A stretch of DNA of 64,000 nucleotides, from the NCBI RefSeq assembly GCF_000375485.1, contig NZ_AQXE01000004.1, positions 172,069-236,068 on the forward strand. The letters are read 5' to 3'. A program made the position numbers and the translations under genes. This DNA is from Desulfovibrio oxyclinae DSM 11498 (lineage in GTDB: Bacteria; Desulfobacterota; Desulfovibrionia; Desulfovibrionales; Desulfovibrionaceae). Positions 1 through 64,000 of this stretch are shown in pieces (the stretch's first letter is position 1; each line of letters begins with the position of its first letter). The notes under the pieces were generated by a model. That model was not told where the DNA came from and ran no database searches. It saw only the letters and a list, made by a program, of their open reading frames with translations.

Positions 1-2
1 CG

Positions 3-932
3 GAGATTGAAGTCTTCACGGAAAAGAAGTGCGCGCCCGTGCTGGAGAACAATCCGCACATATCCAAGGTGTGGGCGCTGGACAAAAACGAGGTTGCCTC
101 TCCGCTGAAGGCTCTCGGGTATTATGCCCGCGTCGGGCGAGGCAAGGATCTGATCATCGATTTCCAGCAGCTGCCGAGAACCCGCTGGGTGGCCATGCTC
201 TCTGGTGCACCCGTGCGCCTGACCTTCACGCCTCCGTGGTACAACAAGTTCGTTTACACGCATTATCGCCGCAACGATGACGGCTATGCAGCCAAATGCA
301 AGGCGAGCATCCTCAAGCTGCTCGGCATAGAATGGGACCGACATCCGCCGGAAATCTTTCTTTCCGATGAGGAAAAGGCCTTTGCCGACGATTTTCTGAA
401 ACGCATCGGGGCAACCGAAGGTGTCGTCACCGTGGATCCGAGCCACCGTCGCAAAACGCGCAAATGGCCCGAAGAGCATTTCGCGGGCTTGATCCGTGGC
501 ATCCGCGAGGAGCACCCCGGCCTGAAATTCGTTCTGCTCTATGGACCGGGCGAAGTAGACGTCTGCCGCAAAGTGGCCGATCTGGCGGGCGAGGGGGCCG
601 TGATTCCCGAAGACATGCTGTCGCTCCGGCAGATGGCCGCGGTCCAGCAGCGCGCCTTACTGCATATGGGCAACTGTTCGGCCCCGCGCCATATGGCGGT
701 GGCGGTCGGCACCCCATCGCTGGTGGTGCACGGTGCCACCGGGTTCGCCTGGCGGTTCCCGTCCGAAGATCATGTCGGCGTTATCAAGAAGCTGCCGTGC
801 CAGCCCTGCAACGAAAACGAATGCAGCCATATTTCCTGCCTGAAGGAGCTGACGCCTGCCGAATGTCTGCCGCAGGCACTGAAGCTGGTGCGCAACTCGC
901 TTGATGCACAGGCGGAGCAGACTGATGGGTAA
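3..932 (+). CDS. Glycosyltransferase family 9 (heptosyltransferase-like), 5' end cut by window edge
   Basis: The reading frame is open from the first in-frame codon at position 3, so the gene begins upstream and only its C-terminal roughly 309 residues are present. The truncated N-terminus aligns with the usual GT9 stretch in which the first Rossmann half is followed by a 'PVLENNP' segment. The C-terminal half keeps the nucleotide-sugar-binding pattern: a VTVDPS strand, a KWPEEHFAGLI motif and a late glycine/serine-rich loop (HMGNCSAPRHMAVAVGTP). GT9 enzymes transfer ADP-heptose or related sugars to the LPS inner core on the cytoplasmic face. A cysteine cluster (CQPCNENECSHISC) near the end recalls the CxxC segments of many heptosyltransferases. 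It overlaps the next GT gene by 8 bp, so both are probably co-translated. The acceptor sugar cannot be told from sequence. Confidence 0.88.
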   Translation, partial: EIEVFTEKKCAPVLENNPHISKVWALDKNEVASPLKALGYYARVGRGKDLIIDFQQLPRTRWVAMLSGAPVRLTFTPPWYNKFVYTHYRRNDDGYAAKCKASILKLLGIEWDRHPPEIFLSDEEKAFADDFLKRIGATEGVVTVDPSHRRKTRKWPEEHFAGLIRGIREEHPGLKFVLLYGPGEVDVCRKVADLAGEGAVIPEDMLSLRQMAAVQQRALLHMGNCSAPRHMAVAVGTPSLVVHGATGFAWRFPSEDHVGVIKKLPCQPCNENECSHISCLKELTPAECLPQALKLVRNSLDAQAEQTDG

Positions 933-2067
933 ACCGGCTACGGAACGGAGACTGAAGGTCGCGCTCGTCATAGGCGGGTTGCCTTACGGCGGCGTGGAGA
1001 CTTCGTTTCTGCTCGTGGCGAGAAGGCTGCGAGAGCTGGGGCATGAGCCGGTTATCATCAATGTTTCCGGCACAGGCGAGTACGAATCGGTTTACAGGGA
1101 ATACGGCTTCGACCCCATCCATGCCGGGGAGAGCAAGAAGGTACTCAAGACGAGCCGCCTCGACACGGCGCTGCGGCTTCGCAGGATTTTACGCGACCTG
1201 AACCCGGACATCATTCATACCGCGCATTTTTCCGCCAACTATCACGTGCGCATCGGCGCGGTGGGACTCGGCATCCCGGTCATCATGCACTGCCGAAACA
1301 TCAAGCGGATGAAGTCGTTCCGCCGCTTTGCGGACAAAGTCCTTTCCCGTGTCACCACGAAATACCTTGCCGTATCGAAAGCCGTGGCCGAGGTGGTGCA
1401 ACAGGATCACAACGTGACGGGCAGGCCGGTTCAGGTGTTGTACAACGCCATTTCGAGTGAGAAAATGAACGTCGAGCCGGCGGACTTGAGTGAATTTCCT
1501 CAACTGGAGGGACAGGGGCCGCTGGTGGTCGTCTGCTCGCGTCTGGTAAAGCAGAAGAACGTGGATGTGATTATCCGGGCGTTCGTGCGGGCTCTTGATG
1601 CGGTGCCGGACATGCGGATGCTCGTCATGGGTGACGGTTCCGAGCGGGATGCACTCACGGCGTTGGCGGTCGGCGAGGGCGTCGCGGACAAGGTGGCCTT
1701 TGCCGGATTCCGCCAGGACGCGCCCGCGTTGCTTCGTGCCGCTGCGGCGAGAAAGGCGGTTTTCGCCATGGTCTCCGACTACGAGGGCTTTTCCAATGCG
1801 CTGACCGAGGCCATGTACTGCGGCATCCCTGCGGTGATCAGTGAGCACGTGCCCAACCGTGAGGTGACCGGAGAAGCAGCCAGAGTGGTGCCGATTGATG
1901 AAGCATCCGTCGCCGCAAGTCTTGAGACCATCCTGACGGACGCCGAACTCTATGACCGCATGAGTGCCCAAGCCGTCACGGTGGCGGAGCAGTTGACCAT
2001 CGAACCGCACGTTGACGAGCTGGTTGCCGTTTACCGCGAGTTGGTTGGCGGGGATGGAGCGGCGTAG
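925..2067 (+). CDS. Glycosyltransferase family 4
   Basis: A 380-residue GT-B enzyme with retaining GT4 character. The N-terminus has a glycine-rich loop (VIGGLPYGGVETS) and the C-terminal domain ends in the E-x7-E signature (EGFSNALTEAMYCG) that binds the nucleotide-sugar donor. I chose ATG 925, overlapping the upstream stop, because GGCGGAG lies 7 nt before it; more upstream TTG and ATG codons lack a Shine-Dalgarno. Its position inside a GT9-GT4-GT4 run points to assembly of the LPS core or O-antigen at the cytoplasmic membrane. Donor and linkage are unknown. Confidence 0.87.
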   Translation: MGKPATERRLKVALVIGGLPYGGVETSFLLVARRLRELGHEPVIINVSGTGEYESVYREYGFDPIHAGESKKVLKTSRLDTALRLRRILRDLNPDIIHTAHFSANYHVRIGAVGLGIPVIMHCRNIKRMKSFRRFADKVLSRVTTKYLAVSKAVAEVVQQDHNVTGRPVQVLYNAISSEKMNVEPADLSEFPQLEGQGPLVVVCSRLVKQKNVDVIIRAFVRALDAVPDMRMLVMGDGSERDALTALAVGEGVADKVAFAGFRQDAPALLRAAAARKAVFAMVSDYEGFSNALTEAMYCGIPAVISEHVPNREVTGEAARVVPIDEASVAASLETILTDAELYDRMSAQAVTVAEQLTIEPHVDELVAVYRELVGGDGAA

Positions 2068-2109
2068 GCACTTGATCAACTGGCAAGCGACCATCTTTCG
2101 GAGGCTGTT

Positions 2110-3282
2110 TTGAAGATTGCCGGAGTCTTGTGGGATAACCTGTTCAAAGCGGGGGGGCGCGAGGTCTTCACGCTGAACCTTTTCAGCCGTTTTGCAGAAA
2201 TGGGGCATGATGTCACCCTCTATGTCCCCGAAAGAGAAGGCAGAAAACGAAAGGCGCTTTATGAAAGTCTGCCGTTTGAGGTTCGCTTTTTCCCGCGGTG
2301 GCAGAAGCTATCCTTCACCAGGTTTCCATCATTGCTAGGACGTTGGCTGAATCTTGAGCAGCAGCGACACAGGTTTGATGTCTGGCAGGCAATGGGAGCA
2401 TATCCTGAGGCATTTCTCGCTTCATACGTGAGTTGCCCGAGTACTGTCAGGTTTTACGGAGAGGACATTCAGATTTGCCAGGAGTTGAACTACGGCATTC
2501 GGCTTGATCTGAAAAGTGCCGCAAGAATACGATCTTCTTTGCCAAGTTTAGCGGGCATCGTGGCTATGACTCCGTCTCTTGCGAAGGATGCAGAAGCAAT
2601 GGGGGCCCATAGGGACCGCATCGAGCTGATTCCCAACGCCATTGATTTTCCCCGACTCCAATCCACATCCGATGCGGAATTGCGGCATCGGAACAATATT
2701 GGCGAGAACGAAACGGTTTTTTTGACAGTGGGCAGAAACCACCCCAAAAAGGGCTATGATCTGATTCCCGAGATTGCCGCCCGTCTGAAAGGCAGGGGCT
2801 GGAAATGGGTTGTGGTCGGAGACAGGGGAGACGGCATACTCGACGAGCTTGAGCAAAAAGGGCTGGCAGAGCAGTTCCGTTTTATTCCCGAGTTGAAGAA
2901 CGACGATCATGAAATCAGCCAAGGGCGCAGCCAGATGCCGCCTCAGGCACTGATCGATTGGTTCGTGTCTTCGGACGTGATGGTGCTGCCTTCTCGGCTG
3001 GAGGGCTTTTCACGTGTCATTGCCGAATCCATGGGTGCCGGCCTGCCGGTGGTGACAACTGATGCTCCAGGGTGCGGCGAGGTGCTGGAGAACGGTGTAC
3101 ACGGTCTTGTTGCTCCAAAAGACGATGTGGATAAGCTTGCTGAGCGGATGAATGCCCTACTGGATTCATCGGAACTAAGATTCAGTCTGGGGGAAAGTGC
3201 CCGGCAGTATGCCAACGGAATGGACTGGCCCACGGTTGCAGGACGATATCTGGCGCATTATGAGAAGCTGAGAACATGGTAA
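2110..3282 (+). CDS. Glycosyltransferase family 4
   Basis: A 390-residue GT4-type protein with N-terminal acceptor domain and a C-terminal donor domain starting near residue 195 (VFLTVGRNHPKKGYDLI). The E-x7-E motif (EGFSRVIAESMGAG) is intact. The best start is TTG 2110, preceded by GGAGG with 6 nt spacing; no ATG is better placed. It lies 42 bp after the previous GT and is co-directional, so the three GT genes likely form one operon for surface polysaccharide. The mid-protein insertion 'DDHEISQGRSQMPPQ' is not typical of housekeeping GT4 members, so the acceptor may be specific to this locus. Confidence 0.86.
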   Translation: MKIAGVLWDNLFKAGGREVFTLNLFSRFAEMGHDVTLYVPEREGRKRKALYESLPFEVRFFPRWQKLSFTRFPSLLGRWLNLEQQRHRFDVWQAMGAYPEAFLASYVSCPSTVRFYGEDIQICQELNYGIRLDLKSAARIRSSLPSLAGIVAMTPSLAKDAEAMGAHRDRIELIPNAIDFPRLQSTSDAELRHRNNIGENETVFLTVGRNHPKKGYDLIPEIAARLKGRGWKWVVVGDRGDGILDELEQKGLAEQFRFIPELKNDDHEISQGRSQMPPQALIDWFVSSDVMVLPSRLEGFSRVIAESMGAGLPVVTTDAPGCGEVLENGVHGLVAPKDDVDKLAERMNALLDSSELRFSLGESARQYANGMDWPTVAGRYLAHYEKLRTW

Positions 3283-3331
3283 GTTTTGACACAAGCTCAA
3301 TAATCAATTTGAATCCAATGAAGGTGAAGAT

Positions 3332-4309
3332 ATGGAAAAATGGCTTATTACTGGCGGATGTGGTTTTATCGGTTTAAACCTTATTAAGCATCTTATAAAA
3401 CAAGGTGGTGTGACCATCCGCATTGTGGACAACCTTTCTGTTGGTTCTAGGGAGAGGTTACGGCAGGTCGTTGAGTATTCTAATGCAGAACCAGACGAAG
3501 AATATGGTCCAGCTGGAAGTGTTCAGCTTGTCGTTGGTGATGTGACTGATATGGAGAGGATGAAAAATATTACAAGAGAAACGGATGTCGTTGTTCACCT
3601 TGCGGCGAACACTGGGGTGCCCAAGTCCGTTGATGACCCTCAGATGGATTTTTATCAAAATGTAGAAGGTACTTTTGTTACTCTTGAGGCGGCTCGTTAT
3701 AATAAAGTAAAAAGATTTATTTTTGCTTCTAGTGGAGCCCCTGCCGGGATTTGTGTTCCACCGATTACAGAACAAATGCCCCCTCGCCCTATATCGCCTT
3801 ACGGGGCAAGCAAGCTAGCTGGAGAAGGGTATTGCTCCGCATACTATGGTTCTTATGGTATAGAAACAGTTGCTTTAAGATTCAGCAATGTCTATGGGCC
3901 ATTGTCGGGGCATAAGACAAGCGTTGTTGCTAAATTTATTAATGAGGCCATTCAAAATTCTCCATGGATTGTTTATGGAGACGGGTCACAGACTCGAGAT
4001 TTTCTTTATATAGATGACTTGGTTCAGGCGATAGTTCAGGCCACCACAGTGGATGATGTTGGAGGAGAGGTCTTCCAAATCGCAACCGGTGTAGAAGTGT
4101 CTGTACAGGCTATGCTGGAAAAACTATCTATGGAAATGGTCCGCCATGGATACAAAGGGGCCGAGGTTCAATATCACTCTCCAAGGAAGGGAGATGTGAT
4201 GCGAAACTATTCTGATGTAACTAAGGCAAACACTCTTTTGAAGTGGAAGGCAGAAACAACTCTTGAGGAAGGTTTGGCAAAGACTTTGGAGTGGTTTTGT
4301 AAAAGCTAG
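3332..4309 (+). CDS. NAD-dependent nucleotide-sugar epimerase/dehydratase (extended SDR)
   Basis: A 325-residue extended short-chain dehydrogenase. The GGCGFIG dinucleotide loop is at residues 8-14 and the catalytic YxxxK at Tyr157/Lys161 (SPYGASKLAGEG). The active-site strand reads FASSGAPAG rather than the SSSAVYG of GalE, as in a branch of UDP-glucose-4-epimerase-like proteins found in polysaccharide loci. It probably isomerises or dehydrates a UDP-hexose for the neighbouring transferases. Codon use and base composition shift sharply here: this gene and the next two are AT-rich compared with the GT genes upstream, a sign of horizontal acquisition. The exact reaction is not determined. Confidence 0.87.
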   Translation: MEKWLITGGCGFIGLNLIKHLIKQGGVTIRIVDNLSVGSRERLRQVVEYSNAEPDEEYGPAGSVQLVVGDVTDMERMKNITRETDVVVHLAANTGVPKSVDDPQMDFYQNVEGTFVTLEAARYNKVKRFIFASSGAPAGICVPPITEQMPPRPISPYGASKLAGEGYCSAYYGSYGIETVALRFSNVYGPLSGHKTSVVAKFINEAIQNSPWIVYGDGSQTRDFLYIDDLVQAIVQATTVDDVGGEVFQIATGVEVSVQAMLEKLSMEMVRHGYKGAEVQYHSPRKGDVMRNYSDVTKANTLLKWKAETTLEEGLAKTLEWFCKS

Positions 4310-4369
4310 AGATAGCTCTTTATGACAATCTTGGTTGCTTGATGACGATAATTGCGTAAAGGAGACCTG

Positions 4370-5284
4370 ATGAATATACTTCTTTCTTTGGATAGGGACT
4401 CGAATATAGCCTATGGGTATGAAGACCATGAGTGCAGTTTCGCTGAAATGTATTGGCTTTGGACTAAGATGCTCATACACAGCATCAAGGTGCATCATCC
4501 GCAGGCGATTATATATATGAATGGTATAAATTTTAAAGCGAAACATGCGCGTGAACTGCAGGAGGTCAATCCGAATGTAGTCTGTTTATACAGATCTGTG
4601 GACATGAGCAGTTGGACCAGAGCTCAGTTTAAGGGCGAAATGCTGATGCTAAGAATGCAGGCTGCTCGGGAGTTGCTTGAGTCCGAAGTTAATAGTCTGT
4701 TGTACTTAGATGTTGATGCTTTGATTCGTGACACCCTTGATCCGTTGTATGAAATGGTTGATGGCGTGGATATGTGTGTCTTTACGAGAACCTTTGAGAA
4801 GGTAATGAAAGTTGCTGCGGGAACACTTTTATTCCGTAGTACTCAAAAAACATTGGATATGTTTGATACCTACTTTGCAATTATGCCTGATTATAATGAT
4901 ATTTTTGCTGAAGGCAAAAGAGGAGCAGGTCAGTTTTATTTGCACAATGCTATTCAATTGGTCAAACCTGAATTTCGTGAAATGCCCGAAAAATACATTG
5001 ACATGTTGCGTGTTCCCAGTGGCGTGATATGGCACGCAAATAAAGGAAGTAAAGTGGAAAGATTGCATGAGTTCACCTATGAATTTGAACGCCTTTACGG
5101 AGAGACAGAGTTTAGCCATAGAGCTAAAAGCATACTTCCTAAATATATGGGTGATGACTACGTTTATACGACGGGTGATGATGCGGTAAAGTGGGATCGA
5201 AAATTAAAGAATGCCATCAAGAACCGTATTGGTGTTTGGAAAATGCGACATTTGTCGGGTGATGCTTCTAATTACCCTTTCTAA
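4370..5284 (+). CDS. GT-A fold glycosyltransferase (GT8-like) with DxD motif
   Basis: A 304-residue protein with a metal-binding DVD at residues 114-116 in the typical context LLYLDVDALI, the hallmark of GT-A enzymes that bind a nucleotide sugar through Mn/Mg. A later segment around AGQFYLHNAIQL resembles the conserved 'DQ..lN' region of GT8-type proteins. ATG 4370 is preceded by AAAGGAGA with good spacing, so the upstream TTG is not needed. Very AT-rich, like its neighbours. Part of the 3.3-6.05 kb + strand group, presumably adding a strain-specific sugar to the surface glycan. Family assignment to GT8 itself is tentative. Confidence 0.72.
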   Translation: MNILLSLDRDSNIAYGYEDHECSFAEMYWLWTKMLIHSIKVHHPQAIIYMNGINFKAKHARELQEVNPNVVCLYRSVDMSSWTRAQFKGEMLMLRMQAARELLESEVNSLLYLDVDALIRDTLDPLYEMVDGVDMCVFTRTFEKVMKVAAGTLLFRSTQKTLDMFDTYFAIMPDYNDIFAEGKRGAGQFYLHNAIQLVKPEFREMPEKYIDMLRVPSGVIWHANKGSKVERLHEFTYEFERLYGETEFSHRAKSILPKYMGDDYVYTTGDDAVKWDRKLKNAIKNRIGVWKMRHLSGDASNYPF

Positions 5285-5306
5285 CGATAGATACTAGGTG
5301 TAAAAA

Positions 5307-6050
5307 ATGCATTTAAAAAAAATAAGACCGTATCTTACTGGTGAGCTTTTCCACTCTCCTCTTAATGTGGACCTTCCACAGAAGAAATTTCCAAAGATGG
5401 AAAGAGATTCTTTTCTGCGAAAAACTCTAAGCGGTAAGAAAGTTCTCCATGTTGGATATGTGGCACAAAAGAATCTACCAGAGCGAATAGCTAAAGGTTC
5501 ATGGCTTCATGGGCAACTTTTAGAGGTGACAGAGAGGTGCATGGGGGTTGATATTAACTGTGAAGGTGTGGAGTGGTTAAGAAACGAGCATGATATAGGT
5601 GACGCAGTTTGTATTGATGTGGAAAAAGATCACTGTCAGGAAATCGCCGACGGACAATGGGATTATGCTCTACTCGGCGAAGTGTTGGAACATGTCCATA
5701 ATCCCGTAAGTTTTCTTAAGTCATTCAAGAGATATGATTCTATTAAGCGAGTTCTTGTTACTGTGCCGAACCTGCTAAATATCAAAAACTACCAATTGAT
5801 GTTTGACTATAAAGAATCAATAAACAGTGACCATAGATTCAGTTTTACACCATTCAATCTGTGCAAGACCTTAACCACTGCGGGTTTCCATGTTGAAGAT
5901 ATTAATTTTTGTGTGCTGACTAAAAACTTACCAGCCCCAGTGAAATGGAAACATAGTTTGGATAAACGAATTGGTAAAGGAGATGGGTACCCTTTTTATG
6001 CGTTTGAAAAACTTGTAGTTACTGCTGCAAATGGAATTACCAGTGAATAG
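5307..6050 (+). CDS. SAM-dependent methyltransferase (class I-like)
   Basis: A 247-residue protein with a shortened class I methyltransferase core: the first strand KVLHVGYV near residue 46 replaces the usual E/DxGxGxG, the ribose-binding acidic residue sits in MGVDINCEGVEWL, and the post-II motif is DYALLGEVLEHVHNP. The final part (YPFYAFEKLVVTA) matches the beta-hairpin end of the fold. It most likely methylates a sugar or a lipid-linked glycan made by the preceding enzymes, a common cap for O-antigen. The degenerate glycine loop is a caution; it could bind SAM weakly. Last gene of the + strand glycan run, followed by a convergent gene. Confidence 0.7.
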   Translation: MHLKKIRPYLTGELFHSPLNVDLPQKKFPKMERDSFLRKTLSGKKVLHVGYVAQKNLPERIAKGSWLHGQLLEVTERCMGVDINCEGVEWLRNEHDIGDAVCIDVEKDHCQEIADGQWDYALLGEVLEHVHNPVSFLKSFKRYDSIKRVLVTVPNLLNIKNYQLMFDYKESINSDHRFSFTPFNLCKTLTTAGFHVEDINFCVLTKNLPAPVKWKHSLDKRIGKGDGYPFYAFEKLVVTAANGITSE

Positions 6051-6163
6051 AGAATTATGATTGCATACTGATGTCTCTGTGGAGGTTGTTTTGGGGCTTA
6101 CAAAATAAGGGTTACGCAAGGGCAGAGTTAGGTTTGAGCTTCTTTTGTATTAGAAGGTGATAA

Positions 6164-7348
6164 TCACCACTTAATCCCTTTGAAGATAATCGCTTTTCTG
6201 ATGGTGGATTTATGCTTTTCCACCACTTCAAACATCTCCCTGACCACCTTTTCGGTAAGGTAGTGCGGGATGACGCCAAGATCGAGAAGGCCTTGATATA
6301 CTGGGTTGTAGTAGTGCTCTTCGGCTTCTTTTCTTGGGTTTTCAAGTTGCTTGACTTCTACCGCGTGCCCTCGGGTTTTTCCTACGGTTGCGATAAGGTC
6401 GGCAATCTGGTTGACGCTCAGTGTTTCCATGATCTGGTTGAAAATGCGCAGTTCGCCAGCCTCAGCTGGAGTCTCCAGCGCTTTGTGGACGCACTGAAGG
6501 GTATCCTTGATGTTGAGGTATCCGCGAGTCTGGCCGCCTTTTCCGTAGACGGTGAGAGGATACCCTACAACAGCTTGAACGATGAAGCGGTTCACCACGG
6601 TTCCGAAGACTTCATCATAGTTGAAGATTGTTCTTAATCTGGGATCCAGCAGGGACTCGTCGGTATCCACGCCGTATACCGGACCCTGCATGAGGTCGGT
6701 CACCTTCAGGTCCCACATACGAACGCCGAACCAGAGCAGATCGGTGTCCATGATTTTGCTCGTGTGATAGATCGACCCGGCCTGTCTCGGGAAAAGAAAT
6801 TTGTCTTCACGTCCCTTGTGGCTGATGTCAATCCAGCCTTCCTCAATATCAATATTCGGAGTGCCGTATTCGCCCATGGTACCGAGTTTGACAATGTGCA
6901 CATCGGGGGCCATGTCCTTGACGGCGAACATCAGGTTGTTGGTGACGAGAAGGTTGTTGGTGATCGTGGTGTTCGCGTGATTGTGATCTATCAGCGAATA
7001 AGGAGCGGAAGGCTGCTCCGCATAGTGGACAACCGCCTCGGGCACGCCTGTAAAGTTTTCGTTTACAGCCCAGTCGTAGGAAACGTCGCCGGAAAAGAGG
7101 TTGCGAACATTCTCGGGCTGGGCCAAATCGGCCAGAACCACCTTGATTTCAAGCCCGGTAAGTTCGTGCCAAATACGTGCGCGCTCAGGCAGCGAGGGGA
7201 CGTCGTAAAGCATGGCAACATCCAGCTCGCGGCAGCTTTCGCGTCGGAAGTAGTTGTCAACCACGGTTACTTGATGCCCTTTTCTTGAAAGGTACATGGC
7301 GGTGGGCCAGCCCAGATAGCCGTCTCCACCAAGAATTACAATATGCAT
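6164..7348 (-). CDS. sqdB: UDP-sulfoquinovose synthase homologue (SQD1/SqdB type)
   Basis: A 394-residue extended SDR that follows plant SQD1 and bacterial SqdB almost motif by motif: GGDGYLG (residues 7-13) for NAD, EQPSAPYSLID near 111, the signature KLGTMGEYGTPNIDIEEG near 154 that carries the active-site Thr157, Tyr194-x3-Lys198 as catalytic pair, PLTVYGKGGQTRGYL, and NPRKEAEEHYYNP near the end. The family converts UDP-glucose plus sulfite to UDP-sulfoquinovose, the head-group donor for sulfolipid or for sulfonated glycans. No sulfoquinovosyl-diacylglycerol synthase (SqdX/SqdD) lies nearby; neighbours are glycan genes and a sulfotransferase. I infer use in a surface polysaccharide. Recognition of the family is strong; the final product is inference. 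Confidence 0.9.
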   Translation of the reverse strand: MHIVILGGDGYLGWPTAMYLSRKGHQVTVVDNYFRRESCRELDVAMLYDVPSLPERARIWHELTGLEIKVVLADLAQPENVRNLFSGDVSYDWAVNENFTGVPEAVVHYAEQPSAPYSLIDHNHANTTITNNLLVTNNLMFAVKDMAPDVHIVKLGTMGEYGTPNIDIEEGWIDISHKGREDKFLFPRQAGSIYHTSKIMDTDLLWFGVRMWDLKVTDLMQGPVYGVDTDESLLDPRLRTIFNYDEVFGTVVNRFIVQAVVGYPLTVYGKGGQTRGYLNIKDTLQCVHKALETPAEAGELRIFNQIMETLSVNQIADLIATVGKTRGHAVEVKQLENPRKEAEEHYYNPVYQGLLDLGVIPHYLTEKVVREMFEVVEKHKSTIRKAIIFKGIKW

Positions 7349-7452
7349 AAGCTGTTCAACCTTTCTTCCGCCTTGGCGGGCTTCGCAAAGGACTGTATGA
7401 GTCTTGCTCGTGTTAACGAAAATTTTTAGTAAATGAAGATGGATAATTATGG

Positions 7453-8235
7453 CTAACCCTGAGAATGCTTTGAAAGGCGAACGTACTTTAAGAGGCTGTA
7501 TGCCTTACTGTTTTCTGCCGGGTACAAAAAGCCGAGCAAACACCTCATAAGAGAACATAAGAAGCTTTTTCTTTGGCGAGACCGAAACATTCCGGGGTCT
7601 CTCGCATCTGTCAATTGGCGGCCCATAAATTTTTGCAGGCGGTTGAACTCTTCGCATCCGTTCATGAACATGCTGTACTCGAAAACGATCACTTGTTCCG
7701 GCTGTCGTGTTGCCAAAATGTCATAAATATTAGCATTGTAAAAGGCCCAAGCTCTCAGGACTTTCCAACAAAGGGGAATGAGCCTGTATCCTTTGATAAT
7801 GCCACTGAAAAAGCTTCGACCAGAAAGAAAGTCGCGTTTGTAACGAAGCCAAAGTTCAACAGGGTCTCGATAAACAGCTATGATGCGATGATTTTCTGGG
7901 AGATATGGGAGCCATGCAAAGTATGTCAAACAGGTTCGCGGGTCTTTGAAGCCTTGGTCTCCTTCCTGTATGAAGTCGATTGCATTTTCTATAGTGTTTT
8001 TGTCCTTGTTGGCAAGATCCTCCGGATATAACGGATGAAAGACATCGACACTGAACACTCCCCAAGCGTTGAGAAGCGTTTTATTGGCAGCTAAGGTCTC
8101 TGCTCGTTCGAATTTGTTACCTTTATCATAAGTTATGCCAGAGTCGAACGTACCCATTTTGACACCGCTCTCGTGCAGAATGCGTGATACGAGTGTCGTC
8201 CCTGATTTATGCATGCCAAGAACTATGTATAGCAT
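7453..8235 (-). CDS. PAPS-dependent sulfotransferase family protein
   Basis: A 260-residue protein beginning with the 5'-phosphosulfate-binding loop GMHKSGTTLVSRIL (residues 7-20) and carrying a 3'-phosphate-binding segment with VYRDPVE further on, the two hallmarks of PAPS sulfotransferases. I chose ATG 8235, which has GAGG 6 nt upstream; an in-frame TTG 12 nt earlier overlaps that Shine-Dalgarno. Such enzymes move sulfate from PAPS to a hydroxyl of a sugar or lipid. It sits directly upstream of the sulfoquinovose synthase gene on the same strand, making sulfated glycan a plausible product. AT-rich composition matches the island. The substrate is unknown. Confidence 0.82.
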   Translation of the reverse strand: MLYIVLGMHKSGTTLVSRILHESGVKMGTFDSGITYDKGNKFERAETLAANKTLLNAWGVFSVDVFHPLYPEDLANKDKNTIENAIDFIQEGDQGFKDPRTCLTYFAWLPYLPENHRIIAVYRDPVELWLRYKRDFLSGRSFFSGIIKGYRLIPLCWKVLRAWAFYNANIYDILATRQPEQVIVFEYSMFMNGCEEFNRLQKFMGRQLTDARDPGMFRSRQRKSFLCSLMRCLLGFLYPAENSKAYSLLKYVRLSKHSQG

Positions 8236-8370
8236 TCGAAACCTCAATTAATAATAAAGTAGAAGTGGCTAGAGACCAAGATGATTTGATCACTTTAAAA
8301 AACCAACCGAAAACTCTTGGTTTAATGATGATGGGAGGTCATGTTTTGTAGTTGAGGCCTCGGCAGAAGT

Positions 8371-9420
8371 TTAATATTGCGGCAACACATCTATCTCGTT
8401 AAGGAAGTCGAGAATTTCATCATGGCTCATGTGCGGCTCATTGCCTGAATGGTATGGGTTGTCTACCTTGTCAGAGACCACTTTCGGGTAATCGAAGCTG
8501 ATGTCTTTATAGAGCCCCCTGAAGGCGGGCGGGACAACGAAATATTCCTGTAGTTCAATGGCTCTCCTCGTTTCCTCGCCGGTCATGAGTTCTTCGTACA
8601 TCTTTTCGCCCGGCTTGACCCCTATAACATCTATGGGGATCGAGTCCGGAGAATGCCCATACATGGGCGCGACGGCCTTGACCATCACTTCAGCCAGATC
8701 GCGAATGCGCAAGACTGGCATCTTGGTGATGAACACTTCTCCGCCGCAAGCGTGGAATGCGGAATCAATGACGAGCTGAACGGCTCGCTTGATGCTCATG
8801 ACGAACCGAGTCATGTCGTTGTCGGTCAGAGTGATGGGTTTGCCCTGGCGAATCTGCTCGTGAAAAATGGGAATGACCGACCCCCGGGACCCCATGACGT
8901 TGCCGAAGCGAGTAGATACGAGAATTGTGCTGTGCTCGCGCTGGAAGGCGTTGGCTGCCGTTACCAGCCGCTCTCCCATGAGCTTGGAGGTGCCCATCAC
9001 GTTGGTGGGGTTAACCGCTTTGTCGGAGCTGGTGAAGACGACTTTGGATACACCATTTTCGATTGCGGTTCGGGTAATGTTCTGAACTCCGATGATATTG
9101 TTTTGAACCGCTTCGTACGGAGAACGTTCGCAAAGCGTGACGTGCTTGAACGCTGCTGCGTGGAAAACCACATCAATGCCATCCATGATCATGGAGAGGC
9201 TATTGAAGTCTCTCACATCAACAAGAAGAAACCGTGCATTCTCAAATTGTTTGAAACGTTGTTCGAGAAAAAACAACTCGGTTTCATTGTTGTCGATACA
9301 CAGCACTTCAGCCGGAGAGTAGTGATTCAACAGCTGATGTACAAGTTCGTTACCAATAGTCCCGCAGGCTCCGGAAACGAGAATTTTTTTGCCATTCAAA
9401 GCCTGTCCAGCGTCTGTCAT
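8371..9420 (-). CDS. UDP-N-acetylglucosamine 4,6-dehydratase-like (short CapD/PseB form)
   Basis: A 349-residue soluble member of the Polysacc_synt_2 family. The Rossmann loop is SGACGTIGNEL near residue 15 and the active-site strand TSSDKAVNPTNVMGTSK contains the Asp-Lys pair that replaces Tyr in this family. RFGNVMGSRGSV and a late PGEKMYEELM complete the family pattern. It lacks the N-terminal membrane domain of the full-length PglF/FlaA1 enzyme encoded at 27-29 kb, so the window holds two different dehydratases. Likely product is a UDP-4-keto-6-deoxy-HexNAc for surface glycans; whether it also epimerises C5 like PseB cannot be read from sequence. Confidence 0.85.
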   Translation of the reverse strand: MTDAGQALNGKKILVSGACGTIGNELVHQLLNHYSPAEVLCIDNNETELFFLEQRFKQFENARFLLVDVRDFNSLSMIMDGIDVVFHAAAFKHVTLCERSPYEAVQNNIIGVQNITRTAIENGVSKVVFTSSDKAVNPTNVMGTSKLMGERLVTAANAFQREHSTILVSTRFGNVMGSRGSVIPIFHEQIRQGKPITLTDNDMTRFVMSIKRAVQLVIDSAFHACGGEVFITKMPVLRIRDLAEVMVKAVAPMYGHSPDSIPIDVIGVKPGEKMYEELMTGEETRRAIELQEYFVVPPAFRGLYKDISFDYPKVVSDKVDNPYHSGNEPHMSHDEILDFLNEIDVLPQY

Positions 9421-9839
9421 GAAAAATCCCTTTATATTGGATGATTATATGCAAAATCTATCTTATTCAATTTTTCAAGCACAATGGATTATGTCCAAAA
9501 GATTCAAGCGATCAGATATATTGGCACTGTGGGGAGATTCCTTGAATGCCATATGACTGGCAATGTCGATCCGAAGTAAACTGAGCATAAGGCTTCAGGT
9601 GTAGACATAAGTGCTTATACTCAGGCGGGGAAAGAGTAACTGTTTCAAAGTTCCTGTTATAATCTGCCAGAGCAAGCAGTCTTGCAATGCTAGTCCTCTA
9701 TTAACCGGAAACCAGAAGTCCTCAGCTCCAATTGAACCGTCTCGCATATCGAGCTGTCACATGATATCTATCCGTAGAATTCGACGTGTTAGGATGTCGC
9801 AAGAGCGTTATTGTTCAGTCATTGCGAACTGTTTCATGC
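9421..9839. other. Intergenic region, 419 bp, no gene supported
   Basis: AT-rich spacer between the dehydratase start and the end of msbA. Small open frames occur, but none has a convincing Shine-Dalgarno or protein-like composition. No clear terminator hairpin with a T tract was seen. It marks the right boundary of the AT-rich glycan island, since the sequence becomes GC-rich again from about 9.84 kb. It may hold the promoter of the leftward dehydratase-sulfotransferase-sqdB group. Confidence 0.5.
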
Positions 9840-11645
9840 TTACCCCTCATGCTCCATGCCACGCGCCTCTGTTTCCGTCAATTCCGTCTGGAACTGAAGC
9901 CGGTGCAGTGTCTGGTAGAGCGAGCAGGACTCGATGAGTTCTTCGTGTCGGCCGGTGGCCACCACTTCGCCCTTGCTCATGACAACGATCTTGTCGGCGT
10001 TCAGCACCGTGGAAAGCCGGTGCGCGATGACGATGCTCGTGCGGCTTTCCATGAGGTTGTCCAGCGCCTTCTGGACGATGCGTTCTGCCTGCGTGTCCAG
10101 TGCGCTGGTGGCTTCGTCGAGGATGAGCAGCGCCGGATTCTTGAGCAGGGCGCGGGCAATGGTCAGGCGCTGCTTCTGGCCGCCTGAGAGCTTGACGCCG
10201 CGTACACCGCAGACCGTGTCGTAGCCTGCCGGCAGACCCTCGATGAATTCGTGCGCGTACGCCGCCTTTGCGGCCTCCTGTACCTGTTCATCGGTGATGT
10301 CGTCCTGACCGTAGGCGATGTTGGCCCGGATGGTCGTGTTAAAGAGCATGGCGTCCTGCGAAACCATGCCGATGTTGCGTCTGAGCGAACCCAGTTCGTA
10401 TTCTTCCACGTTCACGCCGTTGAGGCGGATGGTTCCTTCGTCCGCATCATAGAAGCGGGGCAGCAGGTTCACGAGGGTGGTCTTGCCCGATCCGCTGGGA
10501 CCAACAATGGCCACGCGCTCGCCGCCGCGCACATGCAGCGTGAGCTCCTTGATGGCGGGTTCCGAGCCCGTGGGATAGGAGAAGCTGATGTTCTCGATCT
10601 CAAGGCTCTTGAGCGGTGTTTCAAAGGGTGTGTCCCCGCCTTCTTCGGGCAGGATGGTCTCGGAGTCGAGAAGGCCGAAGACGCGCTCGCCGCTTGCGAG
10701 GGACCGCTGGATGGTCTTGTTGGCGTCGTTGATCTTCTTGATGGGCTCGTAAAGCATGATGAGCGCTGCCACGAAGGAGAAGAACGTTCCCGGGGTGGAT
10801 TCGCCGCTCAGGACACGGGAGCCGCCGTACCAGAGCACGAAGCTGACCGCGACGCCCCCCACCATTTCCATAATGCGAGAAGAGAGTTCGCTCGCCAGCA
10901 CCTGTTTCTTTGAAAGACGCAGTATGCCGCTGCTTTCCTTGGAAAAGGATTTAATTTCATCTTTTTCTGCGTGGAACGCCTTGATGAGCCGGATGTTGCT
11001 GAGGCATTCCTCGGCGACGGAGTTGATGTCAGCGGCCTGCACCTGCAATTTGCGCCCGATCTTCCGCAGCCGCTTGCCGAAGAGAATGACCGGATAGCAG
11101 AGCATCGGTAGTACCAGAAGCGCGATGATGGCCATCTTCCAGTCCTGATAGATGACAACGCCGATGAGGCCGATGCAGGTGAAGAACTCGCGGATGACCA
11201 TGATCATGGCCGGGACGCTCTGGCGGATGCCGTTGACGTCGCCCAGCACGCGCGACATGAGCATGCCGACGCGGCTTTCCTCGAAAAAGCGTATGGAGAG
11301 CGTCATCAGCTTGGAGAACAGCTCGCTTCGCAGCTGGTGCAGCACTTTGAAGCCCGTGACGTTCATGATGTACGTCTGGGTGAAGCGCGCGATGTTCTTG
11401 AGGGTGATGACACAGAAGTAGGCCAGCGGGATGAGTATCAGCGCGTCCTTGTCGCCCTTGACGAAGATGTCGTCCATGGCGGGCTTGACCAGATACGCTG
11501 TGGCGCCGGTGGTTCCGGAAACCACGATGGCCGAAAGGAAGGCCACCAGAATGCGCCAGCGGTACGGCCAGAAATAGGCGACGCACCGTTTCAGCAGGTG
11601 TCGGTTACCGAGGTTTTCTATGTTCTTGAGATCGTATTGCGACAA
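9840..11645 (-). CDS. msbA: Lipid A export ABC transporter (MsbA-like), fused membrane and ATPase domains
   Basis: A roughly 600-residue ABC half-transporter. The N-terminal half has six predicted membrane segments; the ATPase domain has Walker A GPSGSGKTT, the signature LSGGQKQR and Walker B LLILDEATSALD. The family forms homodimers that flip lipid A-core or related lipids across the inner membrane, in keeping with the surrounding LPS genes and with waaA/kdsB elsewhere in the window. Start choice: TTG 11645 has GAGGAG 7 nt upstream, whereas ATG 11660 (five codons earlier) has no visible Shine-Dalgarno; both give nearly the same protein. Other multidrug exporters share the architecture, so the lipid substrate is inferred from context. 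Confidence 0.85.
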   Translation of the reverse strand: MSQYDLKNIENLGNRHLLKRCVAYFWPYRWRILVAFLSAIVVSGTTGATAYLVKPAMDDIFVKGDKDALILIPLAYFCVITLKNIARFTQTYIMNVTGFKVLHQLRSELFSKLMTLSIRFFEESRVGMLMSRVLGDVNGIRQSVPAMIMVIREFFTCIGLIGVVIYQDWKMAIIALLVLPMLCYPVILFGKRLRKIGRKLQVQAADINSVAEECLSNIRLIKAFHAEKDEIKSFSKESSGILRLSKKQVLASELSSRIMEMVGGVAVSFVLWYGGSRVLSGESTPGTFFSFVAALIMLYEPIKKINDANKTIQRSLASGERVFGLLDSETILPEEGGDTPFETPLKSLEIENISFSYPTGSEPAIKELTLHVRGGERVAIVGPSGSGKTTLVNLLPRFYDADEGTIRLNGVNVEEYELGSLRRNIGMVSQDAMLFNTTIRANIAYGQDDITDEQVQEAAKAAYAHEFIEGLPAGYDTVCGVRGVKLSGGQKQRLTIARALLKNPALLILDEATSALDTQAERIVQKALDNLMESRTSIVIAHRLSTVLNADKIVVMSKGEVVATGRHEELIESCSLYQTLHRLQFQTELTETEARGMEHEG

Positions 11646-11779
11646 GAGGATGCTCCTCATTCTGTGATAAGATTGGCGGCCGCCGCCAGCCTGAGCCGGG
11701 CGCGCGGAACCGGGTGCAGATTTATCGCATCGCACCCGGTGGAGCAACCTTCTTTTTGGTTGCGAAAAAGGGGTGTGAT

Positions 11780-12433
11780 TCAGGGCACGAGCACGTTCAG
11801 GCGCAGGGTGTCCGTCATGCCCAGCGGGGAGTCGTTGCCTTTCTGGCCGAGAAAGTCGCGCATTGCCCTTCGTTGGGATTCGTTGTCCTTGACGCCGTAA
11901 TACCCAAAGGCATAGTCGGCCACATCCTCGAAGTCCTTGAATGTCCAGTCGGTTTCAAAGTGTTCGGTTGCGATGCAGTGGTCCTTCCTGCCTGCAAGCG
12001 TGCCCAGCGCGCGCTCAAGCCGATGGTTCTCGTTTTCGAAAATGTTGCAGAGCCGCTGGATTTCGCTCTCGGCGCAAGGTTCCAGTACCAGAATCCTTCC
12101 TCCGGGCCGAAGCAGCCTGCAGGCTTCTGCGAGCGCATGGTCCGAATCCGGGTGGTGATGCAGTGAGAGTGTGAAAAGGACGATGTCGAAAGAGGCGTCC
12201 GCGAAGGGCGCATCCATGCCGGAACCGCAAAGAATGTGGGTTTTTCTCAAGATGCGCGAGGCGTCGCCAGCAGCGATTTCATCGGGTTCGATACCCACCG
12301 TGAGGGCGGGAATTGGCTCATACATGGCGGTGACACGACCGCCGCCGCAGCCGATCTCCAGCACGCGGGCTTGTTCGAAAGCGGCGTGGCGCAGGAGCAT
12401 GGCCAGTGTTTTGCGTTCCTGATCCTGAATCAT
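11780..12433 (-). CDS. Class I SAM-dependent methyltransferase
   Basis: A 217-residue protein with a canonical SAM fold: VLEIGCGGGRVTAMYEP (motif I, near residue 24), an acidic motif II in LTVGIEPDEI, FDIVLFTLSLHHHPD (motif IV) and LRPGGRILVLEP (motif V). The rest resembles UbiE/Methyltransf_11-type enzymes, and the C-terminal part is family-specific without a recognised substrate. It lies between msbA and a DNA-repair helicase, all on the minus strand, and could belong to either group. I do not assign a substrate. Confidence 0.82.
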   Translation of the reverse strand: MIQDQERKTLAMLLRHAAFEQARVLEIGCGGGRVTAMYEPIPALTVGIEPDEIAAGDASRILRKTHILCGSGMDAPFADASFDIVLFTLSLHHHPDSDHALAEACRLLRPGGRILVLEPCAESEIQRLCNIFENENHRLERALGTLAGRKDHCIATEHFETDWTFKDFEDVADYAFGYYGVKDNESQRRAMRDFLGQKGNDSPLGMTDTLRLNVLVP

Positions 12434-12477
12434 GAAGGAACCTTACAGGGGCTGTTGCATAATGGCAAATCGGGCCG

Positions 12478-15354
12478 CTACCACTGGACCGGCAGCTTGA
12501 CCTTCTGGCCCGCCTTGTTGGTGAAGAAGACGTGCCCGTGCTCGCGGCCGAAGAGGTACAGGTCGCGCGTCACCGCCACGTCCTGCCGACAGTATTCGGT
12601 GATCAGGTCGAGCCTGCCTTCCTGCCACCACTTGAGGGCCTGAAGCCCGTCCGCAGACTTGGCGGCGTCGAGGGTGGCCTGTGCCGCGTTGTCCAGTTTG
12701 ATGGCGTAGCCGAGCCGGTTCCTGATGTCCGCGCACAGGTCCAGCGAAGGCAGCTGCCGGAAGCGGAACGGGTGCAGCCCGCCCAGCACGGCGTAGTCGA
12801 ACTTGATGTGGTTGTAGCCGATGACCAGATCGAACTTGCGCAGATGCTCCACCAGTTCGCCCATCTGGTGCTGCTCGTAGTCGAAAATCCTGTCGTGCTT
12901 CTGGTCGTAGAGACAGGCGATGGAGACGCCCATGCGGTCGGCACGGCCCCAGCCGCCCACCTCCTGGGCGGAAAAGCGGGTTTCAATGTCCAGCACGCCG
13001 TAGCGCTTGGGCGCGGGTGTTTCGGAAACGGTCTCGCCGACTTCGATCTCCCGCAGCTGCACCGAGTCGGGGTCGCCGCTGCGGATTGCTTCAAGGGTGA
13101 AGATGGCCGCGCTTTTGTCGATGGGGCGGTTGCCCGATCCGCACTTGGGCGAATGGACGCAGGATGGGCAGCCCAGATCGCAGGGACAGTCGCGAACTGC
13201 CTTGAGAGTGGTCTCCACCAGCTCATCTGCCTTGTGGAACGCCTGACGCGTCAGTCCGGCACCGCCGGGAACGCCGTCGTAGACGAAGACTGCCGCACCT
13301 CCGGCCTGCTCGTGATACGGCGTGGAGATGCCGCCGAGGTCGTTGCGGTCAGTCATGACCAGAAGGGGCATGATGCCGATTGCCGCGTGCTCGAAAGCGT
13401 GGATGCCGCCCATGAAGTGGCGGTAATCCTCCTCGCAGCGACGCCGGATTTCCTCGGGGATGTCGAACCAGATGCCCTCGGTGGTGAAGACGCTCGGCGG
13501 CGCGTCCAGCGGGATGACGCCCATGAGCTTGCTGCCGCGCACGCTGCGCTTCTCGTAGCCCGTGACCTGTTCGGTGACGCGCAGCTTGCCAAGAAAGACC
13601 CGCGTACCGAAGCAGACGCGCTGGTCGAGCACTTCGAGGATTTCGGTGGATTTCTCCCGTCGCACGCGGGTGTAGTAGCCGACCTTGCGCTTGAGGGCGC
13701 GCACCGTGCCGTGGGCGTCATCCACTTCCTGAATGACGTAGGTATTGCCGCGATGCAGATACACCGCGCCCGGATGCGTTTCCAGCCATGCGCGGTGGTT
13801 GTCGGTGGTGCCGATGACCGGCGCCTTTTCCGCACCGCGCGTGATGTCCTCGATGTGCAGCGTCTTGCCGGAGCTGCGCAGGTCCACCTCGCGGTGCGGG
13901 CGCTTGCGGCTGGTGACGATACCGGCCGGGAGTCCCGGCGCGTCCGGCTCCGCCTCAAAGAGCGCGCCCTGTTCGATCATGGTCTCCACGCGCTCCAGCA
14001 CCTGCGGCTCGGCGAGGAATTCGTCGCTACGATACAGGCTGAGTTCTGCGGCGGCGCAGACCAGATGCCGGTCCATCACCGCAGGGTTGAACGGATTGAG
14101 CATGACGGATTCGGGCGGACGGGAGAAGAAATCGTCGGGGTGGCGCATGAAATACTGGTCCAGCGCGTCCTCCTGCGCCACGAGGCAGACGGCGGAGTCC
14201 TGCCGGGCGCGCCCCACGCGTCCGCCGCGTTGCTGGGTGGCCATGACCGTGCCCGGGTAGCCCACGAGGATGCACAGGTCGAGCCCGCCGATGTCGATGC
14301 CAAGCTCCAGGGCGCTGGTGGAGATCACGGCCAGCAGGTCGCCCTCTGCCATGCGGTGCTCGATGTCACGCCGTTCCTCGGGCAGAAATCCGGCGCGGTA
14401 TGCGGAGATGCGGTCGCGATACTTGCCGGAGCGTTCCGCGCACCACAGGGAGATGAGCTCCGTGAGTTTGCGTGACTGGCAGTAGACGATGGTTCGCATC
14501 TCGCGGGCCAGCGCGGCCTGCAAGAGTTGGATGGCGGATTGGGAGGGGCCTGCCTCGGGGTTGAGGAAGACCATGTGCCGCTGGCCGGTTGGTGCGCCGG
14601 ATTCGCGGATTTCCTTGACGTCCAGCCCGGTGAGCATGGTGCACAGTTCGGCCGGGTTGCCAACGGTGGCGGAGCAGAAGATGAACGTCGGGTTGGAGCC
14701 GTAATGGCGGCACAGCCGGATGAGCCGTCGAAAGACCATGGCCATGTGCGAGCCGAGCACGCCGCGATAGGTGTGAACCTCGTCCACCACAATGTGCGTC
14801 AGGTTGCCGAGCAGCTCGGCCCAAGAATCGTGATGCGGCAGCACGGAGAGGTGCAGCATCTCCGGGTTGGTCAGCAGGGCGTTTGGCGGACTGGTGCGGA
14901 TTTTCTTGCGGAAATGCGGAGTGGTGTCGCCGTCGTAGGTGGCGGCGGTGGGCCGCCGATGCTCGGGCATGTACGTGGCCAGGTCATTGAAATTCTTGAG
15001 CTGATCCTGCGCCAGCGCCTTGAGCGGGAACAGGAAGATGGACCGCGAGTCGGGATCGCGCAGCACCTGTTCCAGAATGGGCAGGGTGTAGGTCAGGGTC
15101 TTGCCGCTTGCCGTGGGTGTCGCCACCACCACATGCCTGCCCGCGCGGATATGATCGTGCGCCTGCACCTGATGCGAATACAGGTCGTCGATGCCCATCC
15201 GGCCGAGCGCGTCCACGATGGGCCGGGGCCACGGTTCGCGCGGCTTTTCAAAGTGCGCATCACCGCCCGGAAGGACGCGGTGGTGCGCCACCTGGTGGCC
15301 CAGCCGCTCGGAGTCGAGCAGGGCGCTGACGTATTCCTGAACCGGCGACTGCAT
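12478..15354 (-). CDS. MrfA-like superfamily 2 helicase fused to MrfB-like DEDDy exonuclease
   Basis: A 958-residue protein. Residues 50-430 form a DExH helicase: TPTASGKT (Walker A, 80-87), DEVH (191-194), CSAT (227-230) and QQRGGRVGR (374-382). The middle part is the domain typical of the YprA/MrfA group, ending in a cysteine cluster (Cys723, 725, 729, 732, with Cys738 nearby) that likely binds zinc. From about residue 784 a second domain starts: LDIET (Asp789, Glu791), GYNHIKFD (Asp853) and YCRQD (Tyr921, Asp925), the acidic set of a DEDDy 3'-5' exonuclease. In Bacillus subtilis, helicase MrfA (YprA) and exonuclease MrfB (YprB) are separate proteins in a mitomycin C lesion repair pathway. 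Here both activities appear in one chain. A role in DNA repair is inferred. Confidence 0.88.
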   Translation of the reverse strand: MQSPVQEYVSALLDSERLGHQVAHHRVLPGGDAHFEKPREPWPRPIVDALGRMGIDDLYSHQVQAHDHIRAGRHVVVATPTASGKTLTYTLPILEQVLRDPDSRSIFLFPLKALAQDQLKNFNDLATYMPEHRRPTAATYDGDTTPHFRKKIRTSPPNALLTNPEMLHLSVLPHHDSWAELLGNLTHIVVDEVHTYRGVLGSHMAMVFRRLIRLCRHYGSNPTFIFCSATVGNPAELCTMLTGLDVKEIRESGAPTGQRHMVFLNPEAGPSQSAIQLLQAALAREMRTIVYCQSRKLTELISLWCAERSGKYRDRISAYRAGFLPEERRDIEHRMAEGDLLAVISTSALELGIDIGGLDLCILVGYPGTVMATQQRGGRVGRARQDSAVCLVAQEDALDQYFMRHPDDFFSRPPESVMLNPFNPAVMDRHLVCAAAELSLYRSDEFLAEPQVLERVETMIEQGALFEAEPDAPGLPAGIVTSRKRPHREVDLRSSGKTLHIEDITRGAEKAPVIGTTDNHRAWLETHPGAVYLHRGNTYVIQEVDDAHGTVRALKRKVGYYTRVRREKSTEILEVLDQRVCFGTRVFLGKLRVTEQVTGYEKRSVRGSKLMGVIPLDAPPSVFTTEGIWFDIPEEIRRRCEEDYRHFMGGIHAFEHAAIGIMPLLVMTDRNDLGGISTPYHEQAGGAAVFVYDGVPGGAGLTRQAFHKADELVETTLKAVRDCPCDLGCPSCVHSPKCGSGNRPIDKSAAIFTLEAIRSGDPDSVQLREIEVGETVSETPAPKRYGVLDIETRFSAQEVGGWGRADRMGVSIACLYDQKHDRIFDYEQHQMGELVEHLRKFDLVIGYNHIKFDYAVLGGLHPFRFRQLPSLDLCADIRNRLGYAIKLDNAAQATLDAAKSADGLQALKWWQEGRLDLITEYCRQDVAVTRDLYLFGREHGHVFFTNKAGQKVKLPVQW

Positions 15355-15365
15355 GGCTGCGCAGT

Positions 15366-16513
15366 CTACAGCAACAGCTTGCGGAAGTCTTCCCTGAGGA
15401 TGTTGAACAGCTCGGGCACGTTGGCGTTGGCGGTCTGGGAGAAGGCCAGCGCGAAGACTGGATATTTTTTCCAGTCGATGTCCCGCAGTTCCAGCACCTT
15501 GTCGAACAGCGCGGCAAAGGCGTCGTGATCGTAGCCTGTCATGGCCTTGCGGTCCACGTCCTCGGGCACGTCACCGATGGTCATGGCGGTGGTCACGCCC
15601 GCGCGGGTCTCCAGCAGCCGGGGCCAGTCCGGGCGCTGGTTGGTGAAGTAGAACTCGTACGGGTCGAAACCCCATGCGTGCCGGGTGATGTCCGCCACGC
15701 ACCAGCCGGCGAAGCGCAGCGGGTTGGCCTCGATGGGCAGCATGGAATTCTTTTTGCGCCGGAACTCCACATGCGCCGGAAAGTTGCGGAAACCGCAGGT
15801 CTTGCCGAGCTGGGCCGTGAACTCCGTCACCGGGCCGAGCATACGGTGCATCACTTCGTCGGACGTGTAGTAGAGGCGGTCGCTCACGTCGTCGTCCGAG
15901 CCGAAGGGGTGGTGCAGAATGTTGATGATCACGGGCCAGCCGCCGTCGTCCCAGTAGACGTCAACGGCGTACTCCTCGCCGCCTGCGGCCTCTTCAACAA
16001 TGTAGGTGCCCGCATTGACAACTTCCGACGGGTATTGGTCGTTCAGCCGGTCCTGCTCGCGCAGAATGGCTTCCTTCACCTCGGGCCAGTCGTCATCATC
16101 TTCCACGCGGTGTACGCCGAGGCTGAAGAAGCCGCGTGCAGGCTTGATGATGAACGGCAACGGCATGCTGGAGGGATCGAAGTCGTCCAGCTCGTCCACG
16201 TCGAGGCGGGTGTACTGATAGTCGGGGTACATGTCCGCGATGGTGTCGCGGAACAGCGCCTTGTCCTTGCAGGTCTCGATCATCTCCGCCACCGGGCTGT
16301 CGCCCAGCTCGCGCATGATGAGGTCGAGGCTGTTTTCGGAGTTGGCGTAGATGCGAGAGGTTCGCGCCTCCGGGAAGAAGGAGGATTTGGGCGTGAAACG
16401 CAGGTCGGCGTCGCCCGCCATGGCGCGGGCCTGCGCGGTGTCGAGCACCGGCAGGTTCTGACGCGACGCGCTGCATTTCAGAAAATTCGAGACGTAGGGC
16501 TTGTCCAGTATGA

Positions 16514-16517
<4 letters not shown>
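15366..16517 (-). CDS. ATP-grasp domain protein
   Basis: A 383-residue protein with an ATP-grasp core: the phosphate-binding strand PLPFIIKPARGFFSLGVHRV near residue 120, an acidic lid region YIVEEAAGGEEYAVDVYWDD, and the metal-binding pattern HVEFRRKKNSMLPIEANPLRFAG. ATP-grasp enzymes ligate a carboxylate to an amine or thiol, or carboxylate a substrate. Its stop region is overlapped by nothing, but its start overlaps the stop of the NtrC-type regulator by 4 bp, so the two are translationally coupled. No substrate motif is recognised. It ends only 11 bp before the start of the helicase gene, suggesting one transcript. Confidence 0.78.
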
Positions 16518-17893
<1,376 letters not shown>

Positions 17894-17912
17894 GCTTGCC
17901 TCCGCGGTTTTC

Positions 17913-17940
17913 CCGGGACCGGATCGCTCCGGTCCCGGGT
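17913..17940. repeat. GC-rich perfect inverted repeat
   Basis: Twelve-base arms (CCCGGGACCGGA) separated by TCGC form a very stable hairpin between the end of the acyl-CoA synthetase gene and the start of the response regulator, 20 nt before its start codon. In the leftward direction no T tract follows, so it may act as a weak terminator or as an mRNA structure limiting expression of the regulator. Confidence 0.55.
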
Positions 17941-17947
17941 GACGCCG

Positions 17948-19588
17948 CTACTGATATTTCTTCAGATCCGCCTCGCGGATCTCCTTGCGCTTGATCTTGC
18001 CCGAGATGGTCTTGGGCAGGTCCTTAACATATTCCACGATGCGTGGATACTTGTACGGTGCGGTCACGGACTTCACGTGAGCCTGAATGCTCTTGGTCAG
18101 CTCATCCGAACCCTCGAAGCCCTTGGCGAGCACCACGGTGGCCTTGACCGCCATGCCCCGGACCGGATCGGGAACGCCGGTGACGGCGGCCTCCACCACG
18201 GCCTCATGGGTGATGAGCGCGGATTCCACCTCAAAGGGGCCGATGCGGTAGCCGGAGCTCTTGATGAGGTCGTCGGTGCGGCCCATGAACCACATGAAGC
18301 CGTCCTCGTCCTCCCATGCCTTGTCGCCGGTGTGGTACCAGCCGTCGAATTTCACCGAGGCGGTCTTTTCTGGCTCGTCCATGTAGCTGTCGAACAGGCC
18401 GAGTACCGGTTTGTCAATGCGGATGCAGATTTCGCCTTCTTCGCCGCGCGGCACGGGTGCGCCGGTCTCGTCGAGCAAAGCGATCTCCCAGCCGGGAACC
18501 GGACGGCCGATGGAGCCGGGCTTGGGTTCCATGAACTTGAAGGTGGCGATTTGCAGGGTGGTCTCGGTCTGGCCGTATCCTTCATAGATGGGCAGGCCGG
18601 TGGCCTCCTTCCAGTTGTGGAATACGGACTCGTTGAGCAGTTCGCCCGCAGTGGTGCAGTGGCGCAGCTCGGAGAGATCCCAGCCGCTCAGGTCCTCGCG
18701 CACGAGGAAACGGTAGACCGTGGGCGGCGCGCAGAAGGTGGTGATCTTGTTCTCGCTCAGGATGTCCAACAGGTCCGAAGGTTCGAACTTGCCGCGAAAG
18801 TCCCAGACGAAAACGGCGGCCCCGGCCATCCACTGGCCGTAGAACTTGCCCCAGACCGATTTGGCCCAGCCGGTGTCGGACAGGGTCAGGTGCAGGTCGC
18901 CGGGTTCGAGGTCGTGCCAGTGCGCGCCGGTGGTGAAGTGGCTCACCGGATAGTCGAAGCGGTGCAGGACCATCTTGGGCAGCCCGGTGGTGCCGGAGCT
19001 GAAGAAGATGACCATGGGATCGTCTCCGCCGGGCGCATCCTCGGTACGCGGGAAGTCCGGCGTGCCCTCGGTGACGACCTTGCCGAAGGATTCCCATCCG
19101 TCGGCGGGCTGGCCGTCGAGCTGCAGCAGCAGGTTCAGGTCCGGACATTCGTCCCGAGCGGCCTCCACGCGGTCGGCCACGGTGTCCTCGCAGATCACGC
19201 AGGAAATGTTCGCGTAATTGACGCGGGTGACGATGTCTTTGGTGGTCAGCAGCGAGGGGGAGGGGATGGGCAGCGCGCCTATGCGGTGCAGGGCGAGCAT
19301 GGTGGTCCAGTACTCCACGCGGCGGTAAAGGATGATCATGACCCGGTCGCCCCTTTTCACGCCGCGTTTGACCAGCGCGTCCGCCAGCCGCATGGACTGG
19401 TCGCGGAAAAAGGCGAAATCGTATTCGGTGCGGTTGCCCGCGTCGTCCACGTGCACCAGCGCGGTGCGCGTCGGGTCGGCCTCGGCGGTCTTGTCGAGGA
19501 AGTCGTAGGAAAAGTTGAAGTTCTCGGGCGCTTCGAGCGTGTAGTTTTCGCAGAAGTCCCTGTAGTCGGCGTATTCGTTCTTATTCAT
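17948..19588 (-). CDS. Acyl-CoA synthetase, AMP-forming (medium-chain/AcsM-like)
   Basis: A 546-residue adenylate-forming enzyme. The P-loop is FFSSGTTGLPKMV (near residue 197), the adenine-binding motif YEGYGQTET near 346, GWYHTGDKA near 425, and the C-terminal catalytic lysine lies in LPKTISGKIKR. Sequence texture, including the 'DTGWAKSVWGKFYGQW' segment, places it with acetyl-CoA-synthetase-like medium-chain acyl-CoA synthetases rather than FadD. It activates a fatty or aromatic acid with ATP and CoA. It follows an XRE-cupin regulator gene on the same strand (97 bp gap), an arrangement repeated by the next gene pair upstream, suggesting control by that regulator in response to an acyl ligand. 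Confidence 0.88.
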   Translation of the reverse strand: MNKNEYADYRDFCENYTLEAPENFNFSYDFLDKTAEADPTRTALVHVDDAGNRTEYDFAFFRDQSMRLADALVKRGVKRGDRVMIILYRRVEYWTTMLALHRIGALPIPSPSLLTTKDIVTRVNYANISCVICEDTVADRVEAARDECPDLNLLLQLDGQPADGWESFGKVVTEGTPDFPRTEDAPGGDDPMVIFFSSGTTGLPKMVLHRFDYPVSHFTTGAHWHDLEPGDLHLTLSDTGWAKSVWGKFYGQWMAGAAVFVWDFRGKFEPSDLLDILSENKITTFCAPPTVYRFLVREDLSGWDLSELRHCTTAGELLNESVFHNWKEATGLPIYEGYGQTETTLQIATFKFMEPKPGSIGRPVPGWEIALLDETGAPVPRGEEGEICIRIDKPVLGLFDSYMDEPEKTASVKFDGWYHTGDKAWEDEDGFMWFMGRTDDLIKSSGYRIGPFEVESALITHEAVVEAAVTGVPDPVRGMAVKATVVLAKGFEGSDELTKSIQAHVKSVTAPYKYPRIVEYVKDLPKTISGKIKRKEIREADLKKYQ

Positions 19589-19684
19589 CGTTTCTCTCCG
19601 TGATTCCGTAGGGTTGACTCATTGTCGGGTCGCAGTCGTACCAATGGTTGCGGGGCTTGGTGCGGGCGGACCTAGCGGCCAGCC

Positions 19685-20239
19685 CTATAGAATCACGTCG
19701 AGGAAAACGGCGTCGGCGTCGTCGAGTCCACGCAGGGCGTGCGGGGATTCGGAGTTGAAGTACAGGCTGTCGCCCGGTTCCAGCGCGATGGACTCGCCGT
19801 TGATGCGAATTTCAAGGCGTCCTTCGAGCATGTAGATGAACTCCTGCCCCTTGTGGCTGACTTCGTTCATCTCGGCTTCGGACTTGGGCGGCACGCGGAT
19901 GTGGAAGGGTTCCATTTCGCGGCCCACGAACTTGTAGCCGAGGCTCTTGTAGTCGTAGTCCTCGCGCCGGTCCACTGCGAAGCCCTCTCCCTTGCGGACC
20001 ACCGCATAGGATTTGAGGTGCGGTTCGCGGCCGGAGATCAGGGTGGTCAGATCCACCTTGCACAGCCGGGACACGTCGAGCATGTAGCCCACCGGGATTT
20101 CCTCGGTGCCGGATTCGAAGCGCGTGACGTCGCCTTCGCTTCTGCCGAGCTTCTCGGCCATTTCGCCGACGGTCCAGCCCATGTCGTCGCGCAGGCCCGA
20201 GAGTCTCGCGGCGATCTCCTTGTATTGCTGTTCGGCCAT
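19685..20239 (-). CDS. XRE-family transcriptional regulator with C-terminal cupin
   Basis: A 184-residue protein: helix-turn-helix in residues 5-62 (MGWTVGEMAEKLGRSEGDVTRFESG) and a cupin_2 barrel from about residue 100, with EFIYMLEGRLEIRINGE and LEPGDSLYFNSESPHALRG. ATG 20239 has AAGGAG 7 nt upstream; the longer upstream frame is not needed. Such proteins sense a small ligand through the cupin and repress or activate nearby genes. It lies immediately upstream of an acyl-CoA synthetase and is similar in layout to the regulator at 22.1-22.6 kb, so the two likely arose from the same module. Confidence 0.86.
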   Translation of the reverse strand: MAEQQYKEIAARLSGLRDDMGWTVGEMAEKLGRSEGDVTRFESGTEEIPVGYMLDVSRLCKVDLTTLISGREPHLKSYAVVRKGEGFAVDRREDYDYKSLGYKFVGREMEPFHIRVPPKSEAEMNEVSHKGQEFIYMLEGRLEIRINGESIALEPGDSLYFNSESPHALRGLDDADAVFLDVIL

Positions 20240-20309
20240 GGTCGCTCCTTTTGAGCGGTTCGGGTTCCTGTGCCGGGCCATGTGGCCCGGATGCCGTTGC
20301 CGTGAAACG

Positions 20310-20334
20310 CCGCCCCGGAGGGTCCCGGGGCGGC
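20310..20334 (-). terminator. Probable rho-independent terminator or strong hairpin
   Basis: Ten-base arms (GCCGCCCCGG) around a 5-nt loop lie between the FadD-like gene and the second XRE-cupin gene. Read leftward the stem is followed by GTTTCACGG, so the T tract is short. It would separate the two regulator-ligase modules. Confidence 0.5.
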
Positions 20335-20409
20335 GGTATCGTCTCTTTTCAAATGCGGGCCGGACGCTGGGTGCGCTTTTCTGCGCGCGTGCCGGAGCGG
20401 TCCCGCGGG

Positions 20410-22059
20410 CTATGCATCGGGGAACAGGTCCCCGGCGATTTCCCTGAGTTTGTATTTCTGGATCTTGCCGCTGGCTGTCATGGGATATTCGTCCACGAAG
20501 GCCACGTACCGGGGCGTCTTGTACCGCGCGATCTTGCCGCGGCAGTAGTCCTTGACGTCCTCCGGCTGCATGTCGGCGTTTTCCTGCAGGATGATGAACG
20601 CTCCCACCTCTTCGCCGAAACGTTCGCTCGGAACGCCAGCCACCTGAACGTCCTGCACGCCCGGCATGGTGTACAGGAATTCCTCGATCTCGCGCGGGTA
20701 GATGTTCTCCCCGCCGCGGATGATCATGTCCTTGAGGCGGCCGGTGATGGACAGGAAGCCGTCTTCGTCCATGACGCCGAGGTCGCCGGAGTGCAGCCAG
20801 CCATCCTGATCAATGGTCTCTTCCGTGGCCTTTTCATTATTGTAGTAGCCGCGCATGACGTTGTAGCCCCGGCAGCAGACCTCGCCCTGCACCCCGGCCG
20901 GACATTTCCCGCCGGTCTCGGGGTCCACGATGCTGACCTCGATCTCGGGCATGGAGCGGCCCACGGTCTCGGTCATCTGGCGCATGGTGTCGCCGATGCG
21001 GGTCTGGGTCATGACGGGGCTGGTCTCGGTCAGGCCGTAGCAGATGGTGATTTCGCTCATGTTCATGCGGTCGATCACCTGCTTCATGACTTCAACCGGG
21101 CAGGGGGAGCCGGCCATGATGCCGGTGCGCAGCGAGGAGTAGTCGAACTTGTCGAATATCTTGTGCTGCAGGATGGCGATGAACATGGTGGGCACGCCGT
21201 AAAGGGCGGTACACTTTTCCTGCTCCACGGCCACCATGACCTGCAAGGGATCGAAGTCTTCGAGGATGACCATGGTCACCCCGTGGTTCACGCAGGCCAG
21301 CACGCCAAGAACACAGCCGAAGCAGTGGAACAGAGGCACGGTCAGGCACAGCCTGTCCTCGGCGGAATAGTTCATGTTCGCGCCGATCCAGTAGCCGTTG
21401 TTGCCGATGTTGTAGTGCGTGAGCTGCACGCCCTTGGGGAAGCCCGTGGTTCCCGAGGTGTACTGCATGTTGACCACGTCGTGCGGGTCAAGCGACTCCT
21501 GCCGTTCGAAGTACTCCTCGTCGGAGACCACGGCGGACATGCCGATGACCTCGGGGATGTTGTACATGCCCCGGTGCTTCTCAAGGCCGAGATAGAAGAC
21601 GCGCTTGAGGTGCGGGAAGCGGTTGGTGCTGAGCCTGCCGCGTTCCTGCGAGCGCAGTTCGGGGATGAGCTCGTAGGTGGTGGAGAGGTAGTCGTGGTCG
21701 CGGTACTGCCCGATGATGAACAGGTTCTCGCACTCCGAGTTCTGGAGCAGGTACTCCAGCTCGTGGGTGCGGTAGTGCGTGTTCACGGTCAGCAGCACGG
21801 CGCCGATCTTGGCCGTGGCGAACTGAAGCGCCACCCAGTAGGGCACGTTGTTGGCCCAGACGGCGACCTTTTCGCCCTTTTTCACGCCGAGTGCCATCAG
21901 GCCCTTGGCGAGGTCGTCCACCAGTTCGCCGAACTCTTTCCACGTCAGGCGGAACTCGCGGTCCACGTAGACCACGGCCTCCTGATCGGGATACTGCTCG
22001 ACGGTCTCGTCCAGAATCTGGCCGAGCGTTATTTCGCGAAGCGGTTGTTCTCGATGCAT
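20410..22059 (-). CDS. Long-chain acyl-CoA synthetase-like enzyme, AMP-forming (FadD type)
   Basis: A 549-residue adenylate-forming enzyme with P-loop QYTSGTTGFPKGV near residue 186, the YGLTETSPV adenine motif near 335, WLHSGDLGVMDEDG near 412, GRLKDMIIRGGENIYP (linker and hinge) and catalytic lysine in MTASGKIQKYK at the C-terminus. It likely activates a fatty acid to acyl-CoA for oxidation or lipid synthesis. It is 14 bp downstream of an XRE-cupin gene and so certainly in its operon. It belongs to a different subfamily from the ligase at 17.9-19.6 kb, which argues against simple recent duplication of the enzyme. Confidence 0.9.
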   Translation of the reverse strand: MHREQPLREITLGQILDETVEQYPDQEAVVYVDREFRLTWKEFGELVDDLAKGLMALGVKKGEKVAVWANNVPYWVALQFATAKIGAVLLTVNTHYRTHELEYLLQNSECENLFIIGQYRDHDYLSTTYELIPELRSQERGRLSTNRFPHLKRVFYLGLEKHRGMYNIPEVIGMSAVVSDEEYFERQESLDPHDVVNMQYTSGTTGFPKGVQLTHYNIGNNGYWIGANMNYSAEDRLCLTVPLFHCFGCVLGVLACVNHGVTMVILEDFDPLQVMVAVEQEKCTALYGVPTMFIAILQHKIFDKFDYSSLRTGIMAGSPCPVEVMKQVIDRMNMSEITICYGLTETSPVMTQTRIGDTMRQMTETVGRSMPEIEVSIVDPETGGKCPAGVQGEVCCRGYNVMRGYYNNEKATEETIDQDGWLHSGDLGVMDEDGFLSITGRLKDMIIRGGENIYPREIEEFLYTMPGVQDVQVAGVPSERFGEEVGAFIILQENADMQPEDVKDYCRGKIARYKTPRYVAFVDEYPMTASGKIQKYKLREIAGDLFPDA

Positions 22060-22073
22060 TGCTGCTCCTTCGG

Positions 22074-22637
22074 CTATTCGGGGAAATAGAGCACGGCGTA
22101 TATCTCGACCTTTTCATCGCCGTGGGCCGAGACGTTGTGCGGCACTATGGAGTTGAAATAGATGCTGTCACCGGGACCGAGCACGGATTCCTCCTTGCCG
22201 TAGGTCACGGAGAGCTGTCCGGAGTGGACGATGATGAACTCTTCGCCCTCGTGGGAGGACAGGGTCTTGTCCTCGCCGGATTCCGGAAGTATTTCAACGA
22301 AGAACGGCTCCATGTGGCGGTCGCTCTTTCCCTTTCCGAGGGAGTAGTACTTGAATTCGGCCACGTCCTTGTGGCGGTGCATGGTCAGCTCTTCCTCGCG
22401 CTCGTCCAGACGGACCACCAGCGGGTCGCGGCTGACTTGGTCGTCGAGGAAGGTGCCCAGCCGCACGCCGAGGGCGCGGGCGATCTTGAGTAGCGGTCCT
22501 AGGGAGGGGTACATGTCGTCGCTTTCAACGGCCTTGAGGAACTCGGCTTCGAGTCCCGTGCGTTCGGCAAGCTCATCAACGCTGATGTCCTGCTTTTCCC
22601 TGAACGACTTGATACGGTCGCCAATCTTGCTATCCAT
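22074..22637 (-). CDS. XRE-family transcriptional regulator with C-terminal cupin
   Basis: A 187-residue protein with N-terminal helix-turn-helix (DISVDELAERTGLEAEFLKAVESD, about residues 15-40) and a cupin barrel ending in EEFIIVHSGQLSVTYGKEESVLGPGDSIYFNSIVPHNV. ATG 22637 has GGAGG upstream with 8 nt spacing; the longer upstream frame is rejected. It shares domain order and cupin motifs with the regulator at 19.7-20.2 kb and heads an operon with the FadD-like gene. A plausible role is sensing of an acyl compound to control fatty acid activation. Confidence 0.87.
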   Translation of the reverse strand: MDSKIGDRIKSFREKQDISVDELAERTGLEAEFLKAVESDDMYPSLGPLLKIARALGVRLGTFLDDQVSRDPLVVRLDEREEELTMHRHKDVAEFKYYSLGKGKSDRHMEPFFVEILPESGEDKTLSSHEGEEFIIVHSGQLSVTYGKEESVLGPGDSIYFNSIVPHNVSAHGDEKVEIYAVLYFPE

Positions 22638-22798
22638 GTACGGATCCTCCTTTTCCACCGGGCCCCGCCCGGTGACCGGCACCTGCCGGCGTTTATCAGT
22701 GAAACCTCTACCGTAAGCAGGGCGTTTACCCGAATCCGTGGCAAAAGTCACGAGGGGGCAACCCCTCTTGCCGGGGACGAATTGTTACTTTACCATGC

Positions 22799-22832
22799 TT
22801 GAACGGGCGGTCGGATTGCGTATAATCCGACC
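22799..22832 (+). promoter_or_regulatory. Sigma-70-type promoter overlapped by a perfect palindrome
   Basis: TTGAAC (22799) and TATAAT (22821) are separated by 16 bp. The -10 element sits inside an inverted repeat with 9-base arms GGTCGGATT (22809-22817) and AATCCGACC (22824-22832) around GCGTAT. A palindrome over the -10 box is the layout of a repressor operator. It would serve the TPR-fetAB operon beginning at 22873. Confidence 0.6.
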
Positions 22833-22872
22833 CTGCAAGACCGCACTTCACGGCATACTCAGGAGAGCACCA

Positions 22873-23679
22873 GTGGGCAGGGAAAACGTTGCCGGCGATG
22901 ACGCCGCGAGCATGGAAGCGACATCCGAAAACGGTGGTCAGCGCATGATCTCCGGCCTCTTCTCCACGCAGAACGTGGAGAAGGTGGGCACGGGCACCAC
23001 CTCGCGTAAAACCATCAGCAAGATGTACTGGTACGCCATCGAGCGCCCCGACGGCGAGACGGTGGAAGTGCAGCCGCTCAACAAGCACAACATCCCTTCC
23101 GGCCCCAAGACGGAGGTGCCCAAGGAAGACTTTCTCGAACGGTTCAGCCCGGAGCCGGAATATTATCAGAAGGAAGTCTACCCCTGCATGCGCGAGCTGG
23201 ACGCCACGCTGGAGCGCGCCGAGCAGCAGCGCAAGGACGGCGCACTCTACAGCGCGCAGTTCGAGTACGAGCAGGCGCTGGACATCGACGAGGACAACGT
23301 GCGCGCCAACTTCGGCCTCGGCCTGACCTACATGGAACGCGGCGACACCAACAGGGCCAACGACATATTCAAGCGCCTCGTCACCCTCGATGCCGCCTTC
23401 TCGCCGGAGCACAAGCATCTGTTCAACGAGTTCGGCATCAACCTCAGGAAATCCAAACTCTACGATCAGGCCGTGGACTATTACACCCGCGCCGTGGAAA
23501 TGACGGATTCCGATGAGAACCTGCACTACAATATGGCCCGTGCCTTTTTCGAAAAAGGGCAGGCCGAGGAATGCAAGGACCAGCTCCAGCAGGCGTTGCT
23601 CATCAATCCCGACCACGAGGAAGCTGCCAAATTTCTTGACTTCATAGAGAAGCGCATGGAGGCCGCACAGGGTGCCTAG
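22873..23679 (+). CDS. Tetratricopeptide repeat protein
   Basis: A 268-residue soluble protein with at least three TPR units in the C-terminal half (SAQFEYEQALDIDEDNVRANFGLGLTY, then KLYDQAVDYYTRAVEM and QAEECKDQLQQALLINPDHEEAAKFL). The N-terminal part contains a conserved-looking block (MISGLFSTQNVEKVGTGTT and MYWYAIERPDG) of unknown role. GTG 22873 has AGGAGAG 5 nt upstream and follows the promoter by about 40 nt; an internal ATG at 22945 would begin exactly at MISGLF and remains possible. It overlaps the FetA-like gene by 8 bp. A second TPR protein at 50.1 kb shares the general style. Function is not recognised; TPRs imply protein interaction. Confidence 0.78.
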   Translation: MGRENVAGDDAASMEATSENGGQRMISGLFSTQNVEKVGTGTTSRKTISKMYWYAIERPDGETVEVQPLNKHNIPSGPKTEVPKEDFLERFSPEPEYYQKEVYPCMRELDATLERAEQQRKDGALYSAQFEYEQALDIDEDNVRANFGLGLTYMERGDTNRANDIFKRLVTLDAAFSPEHKHLFNEFGINLRKSKLYDQAVDYYTRAVEMTDSDENLHYNMARAFFEKGQAEECKDQLQQALLINPDHEEAAKFLDFIEKRMEAAQGA

Positions 23680-24334
23680 CGTGATCCGGCTGGAGGACGT
23701 CTCGTTCGCCTATCCCGGCGGGCGTCCCGTGCTGGATCATGCCGAGCTGTCCATCCCGCAGGGCGCGTACGTGGTGGTCCGCGGTCCGTCCGGGGCAGGG
23801 AAATCCACCCTGTTGCGCCTGCTCTGCCGCCTTGAGGAACCCGAATTCGGACGCATCCTTTTCCGCGAGACCCCGTATCCCGACATGAAGCCAACCGCAT
23901 TGCGCCGCTCCGTGGCCTATGTGCATCAGACCCCGAACATGGTTCCGGGGACGGTGCGCGAGAATCTGCTGCTGCCTTACGGGTTCCGGGCCAATGCCGA
24001 CATCCCGGTGCCGGACGGCGAGAGCCTGCGTTCCATGCTGGATTCCCTGCTCCTGGACGATATTTCACTGGACGCAGAAGCATCGGGCCTGTCCGTGGGG
24101 CAGGCGCAGCGCCTCTGCCTTGCCCGTACCCTGATGACCGTGCCGGACGTGCTTTTGCTGGACGAGCCCACGGCGTCGCTGGATGCGGACAGCGCGGAGG
24201 TGGTGTATGAGGTGATCGAACGATTCTTCAGTTCTGATCGAACGGTAATCACGATTTCCCACTCCGAGCGCGAGCCTGCGCAAACCACCCATCGGCTGAC
24301 CATCGCCGAAGGGCGCACGGAGCTTTCGTCATGA
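23672..24334 (+). CDS. fetA: ABC transporter ATPase, FetA (YbbL)-like
   Basis: A 220-residue ATP-binding subunit with Walker A GPSGAGKST (near residue 38), signature SGLSVGQAQR and Walker B VLLLDEPTASLD. It overlaps by 4 bp a gene for a FetB/YbbM-type permease, and this pairing defines the FetAB family, reported to export iron and raise peroxide resistance in E. coli. Start GTG 23672 lies inside the upstream TPR gene, with GGAGG 10 nt upstream; GTG 23681 is an alternative. The metal substrate is inferred from the family. Confidence 0.82.
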   Translation: MPSVIRLEDVSFAYPGGRPVLDHAELSIPQGAYVVVRGPSGAGKSTLLRLLCRLEEPEFGRILFRETPYPDMKPTALRRSVAYVHQTPNMVPGTVRENLLLPYGFRANADIPVPDGESLRSMLDSLLLDDISLDAEASGLSVGQAQRLCLARTLMTVPDVLLLDEPTASLDADSAEVVYEVIERFFSSDRTVITISHSEREPAQTTHRLTIAEGRTELSS

Positions 24335-25116
24335 GCACGCAGGTCATCGACATCGGGCTGTGGCAACTGGCCCTGTGCCTCGTATTCGTGCTCACGGCCG
24401 GGGCCGCGTCCCTGTGGTACCGCCTCGGACTGGGGAAGGATCTGCTGGTGGGGACCGTGCGGGCCGTGGCCCAGCTCTTTGCCATGGGCTACGTGCTCAA
24501 ATTCGTGTTCGCGCTGGACATGGCCGGGCCGGTCATCGGCCTGTTCCTGATCATGACCGCCACCGCCGCGCATCTGGTGCGGGGGAGGGTGAAGGGATAT
24601 GCCGTGCCCGTGGCCATCCCGACCTTCCTGTCCATGTTCATCTCCTATGGACTGGTCTCGTTTCTGGTGGTGGGTGTCATCGTGGGCGCAAAGCCATGGT
24701 GGACGCCGCAGTATTTCATACCGCTGGCGGGCATGATCGTGGGTAACTCCATGTCCGCCATTGCCCTGTCGTTGGAACGCATGTTCTCCGAGCTCAAGGC
24801 GCGCCGGCAGGTCATCGAGATGCAGTTGTGCCTCGGGGCCACTCCGTACGAGGCGTCGCGCGGCATCATGGCCGATGCCATTCGCGCCGGGATGATCCCG
24901 TCCATCAACTCGCTCATGGGGGTTGGGCTGGTCTTCCTGCCGGGCATGATGACCGGACAAATCCTTGCGGGCGCGGATCCGCTGGTGTCCATCCGCTATC
25001 AGATTGTGGTCATGCTCATGCTGGTGGCAGCCACGGCCATCGGTTCCGTGCTGGTGACGCGTCTTGTCTTCAGGCGGTGCTTCAGCGCCTCGGGCCGTCC
25101 CGTGCTGCGCGGATGA
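24331..25116 (+). CDS. fetB: ABC transporter permease, FetB (YbbM/UPF0014)-like
   Basis: A 261-residue membrane protein with about seven hydrophobic segments and the UPF0014 signatures [18 protein letters not shown] (near residue 138) and [29 protein letters not shown] (longest shared block, shown in part). The conserved '[16 protein letters not shown]' follows. Partner of the overlapping FetA-like ATPase; together a putative iron exporter. It is followed by a 145 bp gap before the bacillosamine genes. Confidence 0.86.
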
Positions 25117-25261
25117 GGGGGCGCACGCTTCCATCGCGGGGCTCCGGGCGGCAAGTTCGTTGCCTGATTCACCCTGTTCTGGTACCTGTTTGTTCGTTCA
25201 TGAATATTTATGCGAGGAAGACTGGCCGTTTCGGGCGTCTCCCTTGCGCCGGAGGCTCCAC

Positions 25262-25885
25262 ATGCGGATCGTGATCGTGGGCAGCGGAGGCCATGCGCAG
25301 GTCTGTGCGGACATCCTGCTCGCCATGCAGGCGGCGGGAGATGCCGTCGAGCCGTGCGGATACATTTCCCGCAGGGATCACGGCCGCGAACTGCTCGGCC
25401 TGCCCGTCCTCGGCGACGAGGACGCCCTTGATCCCAAGCAGCACGACGCCCTTGTGGTGGCCGTGGGGGACAACCGGGTGCGAAGCGAGGCTGTCCGGCG
25501 TCTGGCCGAAGGTGGCTGGCCTTTCACCGCCGCTGTGCACCCCCGGGCCGTGGTCGGTCGTGAGTGTGTGCTGGAGCCCGGCTGCATGGTCTGCGCAGGC
25601 GTCGTCATCAACCCCGGAACGAGGGTGGGCGCGCACGCCATCCTGAACACCGGCTGCTCCGTGGACCATCATAATGAAATAGGCGCGTTCGCCCACGTGG
25701 CCCCCGGCGTCCGTCTTGCAGGGGATGTGCGGCTGGGCGAGGGAGTGTTCTTCGGCATCGGCGCATGCGCTGTGCAGGGCGTCAGCGTTGGCGACTGGGC
25801 CACCGTCGGAGCCGGAGCCGCAGTGATTCGCGACGTGCCCGCTGAAACCACCGTTGTCGGCGTCCCGGCCCGCCCGCAGGAATAG
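25262..25885 (+). CDS. pglD: Sugar O/N-acetyltransferase, PglD/NeuD family (left-handed beta helix)
   Basis: A 207-residue protein: N-terminal Rossmann-like PglD domain with [12 protein letters not shown], then a hexapeptide-repeat beta helix ([28 protein letters not shown]) bearing the conserved His pair in VDHHNE, and the tail GVPAR. The family acetylates the C4 amine of UDP-4-amino-sugars using acetyl-CoA. ATG 25262 has GGAGG 6 nt upstream. It is followed 7 bp later by a PglE-like aminotransferase and then by a PglF-like dehydratase, so it likely performs the last step to UDP-N,N'-diacetylbacillosamine. Confidence 0.84.
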
Positions 25886-25892
25886 GCAGAGA

Positions 25893-27020
25893 ATGGAACG
25901 CAAGCGTATATATCTTTCGCCGCCGCACATGGGCGGCACGGAACTCGATCAGGTGCACCGCGCCTTTGACTCCAACTTCATCGCGCCGCTCGGTCCGCAG
26001 CTTGCGGAATTCGAGCAGCGCTTTTCGGACCTGTCCGGCTTTGGCCACGCGGTGGGCCTGAGCAGCGGGACCGGCGCGCTGCATCTGGCGCTTCGCTGCC
26101 TCGGAGCCGGAGAGGGCGATGCGGTGATCTTCTCCACGTTGACGTTCATCGGATCCGTCACCCCGGCGCTGTTCCTTGGTGCCGAGCCCGTATTCGTGGA
26201 CTCCGATACCGAATCATGGAACATGGACCCCGCGCTGCTCGAACAGGCGCTTGACCGCCTTGCTGCCGAGGGCCGTAGGGTGGCCGCCGTGATTCCCACG
26301 GATATCTACGGTCAGAGCTGTGATCTGGATGCCATCCTTGAAGTGTCGGGGCGCCACGGTGTCCCCGTGGTCTGTGATTCCGCAGAGGCCGTGGGCGCGC
26401 TCTACAAGGGGCGGCACGCTGGAAAGGGCGCGCTGGCCGCGGCTTATTCCTTCAACGGCAACAAGATTATCACCACCTCGGGCGGTGGCATGCTCTGCAC
26501 TGACGACGAGCCGCTGGCAGAACGGGTGCGCTGGTTTTCCCAGCAGGCCCGCGAGCCTGAGCCGCACTACGAACACAACACCTTCGGCTACAATTACCGC
26601 CTGAGCAACGTGCTGGCGGGCATCGGCCTCGGTCAGCTGGACGTCCTGCCGGAGCGGGTGCGGCGCAAGCGCGAGATTTTCGATTTCTACAGGGCCGAAC
26701 TGGGTGAGCTGCCCGGCGTGGACTTCATGCCCGAGCCGGAGTGGAGCACCGCTACGCGCTGGCTGACCGTCATGACGTTGGACGGTTCGTTCGGCGTGCA
26801 GCCCGAAGACGTCCGGCTGGCGCTGGAAGAGTTCAACATCGAGTCGCGTCCGGTCTGGAAGCCCATGCACATGCAGCCGCTCTTCGCTTCGTCGCGCATC
26901 TATGGCGGCGGCGTGTCCGAGGATCTGTTCCGAAGGGGGCTTTGCCTGCCCTCCGGCACCGCCATGAGCGAGGACGACCTTGCGCTGATCGTCGAGGTCA
27001 TCAAGGGGTGCGCTGCATGA
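25893..27020 (+). CDS. pglE: DegT/DnrJ/EryC1 aminotransferase, PglE-like
   Basis: A 375-residue PLP-dependent aminotransferase. Family marks include the N-terminal IYLSPPHMGGTEL, the GLSSGTGALHLAL phosphate loop, DSAEAVGA (the conserved acidic residue that contacts the PLP ring nitrogen), and the PLP lysine in SFNGNKIITTSGGGM. The family aminates C4 of UDP-4-keto-6-deoxy sugars. It overlaps the next gene by 4 bp (ATGA). Together with its neighbours it fits UDP-2-acetamido-4-amino sugar synthesis on the way to bacillosamine. Confidence 0.87.
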   Translation: MERKRIYLSPPHMGGTELDQVHRAFDSNFIAPLGPQLAEFEQRFSDLSGFGHAVGLSSGTGALHLALRCLGAGEGDAVIFSTLTFIGSVTPALFLGAEPVFVDSDTESWNMDPALLEQALDRLAAEGRRVAAVIPTDIYGQSCDLDAILEVSGRHGVPVVCDSAEAVGALYKGRHAGKGALAAAYSFNGNKIITTSGGGMLCTDDEPLAERVRWFSQQAREPEPHYEHNTFGYNYRLSNVLAGIGLGQLDVLPERVRRKREIFDFYRAELGELPGVDFMPEPEWSTATRWLTVMTLDGSFGVQPEDVRLALEEFNIESRPVWKPMHMQPLFASSRIYGGGVSEDLFRRGLCLPSGTAMSEDDLALIVEVIKGCAA

Positions 27021-28876
27021 GGCGGCTGGCGAACTTCGGGAACATGAACTTCTGGCTCATGCTGGCCGGGGACATGGTGGTCTTCACCCTGTCCGTGCTG
27101 CTGGCGTTCTCCCTGCGGTTCGATTTCGACATCCCGCCGCAGTATGCCGAGCGCATGTTCCAGATGATCGCCTTTGGCGTTCCCCTCAAGTCACTGCTTT
27201 TTCTCTTCTTCGGCATGTATCGGGGCATGTGGCGTTATACCAGTCTCGACGATTTCTGGCGGCTGATCCGGGTTACGGTCCTGCAAAGCGGCCTCGTGAT
27301 CGCGGCCGCCGCGTTCGGGCAGAATTTTGAGGGGTATCCCCGCAGCGTCTTCCTGCTGGACTGGGGGCTGACCATGGCCATGGCGAGTAGCCTGCGCCTC
27401 GGCATCCGGGCTATGTATGCCCGGGGTGAGTCTCTGCGTCTGCCCAAGGCCACCCCCCGACGCCTGCTGCTCATCGGGGCCGGCGATTCAGGGGAGCGCA
27501 TCCTGCGAGACATTCAGTCCGATCCGTCCGTGGGCGTGGTCATCGGTTTTCTCGACGATGACCGCTCCAAGCTCAGCCGAACCATCCACGGCGTTTCCGT
27601 GCTGGGTACCGTGGACGACCTGCCGGAAATGGTGCGGTCGCACGATCCCGACGAAATCTTCATAACGGTTTCCAACAATCTTTCCGCCGAGCGGATGCGG
27701 CGACTGGTGGATATGTGCAAGGCCACCGGCCTGCCGCACAAGGTGCTGCCGCCCATGAGCGAAATCGTGGACGGCAAGGTCAGCCTCGGCAGTCTGCGTG
27801 AAGTGAACTACCGCGACCTGCTCGGCCGCACGGAAGTGCGCCTTGAGACCGGGCGCATCCGCGGCTACATCGAAGACCGCGTGGTGTTGGTGACGGGCTG
27901 CGGTGGTAGCATCGGTTCGGAGCTATGCCGCCAGATCGTTCGATTCGGCCCCGCCCACATGGTGCTGGTGGACGCCTCGGAGTACAATCTGCACTCTATC
28001 GAAATGGAGCTGCGGCACGAATTCCGGTTCACCCGATATTCCACGGTGCTGGGCAACATCGCAGACCGTTCGCTCATGGATGCGGTCTTCGGAACGCACC
28101 GGCCTTCCGTCGTGTTTCACGCGGCCGCGTACAAGCATGTGCCCATGCTGGAGCGTTGCCCGTGGCAGGCGGTGCACAACAACGTGGTCGGCTCGCGCTG
28201 CGCCATGGAGGCCGCCGTGGAGCACGGCGTTGACCGCTTCGTGGTGGTATCCACGGACAAGGCGGTACGTCCCACCAACGTCATGGGTGCCACCAAGCGC
28301 GTCACCGAGCACCTTATGCGGCATTATCAGGGCCGCGACACCAAATTCATGGCGGTGCGCTTCGGCAACGTGCTGGGTTCCAGCGGTTCCGTGGTTCCGC
28401 TGTTTCGCAAGCAGATAGAGCAGGGCGGCCCCGTGACGGTCACGCATCCCGACGTGACGCGCTATTTCATGAGCATCGCCGAAGCGGCGCAGCTGATCCT
28501 TCAGGCTGGGAGCATGGTGGAAAATGGGCGCGGTGGTGAAATTTTCGTGCTTGAAATGGGCAACCCGGTTCGTATCGCCGACATGGCCCGCGACCTGATC
28601 CGTCTCTACGGCATGGAGCCGGAGAAGGACGTGCGGATAGAGTACACGGGCCTTCGCGAAGGGGAGAAGCTCTACGAGGAGCTCATAACCGAAGGGGAGG
28701 ACGTGGTCCGCACCGAGCATGAGAAAATCATGGTGCTTGATACGGATCGGCACATCGCGCCCGACGCGTTGCTCGATCACCTCTCCTGTCTCGCGGATGC
28801 GGCCAGAGACCACGACGCCCAGGCCATTCGTAGCGTCCTGCGAAAAATCGTTCCCGAATACCGCCCGCTTTTCTGA
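27017..28876 (+). CDS. pglF: Membrane-anchored UDP-GlcNAc 4,6-dehydratase, PglF/CapD-like
   Basis: A 619-residue protein. The first 150 residues hold about four membrane helices; a CoA-like/NAD-binding subdomain (LLLIGAGDSGERIL) follows, and the catalytic SDR domain begins near residue 285 with VTGCGGSIGSEL. The active-site strand STDKAVRPTNVMGATKR carries the Asp-Lys pair that replaces Tyr in the family. C6-C4 dehydration of UDP-GlcNAc is the first step of bacillosamine synthesis. ATG 27017 overlaps the PglE stop and has AAGGGG upstream. The initiating phosphoglycosyl transferase (PglC) is not in the window. Confidence 0.9.
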   Translation: MRRLANFGNMNFWLMLAGDMVVFTLSVLLAFSLRFDFDIPPQYAERMFQMIAFGVPLKSLLFLFFGMYRGMWRYTSLDDFWRLIRVTVLQSGLVIAAAAFGQNFEGYPRSVFLLDWGLTMAMASSLRLGIRAMYARGESLRLPKATPRRLLLIGAGDSGERILRDIQSDPSVGVVIGFLDDDRSKLSRTIHGVSVLGTVDDLPEMVRSHDPDEIFITVSNNLSAERMRRLVDMCKATGLPHKVLPPMSEIVDGKVSLGSLREVNYRDLLGRTEVRLETGRIRGYIEDRVVLVTGCGGSIGSELCRQIVRFGPAHMVLVDASEYNLHSIEMELRHEFRFTRYSTVLGNIADRSLMDAVFGTHRPSVVFHAAAYKHVPMLERCPWQAVHNNVVGSRCAMEAAVEHGVDRFVVVSTDKAVRPTNVMGATKRVTEHLMRHYQGRDTKFMAVRFGNVLGSSGSVVPLFRKQIEQGGPVTVTHPDVTRYFMSIAEAAQLILQAGSMVENGRGGEIFVLEMGNPVRIADMARDLIRLYGMEPEKDVRIEYTGLREGEKLYEELITEGEDVVRTEHEKIMVLDTDRHIAPDALLDHLSCLADAARDHDAQAIRSVLRKIVPEYRPLF

Positions 28877-29129
28877 TCGCAAAGCGCAAAGCCCGGTCCG
28901 GACACCTAAATGGTTGACTCCGGAATAGTTCCAGTTTATCCAGACCATTATAGAACGCTCTCGCCTCGGCGCAAACGATATGTGATCATGTTTCGTGCGG
29001 CTGCGAGTGTTTGTGATTATTCCGGAAAATTTTCCACACGGGCTTGCTAAAAACAGCCCGGTCGGTTAACACCTTGATTAACTGCCTATTTTCTCTCGTT
29101 TTGAGCGAAGGGCGGAAGCGAGGAGCATC

Positions 29130-29546
29130 ATGGCCCAAGACTGCATTTTCTGCCGCATAGCGGCCGGGGAAATCCCCAGCGCAAAGGTGTACGAATCGGA
29201 GACGGTGCTGGCCTTTCTGGACATCGCACCGGTGAACGCGGGGCACGCCCTCGTTCTTCCCAAGGCGCACTACGAAACGCTGTGGGACCTGCCCGCCGAA
29301 CTCGGCGAGGATTTGCTCAGGGCCGTGAAGTCTGTCGCGGACGCCGTGAAAGTCGAGACCGGGGCTCAGGGCCTCAATCTCATGCAGAACAACTATGAAG
29401 CGGCGGGTCAGCTGGTGCCTCACGTGCATTTTCACTTGATCCCGCGCTTTGACGACGACGGACTGAAACTGTGGCCGCAGAAGCCCTACGGGGACGAAGC
29501 GGAGATGCGGCAGCTTGCCGAGCGCATTGCCGCACGTGCCAAATAA
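29130..29546 (+). CDS. HIT-family nucleotide hydrolase/transferase
   Basis: A 138-residue protein with the N-terminal zinc-like CIFCRIAAGEIPSAKVYE segment (Cys5, Cys8) and the histidine triad HVHFHLIPR near residue 98, whose middle histidine is the nucleophile. Members cleave AMP from adenosine phosphoramidate and similar adenylates. Its start is supported by GAGGAGC 7 nt upstream. It is 24 bp from the IHF/HU-like gene, so both are probably co-expressed. Confidence 0.92.
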   Translation: MAQDCIFCRIAAGEIPSAKVYESETVLAFLDIAPVNAGHALVLPKAHYETLWDLPAELGEDLLRAVKSVADAVKVETGAQGLNLMQNNYEAAGQLVPHVHFHLIPRFDDDGLKLWPQKPYGDEAEMRQLAERIAARAK

Positions 29547-29570
29547 ACCACAAGAAACGGAGGCCACCCC

Positions 29571-29861
29571 ATGACCGGGCAGACGCTCACCAAAGCCGGC
29601 ATCGTCGACTACATCTACGAGCGCACGGACAAGAACCGGGCCGAGATCAAGGATCTCGTGGAATCCATTCTGGACATCATGAAGCTGTCCATCAAGAAGG
29701 ACCACGCGCTGCTGGTCAGCGGGTTCGGAAAGTTCGAGGCCTACGCCAAAAAGGCGCGCAAGGGTCGCAACCCGCAGACCAATGAGACCATCACCCTGCC
29801 GCCCCGCAAGGTCGTGGTCTTCAGGCTCTCCCGCAAGTTCCGCGCTGAACTCAACGGGTAA
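29571..29861 (+). CDS. HU/IHF-family DNA-binding protein (IHF alpha-like)
   Basis: A 96-residue protein of the bacterial histone-like superfamily. The C-terminal arms carry KGRNPQTNETITLPPRKVV, including the proline that intercalates in the DNA bend, and GFGKFEAYAKKAR is the core saddle. The N-terminal extension (MTGQTLTKAGIVDYIYER) resembles IHF alpha more than HU. It likely bends DNA and supports sigma-54 promoters, two regulatory elements of which class occur in this window. The stop codon converges with the SPOR gene, overlapping by 11 bp. Confidence 0.9.
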   Translation: MTGQTLTKAGIVDYIYERTDKNRAEIKDLVESILDIMKLSIKKDHALLVSGFGKFEAYAKKARKGRNPQTNETITLPPRKVVVFRLSRKFRAELNG

Positions 29862-30441
29862 GGAAGCTTCCCGGATACTGTTTCCGGAACCGTTGCAGAC
29901 CGTCTCTGGCGCTCTGCTCGTCGGTAAAGCCTCCGGCCTGAACCTTGTAAAGGCCAGCGTCCTTGATCATGCGTGATCCGGTATAGCCGTCCGACATGAG
30001 GGCGGCGAGGATTCTGCGAGCTTTTGCCGGGTCTTCAAACGCGCCGACCTGAATGAAATAGAGTCCTTCGCCTGTGATCGATTCACCGGCGTCGGGCTCT
30101 TCTTTCGTCTTGGCTTCGAGCAAGGGGGCGGATGAGCTTTCCTCCGTATCGACGGCGACCATCTGGCCAGAAGGCTTTGTCTCATCTTTCTCAACGATTG
30201 CGACCTCTTCCTCTATGCTGGATTCGGTGAAGGCGGGCTCGTCGGATTCGACCGCGTCTGCTTCATCGCTGCCTGTCTGAATTGTGGGCGCATCGGTGGT
30301 AGCAGCCTCGTCGGCATGACCCATGGATTTTTCCGTAGGAACGGGGCTTGCCTGTCCGGGCCCGCTGGAGTAAATGTGCTGGCGGGCGCAGCCGAATGCC
30401 AGACAGAAAAAAAATGATGCCATGAGAATTCGAAAAGCCAT
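29851..30441 (-). CDS. SPOR-domain lipoprotein
   Basis: A 196-residue protein with a short basic-hydrophobic signal and lipobox LAFGC, lipidated at Cys18, then a low-complexity acidic Ser/Glu/Asp linker of about 100 residues and a C-terminal SPOR domain (GLYFIQVGAFEDPAKARRIL, SRMIKDAGLYKVQAGGF). SPOR domains bind denuded peptidoglycan at division sites. ATG 30441 has AAGGAG 8 nt upstream; the frame could extend upstream but without a ribosome site. It is divergent from the atpZ operon. Confidence 0.85.
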   Translation of the reverse strand: MAFRILMASFFFCLAFGCARQHIYSSGPGQASPVPTEKSMGHADEAATTDAPTIQTGSDEADAVESDEPAFTESSIEEEVAIVEKDETKPSGQMVAVDTEESSSAPLLEAKTKEEPDAGESITGEGLYFIQVGAFEDPAKARRILAALMSDGYTGSRMIKDAGLYKVQAGGFTDEQSARDGLQRFRKQYPGSFLTR

Positions 30442-30517
30442 TGAATGTCTCCTTGCCGAGTCTAAATTTTCTTTAGAGTATGCTTCCGCGGAAGGATTTT
30501 CAAGTGCCACGGGTGGA

Positions 30518-30535
30518 TCGTGAAAATTTTCTCAA
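30518..30535. promoter_or_regulatory. Candidate Rex operator upstream of the Fo operon
   Basis: TCGTGA-N6-TCTCAA differs at two positions from the Rex consensus TTGTGA-N6-TCACAA. It lies about 190 bp upstream of atpZ and 77 bp upstream of the divergent lipoprotein gene. rex itself is the second next transcript, which supports the idea. Binding has not been shown. Confidence 0.5.
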
Positions 30536-30728
30536 TAGTTTCGATGCAGAAGCGGCGCCAATCGCATCGGCTCGGATGCATTCGATAAATGCCTGTGTGA
30601 AACGAAAAAACGCATTGACGCGAATCGGTTGCCTGTGGTAGTTCCAGTCAACTTGTGAAGGATTGCACGAACCGGTTTTTCTCCGGTCGGGTTCGCGCCG
30701 GTGAAAGGTGAAGGTCGGGCAAGACGAC

Positions 30729-31043
30729 ATGTTCTTTAAAAAAGACAGATTGCAGGACATGATGAAAGTGGGGGGCCCCGCAGGGGTGCTCGGGTTTCAT
30801 ATAGTGTCCTCGACATTTGTCGGGCTGGCCATGGGATACTTCCTCGGCGACTGGCTGGACGAAACGTTCGGCTGGGGGGTCAGGCCCTGGATGATCATTA
30901 TTTTTCTGATCCTCGGCATCGTTGCCGGTTTCAGGATGGTCTTTCAGGACTTGAAGAAGATCGAGAGGCAAGAGGAACGTGGCCGTGAGAGCCTGCAAAA
31001 GCGGGAAACCGAAGACGGGGACGCGGATGATCCGGGCGCTTGA
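30729..31043 (+). CDS. atpZ: ATP synthase-associated protein AtpZ (AtpI-like family)
   Basis: A 104-residue protein with two membrane helices (GFHIVSSTFVGLAMGYFLGDWL and MIIIFLILGIVAGFRMVFQDL, in part) separated by a short loop and a charged C-terminal tail, as in the AtpZ/F0F1-ATPase 'gene 1' family. Homologues take part in Mg/Ca uptake or in ATP synthase assembly. A start at GTG 30708 is possible, but ATG 30729 opens at the usual family length. It overlaps the AtpI gene by 17 bp. Confidence 0.83.
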   Translation: MFFKKDRLQDMMKVGGPAGVLGFHIVSSTFVGLAMGYFLGDWLDETFGWGVRPWMIIIFLILGIVAGFRMVFQDLKKIERQEERGRESLQKRETEDGDADDPGA

Positions 31044-31434
31044 TCGATTCTTGTTCAGGCACGGATTTCAGCATGCGGAAGTCCGCGGTCTCATGAGAAG
31101 TCAACTGATGGTGGCGACAACGTCATCACTGGCTCTGCTTGTTATGGGCATGTTTTCGGTATGGTCGCTGGCCTTCATGGCGGGAGCCGTGATTGCCACG
31201 CTCAATTTCTGGGCCCTTGCCCGAGTGGGTCAGATCTTGGTGCATGTTCGCAGCGGAGCGACGCTGACCCTGCTTTTGATATTCTACGGAAAGCTGATTC
31301 TGAGCGGCATCGCCCTGTATGTGCTGATCGGAATCTGGCAGGTGCCCATCTGGAGCCTGCTGCTTGGGCTTTCCACCGTGGTGGTGACCATCACCGCCTG
31401 GGGGCTGGTGCATTTCGGGCGAACTAAAGGCTAG
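31027..31434 (+). CDS. atpI: ATP synthase subunit I (AtpI)
   Basis: A 135-residue membrane protein with about four hydrophobic helices ([20 protein letters not shown] and so on), matching the Atp-synt_I family that helps assemble the c-ring. ATG 31027 lies within atpZ. It precedes atpB by 20 bp, the standard order atpZ-atpI-atpB-atpE. Confidence 0.82.
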
Positions 31435-31454
31435 TTTTTAAGGAGGCAAAGGAT

Positions 31455-32150
31455 ATGGCAATAGGTGGCGGACTTCCGCATCCCCTTTTGTACATGGAAA
31501 TCCTGCGCAACGCGCTGCATTTGGAGTTCATTGAGCTGCACGTCTGGTACACCTGGCTTGCAATGCTCATCCTGTTCACCCTTGCGCTGCTCGTTCGCGG
31601 TCGTCTGCAGTTGGTCCCCGGCGGCCTGCAGAACGTTTTCGAAGTCATCATCGGCGGTCTTGAGGACTTTGTCGTCGCCAACATCGGCGAGGAAGGTCGT
31701 CGCGTTTTCCCCGTGCTGATCACCCTGTTCCTGTTCATTCTCACTATGAACTACATCGGGCTGGTTCCGGGCTGCGACGCGCCTACGGCAAACCTGCAGA
31801 CCAACGCTGCGTTGGCTATTTTCCTTTTCGCTTACTACAACTTCCACGGCCTGCGTAAATGGGGTCCTGGATACATCAAGCACTTCATGGGCCCCATGCC
31901 CGCCATGGCTCCCCTGATGCTGATTCTCGAACTTATCTCCCACCTCGTCCGTCCGCTTTCGCTCACGCTGCGTCTGTTCGGCAACATCCGTGGTGAGGAA
32001 ATCGTGCTGGTGCTGCTCTTCATGCTGGCGCCCATCTACAGCACACTGCCCATGTACTTCCTGTTCCTGCTCGCGAAGACCATTCAGGCCTTCATCTTCT
32101 TCATGCTCGGCATGATCTACCTGCAAGGCGCTCTGGACCACGCGCATTAG
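31455..32150 (+). CDS. atpB: ATP synthase Fo subunit a
   Basis: A 231-residue membrane protein with the family signature [19 protein letters not shown], whose arginine drives proton or sodium passage between half-channels. Other conserved parts are the NYIGLVPG helix start and the final helix [21 protein letters not shown]. An AAGGAGG Shine-Dalgarno precedes the start. Works with AtpE in the membrane rotor; F1 subunits are absent from the window and are presumably encoded elsewhere. Confidence 0.96.
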
Positions 32151-32191
32151 GAACAAGGATTTCATCCAAATTTGGGGAAACGGTCATTTGA

Positions 32192-32539
<348 letters not shown>

Positions 32540-32563
32540 CGGGACTCGGAAAACGGATTATCG

Positions 32564-32589
32564 AAGGGAGGCTTCGGCCTCCCTTTTTT
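32564..32589 (+). terminator. Rho-independent terminator after atpE
   Basis: Stem AAGGGAGGC/GCCTCCCTT with a TTCG tetraloop followed by T6. It ends the Fo operon before rex. Confidence 0.9.
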
Positions 32590-32599
32590 CAATATAGAC

Positions 32600-32617
32600 T
32601 TGTTACATGTTTCACAT
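32600..32617. promoter_or_regulatory. Candidate Rex operator in front of rex
   Basis: TTGTTA-N6-TCACAT matches 16 of 18 positions of an idealised Rex site (TTGTGA-N6-TCACAA). It lies 24 bp before the rex start codon, right for autoregulation, and just after the atpE terminator. Not experimentally shown here. Confidence 0.6.
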
Positions 32618-32640
32618 GCTTGCGTAGGCAATACGAGATA

Positions 32641-33276
32641 ATGAAAAGCGAACACATACCCAAAGCGACTATCGGCAGACTTGCCGTATATATTCAGGTA
32701 CTGGAAAACCTCCTGCGAGACGGGGTCGAGGTCATCTCATCCGAGAAACTGGCCCGGGCCTGTTCCGTCAACTCTTCCCAGATCCGCAAAGACCTCGCCT
32801 ATTTTGGCGAGTTTGGCGTTCGTGGGGTGGGGTATTATGTGCAGGAACTCATCTCTTCCATCAAAGAGTCGCTAGGCATCGACCGCGCATGGAATTGCGC
32901 GCTGATCGGCGTGGGAAATCTCGGTACGGCCCTGCTCAAGCATCAGGATTTCGCTCGACGCGGCTTCCATGTGAAGGCTGCCTTTGACTGTGATCCTGAC
33001 AAGATCGGTAAGGAAATTACCGGTATGGAGATCGTCTGCCCGACGCATCTCAAAGAGCGGGCTCCCGAATTGGGGCTGGAAATCGGCATCATCACCACTC
33101 CGCCCGACCGCGCCCAGCGCGCGGCCAACCATCTGGTGGAGGCGAATATCCGAGGCATCATCAACTTTGCTCCCGCCCGGATTCAGGTGCCGCCGCACAT
33201 CCCTGTCGAGTATGTCGATTTCTTTGACCATCTCTACTCTCTGGCCTTTCAGGTCTCGCTCGGCGACAATAACTAG
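32641..33276 (+). CDS. rex: Redox-sensing transcriptional repressor Rex
   Basis: A 211-residue protein. The N-terminal winged helix holds SSEKLARACSVNSSQIRKDLAYFGEFG, the family's best-known block, and the NAD(H)-binding Rossmann domain starts near residue 83 with CALIGVGNLGTALL. A C-terminal swapped helix ends the protein. Rex binds DNA when NADH is low and releases it when NADH rises, controlling energy genes. The gene follows the Fo operon and has its own candidate operator. ATG 32641 fits the family's N-terminus; ribosome site is weak. Confidence 0.95.
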   Translation: MKSEHIPKATIGRLAVYIQVLENLLRDGVEVISSEKLARACSVNSSQIRKDLAYFGEFGVRGVGYYVQELISSIKESLGIDRAWNCALIGVGNLGTALLKHQDFARRGFHVKAAFDCDPDKIGKEITGMEIVCPTHLKERAPELGLEIGIITTPPDRAQRAANHLVEANIRGIINFAPARIQVPPHIPVEYVDFFDHLYSLAFQVSLGDNN

Positions 33277-33284
33277 ACCGATTC

Positions 33285-33312
33285 AAAGCCCCGCTTCATG
33301 GCGGGGCTTTTT
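33285..33312 (+). terminator. Rho-independent terminator after rex
   Basis: Arms AAAGCCCCGC and GCGGGGCTTT with a short loop followed by TT. First of two tandem terminators. Confidence 0.85.
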
Positions 33313-33313
33313 G

Positions 33314-33354
33314 ATGGGGCTGTCATGGACTTCCATGACAGCCCCATTTTTTTG
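33314..33354. terminator. Second terminator: long perfect palindrome with T tract
   Basis: Sixteen-base arms with a two-base centre, from ATGGGGCTG to CAGCCCCAT, followed by T7. It is unusually long and perfect for a terminator and lies immediately after the first one. Confidence 0.75.
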
Positions 33355-33409
33355 ATACGCCCGATGACATCTGCCTGGTGATAATAACTGCGTTGTAACG
33401 ACTCTTTTC

Positions 33410-33436
33410 TAAAGAAAACCGAATCTCCGCCGATAT
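33410..33436 (+). promoter_or_regulatory. Near-consensus sigma-28 (FliA) promoter
   Basis: TAAAGAAA, exactly 11 nt of spacer, then GCCGATAT. The FliA consensus is TAAAGTTT-N11-GCCGATAA, so the -10 matches in 7 of 8 and the spacing is exact. It begins 55 bp upstream of the start codon at 33465. Confidence 0.7.
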
Positions 33437-33464
33437 GATTTGCGTTAACTTGACGGAGGAAACA

Positions 33465-33884
33465 ATGAAAATCGAAAACAGTCTGAGCAACAATCTCATG
33501 CAGGAAGTCGAATCCACGTCAAAACTGCACGTGGGCTCCACCGGATATGGCAGCGAGGAAAATGCGGACAAGACCAATCCTCTTGGTATTGACCGTGTCA
33601 GTCTTTCCGAGGAAGGCAGACGCCTTGCCAAGCAGGGCGAGCAGTATGATACTGGCGGTGATCCCATGGTTGAACGTATCAAGGAGCGCATCGAAAAGCT
33701 CAGAAAAGAGATAGAAGAGCTTGAACAGAGCAATCTTCCCGAAAAGCAAAAGCAGCAGCAGATTCAAGCCAAGCAGTCCGAGATAGCAGAACTGCAGCAT
33801 CAGCTTGAAGAGATTCAGAGCAGGGCAGGCATGGCAAAAGGCGGAGGCACTCGTGCCGAAGGAATGGGCAACAGCCTGACCTAG
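33465..33884 (+). CDS. Small coiled-coil protein, likely flagellar regulon, function unknown
   Basis: A 139-residue protein starting at ATG 33465 with GGAGGA 4 nt upstream. An early LGIDRVSLSEEGRRLAKQ segment resembles the 'DRVSLS' phrases of FlgM-like and hook-associated proteins. Residues 70-125 form a charged coiled coil rich in Glu, Lys and Gln (ERIEKLRKEIEELEQSNL), superficially like FlxA-type proteins. No signal peptide, no membrane helix and no catalytic motif were seen. The sigma-28 promoter directly upstream suggests expression with late flagellar genes. I cannot name a function. Confidence 0.72.
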   Translation: MKIENSLSNNLMQEVESTSKLHVGSTGYGSEENADKTNPLGIDRVSLSEEGRRLAKQGEQYDTGGDPMVERIKERIEKLRKEIEELEQSNLPEKQKQQQIQAKQSEIAELQHQLEEIQSRAGMAKGGGTRAEGMGNSLT

Positions 33885-33910
33885 CTTGATATGATAGATT
33901 TGAGCCATCG

Positions 33911-33940
33911 CGGCGGTCTTGTTGAAGGCCGCCGTTTTTT
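33911..33940 (+). terminator. Rho-independent terminator
   Basis: Arms CGGCGG and CCGCCG (extended by wobble pairs) followed by T6, 27 bp after the coiled-coil gene. Confidence 0.75.
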
Positions 33941-33990
33941 GTTGTCCGCGGTTTGATTCATGGCTGTGAGGTGCCGTTCGGCTAGACCGG

Positions 33991-34023
33991 GACCGTTCAC
34001 CCCATGATTTTGAACCGTTCACC
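33991..34023. repeat. Tandem direct repeat upstream of acs
   Basis: Two copies of (G/A)ACCGTTCACC, 33991-34001 and 34013-34023, are 22 bp apart, about two DNA turns. They lie 135 bp before the acs start codon and may be a binding site for an unknown regulator. Confidence 0.5.
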
Positions 34024-34158
34024 TAATAACAGTCATGGCTTTGAAAAACCTTCATATAGAAGTAGAGTCAGCAATGATGCCCCGTGGCGTCATGACTGGA
34101 GGGATTGCGGTCCACCGTTCGGGCCGGTTTTCATAACGGCAAGACTTGAGGAGTTGCA

Positions 34159-36135
34159 ATGAGTGAAGAACGCACCATTGAGAGCATGATGAAGGAAGGG
34201 AAAACCTTTCAGCCGCCGAAATCCGAAACCGCCCACGTGCAAGGGTACGACAAGCTGGTTGAACTGGAAAAGCGGGCGGAAGAAGACCCGGAAGGCTTCT
34301 GGGCCGAAAGGGCCGAGGAGCTGGTCTCATGGTTCAAACCCTGGGACAAGGTGCTGGACTATGATTTCCACAAGCCTGAAATCAACTGGTTCAAAGGCGG
34401 GAAGCTGAACGTTTCCTACAACTGTCTCGACAAGCACATCGAAAACGGCCGGCGCAACAAGGCCGCGCTTATCTGGCAGGGCGAGCCGGACGAGGACGTC
34501 AAGGTCTTCACCTATCAGATGCTCTACACCGAGGTCTGTAAGTTCGCCAATGCGCTGAAGAAAATGGGCGTTCGCAAGGGTGACCGCGTGGCGCTCTACC
34601 TGCCTATGGTCCCGGAGCTTTCCATTGCCATGCTGGCCTGTGCCCGCATCGGAGCCATGCATTCCGTGGTTTTCGCCGGCTTCTCCGCCATTTCGTTGCA
34701 GTCGCGAATTCAGGACTGCGAAGCGAAGGTCCTTGTCACTGCTGATGCGGTCATTCGTGCCGGAAAAACCATTCCGCTCAAGCCCAACGCGGACGAAGCA
34801 TGCAAGAACTGCCCGTCGGTCGAGCAGGTCGTGGTGGTCCAGCGCGGTGGAAACGACGTGGAAATGGTCGAAGGCCGCGATCGCTGGTGGCATGAGGTTG
34901 TCGGCGAGGATGACGTGCGCGGCGACTGTCCGCCCGAGGAAATGGACGCGGAAGACATTCTTTTCATTCTGTATACTTCCGGATCCACGGGCAAACCCAA
35001 GGGTGTTGTCCACACCACCGGTGGATACCTGACCTACGCGGCTCATACCCTGCAATGGGTTTTCGATCTTCAGGAAGACGACGTATACTGGTGCACTGCC
35101 GATATCGGTTGGATCACCGGGCATTCATACATTCTGTACGGTCCGCTGTGCCTCGGGGCCACCTCGCTGATGTTCGAGGGCGTTCCAAGCTATCCCAAGC
35201 CGGATCGCTTCTGGCAGATCGTCGAGAAATTCAAGGTCAACCTGTTCTATACCGCTCCCACCGTCATTCGTGCTCTGATGCGCGAAGGTGAGGCGTGGAC
35301 GCAGAATTATGACCTCTCCACACTGCGCATCCTCGGTTCCGTGGGTGAGCCGATCAACCCGGAAGCGTGGCGGTGGTACCATCAGAACATCGGAAACGGT
35401 AAGCTTCCCATTGTGGACACGTGGTGGCAGACGGAAACCGGCGGATTCATGATTTCGCCGCTGCCGTATGCAACACCGCTCAAGCCGGGTTCTGCCACGC
35501 GCCCCATGCCGGGCGTCTCCGCCAAAGTTGTTCGCGCCGACGGGTCGCCCGCCGATCCGGACGAGGGCGGACACCTCGTGGTGGACAAGCCGTGGCCCGG
35601 AATGCTTCGCGGCGTCTTTGGCGACCCGGAGCGGTTCAAATCAACCTATTTCCAGCGGTTTCCCGGCATGTACGAATCCGGTGACGGCGCACGTTGCGAC
35701 AAGGATGGGTACATGTGGATCATGGGTCGCCTTGACGACGTGATCAACGTCTCCGGTCACAGGCTGGGCACGGCAGAGATCGAATCGGCGCTGGTTGCGC
35801 ACTCGGCGGTCTCCGAAGCCGCGGTTGTGGGTATGCCGCATCAGGTCAAGGGCCAGTCAATCTACGCCTATGTCACGCTCAAGTCCGATGAAGAGGAATC
35901 CGACGAAATCCGCGCCGAGCTCAAGAAGTGGGTTCGCAGCGAGATCGGCCCCATCGCCACGCCGGAAGTCATCCAGTTCGCCGACGGGCTTCCCAAGACC
36001 CGCTCAGGCAAGATCATGCGCCGCGTGCTCCGCAAGATCGCTGCGGATCAGGACGACTTCGGCGACACCTCCACGCTGGCGGATCCCGGTGTCATCACCG
36101 ACCTCGTGGAAGGAAAGAAGGACCTGCTCGGTTAG
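34159..36135 (+). CDS. acs: Acetyl-CoA synthetase (AMP-forming)
   Basis: A 658-residue acetate activator of the Acs family. The P-loop is [13 protein letters not shown], the adenine site [10 protein letters not shown], and the C-terminal catalytic lysine with acetylation motif is in [12 protein letters not shown]. The family-specific N-terminus ([32 protein letters not shown], quoted in part) is present. It makes acetyl-CoA from acetate, ATP and CoA. It stands alone between terminators, with a tandem repeat upstream that may be regulatory; length and motifs are standard. Confidence 0.96.
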
Positions 36136-36164
36136 CAACTGCCGACCAAGTCTTGCCGCACCAA

Positions 36165-36198
36165 AAAGCCCCCCGCGACAGGAGTCGCGGGGGGCTTT
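36165..36198. terminator. Bidirectional terminator between acs and the heme-protein gene
   Basis: Long stem AGCCCCCCGCGAC / GTCGCGGGGGGCT with A-rich upstream and T-rich downstream sides, between convergent genes. Confidence 0.85.
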
Positions 36199-36212
36199 GC
36201 ATTTGGTTTCTA

Positions 36213-38708
36213 CTATTCCAGTCCCATGCCGGGATGGTGGGCCGGGTAGTCCATCTCCATGGTGTGACAGACCGAGCAGTTTCCGGCGCCGATGGGACGG
36301 CGATTGTCCTGATACTGCAAGGGCTGCATGTTGTCGCGGTCGTACATGGCGGGATAGACAGCGTGCGGGGAGCCGTGGCAGGCGGCGCAACGCACGGCGC
36401 CAACGTCACCGTAGCGCTGGCTGTAGAGCTGGGCTTTTTCCTCGGTCCACTGGTTGGCCGCGTCCACATTGTAGGGAGCGGCAAACTCTTCGTGGCAGGA
36501 CAGGCAGTCAGGTTCCTGATGCCACGGTTTGCGCGGCTGAACGAACTCTTCATCGGGTTCGAGAACTGCAAGCAGTTTGTCGGCAGCCTCGATGCCCGCT
36601 TCCCGCTCGGCAAGCAACAGCGAGCCTGCGTGGGTGGTCATATCGCCGTGGCAGGCAACGCACTCAAGCCCCATGTCGGCGTGAATGCCTCGATACATGG
36701 GCGTCTCGTGACAGAAGTTGCAGGCGTCCTGTCCGCGGTCCTTCAGATAGACCGAGTGGAACCCGTGCATGGCTGCGGACAGGTTGAGCATGTCGTCCCT
36801 ACCTTCTTCGCCAATGTCCGGATCGGCGTGACAGGCGGCGCAGTCCACCACCTCGCCGGACTTGGCTTTCTCGGTGAGGGCGGTGTCGTTGATGCGGTCA
36901 TGCACCATGAGGATGTCCATGGCCGTATCTGCGGACATTCCGGCCTCTTCCTCATTGTTCTGCCAACCGCCGCCGTGACAGTTGTTGCATCCCATGCGCA
37001 TGCCCACCGGCAGGACGGCCTTGGTCTGCGCGACCACCTCACCGGTTTCATCCTTTGCGGTGACGGTTGCGATGGGGTAGGGCGAGTAGCCTTCATCGGA
37101 GTACGGCTCGACCTTGATTCCTTCGGCCTTGAATCCGCCATAATCGCCGGGCGTCATGGTGCCCGAGGCTTCGGGATATCCTTGCTCCAGTTCATACTCC
37201 ACGCTCATGCCCTCGGAGACGATCTCGGGCAGCATGCCGCGATAGATGAGCGAGGCATTGAGGGTTTCGCCGCTGGGGCGCAGGCGGATGATGCCGGATT
37301 CGGAGACGAACCGCAGGCCTTTGTCCGCCCAGGCGAACAGGACGAACTCGGCCTCTTCGGGATCATATTCCGGCACGTCGGCTTCACCGGGTTCGGCAAA
37401 GGCCAGTTCGCCGGGCTCAAGGCCGTGCAGGTCGCGCACTATGTACGCCGAAAGTGCGGCGCGTTCATCCGGCGTTCCGGCAAAGGGCGGCATGTAGCGG
37501 CTGATCTTGCCCATGCCGGAAAGGAAGGCGTCAAAGCCTGCCTCGGTGTACTTGTCGGTGTGGGGAAGAATGTCGTTCATGGGGCCGCCGATGGAGTGGC
37601 AGGAGGCACACTGATACTGGAAAAGCCAGCGTCCGGCCTCAAGCTCGTTCTCGGCAGTGACGTCACGCAGGTCGGCGGGGATCCATTTGGCGGCCTTGAG
37701 GAACCCCTTTTCGTTGATTTCGGGCATCTGTTCCGGGAGGATGCTGTTGGAATAGCGTTCGCCCCAGATGATGTAGGGCTTGCGCGCTGCCTCGCGGATG
37801 GATTCGAAACTGCCGGTGAGCCCGAGGCCCAGAAGCAGCACCACGAGCGCGACAGGAAAGCCGAGGCTGCGGGGCATACGGATGCCGAGCAGCAGGCCGC
37901 CCACCAGAACCGCGATGCCGACCCACCAGAAGCTGTTCATGAACCATTCCACACGGGCGGATTCTTCCATGGCGAGCTGGTACTGCGCGGGGGGCAGGGA
38001 GTGAATGTACCACATGCCCGTGAGCGCCACGAGGGCCATGCCCGCAACGGTCCATGCCGCGCAGGTGCGAACCACGGTTCCGCGTGATTTTTCTTCCTTG
38101 ATGAGTGTTCCGGTGACAAAGCCGAACAGTCCGGCAAAGGTTACGGAAAGAGCTGTGCGGAATACCAGCTGCGGCCAGAATGTCGGGTTGAAGAACCCGT
38201 CCCAGAAGTTGCCGGTCTCCAGCCATTCGCCGGGGGTGAGCATGTAGCCGATGATGCCGTTGATCATGAACAGCGACATCCAGCCGAAGAAGAAGTACAG
38301 CCCGCCGACGATCTGGTGGTCACGCGCGCTGAGGCGTTCCCAACCGTAATAATAGACGAGCAGGGAAACGATCTCCGCCAGGAAGAAGACCCATTCTGTA
38401 GCCCAGCCGAAAACGAATTGATGAATCAATGTCAGGGCCGCATCCGGTGCGAGCAGGGCGATGGTGAACCAGATCGCCACGCCGGTGACGGCGCCGAAGA
38501 CCATGGTCAACAAAAGGAAGAATTTGGAGTTGCGCTTGGCGTAGTCCATGAACTCCTTCGAACCGGACTTGCGCGCCATGCGCTCGATGACCACGAGGAA
38601 CAGTCCGCCGCCCACGGCGAATTGCGCCACGTAGACGTGAACCACGGAAATAAGCGCTATCCAGAACCCTCCGCCGAGGGTCGTCAGTTGCCATACGGGA
38701 AATTCCAT
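36213..38708 (-). CDS. bd-oxidase-like membrane subunit fused to octaheme c-type cytochrome domain
   Basis: An 831-residue protein. Residues 1-300 form about nine membrane helices in the style of a CydA-like subunit: TM1 has a histidine (His24) in VVHVYVAQFAVGGGLF, and a PGEW loop follows helix four. After a linker, eight CxxCH heme c motifs are visible at residues 367-371, 574-578, 623-627, 663-667, 683-687, 735-739, 774-778 and 811-815. The protein probably passes electrons from quinol, or oxygen-type chemistry, to periplasmic hemes. It lies 3 bp after a paralogous membrane subunit. It resembles the cytochrome-c-bearing branches of the bd superfamily. The exact donor and acceptor are unknown. 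Confidence 0.8.
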   Translation of the reverse strand: MEFPVWQLTTLGGGFWIALISVVHVYVAQFAVGGGLFLVVIERMARKSGSKEFMDYAKRNSKFFLLLTMVFGAVTGVAIWFTIALLAPDAALTLIHQFVFGWATEWVFFLAEIVSLLVYYYGWERLSARDHQIVGGLYFFFGWMSLFMINGIIGYMLTPGEWLETGNFWDGFFNPTFWPQLVFRTALSVTFAGLFGFVTGTLIKEEKSRGTVVRTCAAWTVAGMALVALTGMWYIHSLPPAQYQLAMEESARVEWFMNSFWWVGIAVLVGGLLLGIRMPRSLGFPVALVVLLLGLGLTGSFESIREAARKPYIIWGERYSNSILPEQMPEINEKGFLKAAKWIPADLRDVTAENELEAGRWLFQYQCASCHSIGGPMNDILPHTDKYTEAGFDAFLSGMGKISRYMPPFAGTPDERAALSAYIVRDLHGLEPGELAFAEPGEADVPEYDPEEAEFVLFAWADKGLRFVSESGIIRLRPSGETLNASLIYRGMLPEIVSEGMSVEYELEQGYPEASGTMTPGDYGGFKAEGIKVEPYSDEGYSPYPIATVTAKDETGEVVAQTKAVLPVGMRMGCNNCHGGGWQNNEEEAGMSADTAMDILMVHDRINDTALTEKAKSGEVVDCAACHADPDIGEEGRDDMLNLSAAMHGFHSVYLKDRGQDACNFCHETPMYRGIHADMGLECVACHGDMTTHAGSLLLAEREAGIEAADKLLAVLEPDEEFVQPRKPWHQEPDCLSCHEEFAAPYNVDAANQWTEEKAQLYSQRYGDVGAVRCAACHGSPHAVYPAMYDRDNMQPLQYQDNRRPIGAGNCSVCHTMEMDYPAHHPGMGLE

Positions 38709-38711
38709 GGC

Positions 38712-39752
38712 TTAGGCCTCCTTGCCGGATTTCAGGTACAGGCGGATCATCCATGCGATGACGCACATGCCAAGCACGAGGGCTACGAGGAACATGACGA
38801 GAGGCGAGGCCTGCCCCGTCACTTCGAGGTCCGTCACGCTGTAATACGGTTCAAGCATGAGCTTGCGCACCGCGTGGCGGGCCAGTGCCATGGCCAGAAC
38901 CGTGAGCGCGGCCCACAGGATGGAGAGCCTGAGGTTTCGGCGTCCGGCCGCATGAATGATGAGCCCGGCGCCGAAAAGGGCTGCCAGCAGCGAGCCGGTG
39001 GCAAGCGCGTCGCCACCCATGAAGGCCAGCATGACGCGCTCCGGCAGGGCCACGAGAAACCAGAAGCCGAAACCGATGTTGATTACCGTCGCTCTGGCGA
39101 ACCACTTGAGGCCTGTTGTCACCTGGGATTCCTTTCCGGCCCGTTTGCCGACAATGGCGACGGCCACGCCGCCGATGGCGAGCGCACCCGTCATGAAATG
39201 CAGATAGCGGGGCAGCAGCGTGGGATCACCGAAGTTCAGCATGGTCTCGCCGCCGTTCTTGAGATAGGCCGTCCACTCGCCGGGCACGAGCATGAGCGTC
39301 ATGTTGTTCACGAACATGAATCCGATGAACAGCATGCACCCAAGGGACAAGGCGAGGAAAATGTTGCGGGACGTTCCAAGGGACTTGTATTTGAAGTCCC
39401 ATATGTAGAAGCCGTAATACGCGATGAGCAGGAACGGGATGACCGCCAGCCACCAGCCGCCCATGAGCACCGTTCCGGCATAGTCGAACTGACCGTAGTT
39501 GACCTGCAGAAACAGCAGCGGCGCTACACCGAAGTTGATGGTGAGCGCCAGCATTGTAGGAATCTTCTTGGACATGCCGCGGGCAAGCGGTTCGGTTTTC
39601 CCTCCGGAATTCAAAAGGGAAATGACACCGCCGCCAAAAACGGCGTTCATCATAAGAATATGGGCCCAGAAGCCCAGAACGAGCAGCACGTCGAACCAGA
39701 CCCAGCTCACGGGAATGGTCTGCGCCACAGGAATCAGGGAGCTCGGATTCAT
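38712..39752 (-). CDS. bd-oxidase-like membrane subunit without hemes c
   Basis: A 346-residue membrane protein with about nine hydrophobic helices. TM1 His31 sits in WAHILMMNAVFGGGVIS, aligned with His24 in the partner, and a PGEW motif also occurs after helix four (LMLVPGEWTAY), so the two subunits are paralogous. No CxxCH motif is present. GGAGGTGACTT ribosome site directly precedes ATG 39752. It precedes the octaheme subunit and is its likely dimer partner. Not a classical CydB. Confidence 0.75.
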   Translation of the reverse strand: MNPSSLIPVAQTIPVSWVWFDVLLVLGFWAHILMMNAVFGGGVISLLNSGGKTEPLARGMSKKIPTMLALTINFGVAPLLFLQVNYGQFDYAGTVLMGGWWLAVIPFLLIAYYGFYIWDFKYKSLGTSRNIFLALSLGCMLFIGFMFVNNMTLMLVPGEWTAYLKNGGETMLNFGDPTLLPRYLHFMTGALAIGGVAVAIVGKRAGKESQVTTGLKWFARATVINIGFGFWFLVALPERVMLAFMGGDALATGSLLAALFGAGLIIHAAGRRNLRLSILWAALTVLAMALARHAVRKLMLEPYYSVTDLEVTGQASPLVMFLVALVLGMCVIAWMIRLYLKSGKEA

Positions 39753-39898
39753 AAGTCACCTCCAGTGCCGGATACGATAACCCGATTTTTCGGAAAAAGT
39801 CACCCGGATCCGATTATTTTACGTTCAGGCACCGCTTGCCTTTCCCGGCAGAAGGGGTACACACTTGCCCCATTCGATATTTTCAAGGAGGCGAATCC

Positions 39899-40669
39899 AT
39901 GTCCACCGCACTGCTCATCGATGCCGGGAACACCAACACCAAGCTCTGCATTGCAGACGAGACCGGTCTCAAGTCCAGCTACACCCTGCCCACGCGACCA
40001 CGAAACACGGCCGACGACTGGGGCTTCAAGCTCATAGAGATACTTCGCCGGGAAGCACTGAACCCGGAGGACGTGGAGATGTGCGCCGTTTCGTCGGTGG
40101 TGCCGCCGCTGGACCCGCTGCTTTCGGAAATGAGCAAACGTTTCCTGAACGTGCGCGCCCGGTTCGTCCCCAGGGACCTGCCGCTGGCCATAGAAAATCG
40201 CTACGCGCGCCCCGAACAGGTCGGAGCAGACGTGCTGGTCACCGCCCTCGCGGCAAGACGCCTGCGCGAGGAGCGCTGCATCATTGTCGTGGATTACGGC
40301 ACCGCCACCACGCTGGCCTGCATCGTGGACGACGCTTTCATGGGCGGCCTGATCTGTCCCGGCGTGCTCTCCTCCATGCGTTCTTTGCATGAAGGAACCG
40401 CCAAACTGCCTGCCGTGGAACTCGAAGTGGCCTCGGATGAACTCTCATGGGGAAGGACCACCTCGGAATGCCTTAATCAGGGCCTCGTGTTCGGCTTTGC
40501 CGAAATGACCTCCGGGCTTTGCCGCAAGCTCGGCAAGCAGATGGACGACACTCCCTATGTGATGGCCACCGGAGGGCTCGCTCCCGGCATCGCCCGCGTG
40601 TGTTCCGAGATCCGCGAAGTCCGCCCGGACCTGCTCATGGAAGGTCTCTGGATGGCCTGCTTCGAGTAG
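39899..40669 (+). CDS. coaX: Type III pantothenate kinase
   Basis: A 256-residue acetate/sugar kinase-fold protein with LLIDAGNTNTKL at the N-terminus and IVVDYGTATTLACI near residue 133, the two ATP-binding loops of CoaX. It phosphorylates pantothenate, the first step of CoA synthesis. ATG 39899 has AAGGAGGC upstream; an upstream frame extension lacks a site. It converges with cmk. Confidence 0.88.
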   Translation: MSTALLIDAGNTNTKLCIADETGLKSSYTLPTRPRNTADDWGFKLIEILRREALNPEDVEMCAVSSVVPPLDPLLSEMSKRFLNVRARFVPRDLPLAIENRYARPEQVGADVLVTALAARRLREERCIIVVDYGTATTLACIVDDAFMGGLICPGVLSSMRSLHEGTAKLPAVELEVASDELSWGRTTSECLNQGLVFGFAEMTSGLCRKLGKQMDDTPYVMATGGLAPGIARVCSEIREVRPDLLMEGLWMACFE

Positions 40670-40699
40670 GGGATAGGGTGGGCAAGACGCTGGGTGGAG

Positions 40700-41359
40700 T
40701 TATTTCAGGCTGTCCAGCATGACCTGAAACACGTCTTCACGGCTAAGGTCGGAAGTGTCCACCACCACGGCGTCTTCGGCCGGACGCAGGGGGGCGACGG
40801 GCCGGTTGCGGTCCTGTTCGTCGCGTGCGGCGATCTGTTCCTTGAGTTCTTCAAGGTCTGCGGGAGAATTCATCTCCACGAGCTGGTCGTAACGGCGTTT
40901 GGCACGAACGGCCACGGTGGCGTCGAGGAAAAACTTGTCGGTGGCTTCGGGAAAAACCACGGTACCCATGTCGCGGCCCTCTGCCACGAGGTCGAAGCGC
41001 GCGCCGAGATCCTGCTGGGATTGCTTCAAGAAGGTACGGATCACCGGCAGCACGGCCACGTTCGAGGCCCACATGCCCACCTTCTCGGTGCGAATCTCGT
41101 CACCGATCGGGCGATCGTTCATGTGCAGCACGGTCTCGCTGCCGGAGCCGGAGAGGGCGAAGCGCAGGCCTTTGAGCTTTTGTTCGATTTCCTCGGCGGG
41201 CAGTTTCCAGCCGTTTTCACCCAGAAACAATGCTGTTGCGCGAAACATGGCGCCGGTGTCCAGATAGGCGATATCCAGTTTCGCTGCCAGCAGTTTGGCC
41301 ATGGTGGATTTGCCGACCCCGGCGGGGCCGTCGATGGTCACGATTCGGTTAGGCGCCAT
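40700..41359 (-). CDS. cmk: Cytidylate kinase
   Basis: A 219-residue P-loop kinase: IDGPAGVGKST at residues 9-19, AYLDTGAMFRA, and AEGRDMGTVVFP with the catalytic acidic and arginine residues, as expected for Cmk. Phosphorylates CMP and dCMP. Overlaps hisC by 11 bp, so co-translated. Confidence 0.95.
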   Translation of the reverse strand: MAPNRIVTIDGPAGVGKSTMAKLLAAKLDIAYLDTGAMFRATALFLGENGWKLPAEEIEQKLKGLRFALSGSGSETVLHMNDRPIGDEIRTEKVGMWASNVAVLPVIRTFLKQSQQDLGARFDLVAEGRDMGTVVFPEATDKFFLDATVAVRAKRRYDQLVEMNSPADLEELKEQIAARDEQDRNRPVAPLRPAEDAVVVDTSDLSREDVFQVMLDSLK

Positions 41360-42452
41360 CGATGATCTCCCGCATGGTCCTGATGAAGATTTCGTTTTCC
41401 TTTTCCGTTCCCATGTTCACGCGGATGTAGCGGCCGAAGCCGAAGCTGGCCAGCGGGCGTACGATGATGCCGCGCCGCAGCAGCTCACGGAACAGGCGCT
41501 GGGCCGAAGTGGGCGGCAGAAACATCAGGAAGTTGGCCTGACTCGGCAGCACCTCGCAGCCAAGTTTCTCCAGCTCCGCGCGAACGTAATCACGACCGGA
41601 CATGACCGTGGCGAGGGTGGCGTTGTAGAAATCCTCATCTTCCAAAGCGGTGATGGCCGCTTCCTCGGCCAGCAGGTTCACCGTGAAGGGAATGCGCGCC
41701 CGACGCAGGTATTCGGCAATCTTTTCGGGCATGACGCCGTATCCAACGCGCAGCCCGGCCAGACCGTAGGCCTTGGAGAAGGTCCGCAGCACGACAAGGT
41801 TCTCGAATTTTTCAAAGGCCTGAAGGGGCGTATAGGACTCGGGCGGCCAGACGAAGTCGATATAGGCCTCGTCCACCACGAGCAGGCAGTCCTTGGGCAG
41901 CACACCGGCGAGCACGGAGAGTTCCTCCACCCCCGCGGCGAGGCCGGTGGGATTGTCCGGGCTGGTGACGAACACGAAGCGCGTGTTCTCGTCAGCGGCT
42001 TCGGCGAGCCTGTCCAGCGGCAGTTCGAAGTTTTCGCCGCGTTTCACCTCGCGGTATTCCACGCCGCAGAGCTTGGCGGTGTGGCGATACATGCTGAAGC
42101 AGTTGGAGTAGCACAGGATGTTGTCCCTGCCCGGCACGCAGCGCATGCGGATGAGCATGTCGATGATCTCGTCGGAGCCGTGGCCGGTGACGATGTTGGC
42201 TTCCGGCACGCCCAGATGCTTGGCGAGGGCGGTGGTGAGCCGCGGGGTGTGGTTCTGGGGATACCGGAAAGTGCGCGCACCTTCGCGGGCGATGACCTTC
42301 TGGACCCTCGGGGACGTGCCGAGGGGGTTCTCGTTGCTGGCGAGCTTGACGACGTTGGCGATGCCGTAGCGCTCCTTGATCTCCTCCACCGAGAGTCCCG
42401 GCTTGTAGGGGTCGAATTCGAGGATTTCCGGACGCATGGAGAATTCGCGCAT
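41349..42452 (-). CDS. hisC: Histidinol-phosphate aminotransferase
   Basis: A 367-residue fold-type I aminotransferase. KLASNENPLG and PDNPTG mark the substrate and PLP binding regions and the PLP lysine lies in RTFSKAYGLAGLRVGYG. Length matches HisC. It makes histidinol phosphate from imidazole acetol phosphate; related aromatic aminotransferases are a lesser alternative. An AGGAG site is 9 nt before ATG 42452. Overlaps cmk. Confidence 0.92.
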   Translation of the reverse strand: MREFSMRPEILEFDPYKPGLSVEEIKERYGIANVVKLASNENPLGTSPRVQKVIAREGARTFRYPQNHTPRLTTALAKHLGVPEANIVTGHGSDEIIDMLIRMRCVPGRDNILCYSNCFSMYRHTAKLCGVEYREVKRGENFELPLDRLAEAADENTRFVFVTSPDNPTGLAAGVEELSVLAGVLPKDCLLVVDEAYIDFVWPPESYTPLQAFEKFENLVVLRTFSKAYGLAGLRVGYGVMPEKIAEYLRRARIPFTVNLLAEEAAITALEDEDFYNATLATVMSGRDYVRAELEKLGCEVLPSQANFLMFLPPTSAQRLFRELLRRGIIVRPLASFGFGRYIRVNMGTEKENEIFIRTMREIIDGA

Positions 42453-42476
42453 GAACAGGTCTCCTGTGCTTTTCTG

Positions 42477-42506
42477 AAAAAAAGAACGGCCTTAAGGCCG
42501 TTCTTT
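42477..42506 (-). terminator. Rho-independent terminator after the universal stress protein gene
   Basis: Palindrome AAAGAACGGCC / GGCCGTTCTTT with T7 on the minus strand, between the usp stop and the hisC start. Confidence 0.85.
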
Positions 42507-42535
42507 GTACTGTCTCGCCTGACGGAGGTAAAGGG

Positions 42536-42976
42536 TTATTCCGGGCGCACCGTCAGCACGGGGCACTTGGCGGTCTTGACCACCTTTTCGGCCACGGAGC
42601 CGAAGAGGATGCGGTCGATGCCCTTTCGCCCGTGGGTGCCCATGACGATCATGTCCACATTCTCGTCCTTGGCGGCTTCCAGCACTTCTTCGGCAGGATA
42701 ACCGGTCACCACGCGCCCTTCGGTTTCAAGGTCGCCGAAGTTGGTGTTGATGAAGTCGTTCATGGTGTCCTCGGCGCCGGTGACGATCTCGCCCACGAAG
42801 TTCTCGATGGAACTCGGCGGCACGTGGAATCCGACGTACTGGCTCATGGACGGCGCCACGTACAGGCACAGAATTTTCGCTCCCGAGCACTTGGCCACGG
42901 TCTTGGCGTAATCGGCCACGACCGAACTATAATCGGAAAAGTCTACAGCGCAGAGAATCTTCTTGATTTCCGCCAT
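42536..42976 (-). CDS. Universal stress protein, UspA family
   Basis: A 146-residue single-domain Usp. The N-terminus has ILCAVDFSDYS and the ATP-binding signature GTHGRKGIDRILFGSVAEKV near residue 112 (G-x2-G-x9-G-S) is complete, so it probably binds ATP. Such proteins are induced by stress and modulate metabolism. ATG 42976 has AGGAGGT upstream. Stands alone as a single gene with its own terminator. Confidence 0.92.
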   Translation of the reverse strand: MAEIKKILCAVDFSDYSSVVADYAKTVAKCSGAKILCLYVAPSMSQYVGFHVPPSSIENFVGEIVTGAEDTMNDFINTNFGDLETEGRVVTGYPAEEVLEAAKDENVDMIVMGTHGRKGIDRILFGSVAEKVVKTAKCPVLTVRPE

Positions 42977-43183
42977 GATGCTACCTCCTGACTTAATATT
43001 ATGTTCGCACCCCTGCGAACGGGTATTCCAATTACATTTTATGCCAAACATGCCGGGTATGGACAAGGGTTTTGTGATTTCTTACCTTATGAAAGACGAA
43101 GAGGAGCAGTAGGAAGAATTTTCCGCGATGGATTTCTCTATAAGTGACTGTTAAAAATGAATAAAAGCGCTTTGTCGCCGAGT

Positions 43184-43199
43184 TGGCAAACGGTTTGCA
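43184..43199 (+). promoter_or_regulatory. Sigma-54 promoter (-24/-12)
   Basis: TGGCAAACGGTTTGCA matches the consensus TGGCACR-N4-TTGCW except one base, with exact spacing, and ends 36 bp before the start codon at 43236. Sigma-54 commonly drives flagellar or nitrogen and stress genes in this group. Confidence 0.75.
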
Positions 43200-43235
43200 T
43201 CAAAAAGGCAAACCGCAGCGTTGAGGAGTGATACC

Positions 43236-43706
43236 ATGAAGATCCGTCCCGACATGATCGACGGGGTTCGTCAGGACCAGCAGGACAAGACGAACCGGAT
43301 CAGGAAGCCCGGCACCGATTTCGGGGATATTCTGAACAAGGAGATGCAGGGGCCCGAGCAGGCGCAGAAGTCGCAGGCCACGGCGCCCCCCATCATGAAT
43401 CCCCTGTTCGGAGTCGGTCAGGCAGCTCCCGTGTCCTCCGTTTCCGCTGTAGACCAGACCGCCGCCAGACAAGTGGACGGACTGGTGGACCAGATGGAGC
43501 GCTACGCAGCGACTCTCGGCGACCCGTCCGCCTCCCTGAAGGATGCGTACGGCGAACTGGAGCAGCTCTCGCAAGGCGTGGACCGGATCAGGGAGCAGCT
43601 CCCGGACCTGGGCGAAAAAGCACCCGGCCTCAGTGCCGTGGTGGACGAGATGGACGCCCTGGCCGCGACGGAGCAGTTCAAATTCAACCGGGGCGACTAC
43701 CAGTAG
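43236..43706 (+). CDS. Small protein behind a sigma-54 promoter, function unknown
   Basis: A 156-residue protein starting at ATG 43236 with GAGGAG 9 nt upstream. It begins with basic and polar residues, contains a FGDILNKEM segment like the short 'F.eIL' motif of some flagellar operon proteins, and is mostly polar and helical with a proline-rich middle. No signal peptide or membrane helix is seen. The sigma-54 promoter implies activator control, perhaps by an NtrC-type regulator. Function not recognised. Confidence 0.68.
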   Translation: MKIRPDMIDGVRQDQQDKTNRIRKPGTDFGDILNKEMQGPEQAQKSQATAPPIMNPLFGVGQAAPVSSVSAVDQTAARQVDGLVDQMERYAATLGDPSASLKDAYGELEQLSQGVDRIREQLPDLGEKAPGLSAVVDEMDALAATEQFKFNRGDYQ

Positions 43707-43729
43707 CAGTCGCCCCAGCGGGCGCAGTA

Positions 43730-43763
43730 AATCCCGGCTCGGCGAAAGCCCGGCCGGGATTGC
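43730..43763. terminator. Probable bidirectional terminator
   Basis: Nested hairpin with AATCCCGGC / GCCGGGATT arms between the convergent sigma-54-driven gene and the following minus-strand gene. T tract is weak. Confidence 0.5.
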
Positions 43764-43773
43764 TCATTTGAGG

Positions 43774-44424
43774 TTAGAGTCGCCGCACAATGATGCTCAG
43801 GCCGTCCGCTCCGAGCCGTTGTTCCAGAAATCGTATCAGCTCCGCGCCGCGTCTCCAGCGCAGCGGCAATGCAGTCTCCGGCCGCGGTGTCATGCCGTGG
43901 GCCTCTGCATATTCACGCTCAAGGCGTAGCCGCAGCGCGCCGCCGTAGGACATCCATACGGGCAGCAGGATCAGGTCCGTCAGCCGGTGCAGCCCGGCCC
44001 GGAGCAGGCCCGAGTCGAAGCAGGCCATGCCCAGCGCCGCGGCGATTTCGGGAGAGCCGTCCGTTTCGCGCACTTCCACGATCTTCCTGCGATGAAAGAT
44101 CAGGGCGATGGGAAAGACCAGCAGAAACGCCACGCAAAGCCCCACCCAGAACATGAGCCACGGATCGAACGAGTCGGCCCACAGGGCAAGCAGCAAGGTC
44201 CAGAGCGCTCCGGCAATCAGGCTGCGAAGCGCGCACTCGCCTGCGCCGGGACCTCGCAGGCAGTCCACGTTGTCTTCCAGCAGATCGGGCACGGGGTGTT
44301 CGTAGAAATGAATCTGTTCGATGGTGGCCGGAACGCGCCGGACGCCGTAGCGTTCATGTTGCCACTGGCAGCAGTGCTCAAGCAGCGCGAGACGTTCGTA
44401 GTCGTCCAGACGCGCAGCGTTCAT
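43774..44424 (-). CDS. Membrane protein of unknown function, coupled to thpR
   Basis: A 216-residue protein from ATG 44424, whose start overlaps the thpR stop by 4 bp. It has two hydrophobic helices in the middle (SLIAGALWTLLLALWAD and LMFWVGLCVAFLLVFPIALIF), with soluble charged ends. No known domain recognised. Translational coupling to thpR suggests shared expression, not necessarily function. Confidence 0.6.
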   Translation of the reverse strand: MNAARLDDYERLALLEHCCQWQHERYGVRRVPATIEQIHFYEHPVPDLLEDNVDCLRGPGAGECALRSLIAGALWTLLLALWADSFDPWLMFWVGLCVAFLLVFPIALIFHRRKIVEVRETDGSPEIAAALGMACFDSGLLRAGLHRLTDLILLPVWMSYGGALRLRLEREYAEAHGMTPRPETALPLRWRRGAELIRFLEQRLGADGLSIIVRRL

Positions 44425-44987
44425 CCGCGGGCTCCCGGACCGTAGGCCGCCAACTCGGTATATAGCGGGCCGTTTGAGCGCAGCGTGCTGCGGAACAGGC
44501 AAAAGCGGCGTACCGTGAAGGAGGGCCATTCCACCTTGCGCAACTCCTTGAGCAGCTTGCGCCAGTCGTCGCCTTTCTCCAGCTTGACGCGGCCCAGCGT
44601 GAGGTGCGGCAGAAAGGGTCTTCCCTCGGGGAATCCCAGCGGAGCAAGTGCCTCGTTGATGCCTCGGGCCAGTGCGGCGCATTCGGGGCCGCCCGCATTG
44701 AGCCCGACCCACAGGACGTTGGGCTTCTTCATGCCCGGAAACACGCCGCCCCCGCCGGGCTGGATCGTGAACGGCTCGAAGGGAACGCCCTTGAGCGCGT
44801 CCTTTGCGGCGGTGACCCGGTCCGGTTCCAGCTGGCCGAGAAATTTCAGGGTGAGATGCCAGTTCTCGGGCCGGGCCCATGTCATGCGCGACTTCACTTC
44901 CCGTCCAAGGCCCGGCAAAAGCTTTTCCAGCCTCGCCCGGCACTTTTCGGCGACCTCCACGGCCACGAACGCTCGCTGACCGGACAC
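44421..44987 (-). CDS. thpR: RNA 2',3'-cyclic phosphodiesterase
   Basis: A 188-residue 2H phosphoesterase. Both HxTx motifs are present, HLTLKFLG near residue 43 and HLTLGRVK near residue 125, forming the active site. The family opens 2',3'-cyclic phosphate of RNA and tRNA halves. GTG 44987 has GAGG 5 nt upstream. It begins 2 bp after the pncC stop, in one operon. Confidence 0.9.
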   Translation of the reverse strand: MSGQRAFVAVEVAEKCRARLEKLLPGLGREVKSRMTWARPENWHLTLKFLGQLEPDRVTAAKDALKGVPFEPFTIQPGGGGVFPGMKKPNVLWVGLNAGGPECAALARGINEALAPLGFPEGRPFLPHLTLGRVKLEKGDDWRKLLKELRKVEWPSFTVRRFCLFRSTLRSNGPLYTELAAYGPGARG

Positions 44988-44989
44988 GG

Positions 44990-45478
44990 CTACCTCAGGA
45001 TGGCCATGAGGCCGTTGACCGCATGCATGACGGTCTGTTCCTTGACTTCGTCGCGCGAGCCTTCGAACTGGTTGAGCTTGGTGCGCACCACGGTGCCGTT
45101 GATGCACCACGCCATCCAGACGGTTCCGACAGGCTTGTCCGGCGTGCCGCCAGTAGGTCCGGCCACTCCGGAAACAGCGACCGAGACATTGGCGCCGATG
45201 GCCTTCTGCACGCCCTGCGCCATGATCTTCACAACTTCTTCGCTGACCGCGCCGTGGGCATCCAGTACGTCCTCGGGAACGCCGAGCAGGTCGCGCTTGA
45301 CCTCGTTGGCATAGGCAACCACGCCGCCCCGAAACCATTGGGAGCTGCCGGAAACATCCGTCAGCGTGCTGGAGAGCAGGCCGCCGGTGCAGGACTCGGC
45401 AGTGGCCAGCGTATCGCCTTCAAGGCCGAGCAGTTCGCCCACTTCGGACACGGCCCGTAAAATCAGTGTCTTGTCCAT
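44990..45478 (-). CDS. pncC: Nicotinamide-nucleotide amidase, CinA C-terminal family
   Basis: A 162-residue protein with TAESCTGGLLSS (active-site serine) and the later GVAGPTGG motif, matching PncC, which deamidates NMN to nicotinate mononucleotide in NAD recycling. It lacks the N-terminal CinA MoCF-like domain. ATG 45478 has GGAGGATTTG upstream. First gene of a three-gene minus-strand operon. Confidence 0.92.
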   Translation of the reverse strand: MDKTLILRAVSEVGELLGLEGDTLATAESCTGGLLSSTLTDVSGSSQWFRGGVVAYANEVKRDLLGVPEDVLDAHGAVSEEVVKIMAQGVQKAIGANVSVAVSGVAGPTGGTPDKPVGTVWMAWCINGTVVRTKLNQFEGSRDEVKEQTVMHAVNGLMAILR

Positions 45479-45558
45479 CAAATCCTCCGCGTTTTCCATG
45501 CTCTACAAAATGGAGCGCGCTGTTGCAATACGCACGGGGTGCCGATACATTCCCACAC

Positions 45559-45978
45559 ATGTTCACGCCGCGTCAGTTATTGAATAAAGCCCTTGCCAAC
45601 CGCCGGAATCCCTGGAACTGGCTGCTGCACCTGCTCGGGCTCGTTTTTTTTCTTCTGGCGTTGCTGTTCCATTCCTCGACGCTGTTCGGGCTGGCCATCG
45701 GCCTTGGCGGCATCGGGCTTCTCAACCTGCACCTTCCGGCCGGGGCGGACAACGCCTTCACCAAACTGGCGCAGGCCGGGCTCGAACTCGAAGATTCCTT
45801 TCGCGCCATGCCGCGTGGCTGGCGCAAGTGGTTGATTCTTTCCGGGCTGGTCGTCGGGGCGTTCTTCAGCGTGTGGGCCCTGTGGACGCGTGCGGTGCTG
45901 GCTCTGTGCCTGCTGGCCGGGTTCGGCATTCTGGCGCGGGTCGCGGCTCTGAACCGCGCCAAGGGCATCAGGCCCTAA
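45559..45978 (+). CDS. Small integral membrane protein, function unknown
   Basis: A 139-residue protein with a hydrophobic pair of helices near residues 20-60 (LLHLLGLVFFLLALLFHSS) and another in the last third (LILSGLVVGAFFSVWALWTRA). No domain recognised. Start ATG 45559 lacks a strong ribosome site, so expression is less sure. It is divergent from the pncC operon. Confidence 0.6.
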   Translation: MFTPRQLLNKALANRRNPWNWLLHLLGLVFFLLALLFHSSTLFGLAIGLGGIGLLNLHLPAGADNAFTKLAQAGLELEDSFRAMPRGWRKWLILSGLVVGAFFSVWALWTRAVLALCLLAGFGILARVAALNRAKGIRP

Positions 45979-45992
45979 CCGACAGCGCAGCC

Positions 45993-46022
45993 GAAAAAGG
46001 CCGGGATCTTTCGACCCCGGCC
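45993..46022 (-). terminator. Rho-independent terminator after the symporter gene
   Basis: GGCCGGG / CCCGGCC arms followed by T5 on the minus strand, between convergent genes. Confidence 0.8.
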
Positions 46023-46043
46023 CCTCCGATGCGGGCTCCGCGA

Positions 46044-47639
46044 CTAGCGGATATTCTCGAAACACAATTCCACGTGCTCTCGCTGCATGGTCTGCGTAGC
46101 ATAGGCCGCGCCCACGGCCAGCAGCATGGCCACGGGCAGGGCGATCACGTTCGGGTCAACCCACTGCATGAGCCACATGGCCGAGCCCTTGGGTGCCAGC
46201 GATGCCAGCGAATCCACGCCGAACAGGGCCTTGCTCAGGCCGATGACCTTGGCCTCCTTGAGGTGCACGAAGAGCAGCCAGAACATGGAGGTGGCGAAAC
46301 CGCCCACCATGGAGATGACGGCCGCACCTTTGGTCATGCGCTTCCAATAGAGGCCCAGCAGGTAGGCGGGCAGGAACGAGGCTGCACACAGGCCGAAAAA
46401 GAAGGCCGTGGCCCGTGCGATGACGGAGGGCGGCAGCACCCATGCCCAGATCAGCGCCGCGAGAACGGTGGCGGCCACGCCGAAGCGGGAGGCGGCCACA
46501 GATGCCTCGCGTCCCTTGATGTTCTCCCATATGTCGCGTGAGAGCGAGGTCCCGCCCACATGGTACTGCGAGGAGAGCGTGCTCATGGCCGCGGCGAACA
46601 TGCCCAGCAGGAAAAGTCCCGCGAACCACGGCGGCATGATCTTCTCAATGTACAGCGGTATGATTTTGTCCATGTTTCCGGCGGCCATGGCGATGGAGAT
46701 CTTGCCGAACTTTTCCATGAACACGGCGTTGGACAGCGCGCCCACGGTGAAAGCCACGCCGGTCATGATGGGGATGAAGATACCGCCCACCAGCACGGCG
46801 CGGTTCAGTTCCCTGTCGCTGTGCACGGTCATGAACCGGACCGCGAGCTGCGGCTGGGCCAGCACGCCGATGCCCACTCCGTAGACGATGGTGGTGTAGA
46901 TCACCAGCCACAACGGGGTGCCGAAGCGCGCACCCTGCGTCCAGCCTTCCATGCCGCCCAGCTGGAGCTTGGAGGGCATGAGGTGCGCCATGGAGGCCAG
47001 CGTGGAGTGGGCCTCGGTCACGCCGCCGAGCATGTAGTAGGTGCCGCCCAGCAGCATCAGCATCATCATTCCCATGATGAGCGCCTGAAACGCATCCGTG
47101 TACATGACCGCCTTCAGGCCGCCGGTGATGACGTAGGCCGCCAGCAGCAGGGTCATGAATACCAGCGCGGCTTCATAGGGCACGCCGAGGGAGATTTCCA
47201 GAATCCGGGAGATGCCGATGAGCACGGCTGCGGCGTAGATCGGAATGAAAAGAAAGATGATTCCACCCGCGAAGCGCTGGATGAAGCTGGAGCGGTAGCG
47301 CCTACCGAGCAGCTCGGGGAAGGTATGGCTGTTCAGGGACAGCCCCATGCGCCGCGTGCGTTTGCCGAAGCCGACCATGGCGATGAACACGCCCACGAAG
47401 ATGGTCAGGAAGGTCAGCCAGAGCAGCGGAAAGCCGAACAGTCCTGCCGCGCCGCCAAAGCCGACGATGGCGGAGGTGGAGACGAAGGTCGCCCCGTAGG
47501 ACAGGGCCATGACCCACGGGGACATGCGGCGGCCTGCAAGCATGTAGTCGGTGGGTCGCTGCGTGGTTTTCCACCCCTTGTAGCCGAGGTACATGACCAC
47601 GGCCAGATAGAGCAGGATGGCGATGACTTTGGAGATCAT
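46044..47639 (-). CDS. Sodium/solute symporter (SSS family)
   Basis: A 531-residue protein with about 13 membrane helices. The pattern ATFVSTSAIVGFGGAAG in the second helix and YRSSFIQRFAGGII fit the SSS fold; the region GMFAAAMSTLSSQYHVGG matches the sodium-binding helix with conserved serines. Substrate is not evident (family members take proline, pantothenate, acetate or sugars). ATG 47639 has AGGAGGATTAGC upstream. A tiny membrane-protein gene ends 1 bp before it and is likely its accessory subunit. Confidence 0.88.
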   Translation of the reverse strand: MISKVIAILLYLAVVMYLGYKGWKTTQRPTDYMLAGRRMSPWVMALSYGATFVSTSAIVGFGGAAGLFGFPLLWLTFLTIFVGVFIAMVGFGKRTRRMGLSLNSHTFPELLGRRYRSSFIQRFAGGIIFLFIPIYAAAVLIGISRILEISLGVPYEAALVFMTLLLAAYVITGGLKAVMYTDAFQALIMGMMMLMLLGGTYYMLGGVTEAHSTLASMAHLMPSKLQLGGMEGWTQGARFGTPLWLVIYTTIVYGVGIGVLAQPQLAVRFMTVHSDRELNRAVLVGGIFIPIMTGVAFTVGALSNAVFMEKFGKISIAMAAGNMDKIIPLYIEKIMPPWFAGLFLLGMFAAAMSTLSSQYHVGGTSLSRDIWENIKGREASVAASRFGVAATVLAALIWAWVLPPSVIARATAFFFGLCAASFLPAYLLGLYWKRMTKGAAVISMVGGFATSMFWLLFVHLKEAKVIGLSKALFGVDSLASLAPKGSAMWLMQWVDPNVIALPVAMLLAVGAAYATQTMQREHVELCFENIR

Positions 47640-47640
47640 G

Positions 47641-47778
47641 CTAATCCTCCTGCTTGCGGGGTTTGGCTTCATACCCCTTGTTGTTCCAGTTTCTGAGTCC
47701 GTAGCCCACGCACCAGACGGATGCGGCAAGGCACAGCCAGAGAGCGGCGGCGGGTTCAAAGGTGTCGAATCCCAGCAT
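47641..47778 (-). CDS. Symporter small accessory protein (45 residues)
   Basis: A 45-residue protein: one membrane helix (AAALWLCLAASVWCVGYGL) followed by a polar tail NWNNKGYEAKPRKQED. ATG 47778 has GAGGAG upstream, and the stop is 1 bp before the symporter start. Genes of this size and pattern occur next to sodium symporters in sulfate reducers and are annotated as symporter small accessory proteins. Co-translation with the symporter is likely. Confidence 0.72.
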   Translation of the reverse strand: MLGFDTFEPAAALWLCLAASVWCVGYGLRNWNNKGYEAKPRKQED

Positions 47779-47821
47779 CGGAGTCTCCTCGTACTTTGAG
47801 GGCCTTGGCGGTGCCGGGGGC

Positions 47822-47861
47822 AAAAAGAAACGGGCCGCCGGCTTGTCGCCTGCGGCCCGTT
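47822..47861 (-). terminator. Rho-independent terminator
   Basis: AACGGGCCGC / GCGGCCCGTT stem with T-rich run on the minus strand, after the FAD oxidoreductase gene and before the small symporter gene. Confidence 0.75.
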
Positions 47862-48023
47862 GTTTGCGTCGTGTTCAGGTCTCTATGCCTGAGTCGCAAC
47901 CTCCGGTCCGCAGGTGCCGGTAAAGAAAAAAAAGAAAAAGAAACCGAAAAATTCGGGTAGCTGGAAGGTGCTGAACCGGAGACTGCGGGACTCGTTGGTT
48001 GCCATTCCTGAGCGATACCCGAA

Positions 48024-49385
48024 CTATACCGGATCGGTCAAGTAGGTTTTTGCCATGATCTGGGATGACCGGGCCATGAGCCTCGGCAGCAGGCCGCCCG
48101 AAGCGCGGACGTTGTCGAACGTATCCAGCAGCTCTCGCAGCTTGTCCGGGAAAGGTCCCAGATGACGGCGCATCACTTCGCGAACCGCGCGCTCCGCGGC
48201 TTCGTCCCGGTCCTGATCCGGCAGCTGTACGGACGGCAGCCCCTGCGGCATTTCGTTTTTGCGAGCCTGTTGGGCCGCCGCAATCCCTGCGCGCCTGCCG
48301 AACACGAGGCACGCGAGCACCATGGCCCCGCCAATACGCTGTGCGCCGTGCATTCCGGTGGCGCATTCCCCGGCAGCGAAAAGATTCGGAACCGTGGTGG
48401 CGCCGCGCTCGTCCACGACGGCACCGCCGTTTCCGGCATGGGCCATGGGCGCGGCCTCCACCATGCCTTCATGTGTGCGAACCCTGACGAAGCCGTCATC
48501 TTCCGCGCGCTCCAGCAGCCAGCGGTCAATGACGGCATCCTCATGGAACGGAAAAGTCGGGCAGTGCCCGTATCTGGTCGTGAGCAGTTCCGGGGCAAAG
48601 TCGGGCTGGTGTTCCTTGCCCTGGTGCAGAATCGTCCGTCCGTTCTTGGTCAGACCGGCTGGATTGATATAGGCACCGTGCCGATCATGCCAGAGGAACT
48701 GCATGTATCCCGCGTTGGCAATATCACAGCCCGCGCCATGGAGCAGGGCCAGCGATATTCCCCGGTTTGCCGGACCGCAGACGCGGTGTTCGTAAAGCGG
48801 GGCCGAACCGCCGAGGGCCATAACCACGCTCCGGGCTCGGATGGCAACGGGTTTTCCAGCGCCGTTCAGTCCCCACGCTCCGGTGCAGACGCCGTCCTCC
48901 ACAGTGAGGCCGCGAATGTCGAGGTCCGCGTCGATCATGCCGCCGAGCAGTCGCACCCGGTTCTCCAGCTTGGCGTGCGCCTGCCGGAGCCCGTCGAACA
49001 CGAAAGAGCGTGGGCATCCACTGCCGCATCCGGCGAACCGTTGCAGCGTGCCCTCCCTGCGTCGGAAATCGAGTGAGGCTGACCAGAGTTCGCGAAATCG
49101 TTCGCGTGCCTCCCCGGCCATGATCCGGACCAGTTCGGGACGAACGAAACCGGGATCGGCGAGTTCCAGAACTTCATGGACGAAAGCGTCGCGCTCCTCG
49201 TCCGTCAGCGGAACCTGAATGCCCAGCGCATCGTTTCGGTTGGCGAAGGACGACCCCGCAGGGCCGGGACGAAGACAGGCAGAGAGAACGGAAATGTCCG
49301 GTGCCGCCTCATGCGCGGCCTGTGCCGCACGAAGTCCCGCAAGCCCTGCGCCGAGCACGAGAACATCAGTCTCGGCGCGGATCAT
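48024..49385 (-). CDS. FAD-dependent oxidoreductase of the fumarate reductase/L-aspartate oxidase type
   Basis: A 453-residue flavoprotein with the dinucleotide-binding loop VLVLGAGLAGLRAA at the N-terminus and the FAD segment VPNLFAAGECATGMHGAQRIGGAMVLACLVFG near residue 340. The family covers NadB and succinate/fumarate-type flavin subunits. It contains an unusual FAGCGSGCPRSF motif near residue 120. It overlaps the preceding flavodoxin-like reductase by 4 bp, so they act in the same operon. Substrate unknown. Confidence 0.8.
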   Translation of the reverse strand: MIRAETDVLVLGAGLAGLRAAQAAHEAAPDISVLSACLRPGPAGSSFANRNDALGIQVPLTDEERDAFVHEVLELADPGFVRPELVRIMAGEARERFRELWSASLDFRRREGTLQRFAGCGSGCPRSFVFDGLRQAHAKLENRVRLLGGMIDADLDIRGLTVEDGVCTGAWGLNGAGKPVAIRARSVVMALGGSAPLYEHRVCGPANRGISLALLHGAGCDIANAGYMQFLWHDRHGAYINPAGLTKNGRTILHQGKEHQPDFAPELLTTRYGHCPTFPFHEDAVIDRWLLERAEDDGFVRVRTHEGMVEAAPMAHAGNGGAVVDERGATTVPNLFAAGECATGMHGAQRIGGAMVLACLVFGRRAGIAAAQQARKNEMPQGLPSVQLPDQDRDEAAERAVREVMRRHLGPFPDKLRELLDTFDNVRASGGLLPRLMARSSQIMAKTYLTDPV

Positions 49386-49975
49386 CCAAGAACCGACTTG
49401 GCAAGCGTCTCACCAAGCTGGGCACAGCGGCCCATGACGTCCTCGCGCTCGCGAACCTTCCCGGCCTTGAACACCTCAAGGACGGGCAGCTCGCCTACTA
49501 TCTCGTAGTCGTGCGACTCCAACGGCATACGCATGGCGGGCATGGCGAGGCCGAGGTTCTCTTCCTCCACCTGCTCACCGATGCAGGAAATGACGGCCTT
49601 GCGCCCCTGACCTGCCAGACGGCTGGACCACTCGCGCGGGAAGCCGTCTGAGAAATTGTAATAACAGTACATCCGGTCGATGAACGCCTTCATCATGGCC
49701 GTGACGTTGTAAGTGTGCACCGGGGTGACCAGGATCAGGCCCTTGGCTTCCTCAATGAGCGGATAGATGAGCTGGAATCCGTCCTTGAGGCCGGTGCAGG
49801 CCTTGTCCTTGCGGCAGGCTTCGCAGCCGATGCAGGAGTCGAAGGTATAATCGCGAAGCCGGATCACTTCGGCCTCGGCCCCTGCCTTGCGGGCCTGTTC
49901 CGCCATGGCTTCGGCCATGCGGTCACTGTTACCGCCCCGTCTGGGCGTGGCACTCACTGCAAGAATGTCAGGCAT
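49382..49975 (-). CDS. NAD(P)H-dependent flavodoxin-like FMN reductase
   Basis: A 197-residue flavodoxin-fold protein with ILAVSATPRRGGNSDRMAEAM as FMN-binding loop, a cysteine cluster in DSCIGCEACRKDKACTG that is typical of iron-sulfur-flavoprotein-like members, and VTPVHTYNVTAMMKAFIDRM. It likely reduces FMN or small molecules with NAD(P)H. It overlaps the FAD enzyme by 4 bp, suggesting an electron-transfer pair. Confidence 0.8.
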   Translation of the reverse strand: MPDILAVSATPRRGGNSDRMAEAMAEQARKAGAEAEVIRLRDYTFDSCIGCEACRKDKACTGLKDGFQLIYPLIEEAKGLILVTPVHTYNVTAMMKAFIDRMYCYYNFSDGFPREWSSRLAGQGRKAVISCIGEQVEEENLGLAMPAMRMPLESHDYEIVGELPVLEVFKAGKVREREDVMGRCAQLGETLAKSVLG

Positions 49976-50063
49976 GGGTCGCTCCGTGGTTTCTGGTTAC
50001 ATCCGATGCTGACAATACCCTGTCAGCGGCTTTCGCTCAAGCCGGGCGGTGATGGAACAAGAA

Positions 50064-50096
50064 AAGGCCGGATCGGAAAACTCCGACCCGGCCTTG
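50064..50096 (-). terminator. Terminator of the envelope operon
   Basis: AAGGCCGG / CCGGCCTT outer arms with an inner TCGGA / TCCGA stem, followed by TTTTC on the minus strand. Confidence 0.8.
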
Positions 50097-50122
50097 TATC
50101 CGATATGAAAGGGAATGCCCGT

Positions 50123-50923
50123 CTAGGACATCTTTTTCTTGGCGAACTGAAGCATCTTGGCCGCTTCCTTGAAGTTCGGATTGATGTCCAGCGCACGCTG
50201 TGCGGCCTGACCCATCTTTTTCCATTTCTTCCAGTCGTAATAGAGCCTGCCCACGTTGAAGTGCAGGTACTCGTCGTCGGAAGTGATGGCCAGCGCCTTG
50301 AGGTAGTATTTCTCGGCGGTCTCGAAGTCGCCCATCTTCCGCAGCACCATGCCGATGCGGTTGTAGAGGAAGATGGCATTGGGATCGTCGCGGAGCGCTT
50401 CGTCCAGCAGCTTGAAGGCGTCCTGATACCGTTCGGCCTTCAGGTAGCGGTCGGCGATGTCGGCCTTGAGGTCGGAATCCGAGCCGAATTCCTTCACCAG
50501 CTGTTCGAAAATCGCCTGCGCTTTGTCGTACTCTTCCCTGTCGAGGTGGTCCTGACCTTTCTGGAGCTCGTTCTCCTTGCGCTGCTGCATGGCCGCGAGG
50601 TCTTCCTTTGCCTCGTCGGTTACCTGCTCCTGAAGCGCCTTGAGCAGCTCGTTCATGGATCCCAGCAGCGCCTTTTCATTGCCCGGCTCGTACGTGATGA
50701 CCAGCGGGTAGACCTTGCGCAGGTTGGCGTCGGCGTTCAGGGCATAGGTGGCGTCGCGGATCATCTGCTCGAATTCCTGACGCTCACCCTTCATGAGGGA
50801 TTCCTTGAGCATTCCGAGCACGGCGTCGCGCACGGCCTGGACCGCGGGCATGTACTTGCCCTTTTTCAGCGACGAGCTGACCGAGTGCAGTTTCTTTCTG
50901 CTGTTGATGAGCGAATTGGACAT
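50123..50923 (-). CDS. TPR protein (last gene of envelope operon)
   Basis: A 266-residue soluble protein. Residues 100-255 contain about four TPR units (EYDKAQAIFEQLVKEFG, RYQDAFKLLDEALRDDP, DFETAEKYYLKALAIT, WKKMGQAAQRALDINP). The N-terminus is a charged helical region. No catalytic motif. It ends the HD-ddl-waaA-kdsB-carA-TPR group and may be a scaffold. Confidence 0.8.
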   Translation of the reverse strand: MSNSLINSRKKLHSVSSSLKKGKYMPAVQAVRDAVLGMLKESLMKGERQEFEQMIRDATYALNADANLRKVYPLVITYEPGNEKALLGSMNELLKALQEQVTDEAKEDLAAMQQRKENELQKGQDHLDREEYDKAQAIFEQLVKEFGSDSDLKADIADRYLKAERYQDAFKLLDEALRDDPNAIFLYNRIGMVLRKMGDFETAEKYYLKALAITSDDEYLHFNVGRLYYDWKKWKKMGQAAQRALDINPNFKEAAKMLQFAKKKMS

Positions 50924-50956
50924 GAACGGCTCCAGCCTCTGTTTGACCCCTGCGGG

Positions 50957-52081
50957 CTATTTGCCCGTCTTTTCGCGCACCAATTCCCGGAAACGGCTGA
51001 AGAAGTAACGGCTGTCGTGCGGGCCCGGGGCCGCTTCCGGATGGTACTGGATGGCCAGAATCGGCTTTTCCTTGTGCGCGAATCCCTCAAGCGTGTCGTC
51101 ATTGAGGTTTTTGTGGGTGGGTTCAAGGAAATCCAGTCCGGCTATATCTACGCAAAAACCGTGGTTTTGGGAAGATATTTCAATTTTTCGCGTAGTCAGG
51201 TCCATAACGGGATGGTTGCATCCGTGGTGGCCGAATTTGAGCTTGTAGCTTTTGGCACCCATGGCGAGACCGAGAATCTGATGTCCGAGGCAGATGCCTG
51301 CCACGGGATGGTCCTCGGTGAGGTCTCTGGCTGCTTCCACCGCGTTTTCCACGGCGGCGGGGTCGCCGGGGCCGTTGGAAAGGAAGATCGCGTCCGGCTT
51401 CAGGTTGCGCACTTCCGCGGCGCGGGCGCTGGAGGGCACCACGAGCAGGTCGAAGCCCTGATCCGCCAGCAGGCGCAGGATGTTGAACTTGATGCCGAAG
51501 TCGTAGACCGCAAGGCGCGGGCCGTTGCCCTGCCATTCGGCCTGATCGATGGACTCGAAAAATCTGGGACGTCCGTCCACCCAAGCGAAGGGGCGGTCGG
51601 AGGAAACGCCGTCGGCGAGGTTCAGGCCTTCCATGTCCGGCTGGCCCTGTGCACGCCTGACCGCTTCTTCCTCGGAGATGTCCTCGGTGGTGATGTAGCC
51701 GCGCATGGCGCCGTTCAGGCGCAGGTGACGCGTCAGGGCGCGGGTGTCGATGTCCTCGATGCCGGTTACGCCGTTCTCGCGCAGGTAGTCCGGCAGGGAC
51801 TTGGTGGCCCGCCAGTTGCTCGGCGTCTTGCAGCATTCCTTGACGATGAGCCCGGCCGCCTTGACGGACAGGGACTCCACGTCCACGTCGTTTACCCCGT
51901 AGTTGCCTATGAGGGGATAGGTCATGCAGACGAGCTGTCCGTTGTAGGACGGGTCGGTGAGAATCTCCTGATACCCGGTCATGCCGGTGTTGAAGATCAC
52001 TTCGCCGCCGGTTTCGCCTTCGCCGGTGAAGGAGGTCCCGTGAAAAATGGTGCCGTCTTCAAGGGCAAGGATAGCTTTCAT
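50957..52081 (-). CDS. carA: Carbamoyl-phosphate synthase small subunit (glutaminase)
   Basis: A 374-residue protein with an N-terminal CarA-specific domain and a class I glutamine amidotransferase at the C-terminus. The catalytic cysteine is in [14 protein letters not shown]; the catalytic His and Glu are in YHPEAAPGP. It supplies ammonia to CarB for pyrimidine and arginine synthesis. Its start abuts the kdsB stop with no gap. CarB is not in the window. Confidence 0.96.
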
Positions 52082-52822
52082 CTATTCCCTCTCAAGGATT
52101 GCGGTTACTGTCTCAAGGTCTTCAGGCCGGTCCACGCCGTGGCAGGCGTGTGCGGTTTCGGTCACGTGGATGTCGATGCCGTTTTCGAGAAAACGCAACT
52201 GCTCCAGCTTTTCCCGCCGTTCCAGCGGGCTCGGCTCAAGCTCGCCGAAGCGCATCAGCGCCTGCATCCTGAAGGCGTAAAGGCCGATGTGCAGGTGGTA
52301 GTCCCCGCCGCTTCCGTCGCGGTCGAAGGGAACCTTTGCCCGCGAAAAATACAGTGCGCGTCCGTCCGCCGAGATCACCGCCTTGACGCGGTCCGGACTT
52401 TCGGCCTCGTCCGGCGCCATGCGGCTGGCCAGCGTGGTGACCATGGCGCGGCAGCGGCTGAAAGGACGCAGCAGATCGTCGATCATGCCCGGATCGAGAC
52501 ACGGCTCGTCACCCTGAATGTTCACGATCACGGATTCCGGATCGGCCTCGATTTTCCGGGCTGCCTCAAGCACGCGGTCCGTGCCGCTGGCGTGTTCGGA
52601 AGAGGTCATGACCACCGGCACCTCGTGCCGTCTCGCCGCCTCGAAAATGCGCTCGTCGTCCGTGGCCAGCGTGACGCTGGTCAGGCCGTCGCACAGCCGG
52701 GCCCGGTTCCAGACGTGCCAGAACATCGGTTTCCCGAGAATCTCCGCAAGGGGTTTTCCCGGAAACCGCGACGACTCATAGCGTGCGGGAATTATGGCGT
52801 GACATTCGGGAAAGGTGCTCAT
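52082..52822 (-). CDS. kdsB: 3-deoxy-manno-octulosonate cytidylyltransferase
   Basis: A 246-residue nucleotidyltransferase with [20 protein letters not shown] at the N-terminus, [14 protein letters not shown] and the NIQGDEP motif, all KdsB. It makes CMP-Kdo from CTP and Kdo for lipid A core. It lies 23 bp downstream of waaA and directly before carA. Confidence 0.95.
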
Positions 52823-52845
52823 GGTTCCATCCGCGCGATGCCCGT

Positions 52846-54135
52846 TTACTCGTTAATGAGGAATTGGGCAAGCCGTTTGCGGACGGCGTCAGCGCCGCCC
52901 GTGCGTGATCGAATGTACTCCGCCGCGGCTTTTGCCGTGCCTTCACGGTCCACCGGAGCCGAAATCGCTTCCAGAAGCAACCGTAAAACGTCGTTTTCGT
53001 CCTCTGCAACATCAACAAGGCCGGATTCGACGATTTCTCCGCCCACCCAGTGAAAACTGCTCCAGTATGGACCGATCACCGGACGCAGGCCGCAGGTCAG
53101 CGGTTCCAGAAAGTTCTGCCCCTTCAGGCGCGGATCGAGGCTGCCGCCCACAAAAACCGCGTCAGCCCGCGAATAGGCAGGAATCAGCTCTCCGAAGGTG
53201 TCCCAGAGGATCACCGTTCCCGGCTTCACCGGCCCGGCAATCTCGGAACGGGCGATCCATTCGGCCCCGAGTTCGTCCAGCCGCTCCCGCCAGCGCTCAA
53301 GCCGCTCCATGTGACGCGGGAACAACCCGGTCACGGCTTCAGGAGCCCTGCGCCGAAGGCCATCCAGAAGCGTGTCGATGCGCTCTTCCTCCTGTTTGCG
53401 CACCGAACCGAGCACCACGAACGGCTCGTCCCGGGGCAAGACGTCAGAGAGCAGATCGCCGTCCGGACAGGATGCGCCTGCACCGACCATACGGTCGAAC
53501 TTGATGTTCGGCATCACCGAGACCCGCTCATGGCCGAACAGGGTGCCGAAGCGCGAGGCGTCGCGGTCGGAGACCGCCATGACCGCATCCGGCGCAAGGT
53601 CGCGGAACAGGCCCGGCCATGTCAGGTACCCGGCGAGACTGCGCGGATTCATCCGCCCGTTGGCAAGCAGCACCGGCACGCCAAGGTTTCGGCATTGCGA
53701 CAGGAAGCCCGGCCATATCTCGGTCTCCAGCAGCAGGGCCAACTTCGGCCGTACCGCGTGAAGCGCCTTCTCCATTATACCTGGCGCATCGAACGGAAAC
53801 ATCCGCACCTGCACGGAAAGGCCGGCACCGGAGCCGTGCACGTCATCCGCCAGCTTACCGAGAATGTCCCGGCCCTGACGAGTATTGGTGGTACACAGCA
53901 CGCGAAGCGGTCTGTCTGTCCACGGGCTTTTCATGTCGCAGAGTATTTCCCGTGCCAGATAGGCCTCGCCGGCGCTGGCGGCCTGAATCCAGACGTCCGC
54001 ACCGGCGGGGACCCCGGCCTGAAGGGTGCGTTCGTCCCACCCGTCGCGAAGGCGACCGTTGGAGCGCAGCACTGGAACCGCGGCCTTCCACAGCAGCGAA
54101 TAGGCCCTCATGGCGGCCCGGACACTGCGCCGCAT
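52846..54135 (-). CDS. waaA: Kdo transferase (3-deoxy-D-manno-octulosonic-acid transferase)
   Basis: A 429-residue GT30 enzyme. The N-terminal part has an uncleaved hydrophobic segment and the acceptor motif [27 protein letters not shown] carries the conserved glutamate and [20 protein letters not shown] is the donor-site motif (variant of the usual GGHNPLEP). It transfers Kdo to lipid A. Start ATG 54135 overlaps the ddl stop by one base (TGATG). Confidence 0.92.
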
Positions 54136-55043
54136 CAGCCGCGCTCCCGCATTCCGGTGCGGATCAGCTCGGCAATGAGACCCTCGAAGGTCAGACCGAG
54201 CTCGGCGGCCGCCTGCGGCAAGAGGCTCGTGGGCGTCATGCCCGGGAGCGTGTTGACCTCCAGCAGCCACGGCTGCCCGTCGCTCAGGATGAAATCCGCA
54301 CGGCTGTAACCGGTCAGCCCGAGCGCTTCGTTGGCCACAAGCGTCATGCCCTGAACGGCCTCGGTAATTGCGTCGTCCACGGGTGCGGGGCAGATCTCCT
54401 CGGCCCCGTCCGCGTCGTATTTGTTCGCGTAGTCGAAGAATTCGGAGCCCGGCTTGGGCTTGATCATGATCAGCGGCAGTGCGCGCCCGCCCAACATGCC
54501 GCAGGTCAACTCCACGCCCGGCATGTACGGCTCGATGATCGCCTCGTCGCACAGGTCGAAAACCGCATTGACCGCAGGCAGAAGCTGCTCCGGTTCGCGC
54601 ACCAGCCCCATGCCCACACTGGAGCCGCCGCAGTTGGGCTTGACGAACACGGGCAACTCAAGTTCGCACTTCCAGGATTCGTCTGGACGCGACGTTACCA
54701 ACTGCCAGTCGGGCGTAGGGATTCCTGCGCGACGGAACAGCTGCTTGGAGGCGGCCTTGTTCAGCGCCATGAAGGATTCGGATGCCCCGGCGCCCTGATA
54801 CGGGCAGCCAACGGCATCGAGCATCGCCTGTACCAGCCCGTCCTCGCCGGGAGAGCCGTGCATGTTGATGAAGGCGAACTCCGCCTCTTCGGCGGCCTCG
54901 GTGATGGTGTCGAATTCGAGCGCGGGATCGAGAAAACGAACCGAGTGCCCGAGATTTTCCATTGCGGTGTGTATCTTGCGGGCGCCCGAAAGCGAGACGT
55001 CACGCTCGCTGGACCAGCCCCCGGCTATCAAGAGTAAGTTCAT
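54135..55043 (-). CDS. ddl: D-alanine--D-alanine ligase
   Basis: A 302-residue ATP-grasp enzyme. GGWSSERDVSLSGARK is the N-terminal substrate loop, FVKPNCGGSSVGMGLV the ATP-binding strand and FILSDGQPWLLEVNTLPGMTPTS the metal site. It makes the D-Ala-D-Ala dipeptide of peptidoglycan. Its first 44 bases overlap the end of the HD gene, and its stop overlaps waaA. Confidence 0.94.
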   Translation of the reverse strand: MNLLLIAGGWSSERDVSLSGARKIHTAMENLGHSVRFLDPALEFDTITEAAEEAEFAFINMHGSPGEDGLVQAMLDAVGCPYQGAGASESFMALNKAASKQLFRRAGIPTPDWQLVTSRPDESWKCELELPVFVKPNCGGSSVGMGLVREPEQLLPAVNAVFDLCDEAIIEPYMPGVELTCGMLGGRALPLIMIKPKPGSEFFDYANKYDADGAEEICPAPVDDAITEAVQGMTLVANEALGLTGYSRADFILSDGQPWLLEVNTLPGMTPTSLLPQAAAELGLTFEGLIAELIRTGMRERG

Positions 55044-55641
55044 TCAGATCAACCTTGAGTTTGGTGGAAAACATGTTCTCAACGGCAACGACCTGATCGT
55101 GCATGATATGCATGCGCTGACGGATCAGGGCGGATTTTCCGTAACGGTCGAGCAGGTCCTCGAAACGGTCGTCGATGTCCACCAGACGGTCGTGCGTGAC
55201 CCGCTTGTCGCCGTAAAGCACGGCAAGTTGCAGGAAATAGCGGCCAAGGTCCAGATCGAAAGGCCAGAAAACGTGATGCGTGACCCCGGAAGCGATATAC
55301 GGATTGCCCGTCATCTCCGCCGCCCAAGCACCGCCAAGCTGGCTGTGGTTGCCGCCGTGGACGATGCAGTACGTTTTGGCGATGTCGTGCAGAAGGGCCG
55401 AGGCGCGAACAGCCTCAACATCCGCCTCCATGCCCACCTCGCGGGCGCGGCGCGCCAGAAACGTCGCCACACCGGCCACCGCCATGCTGTGCTCGCGAAT
55501 GTTCTCCAGCATGTCCGTACGGTCCCAGATCGCAAAGCACGCCGCATCATCGGGCACCGGCAGTTCTCCGCAGTCGGAACCGGGTGGAACCGGCAGCTCG
55601 CGCCCCGGAGGAAAACTGTACTTCTTCTTGACGCCTTTCAT
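55000..55641 (-). CDS. HD-domain phosphohydrolase
   Basis: A 213-residue protein with an HD metal site: REHSMAVAGVATFLARRA (His), ASALLHDIAKT (His-Asp) and a downstream Asp in the same fold. HD enzymes hydrolyse phosphate esters of nucleotides, including tRNA ends or signalling nucleotides. It heads the envelope operon and overlaps ddl by 44 bp. Substrate unknown. Confidence 0.82.
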   Translation of the reverse strand: MKGVKKKYSFPPGRELPVPPGSDCGELPVPDDAACFAIWDRTDMLENIREHSMAVAGVATFLARRAREVGMEADVEAVRASALLHDIAKTYCIVHGGNHSQLGGAWAAEMTGNPYIASGVTHHVFWPFDLDLGRYFLQLAVLYGDKRVTHDRLVDIDDRFEDLLDRYGKSALIRQRMHIMHDQVVAVENMFSTKLKVDLNELTLDSRGLVQRA

Positions 55642-55942
55642 CTGCAGAAATCCGTCGCTGTTCGGGTTTGATTCAAGCTATCAGCCGCCGGGCGAAAAAT
55701 AAAGACTCATTCCGCCACGCACCGACCTGAAGTCCCTTCACCCCATTTTCTGCAAGGAGAAAATGACTGAATTCACCAAATAATCCGAGGCTCCAAATCG
55801 CTCAATTCCGTTGGAGTGAGCGGGTTATAGCCATTTTCCTCTTGAAATTTTCCCAACCGGGGTTTACATGGGGAGTCGGCCATGGGACTTTTTCGTTGTC
55901 CCCGTGGTTTTGTTTCGAGGTAACAACCTTTAGGAGGAAAAA
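55642..55942. other. Intergenic region with long leader before dsrC, 301 bp
   Basis: Between the divergent HD gene and dsrC. It holds a mini open frame at 55763-55783 (M-T-E-F-T-K-stop) with AAGGAG before it, but it is too short to call a gene. No tRNA, CRISPR or clear terminator was seen. Long leader suggests post-transcriptional control of dsrC, which is inference only. Confidence 0.5.
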
Positions 55943-56260
55943 ATGGCTGTTGTCGAATTTCAGGGTAAGACTTTCGAAGTGGACGAAGACGGCTTCCTGC
56001 AGCGCTTCGAAGACTGGACCCCCGAATGGGTGGACTACGTCAAGGACACCGAAGGCATCAAGGAACTGACCGAAGACCACCAGAAGGTCATCGACTTCCT
56101 GCAGGACTACTACAAGAAGAACGGCATCGCACCGATGGTCCGCATCCTCTCCAAGGTCACCGGCTTCAAGCTGAAGCAGATCTACGAGCTGTTCCCCTCC
56201 GGACCCGGCAAGGGAGCCTGCAAAATGGCAGGTCTGCCCAAGCCCACCGGCTGCGTCTAA
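55943..56260 (+). CDS. dsrC: Dissimilatory sulfite reductase-associated protein DsrC
   Basis: A 105-residue protein with the DsrC signature: FLQRFEDWTPEWVDYV in the middle and the C-terminal arm GPGKGACKMAGLPKPTGCV. Both redox cysteines (the inner one in GACKMAG and the penultimate-residue one in TGCV) are present, as required for the trisulfide shuttle between DsrAB and the DsrMKJOP membrane complex. The strong GGAGG-A7 ribosome site suits its high expression. It is a sulfate-respiration marker. Followed by a strong terminator. Confidence 0.97.
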   Translation: MAVVEFQGKTFEVDEDGFLQRFEDWTPEWVDYVKDTEGIKELTEDHQKVIDFLQDYYKKNGIAPMVRILSKVTGFKLKQIYELFPSGPGKGACKMAGLPKPTGCV

Positions 56261-56288
56261 ACCGGACGACAGTACAAGCGGAATTCCA

Positions 56289-56318
56289 GCGGGAACCGAA
56301 AGGTTCCCGCTTTTTTTT
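56289..56318 (+). terminator. Rho-independent terminator after dsrC
   Basis: Perfect stem GCGGGAACC / GGTTCCCGC with a GAAA tetraloop and T8. Confidence 0.92.
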
Positions 56319-56449
56319 GTTCGAAGCACAATGCCTGCGGCGGCTAATTCTCATTGTTCGTTGGGAAGCCTCGTGCTAGATAATTGAGGGTGTAGTGGAA
56401 GCTGTTTATCGTTCTGCGGATATTTGAAACAACCAGTGGGATTCGATTT

Positions 56450-57313
56450 GTGAAGGATAAAATATCCAACAATATGAATTTGGTACGCTCTGAGATGGGG
56501 GATGCTGAGTTTCGTCGGTTCAGTGAGATGATCCAGAAGGAACTGGGCATCAAGATGCCGCCGACCAAGAAGGTGCTCTTGCAGTCGCGTTTTCAGAAGC
56601 GACTTCGGGCGCTTGGTATGTCCTGTTACAAGGAGTACTGCGACTATCTGTTCAGTGATGCGGGGCGTGAGGCGGAACGTCAGCACATGGTGGACGTGGT
56701 CACCACCAACACGACACATTTTTTCAGGGAACCGAAACATTTTGATATTCTGACCAACAGTGTTTTGCCTGACCTGTGGCGGAAAATTGGAACGTCGCGC
56801 GAGATACAGGTGTGGAGCGCGGGGTGTTCGAGCGGGGAGGAGCCCTATACGCTGGGCATGGTCCTGAACGAGTTTGCGGAAAAGAATCAGGGATTCAGAT
56901 TCTCCATTCTGGCGACGGACATCTCTTCGGACATTCTTCGGCGTGCGCAGCAGGCCGTGTATCCGATGGAGAAGGTGGACGAAATTCCCCAGTCCTTTCG
57001 CAAGAAATATCTGCTCAAGAGCAAGAATCCGCAGCGTCCGCTCATCAAGGTGGACAAGGTGGTGCGTGACAAGGTTCGTTTTCGTCAATTGAACTTCATG
57101 GACAATTTCCGCATGGACCAAAAAATGGACATCATTTTCTGTCGTAACGTGGTCATTTATTTTGATAGACCGACGCAGGAAGTGCTGTTCAACAAGTTCT
57201 GCGACCATCTGCGTCCCGAGGCATACCTGTTTATCGGGCATTCGGAGAGTCTTTCCGGAATGCGTCTGCCGTTGAAGCAGATGGCGCCTACCGTGTTTCG
57301 TCGTCTTCCCTAA
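56450..57313 (+). CDS. cheR: Chemotaxis methyltransferase CheR
   Basis: A 287-residue protein. The N-terminal helical domain has RFSEMIQKELGIKMPPTKK, and the SAM domain contains TTNTTHFFREPKHF, WSAGCSSGEEPYTLGM (SAM loop) and FCRNVVIYFD. It methylates glutamates of chemoreceptors. The start is uncertain: GTG 56450, ATG 56474 and ATG 56495 are all in frame and none has a clear ribosome site. No other chemotaxis gene is in the window. Confidence 0.92.
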   Translation: MKDKISNNMNLVRSEMGDAEFRRFSEMIQKELGIKMPPTKKVLLQSRFQKRLRALGMSCYKEYCDYLFSDAGREAERQHMVDVVTTNTTHFFREPKHFDILTNSVLPDLWRKIGTSREIQVWSAGCSSGEEPYTLGMVLNEFAEKNQGFRFSILATDISSDILRRAQQAVYPMEKVDEIPQSFRKKYLLKSKNPQRPLIKVDKVVRDKVRFRQLNFMDNFRMDQKMDIIFCRNVVIYFDRPTQEVLFNKFCDHLRPEAYLFIGHSESLSGMRLPLKQMAPTVFRRLP

Positions 57314-57412
57314 TGCATGGCCGCGTTCGCGGTGTTGTAATTCTTTTCTTGCATCCGGGCCGAAAATCGGCTTCCATGTGTGTCTTTCGCTACGGCGAGG
57401 ACGGACTGGATA

Positions 57413-58195
57413 ATGAAGATTTTGATGCTTGGAGATATAGTCGGCCGCCCGGGAAGGCGCGAGGTCGCAACTCGGGTTCAGGCGCTTCGGCGCGAGCTCG
57501 GGGTGGACCTTGTCATAGCCAATGGCGAGAACGCTTCGGGTGGCATTGGCATATCCGCCAAGAGTGCGAAAAGCCTGCTTAATGCCGGGGTCGATGTGCT
57601 CACATCCGGCAATCATGTCTGGAAGTTCAGGGATCTTCATTCCTTCATGGGGCGCGAATCGCGTTTCGTGCGTCCTTACAACTACCCAGAGGGCACCCCG
57701 GGGAAGGGGCTGACCGTGATCCGTCCGGAAGGTCTGGAGCCGGTGGCTGTGCTGAATCTTCAGGGCAGGACCTTCATGCATCCCATCGACTGTCCGTTCA
57801 AGGCGGCGGACAGGGCGTTGGCGGAATTGCCGGAAGACGTGCGCATCGTGGTGTGCGACTTTCATGCTGAGGCCACCGGAGAGAAACAGGCGCTGGCGTG
57901 GTATCTGGACGGACGCGTCTCCGTGCTGGTCGGCACGCATACGCATGTGCAGACCGCGGATGCGCGGGTGCTTCCCGGCGGCAGCGGCTACATGACGGAC
58001 CTCGGGTTCTGCGGCGCGTGGAATTCGTGCCTCGGCATGGACCCTGAGCCGGTGGTCAGCCGTTTCGTGACGGGGATCCCTTCGCGGTTCGTGCCTGCGA
58101 AAGGACCGGTCATTTTACAAGGCGCGGTTTTTGACATAGACGATTCCACCGGGCGCACGTGCGAGGTCTCGCTCTGGAGAAAGGAAACATGGTAG
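57413..58195 (+). CDS. YmdB-like metallophosphoesterase (cyclic nucleotide phosphodiesterase)
   Basis: A 260-residue metallophosphatase of the YmdB family. Motifs: MLGDIVGRPGR, IANGENASGG, SGNHVWKF, DFHAEATGEKQ and GTHTHVQTADARVL, a complete calcineurin-like metal site. Family members hydrolyse 2',3'-cyclic nucleotides and affect biofilm or motility choices in Bacillus. ATG 57413 is the best start. Confidence 0.9.
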   Translation: MKILMLGDIVGRPGRREVATRVQALRRELGVDLVIANGENASGGIGISAKSAKSLLNAGVDVLTSGNHVWKFRDLHSFMGRESRFVRPYNYPEGTPGKGLTVIRPEGLEPVAVLNLQGRTFMHPIDCPFKAADRALAELPEDVRIVVCDFHAEATGEKQALAWYLDGRVSVLVGTHTHVQTADARVLPGGSGYMTDLGFCGAWNSCLGMDPEPVVSRFVTGIPSRFVPAKGPVILQGAVFDIDDSTGRTCEVSLWRKETW

Positions 58196-58305
58196 CGTAG
58201 CTGTCTCGGCTCGCTGCCTCTTTCAATACACATGTATCGGTTCGTGGAGTACCGGCTCCGACGGACGCGGCTGGAGCGGCTGTCAAAGCGGTCGCTCCGA
58301 GATGG

Positions 58306-58326
58306 AAACGCCTGTGCGGGCGTTTT
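58306..58326 (+). terminator. Probable terminator or attenuator upstream of tyrS
   Basis: AAACGCC / GGCGTTT stem with a 6-nt loop and T run, 30 bp before the tyrS start. Because upstream segments could pair alternatively (see findings), it may act as an attenuator. Confidence 0.5.
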
Positions 58327-58355
58327 CGCAGACACAGATAAGACAAGAGGAACAC

Positions 58356-59636
58356 ATGAACATCTTCGACGAACTCAAGTGGCGCGGGCTGGTCAATCAG
58401 GTCTCTGACGAAGAGAAGGTACGCGGGTATCTCTCCGAGCCGGGAAAGGCCATGTATTGCGGCTTCGACCCCACTGCGGAGAGCCTTCACGTGGGCAACC
58501 TTGTTCCCCTGCTCTGTCTGGCACGCATGAAAAAGGCAGGTCACAATCCCATCGTCCTCATGGGCGGTGCCACCGGCTTCATCGGCGATCCCAGCGGCAA
58601 GGACAAGGAGCGCGACCTCCAGACCGCGGAAGATCTGGAGTATCGCATCAGCAAGATCACCAATCAGGTTCGCCGGTTTTTCGAGCGGGTCTGCGGTGAG
58701 CGGCCCGATATCGTGAACAACCACGAATGGACCAAGACCATGAGCGCCATCGACCTGCTGCGCGACGTGGGCAAGTATTTCACCATCAACTGGATGCTGC
58801 AGAAGGAATCGGTCAGGGGACGCATTGAGCGCGATGATGTAGGCATCTCCTACACCGAGTTCTCCTACATGATCCTGCAGGGTCACGACTTCTATCATCT
58901 TTACAAGAACAAGGACTGCCGGCTTCAGCTCGGCGGCGGCGACCAGTGGGGCAACATCACCGCCGGTTGCGAATACATCCGCCGCAAGACCGCGGCTGAG
59001 GGCGAAAGCGCCGAGGCGTTCGCCCTGACCTTCCCGCTCATCACCACCGCTTCCGGGAAGAAGTTCGGCAAGAGCGAAAAGGGCGCCATATACCTGAACC
59101 CGGAGATCACCTCGCCGTACGCGTTCTATCAGTTCTGGGTGAACGCGGACGACCGTGACGTTATCAAGTTCCTCAAGTTCTTCACCTTCCTTACTCAGGA
59201 AGAGATCGCGGAACTGGAGCGTGCGGTGGAGGAAGAGCCGCACCTGCGCGTGGCCCAGCGCCGTCTGGCCGAGGAGACCACCCGCATGATTCACGGCCAG
59301 CGCGAGCTGGAGCGTGTGCAGGCGGCCACCGCTGCGCTGTTCGGCAAGGGCGATATCAAGAGCGTGGACGCGGGGACCCTTCGCAGCGCTCTGGAGTCCG
59401 CTCCCCAGCGCATCTACGCGCCGGGCGACGTGCCGGACATCCCGCAGATTCTCGTGGATCTGGAGCTTGCCAAGTCCAAGGGCGAGGCCCGCAAGGCTCT
59501 GAAGGCCGGCGGCGTCTACATCAACGGCGAGCGTGCCGCCGAGGATCATGAAGTCACCGAGTCCGACTTCGTGGGCGGCGACCTGATGGTCGTTCGCAAG
59601 GGCAAGAAGAATTACGGCATGGTGCTGCGCAGCTAG
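58356..59636 (+). CDS. tyrS: Tyrosyl-tRNA synthetase
   Basis: A 426-residue class I synthetase. The HIGH-like motif appears as LHVGNLVPL, the KMSKS-like as KKFGKSEKG, and the C-terminal S4 RNA-binding domain (LAKSKGEARKALKAGGVYIN) is present. It joins tyrosine to its tRNA. ATG 58356 has AGAGGAAC upstream. A strong terminator follows. Confidence 0.96.
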   Translation: MNIFDELKWRGLVNQVSDEEKVRGYLSEPGKAMYCGFDPTAESLHVGNLVPLLCLARMKKAGHNPIVLMGGATGFIGDPSGKDKERDLQTAEDLEYRISKITNQVRRFFERVCGERPDIVNNHEWTKTMSAIDLLRDVGKYFTINWMLQKESVRGRIERDDVGISYTEFSYMILQGHDFYHLYKNKDCRLQLGGGDQWGNITAGCEYIRRKTAAEGESAEAFALTFPLITTASGKKFGKSEKGAIYLNPEITSPYAFYQFWVNADDRDVIKFLKFFTFLTQEEIAELERAVEEEPHLRVAQRRLAEETTRMIHGQRELERVQAATAALFGKGDIKSVDAGTLRSALESAPQRIYAPGDVPDIPQILVDLELAKSKGEARKALKAGGVYINGERAAEDHEVTESDFVGGDLMVVRKGKKNYGMVLRS

Positions 59637-59660
59637 CTCTGTCGTATCGCGACGCAAATT

Positions 59661-59698
59661 AAAAGCCCCTGGCCGGAATCTCCGGTCAGGGGCTTTTT
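59661..59698. terminator. Bidirectional terminator after tyrS
   Basis: AAAAGCCCCTGGCCGGA / TCCGGTCAGGGGCTTTTT stem (one wobble) between convergent genes. Confidence 0.9.
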
Positions 59699-59719
59699 CG
59701 TGGGACGTCGGAAATATCC

Positions 59720-61678
59720 CTAATACGCAAGCCTTCCGAGGGACTTGAGGATCAGCGTGAAGCCCATGGCGGCCATGCCCGCCAGTCCCATGCCGCAGGA
59801 GAAGCCCGCCAGCAGGACCGGGGCGTACTGGCGCCATTGTTTGCCGTATTTTTTAAGGAAATAGAACCTGCCGAGCATGGCGCCGATGACTTCCAGTATG
59901 ACGCCGTGCGGAGTGGACTGCCCCAGACCGCGCACCAGTCCGTAGACAAGCAGCACGGGCAGTCCGAGTATGTTCAGGGTCCCGTACAATAGCACGCCTA
60001 TGCCGAGCCCCGAGAACAGGATGGGTGCGCTCAGGGCCTCGAAGAACAGGGAGTTGCCTTCCAGAGTGGAGGTTTGCATCAGCAGCGTATTGAGCGCCTG
60101 AAGGTGCCACAGCTCCTGTGCAAAGGGGTACTGCGGCGACGGAATGGGCGCTAGCTGCCACAGAAACTGGGAGAAGAGCAGCGAGGCGATCATGACCACG
60201 GGGAAGACGATGATTTCAGCCTTGATCACGCCGCGCAGGCTGGTTCCCGTCAGCTCGATCTGTCGGAACTGGACCGTAGCCTCGCCGTAGTTGTGAATGG
60301 GGATGGGCGCGTACCATATCTCTATGCCGTTGTAGCCAAAGAACTTTGCCCCGGCGATGAAGCTGAATTCGCGCACCATCGGCAGGCTGACGAACTGGCC
60401 CGCGATACCTTCCATGCGGGCGGTGATGTAGGAAATGACCGGGGTGTAGACAAAGCCGTAGAGCACGAAGAAAATCCACGGAAAGCTGGGCACCAGCAGC
60501 AGGCACATGCCGATGTAGGCCAGCGTGGAGAATACGTAGATGCCGATGGACACCCAGAAATTGATGTCGCCGCGTTCCTTGTGGGGCTTGAACAGGATGG
60601 AAAAATCCATCTGTCCGTCCCCGGCCTGCCGCAGCGATTTGACGACATAGTAGATACCGATGGCTGCGATGGCCAGACCGAGACCGATGCCGAAACTCAT
60701 GTAGAAGTCGAAGTTGTTGGCGAACACGGTTTCGACGGTTTCCATGCCGGGATGCCAGCGGTGCAGGATGCCGTGCTCATGCAGTACCGGGTTGGCGAGG
60801 ATGGTGACGATCAGGCCGCCGAGGCCGCCGATGACCGCCCAGAAGGGCAGCACCATGCCCACGAAAACGAGGCCGAGGTCGAACTGTAGCCCTGTGGCCA
60901 CGGCGGGCAGAAAGCCTTCCGTGTACTGGGTCAGCTCGATCCATGGTATGGGAATCAGCCGTATTGGCTGTTCGAAGACGAGACCGGAGACCGCCGGAAG
61001 CAGGACGTAGAAGAACCCGAAGACCAGCCCGATGACGCCGCCGATGGAGAAGACCCGCCACTTCCAGCCGGACTTGCGGTCCTCTGTGGATTCGGCCAGC
61101 GCCATGGTACCCAGCGCGCCCACGGGCGCCATGGGGAAGGGCAGTTTTTCAACGTCGGAAGTTATCCGGTACAGGCTGTAGCCCAGCCCGAAATGGTCGA
61201 TGCGCTGCACCAGCTGTGCGCCCACAAGAAGCAGGATCGGCACCAGCCAGTCCCGGTGCAGGAAGGTCCTTTCGAGAAACGACTCCGAGCCGGGGCCGGG
61301 GGCCACCCAGTGCGGGATGAACTCGGTCAGCCCGAGCATCCTCGCGGCGTCGGACTGCACAAGGTACTGGTTCCATAACAGCCCTTGAAATGGCGAGGCC
61401 AGCGCGGCGCCCGCCATGTAGTAGAGCAGGAAGACTTCCTGCTGTTTCAGGTGCGTGTAGGAACGTTTGGCGATTTCGGCGAAGAGGATGATGGTCACCC
61501 AGCGAGCAGCCGGGCCGATGCCCTGCCCGATGACCAGCTGCAGATACATGGACCCCGGCATCATGAGGAATCCGATGAAGACGGCGCCGATGATCGTCTT
61601 CCAGTCGAATCCCTCTTCGAACCGCTCCGGCGGTTTCATGAGGTCGCGATATTCGTGCAGTTCCTTGTCGTCGTACAT
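59720..61678 (-). CDS. Large integral membrane transporter, OPT-superfamily-like
   Basis: A 652-residue protein with about 14 to 16 hydrophobic segments. The loop LPFPMAPVGALGTMALAES and the FIGFLMMPGSMYLQLVIGQG start resemble oligopeptide transporter-type proteins seen in sulfate reducers. No ATP-binding or known catalytic motif. Probably moves peptides or metal chelates, but substrate is not shown. It lies downstream of a CsoR-family regulator gene with an inverted repeat between them. Confidence 0.6.
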   Translation of the reverse strand: MYDDKELHEYRDLMKPPERFEEGFDWKTIIGAVFIGFLMMPGSMYLQLVIGQGIGPAARWVTIILFAEIAKRSYTHLKQQEVFLLYYMAGAALASPFQGLLWNQYLVQSDAARMLGLTEFIPHWVAPGPGSESFLERTFLHRDWLVPILLLVGAQLVQRIDHFGLGYSLYRITSDVEKLPFPMAPVGALGTMALAESTEDRKSGWKWRVFSIGGVIGLVFGFFYVLLPAVSGLVFEQPIRLIPIPWIELTQYTEGFLPAVATGLQFDLGLVFVGMVLPFWAVIGGLGGLIVTILANPVLHEHGILHRWHPGMETVETVFANNFDFYMSFGIGLGLAIAAIGIYYVVKSLRQAGDGQMDFSILFKPHKERGDINFWVSIGIYVFSTLAYIGMCLLLVPSFPWIFFVLYGFVYTPVISYITARMEGIAGQFVSLPMVREFSFIAGAKFFGYNGIEIWYAPIPIHNYGEATVQFRQIELTGTSLRGVIKAEIIVFPVVMIASLLFSQFLWQLAPIPSPQYPFAQELWHLQALNTLLMQTSTLEGNSLFFEALSAPILFSGLGIGVLLYGTLNILGLPVLLVYGLVRGLGQSTPHGVILEVIGAMLGRFYFLKKYGKQWRQYAPVLLAGFSCGMGLAGMAAMGFTLILKSLGRLAY

Positions 61679-61741
61679 CTGCGGGTCCGGTGTCCGGGCT
61701 GTGGGTGATAGAACTTATTCCTAACAGAAGTACAAGGAAAT

Positions 61742-61777
61742 ACGCGTCATGGCAATGCATGTGTTGCCATGACGCGT
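61742..61777. repeat. Perfect inverted repeat, possible operator or terminator
   Basis: Fourteen-base arms ACGCGTCATGGCAA and TTGCCATGACGCGT with an 8-nt loop. Lies between the repressor gene stop and the transporter start. Leftward T tract is weak, so an operator of the transporter is as likely as a terminator. Confidence 0.55.
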
Positions 61778-61868
61778 CATCTTCACTTGGATTGTTCAGG
61801 GGGCTGCCGCCGCTGCGGTGAATCTTGTGGATCCCGGCAAAGCGCCAACGGGATTCGGGGACGGCTGC

Positions 61869-62180
61869 CTAACCGTCGATGAAGCCGGTCATGATCTTCA
61901 CGGCGCGTTCAAGGGACTCGTACTGTGCTTCCTCGGAAGAATTTTCGAGTGCCTCGGTGTGGCACTTGATCAGGTAGCGCTTGAGAATCTGGCCGGTGGC
62001 GGATTGCAGCGCGGAGCGTACCGCACGGACCTGCACCAGAATGTCCTGACACTCCTTGCCTTCCTCTATCATGCGCTGGATGCCGCGAACCTGCCCCTCG
62101 ATGCGTTTCATGCGCGAGAGCACGTTTTTTTTCAGCGCTTCCTGTTCCTCATCTCGTCTTGTGCGTGCGGATTCTTCCAT
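61869..62180 (-). CDS. CsoR/FrmR-family repressor with CstR-like cysteine pair
   Basis: A 103-residue all-helical DUF156 protein. Ligand positions: Cys44 (KECQDILVQV) and Cys73 (IKCHTEAL) are 29 residues apart, the spacing of the copper and persulfide sensors. The usual copper-binding His (25 after the first Cys) is Tyr69 here. A two-cysteine pattern without that His fits the persulfide sensor CstR better than CsoR. Divergent from the TorD-like gene, and near a rhodanese gene. Confidence 0.85.
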   Translation of the reverse strand: MEESARTRRDEEQEALKKNVLSRMKRIEGQVRGIQRMIEEGKECQDILVQVRAVRSALQSATGQILKRYLIKCHTEALENSSEEAQYESLERAVKIMTGFIDG

Positions 62181-62260
62181 GTACCTGCTCCTCGCGTCGA
62201 GCCTTGGGGCCGTTGTCTGACGACGGGAAATGCCGTATCGTCGTTGACCGGAGGGTCTTC

Positions 62261-62887
62261 ATGAACAATTCCTGGACCACGGAAAACGAACGGGTGTTTC
62301 TTCTTCATTGCCTCGAACTCTGCTCGGCCGCCTTTCGGGGGCCGGACCGCGAAACCTGCGAAGGAATCGCCGGGCAGGCCGTGCCGGTTCTCGTGCAGAA
62401 CTGTCCGGCGGCGGCAGGCACCATACTGAAACCCCTCACGGGTATGCAAGCCCTGTTTGCCGAAGGTGCCGAGTCTCTTTGCGACGAGATTGCCTCGGTC
62501 CATGTCAGCCTGTTTGTCAATGATGCCGGGGGAACCCCGGTGCCGCCATACGAGTCCTGCCATGTCGGCGAGTCCCGCAAGGTCATGGGCCCGCAGGCCA
62601 TGGCCATGCGCGAGCGACTCGCCGAGGCCGGTGTGGAGCCGGAGGGCGGCGAACCGCCGGACCACCTGCCCCTTGAAATCGAATACCTCTACCTGCTCCT
62701 CGTGCGTTGCTGGGGTGAGGGCGACGAGGCTTCGTGTCCCAAGGCCGCGGCGTTTGCATCCGATGTCATGCTCCCATGGTGCCATAAGTTTCGCGAGGCC
62801 ATTGCCGAAACCGGGCACGAGGGATTCTTTCTGCTCAGCGCGGACCTGCTTCTGGCCGCGCTGGAAGAGGTTGCCTCGCTTCAATAG
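62261..62887 (+). CDS. TorD-family cytoplasmic chaperone
   Basis: A 208-residue protein with the family motif near residue 105 where YESCHVGESRKVMGP and EGGEPPDHLPLEIEYLYLLL align with TorD/DmsD. These chaperones fold or deliver molybdo- or Tat-exported redox enzymes. No such enzyme is in the window. ATG 62261 has GGAGG 6 nt upstream. It ends convergently with the rhodanese gene, overlapping by 7 bp. Confidence 0.8.
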   Translation: MNNSWTTENERVFLLHCLELCSAAFRGPDRETCEGIAGQAVPVLVQNCPAAAGTILKPLTGMQALFAEGAESLCDEIASVHVSLFVNDAGGTPVPPYESCHVGESRKVMGPQAMAMRERLAEAGVEPEGGEPPDHLPLEIEYLYLLLVRCWGEGDEASCPKAAAFASDVMLPWCHKFREAIAETGHEGFFLLSADLLLAALEEVASLQ

Positions 62888-63750
62888 CCCGAGGTGACGC
62901 TGGAGCGCATGTCCCGGTAGAAGCGGTTTGCGCCGCCGAGGCCGTCCTTGATCAGCATCACCACCCAGCGTCCCTGCTCACCGCGACGCAGCAGGAAGGT
63001 TACGGGGAGGGATTGATACCCCGTGCGCTGCAGCACGCTGCCGTCCGGGTCAGTGAAGACCGGGAACGGAATGCCCACTCGCCTGCTGAAGGCGCGGGCG
63101 TCGTGCAGACAATCATGCGAAGCGATGCCCACGAATCGCAGCCGTTGCCGCATGGTTGGCTCCGCCTGTACACGGTTCCAGTACTGTTCCACCGCCTTCA
63201 TTCCTTCCAGACAGGCCGGGCATTCCGAGTTGAAGAACTGCACCAGCAGGTAGTCCGCGCGCACCGCCTCCAGAAAGGCCCGGTCGAGATTCTCCAGCCC
63301 AAGATATTCCTGCGCCTCCGCCTCTATGGGCCAGATGGGGCAACCGGGAAAGACGTCGCCCGCCTTGATTGGATCGATCCCTTCCGATTGCAGGGCGGGA
63401 TGCGCCGCCACCCAGCCGAACCATCCCAGCGGGTAGCGCAGGACGTTGCCGTATCCCATGTTGGCCACTTCGCGGGCGGCGATGGCGCTGCGGATGCACT
63501 GGAGGCTGCGGCAGTAGATGACAATGGGGCGGGAGGTGTCGGGGCCGGCGAGGCGTCGGATTCGGTCAAGCTTAGCAGGGGCGGCGTGACGGTCGTCCCC
63601 GAGGTCGAATTCCACGTTGACCGCGCCTTCGATGTGTCCTTCCCGAAATTCGTAGTCCGGGCGGACATCCAGCAGGAGGGGCTTGCGTCCGTTTTCGAGA
63701 ATGCGGGCCAGTTCTGCGGTGTGTAGCGGTCCAGGGTTTTCTGGACACAA
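62881..63750 (-). CDS. Rhodanese-thioredoxin fusion protein, N-terminus at IS junction
   Basis: A 289-residue protein. Residues 8-115 are a rhodanese domain (PLLLDVRPDYEFREGHIEGA; active-site Cys80 in YCRSLQCIRS, with a second Cys85). Residues 165-280 are a thioredoxin-like domain with Cys177-Pro-Ala-Cys180 and a cis-Pro loop SLPVTFLL. It may move sulfane sulfur and reduce it. The only start is TTG 63750, within the terminal repeat of an adjacent insertion sequence, so the original N-terminus may be lost or shortened. Confidence 0.78.
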   Translation of the reverse strand: MCPENPGPLHTAELARILENGRKPLLLDVRPDYEFREGHIEGAVNVEFDLGDDRHAAPAKLDRIRRLAGPDTSRPIVIYCRSLQCIRSAIAAREVANMGYGNVLRYPLGWFGWVAAHPALQSEGIDPIKAGDVFPGCPIWPIEAEAQEYLGLENLDRAFLEAVRADYLLVQFFNSECPACLEGMKAVEQYWNRVQAEPTMRQRLRFVGIASHDCLHDARAFSRRVGIPFPVFTDPDGSVLQRTGYQSLPVTFLLRRGEQGRWVVMLIKDGLGGANRFYRDMRSSVTSGY

Positions 63751-64000
63751 TTTTGTCCTTAATCACGCCGCGCACTCAGTGAGCACGATCTGCCTTTCGC
63801 GGACCTGGCTCGGCGTCTTGTAGCCGTGCCTGCCGATGATCCATTGCCGGTTGTAGGTTTCCTTGAATTTCAGCAGGGCCTTCCTCAACTCTTCGACCGT
63901 GTTGAATCGCCTGACCCAAAGCAGATTTTCCTTGAGGATGCGAACGAATCGTTCCGCGATGCCATTGCCTTGGGGCTCACGGACGAATGACGGGGAGCTT
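63742..64000 (-). mobile_element. IS3-family insertion sequence, right-edge part
   Basis: From the candidate terminal repeat TGGACACAATTTTGTCC (63742-63758) to the window edge. It contains the 3' end of the transposase. IS3-family repeats start with TG and end with CA, which this fits. The other end lies outside, so no target-site duplication could be checked. Confidence 0.75.
63763..64000 (-). CDS. IS3-family transposase (OrfB, integrase core), 3' end only
   Basis: The minus-strand frame from the window edge to TGA 63763 encodes the last 78 residues of an integrase-core transposase. Typical pieces are REPQGNGIAERFVRILKENL, with the catalytic-domain Glu region, and FKETYNRQWIIGRHGYKTP. The gene's 5' part lies beyond the window, so whether it is intact is unknown. 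Confidence 0.88.
   Translation of the reverse strand, partial: SSPSFVREPQGNGIAERFVRILKENLLWVRRFNTVEELRKALLKFKETYNRQWIIGRHGYKTPSQVRERQIVLTECAA

Follow-up and report, generated by a model that had tools for sequence, protein, structure and literature searches.

SQD1 and SqdB, the UDP-sulfoquinovose synthases of plants and cyanobacteria, share with a protein of the sulfate reducer Desulfovibrio oxyclinae DSM 11498 their fold, the motifs GGDGYxG, TMGEYGTPN, YHxxK and KGGQTRGYL, and 46% identity. The D. oxyclinae protein differs from them in having Pro rather than Arg at position 101, in its pairing with a CapD-like gene and in its setting, a surface-glycan island. A second described system is Agl3 of Sulfolobus acidocaldarius, an SQD1-family enzyme that serves a surface glycan rather than sulfolipid (PMC4388408), which is the role proposed for the present protein; however, Agl3 needs Arg101, at which place the present protein has Pro. 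An SQD1-family gene grouped in one operon with GalE-type epimerases is also on record, namely SqdB with two GalE homologues in Haloquadratum walsbyi (PMC1544339), although that operon is archaeal, is read there as serving sulfolipid synthesis, and has no CapD-like partner mentioned in the portion of the paper available. The CapD-like protein belongs to the family of the UDP-GlcNAc dehydratases Pen (6bwc) and WbpM/PglF and carries their triad [ST]DK..M..K, but unlike these it is soluble, scores under the NCBIfam cut-offs of all 25 families among the matches listed, and is linked to an SQD1-like gene. Sulfoquinovose production is assigned to phototrophs and certain archaea in a 2026 review (PMC12890257), and for sulfofucose no route of synthesis was known according to a 2025 paper (PMC12421959). 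In the open-access literature on sulfosugars of bacterial surface glycans, nothing was found on the cassette described below.

The window, that is, the whole stretch of 64,000 nucleotides that was analysed, opens with a glycan locus of 11 ORFs:

3..932 (+), GT9 heptosyltransferase-like glycosyltransferase, crossing the window edge (the listed ORF starts at 39)
901..2067 (+), GT4 glycosyltransferase (profile match)
2110..3282 (+), GT4 glycosyltransferase (profile match)
3332..4309 (+), GalE/WbpP-like epimerase, 325 aa
4352..5284 (+), GT8-like protein, a weak match below cut-off; no tblastn match in 80 related loci
5307..6050 (+), methyltransferase-like protein
6164..7348 (-), SQD1-like NAD-dependent SDR, 394 aa, in which Pro113 replaces SQD1 Arg101; the catalytic pair Tyr194/Lys198 and TMGEYG are present
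7453..8235 (-), Sulfotransfer_3-family PAPS sulfotransferase-like protein, 260 aa from an ATG start (264 aa, reaching 8247, if translation begins at TTG)
8371..9420 (-), soluble nucleotide-sugar dehydratase like CapD, Pen and PseB, 349 aa, with a WbpM/PglF-type triad, SDK..M..K; conserved partner of the SQD1-like gene
9840..11747 (-), MsbA-like lipid A flippase, scoring 577.5 bits against a cut-off of 602
11780..12433 (-), class I methyltransferase at the locus edge

GC content is 40-52% in 1-kb intervals from about 2.5 to 10 kb, 53-56% at the two edges and 58-66% outside, and because it forms a GC-poor island inside a GC-richer region, this segment looks acquired. The DNA upstream of the window holds ordinary genes, such as one for an Hsp90-like protein (read by eye). 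A phage or plasmid home was considered and rejected, as there was no phage match and the 11 plasmid records found at E up to 1e-60 were all less than 60% identical. Profile scans of the 11 ORFs of the locus matched neither Wzx or Wzy nor a Wzm/Wzt-type family, the exporter being MsbA-like instead, and for this reason a role in LPS core or LOS is likelier than the O-antigen destination given in the initial annotation; the GT9 heptosyltransferase-like, GT4, GT8-like and MsbA-like matches would likewise suit an LPS-core or LOS-like glycan. The same annotation had noted no sulfolipid synthase nearby, and none is named among the NCBIfam matches listed for the other locus proteins.

The 394-residue protein had been credited with the full SQD1/SqdB motif set. 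The ORF and the four motifs quoted, GGDGYLG (residues 7-13), KLGTMGEYGTPN, Tyr194/Lys198 and KGGQTRGYL, are present, but Arg101 of SQD1 (EQRSAPYS) is replaced by Pro113 (EQPSAPYS). The SQD1 chains 1qrr/1i24 in the PDB match the product over its full length with E about 6e-113, far beyond chance, at a sequence identity of 46-47%. In an AlphaFold model with a mean pLDDT of 84.0, the top three PDB structure matches are SQD1 (TM 0.86, 45-46% identity) and the next is a UDP-glucose 4-epimerase (TM 0.62), and the protein thus combines full-length homology to SQD1 with the SQD1 fold. It also carries the active-site signature [ST]MG..Y..K tabulated in PMC8987622, as well as equivalents of Agl3 His95, Met145, Tyr182 and Lys186. 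Its score against NCBIfam NF041015 (UDPsulfquin_syn) is 422 bits, below the cut-off of 575. This cut-off was dropped as a membership test because cyanobacterial SqdB fails it too: of 39 cyanobacterial genomes none reached it (13 gave matches at E up to 1e-40, with 483 bits as the best score), and the S. elongatus control alone did. Automatic naming by the NF041015 cut-off is, as a side observation, very narrow. The gene is the single one of its type in its own genome, the other two matches being short and epimerase-like.

A protein search returned at least 8000 matches, with identity of at least 71% among the 120 matches listed. Relatives' loci, the best 80 of 513, were fetched from named genomes and span Desulfobacterota, Gammaproteobacteria, Alphaproteobacteria, Cyanobacteria and others. 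The gene is patchy in the genus, where 9 of 36 genomes, the window's own among them, gave SQD1-like matches at E up to 1e-40, three of them at just 38-41% identity; across the phylum, 27 of 297 sampled genomes have a match. A second sample came from 369 gammaproteobacterial genomes, 16 of which matched at E up to 1e-90 (one of these had been used before); it comprises 16 loci. Since L207 and L208 duplicate the records L052 and L075, the total is 94 distinct loci rather than 96. Other repeats are L090 = L048, L093 = L067, L094 = L070, L095 = L083 and L184 = L044, and a protein segment is shared by L015, L016 and L019 and likewise by L216 and L217. For downstream genes, 44 of 69 were scanned.

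Position 101 divides the family. Agl3 becomes inactive on alanine replacement of His95, Arg101, Met145, Tyr182 or Lys186 (PMC4388408). Because the unit of activity in that paper is formation of the 5,6-ene, Arg101 seems to matter before sulfite addition. All 80 loci from named genomes have Pro at this position, as do 99 of 99 rows of the window clade, with no newly conserved basic residue. After repeats were removed, 150 distinct SQD1-like rows comprised 121 with Pro and 29 with Arg. Arg is kept in SQD1, in all 13 rows of the cyanobacterial SqdB branch (L118, L119, L138-L148) and in a Sinorhizobium meliloti plasmid homologue (L187); Pro is found in the second SQD1-like copy of Okeania (L009, L010) and, as ELPSA, in L220 and L221. 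Twelve new alphaproteobacterial rows include seven with Arg and five with Pro (L150-L154). In a tree of 65 of the 135 rows, built with column 101 included, a branch with support 86 sets the Arg rows apart and the window clade (38 rows) has support 100; being unrooted, the tree does not tell whether Arg or Pro is ancestral. The choice of the Arg-type groups (15/15 and 11/11 Arg) was partly visual and made with knowledge of the residue (L104, L110, L111, L113), and hence was not blind.

The initial annotation identified the protein as a UDP-sulfoquinovose synthase acting on UDP-glucose and sulfite, an identity that is not supported, since Arg101, which Agl3 needs, is Pro throughout the clade. 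No characterised enzyme of the Pro-type clade was found in the open-access literature. It is nonetheless conceivable, if fairly unlikely in our estimation, that the Arg101 change is tolerated and that the protein is a plain UDP-sulfoquinovose synthase working for a surface glycan and not for sulfolipid, as Agl3 does in Sulfolobus. Its identity to SQD1 and its top structural match would agree with this, as would the retention of the other His, Met, Tyr and Lys residues whose loss inactivates Agl3 and the 57-60% identity to SQD1 of the Pro-type rows L150 and L152. Against it stand the clade-wide Pro, set beside the Arg of SQD1, of 13 cyanobacterial SqdB rows and of the S. meliloti homologue, and the inactivity of Agl3 R101A (PMC4388408). 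Another sugar substrate is one way to account for the change. The loss of Arg101 could also mean a wholly different chemistry, because the tables that give R101A as inactive count activity as 5,6-ene formation, and some clade members, such as L030 and L087, have Val at the place of Agl3 Glu147; both points weigh against the reading that we prefer. Present evidence does not justify naming the window protein a 'UDP-sulfoquinovose synthase', though it likely works like one.

The conserved partner of the SQD1-like gene is the CapD-like gene. In 74 of the 80 loci a CapD-like relative occurs on the same strand at up to 10 kb, and in 73 it is no further than 1.8 kb away, mostly upstream and in six cases downstream; each of the six loci that lack one offers just 3-797 bp of upstream sequence. 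The triad [ST]DK..M..K, which is the WbpM/PglF pattern in the table of PMC8987622, was read in 73 of 73 relatives from 73 loci. In the phylum sample, read with 1.5-kb flanks, 13 of the 15 loci with at least 53% identity have a CapD-like gene as direct neighbour, against none of 12 more distant ones; four of those 15 repeat the 80-locus set, which makes 10 of 11 new loci. The gammaproteobacterial sample gave 12 of 16 (10 of 14 new). Within the genus, L180 and L181 have the CapD-like gene next to the SQD1-like one, and L182 and L183 lack it; these last two, together with L164 (alphaproteobacterial) and L102, are close members without such a neighbour, which counts against our preferred reading. 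In 41 of the 80 loci a GalE-like relative (E up to 1e-40) is found no more than 10 kb from the SQD1-like gene, often directly downstream, and epimerase triads were read in 39 loci. The window keeps both partners but holds them apart, with the sulfotransferase intervening on one side and a convergent GT8-like/methyltransferase pair on the other. UDP-sulfoquinovose synthesis is not known to involve a CapD-like enzyme, and the near-constant presence of this partner therefore argues further against a plain synthase.

The same partner brings in a sulfite-independent alternative, in which the SQD1-like protein is a UDP-hexose 5,6-dehydratase (an exo-glycal former) or an epimerase that acts with a Pen/WbpM-like dehydratase towards a deoxy or L-configured sugar, in the manner of TunA or Pen/Pal. 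The best PDB sequence match of the CapD-like protein is indeed 6bwc, that is, Pen, a 5,6-dehydratase (PMC8987622), Agl3 deprived of sulfite yields UDP-glucose-5,6-ene (PMC4388408), and Arg is lost with no compensating basic residue. The repeated presence of CysH-family genes inside these glycan loci speaks against it, and we regard this alternative as improbable.

CysH, the PAPS/APS reductase, makes sulfite. Six of 94 distinct loci (L023, L047, L077, L206, L212, L214) have a gene of this family at most 3.2 kb from the SQD1-like gene. In L023 (an epsilonproteobacterium), L077 (a gammaproteobacterium) and L047 (an alphaproteobacterium, on the opposite strand) a PAPS/APS reductase is found at up to 3.1 kb, and in L206, L212 and L214 a CysH-family gene is adjacent or within 3.2 kb on the same strand; L211 has one about 8 kb off. 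All six near genes score above the Pfam PF01507 cut-off, and four of them pass the NF002537 equivalog cut-off of 154 bits (L023 181.5, L077 263.6, L047 232.5, L206 246.4), L212 (94.5) and L214 (82.4) being divergent. The C-terminal ECG[IL]H is kept in all seven CysH-family proteins (L023 read by eye), no evident cysteine operon was seen by eye around these genes, and L023 and L077 come from genomes whose sole PF01507 match of CysH length is the one in the cassette. Assuming 1.5 CysH-family genes per 3 Mb, 0.26 (about 0.3) would be expected by chance within 3.2 kb in 94 loci against the six seen (Poisson 4e-7, for loci that are not fully independent), and when the outer flanks of these loci served as a stricter comparison, P was 0.015. 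Besides CysH, the only non-glycan metabolic families present within 3.2 kb in at least three loci are sulfotransferase (4 loci) and APS kinase (3), counted by eye through sequence reading rather than domain scan in all 96 loci, two of them repeats. The other families that recur to this extent are glycan genes, small four-helix proteins, one or two unidentified families and spurious ORFs. The linkage in 6 of 94 loci would fit a plain synthase as well.

Two side observations belong to these neighbourhoods. Small four-helix-bundle proteins, presumably of the 23S intervening-sequence type, stand beside the cassette in 10 loci (L029, L032, L048, L065, L085 and others), one of which is a repeat record (L208 = L075). 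L023 (6300-9968) has both CysH and a metallo-beta-lactamase and rhodanese fusion, the latter flanked by the CapD-like and SQD1-like genes; the idea that this fusion acts as a persulfide dioxygenase was rejected, as both Pfam domains are found but NCBIfam Blh reaches just 45.5 of 625 bits and the case is single.

As the initial annotation stated, a PAPS-type sulfotransferase adjoins the SQD1-like gene on the same strand. Its ORF lies 104 bp away, between the SQD1-like and CapD-like genes, it scores 28.0 bits against a Sulfotransfer_3 cut-off of 27, and its 5'-phosphosulfate loop GMHKSGTTL is intact and invariant across 13 aligned rows. An APS kinase in the same genome (218.6 bits, over cut-off, at C8:88674) could supply PAPS. 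The window sulfotransferase has 550 homologues among 775 candidates, yet tblastn gave no match to it in any of the 80 loci at E up to 1e-5, nor at 1e-6. The conserved pair that had been envisaged was therefore rejected for this sulfotransferase, which appears from sequence comparison not to be an inherited partner of the SQD1-like gene. A profile built from 120 of its homologues detected 15 wider-family ORFs in the 80 loci, and sulfotransferase profile matches occur in 22 of the 80, a rate for SQD1-like loci alone. APS kinase is present in eight of the 80 loci by tblastn, six of which also have a sulfotransferase (Fisher 0.005; some of the loci are close kin). Because of this rate and co-occurrence, sulfated glycans are a plausible second feature of SQD1-like loci. 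Of the sulfonated and sulfated O-antigen proposed earlier, the sulfur-bearing role is thus supported by the CysH-family genes (6/94) and the sulfotransferases (22/80, with APS kinase in 6 of 8), but the O-antigen is not. The description of the host as a sulfate reducer agrees with a dsrA match in the same genome (618.8 bits, over cut-off), which fits the reductive or the oxidative dsr type.

The reading that we prefer, tentatively and as little short of an even bet, is that the SQD1-like, CapD-like and GalE-like proteins form a cassette for a 6-sulfonated sugar nucleotide of an LPS-core-type glycan, made from a substrate that is probably not UDP-glucose. By analogy with SQD1 and Agl3, the SQD1-like enzyme would oxidise C4 through its bound NAD+ and eliminate the C6 hydroxyl to give a 5,6-ene, after which sulfite would be added at C6 and C4 reduced. 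The clade-wide Pro at position 101 and the UDP-HexNAc type of the partner enzymes make a related UDP-sugar the probable substrate, with a 2-acetamido sugar as the likeliest choice. Other Pro-type members are neighbours of NeuA/NeuB/NeuC-like genes, whose products handle acetamido sugars, and this too supports an acetamido substrate. The deoxy pattern and the C4 configuration may then be set in the CapD-like and epimerase steps, the CapD-like step being the least understood. Sulfite could come from dissimilatory metabolism in the sulfate reducer of the window and from the linked CysH elsewhere, and the sulfotransferase probably O-sulfates the same glycan. This reading is supported by the SQD1 fold, the TMG..Y..K site, the CapD-like partnership, the CysH linkage, Pro in 99 of 99 rows, and dsrA with APS kinase in the genome. 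It is weakened by the linkage of CysH in just 6 of 94 loci, with L212 and L214 divergent, L047 on the opposite strand and an outer-flank P of 0.015, and by a 4,6-dehydratase that is not obviously needed for a 6-sulfo sugar.

A sister Pro-type branch (L162, L163, L166, L168; SQD1-like gene at about 9.4-12.9 kb) has nonulosonic-acid-like loci with NeuA/NeuB/NeuC-like genes, and all four of these loci encode a protein of roughly 700 aa, that of L168 having B12-binding and Radical_SAM domains. In two genomes of the window's genus, an Arg-type SQD1-like gene stands directly beside a GalE-like epimerase (L185, 8059-10205; L186, 9597-11746), a pair that is a candidate for a UDP-sulfofucose route. In a broader proposal, which we consider possible but rather doubtful, CapD-like, Pro-type SQD1-like and GalE-like proteins, fed by CysH or dissimilatory sulfite, would constitute a widespread non-photosynthetic pathway to a sulfonated amino sugar nucleotide, such as UDP-6-deoxy-6-sulfo-HexNAc (gluco or galacto), for LPS and other surface glycans, and the sister branch with NeuA/B/C-like genes and a B12-binding radical-SAM protein would lead to sulfonated nonulosonic acids.

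The SQD1-like gene of the window occurs in many other bacteria together with a second sugar enzyme and occasionally with a sulfite-making one, which points to a little-explored sulfur-bearing surface sugar. If the Pro-type clade does not make sulfonated surface sugars, many proteins now named UDP-sulfoquinovose synthase would be misnamed; if it does, heterotrophs and sulfate reducers would be an overlooked source of organosulfonates.
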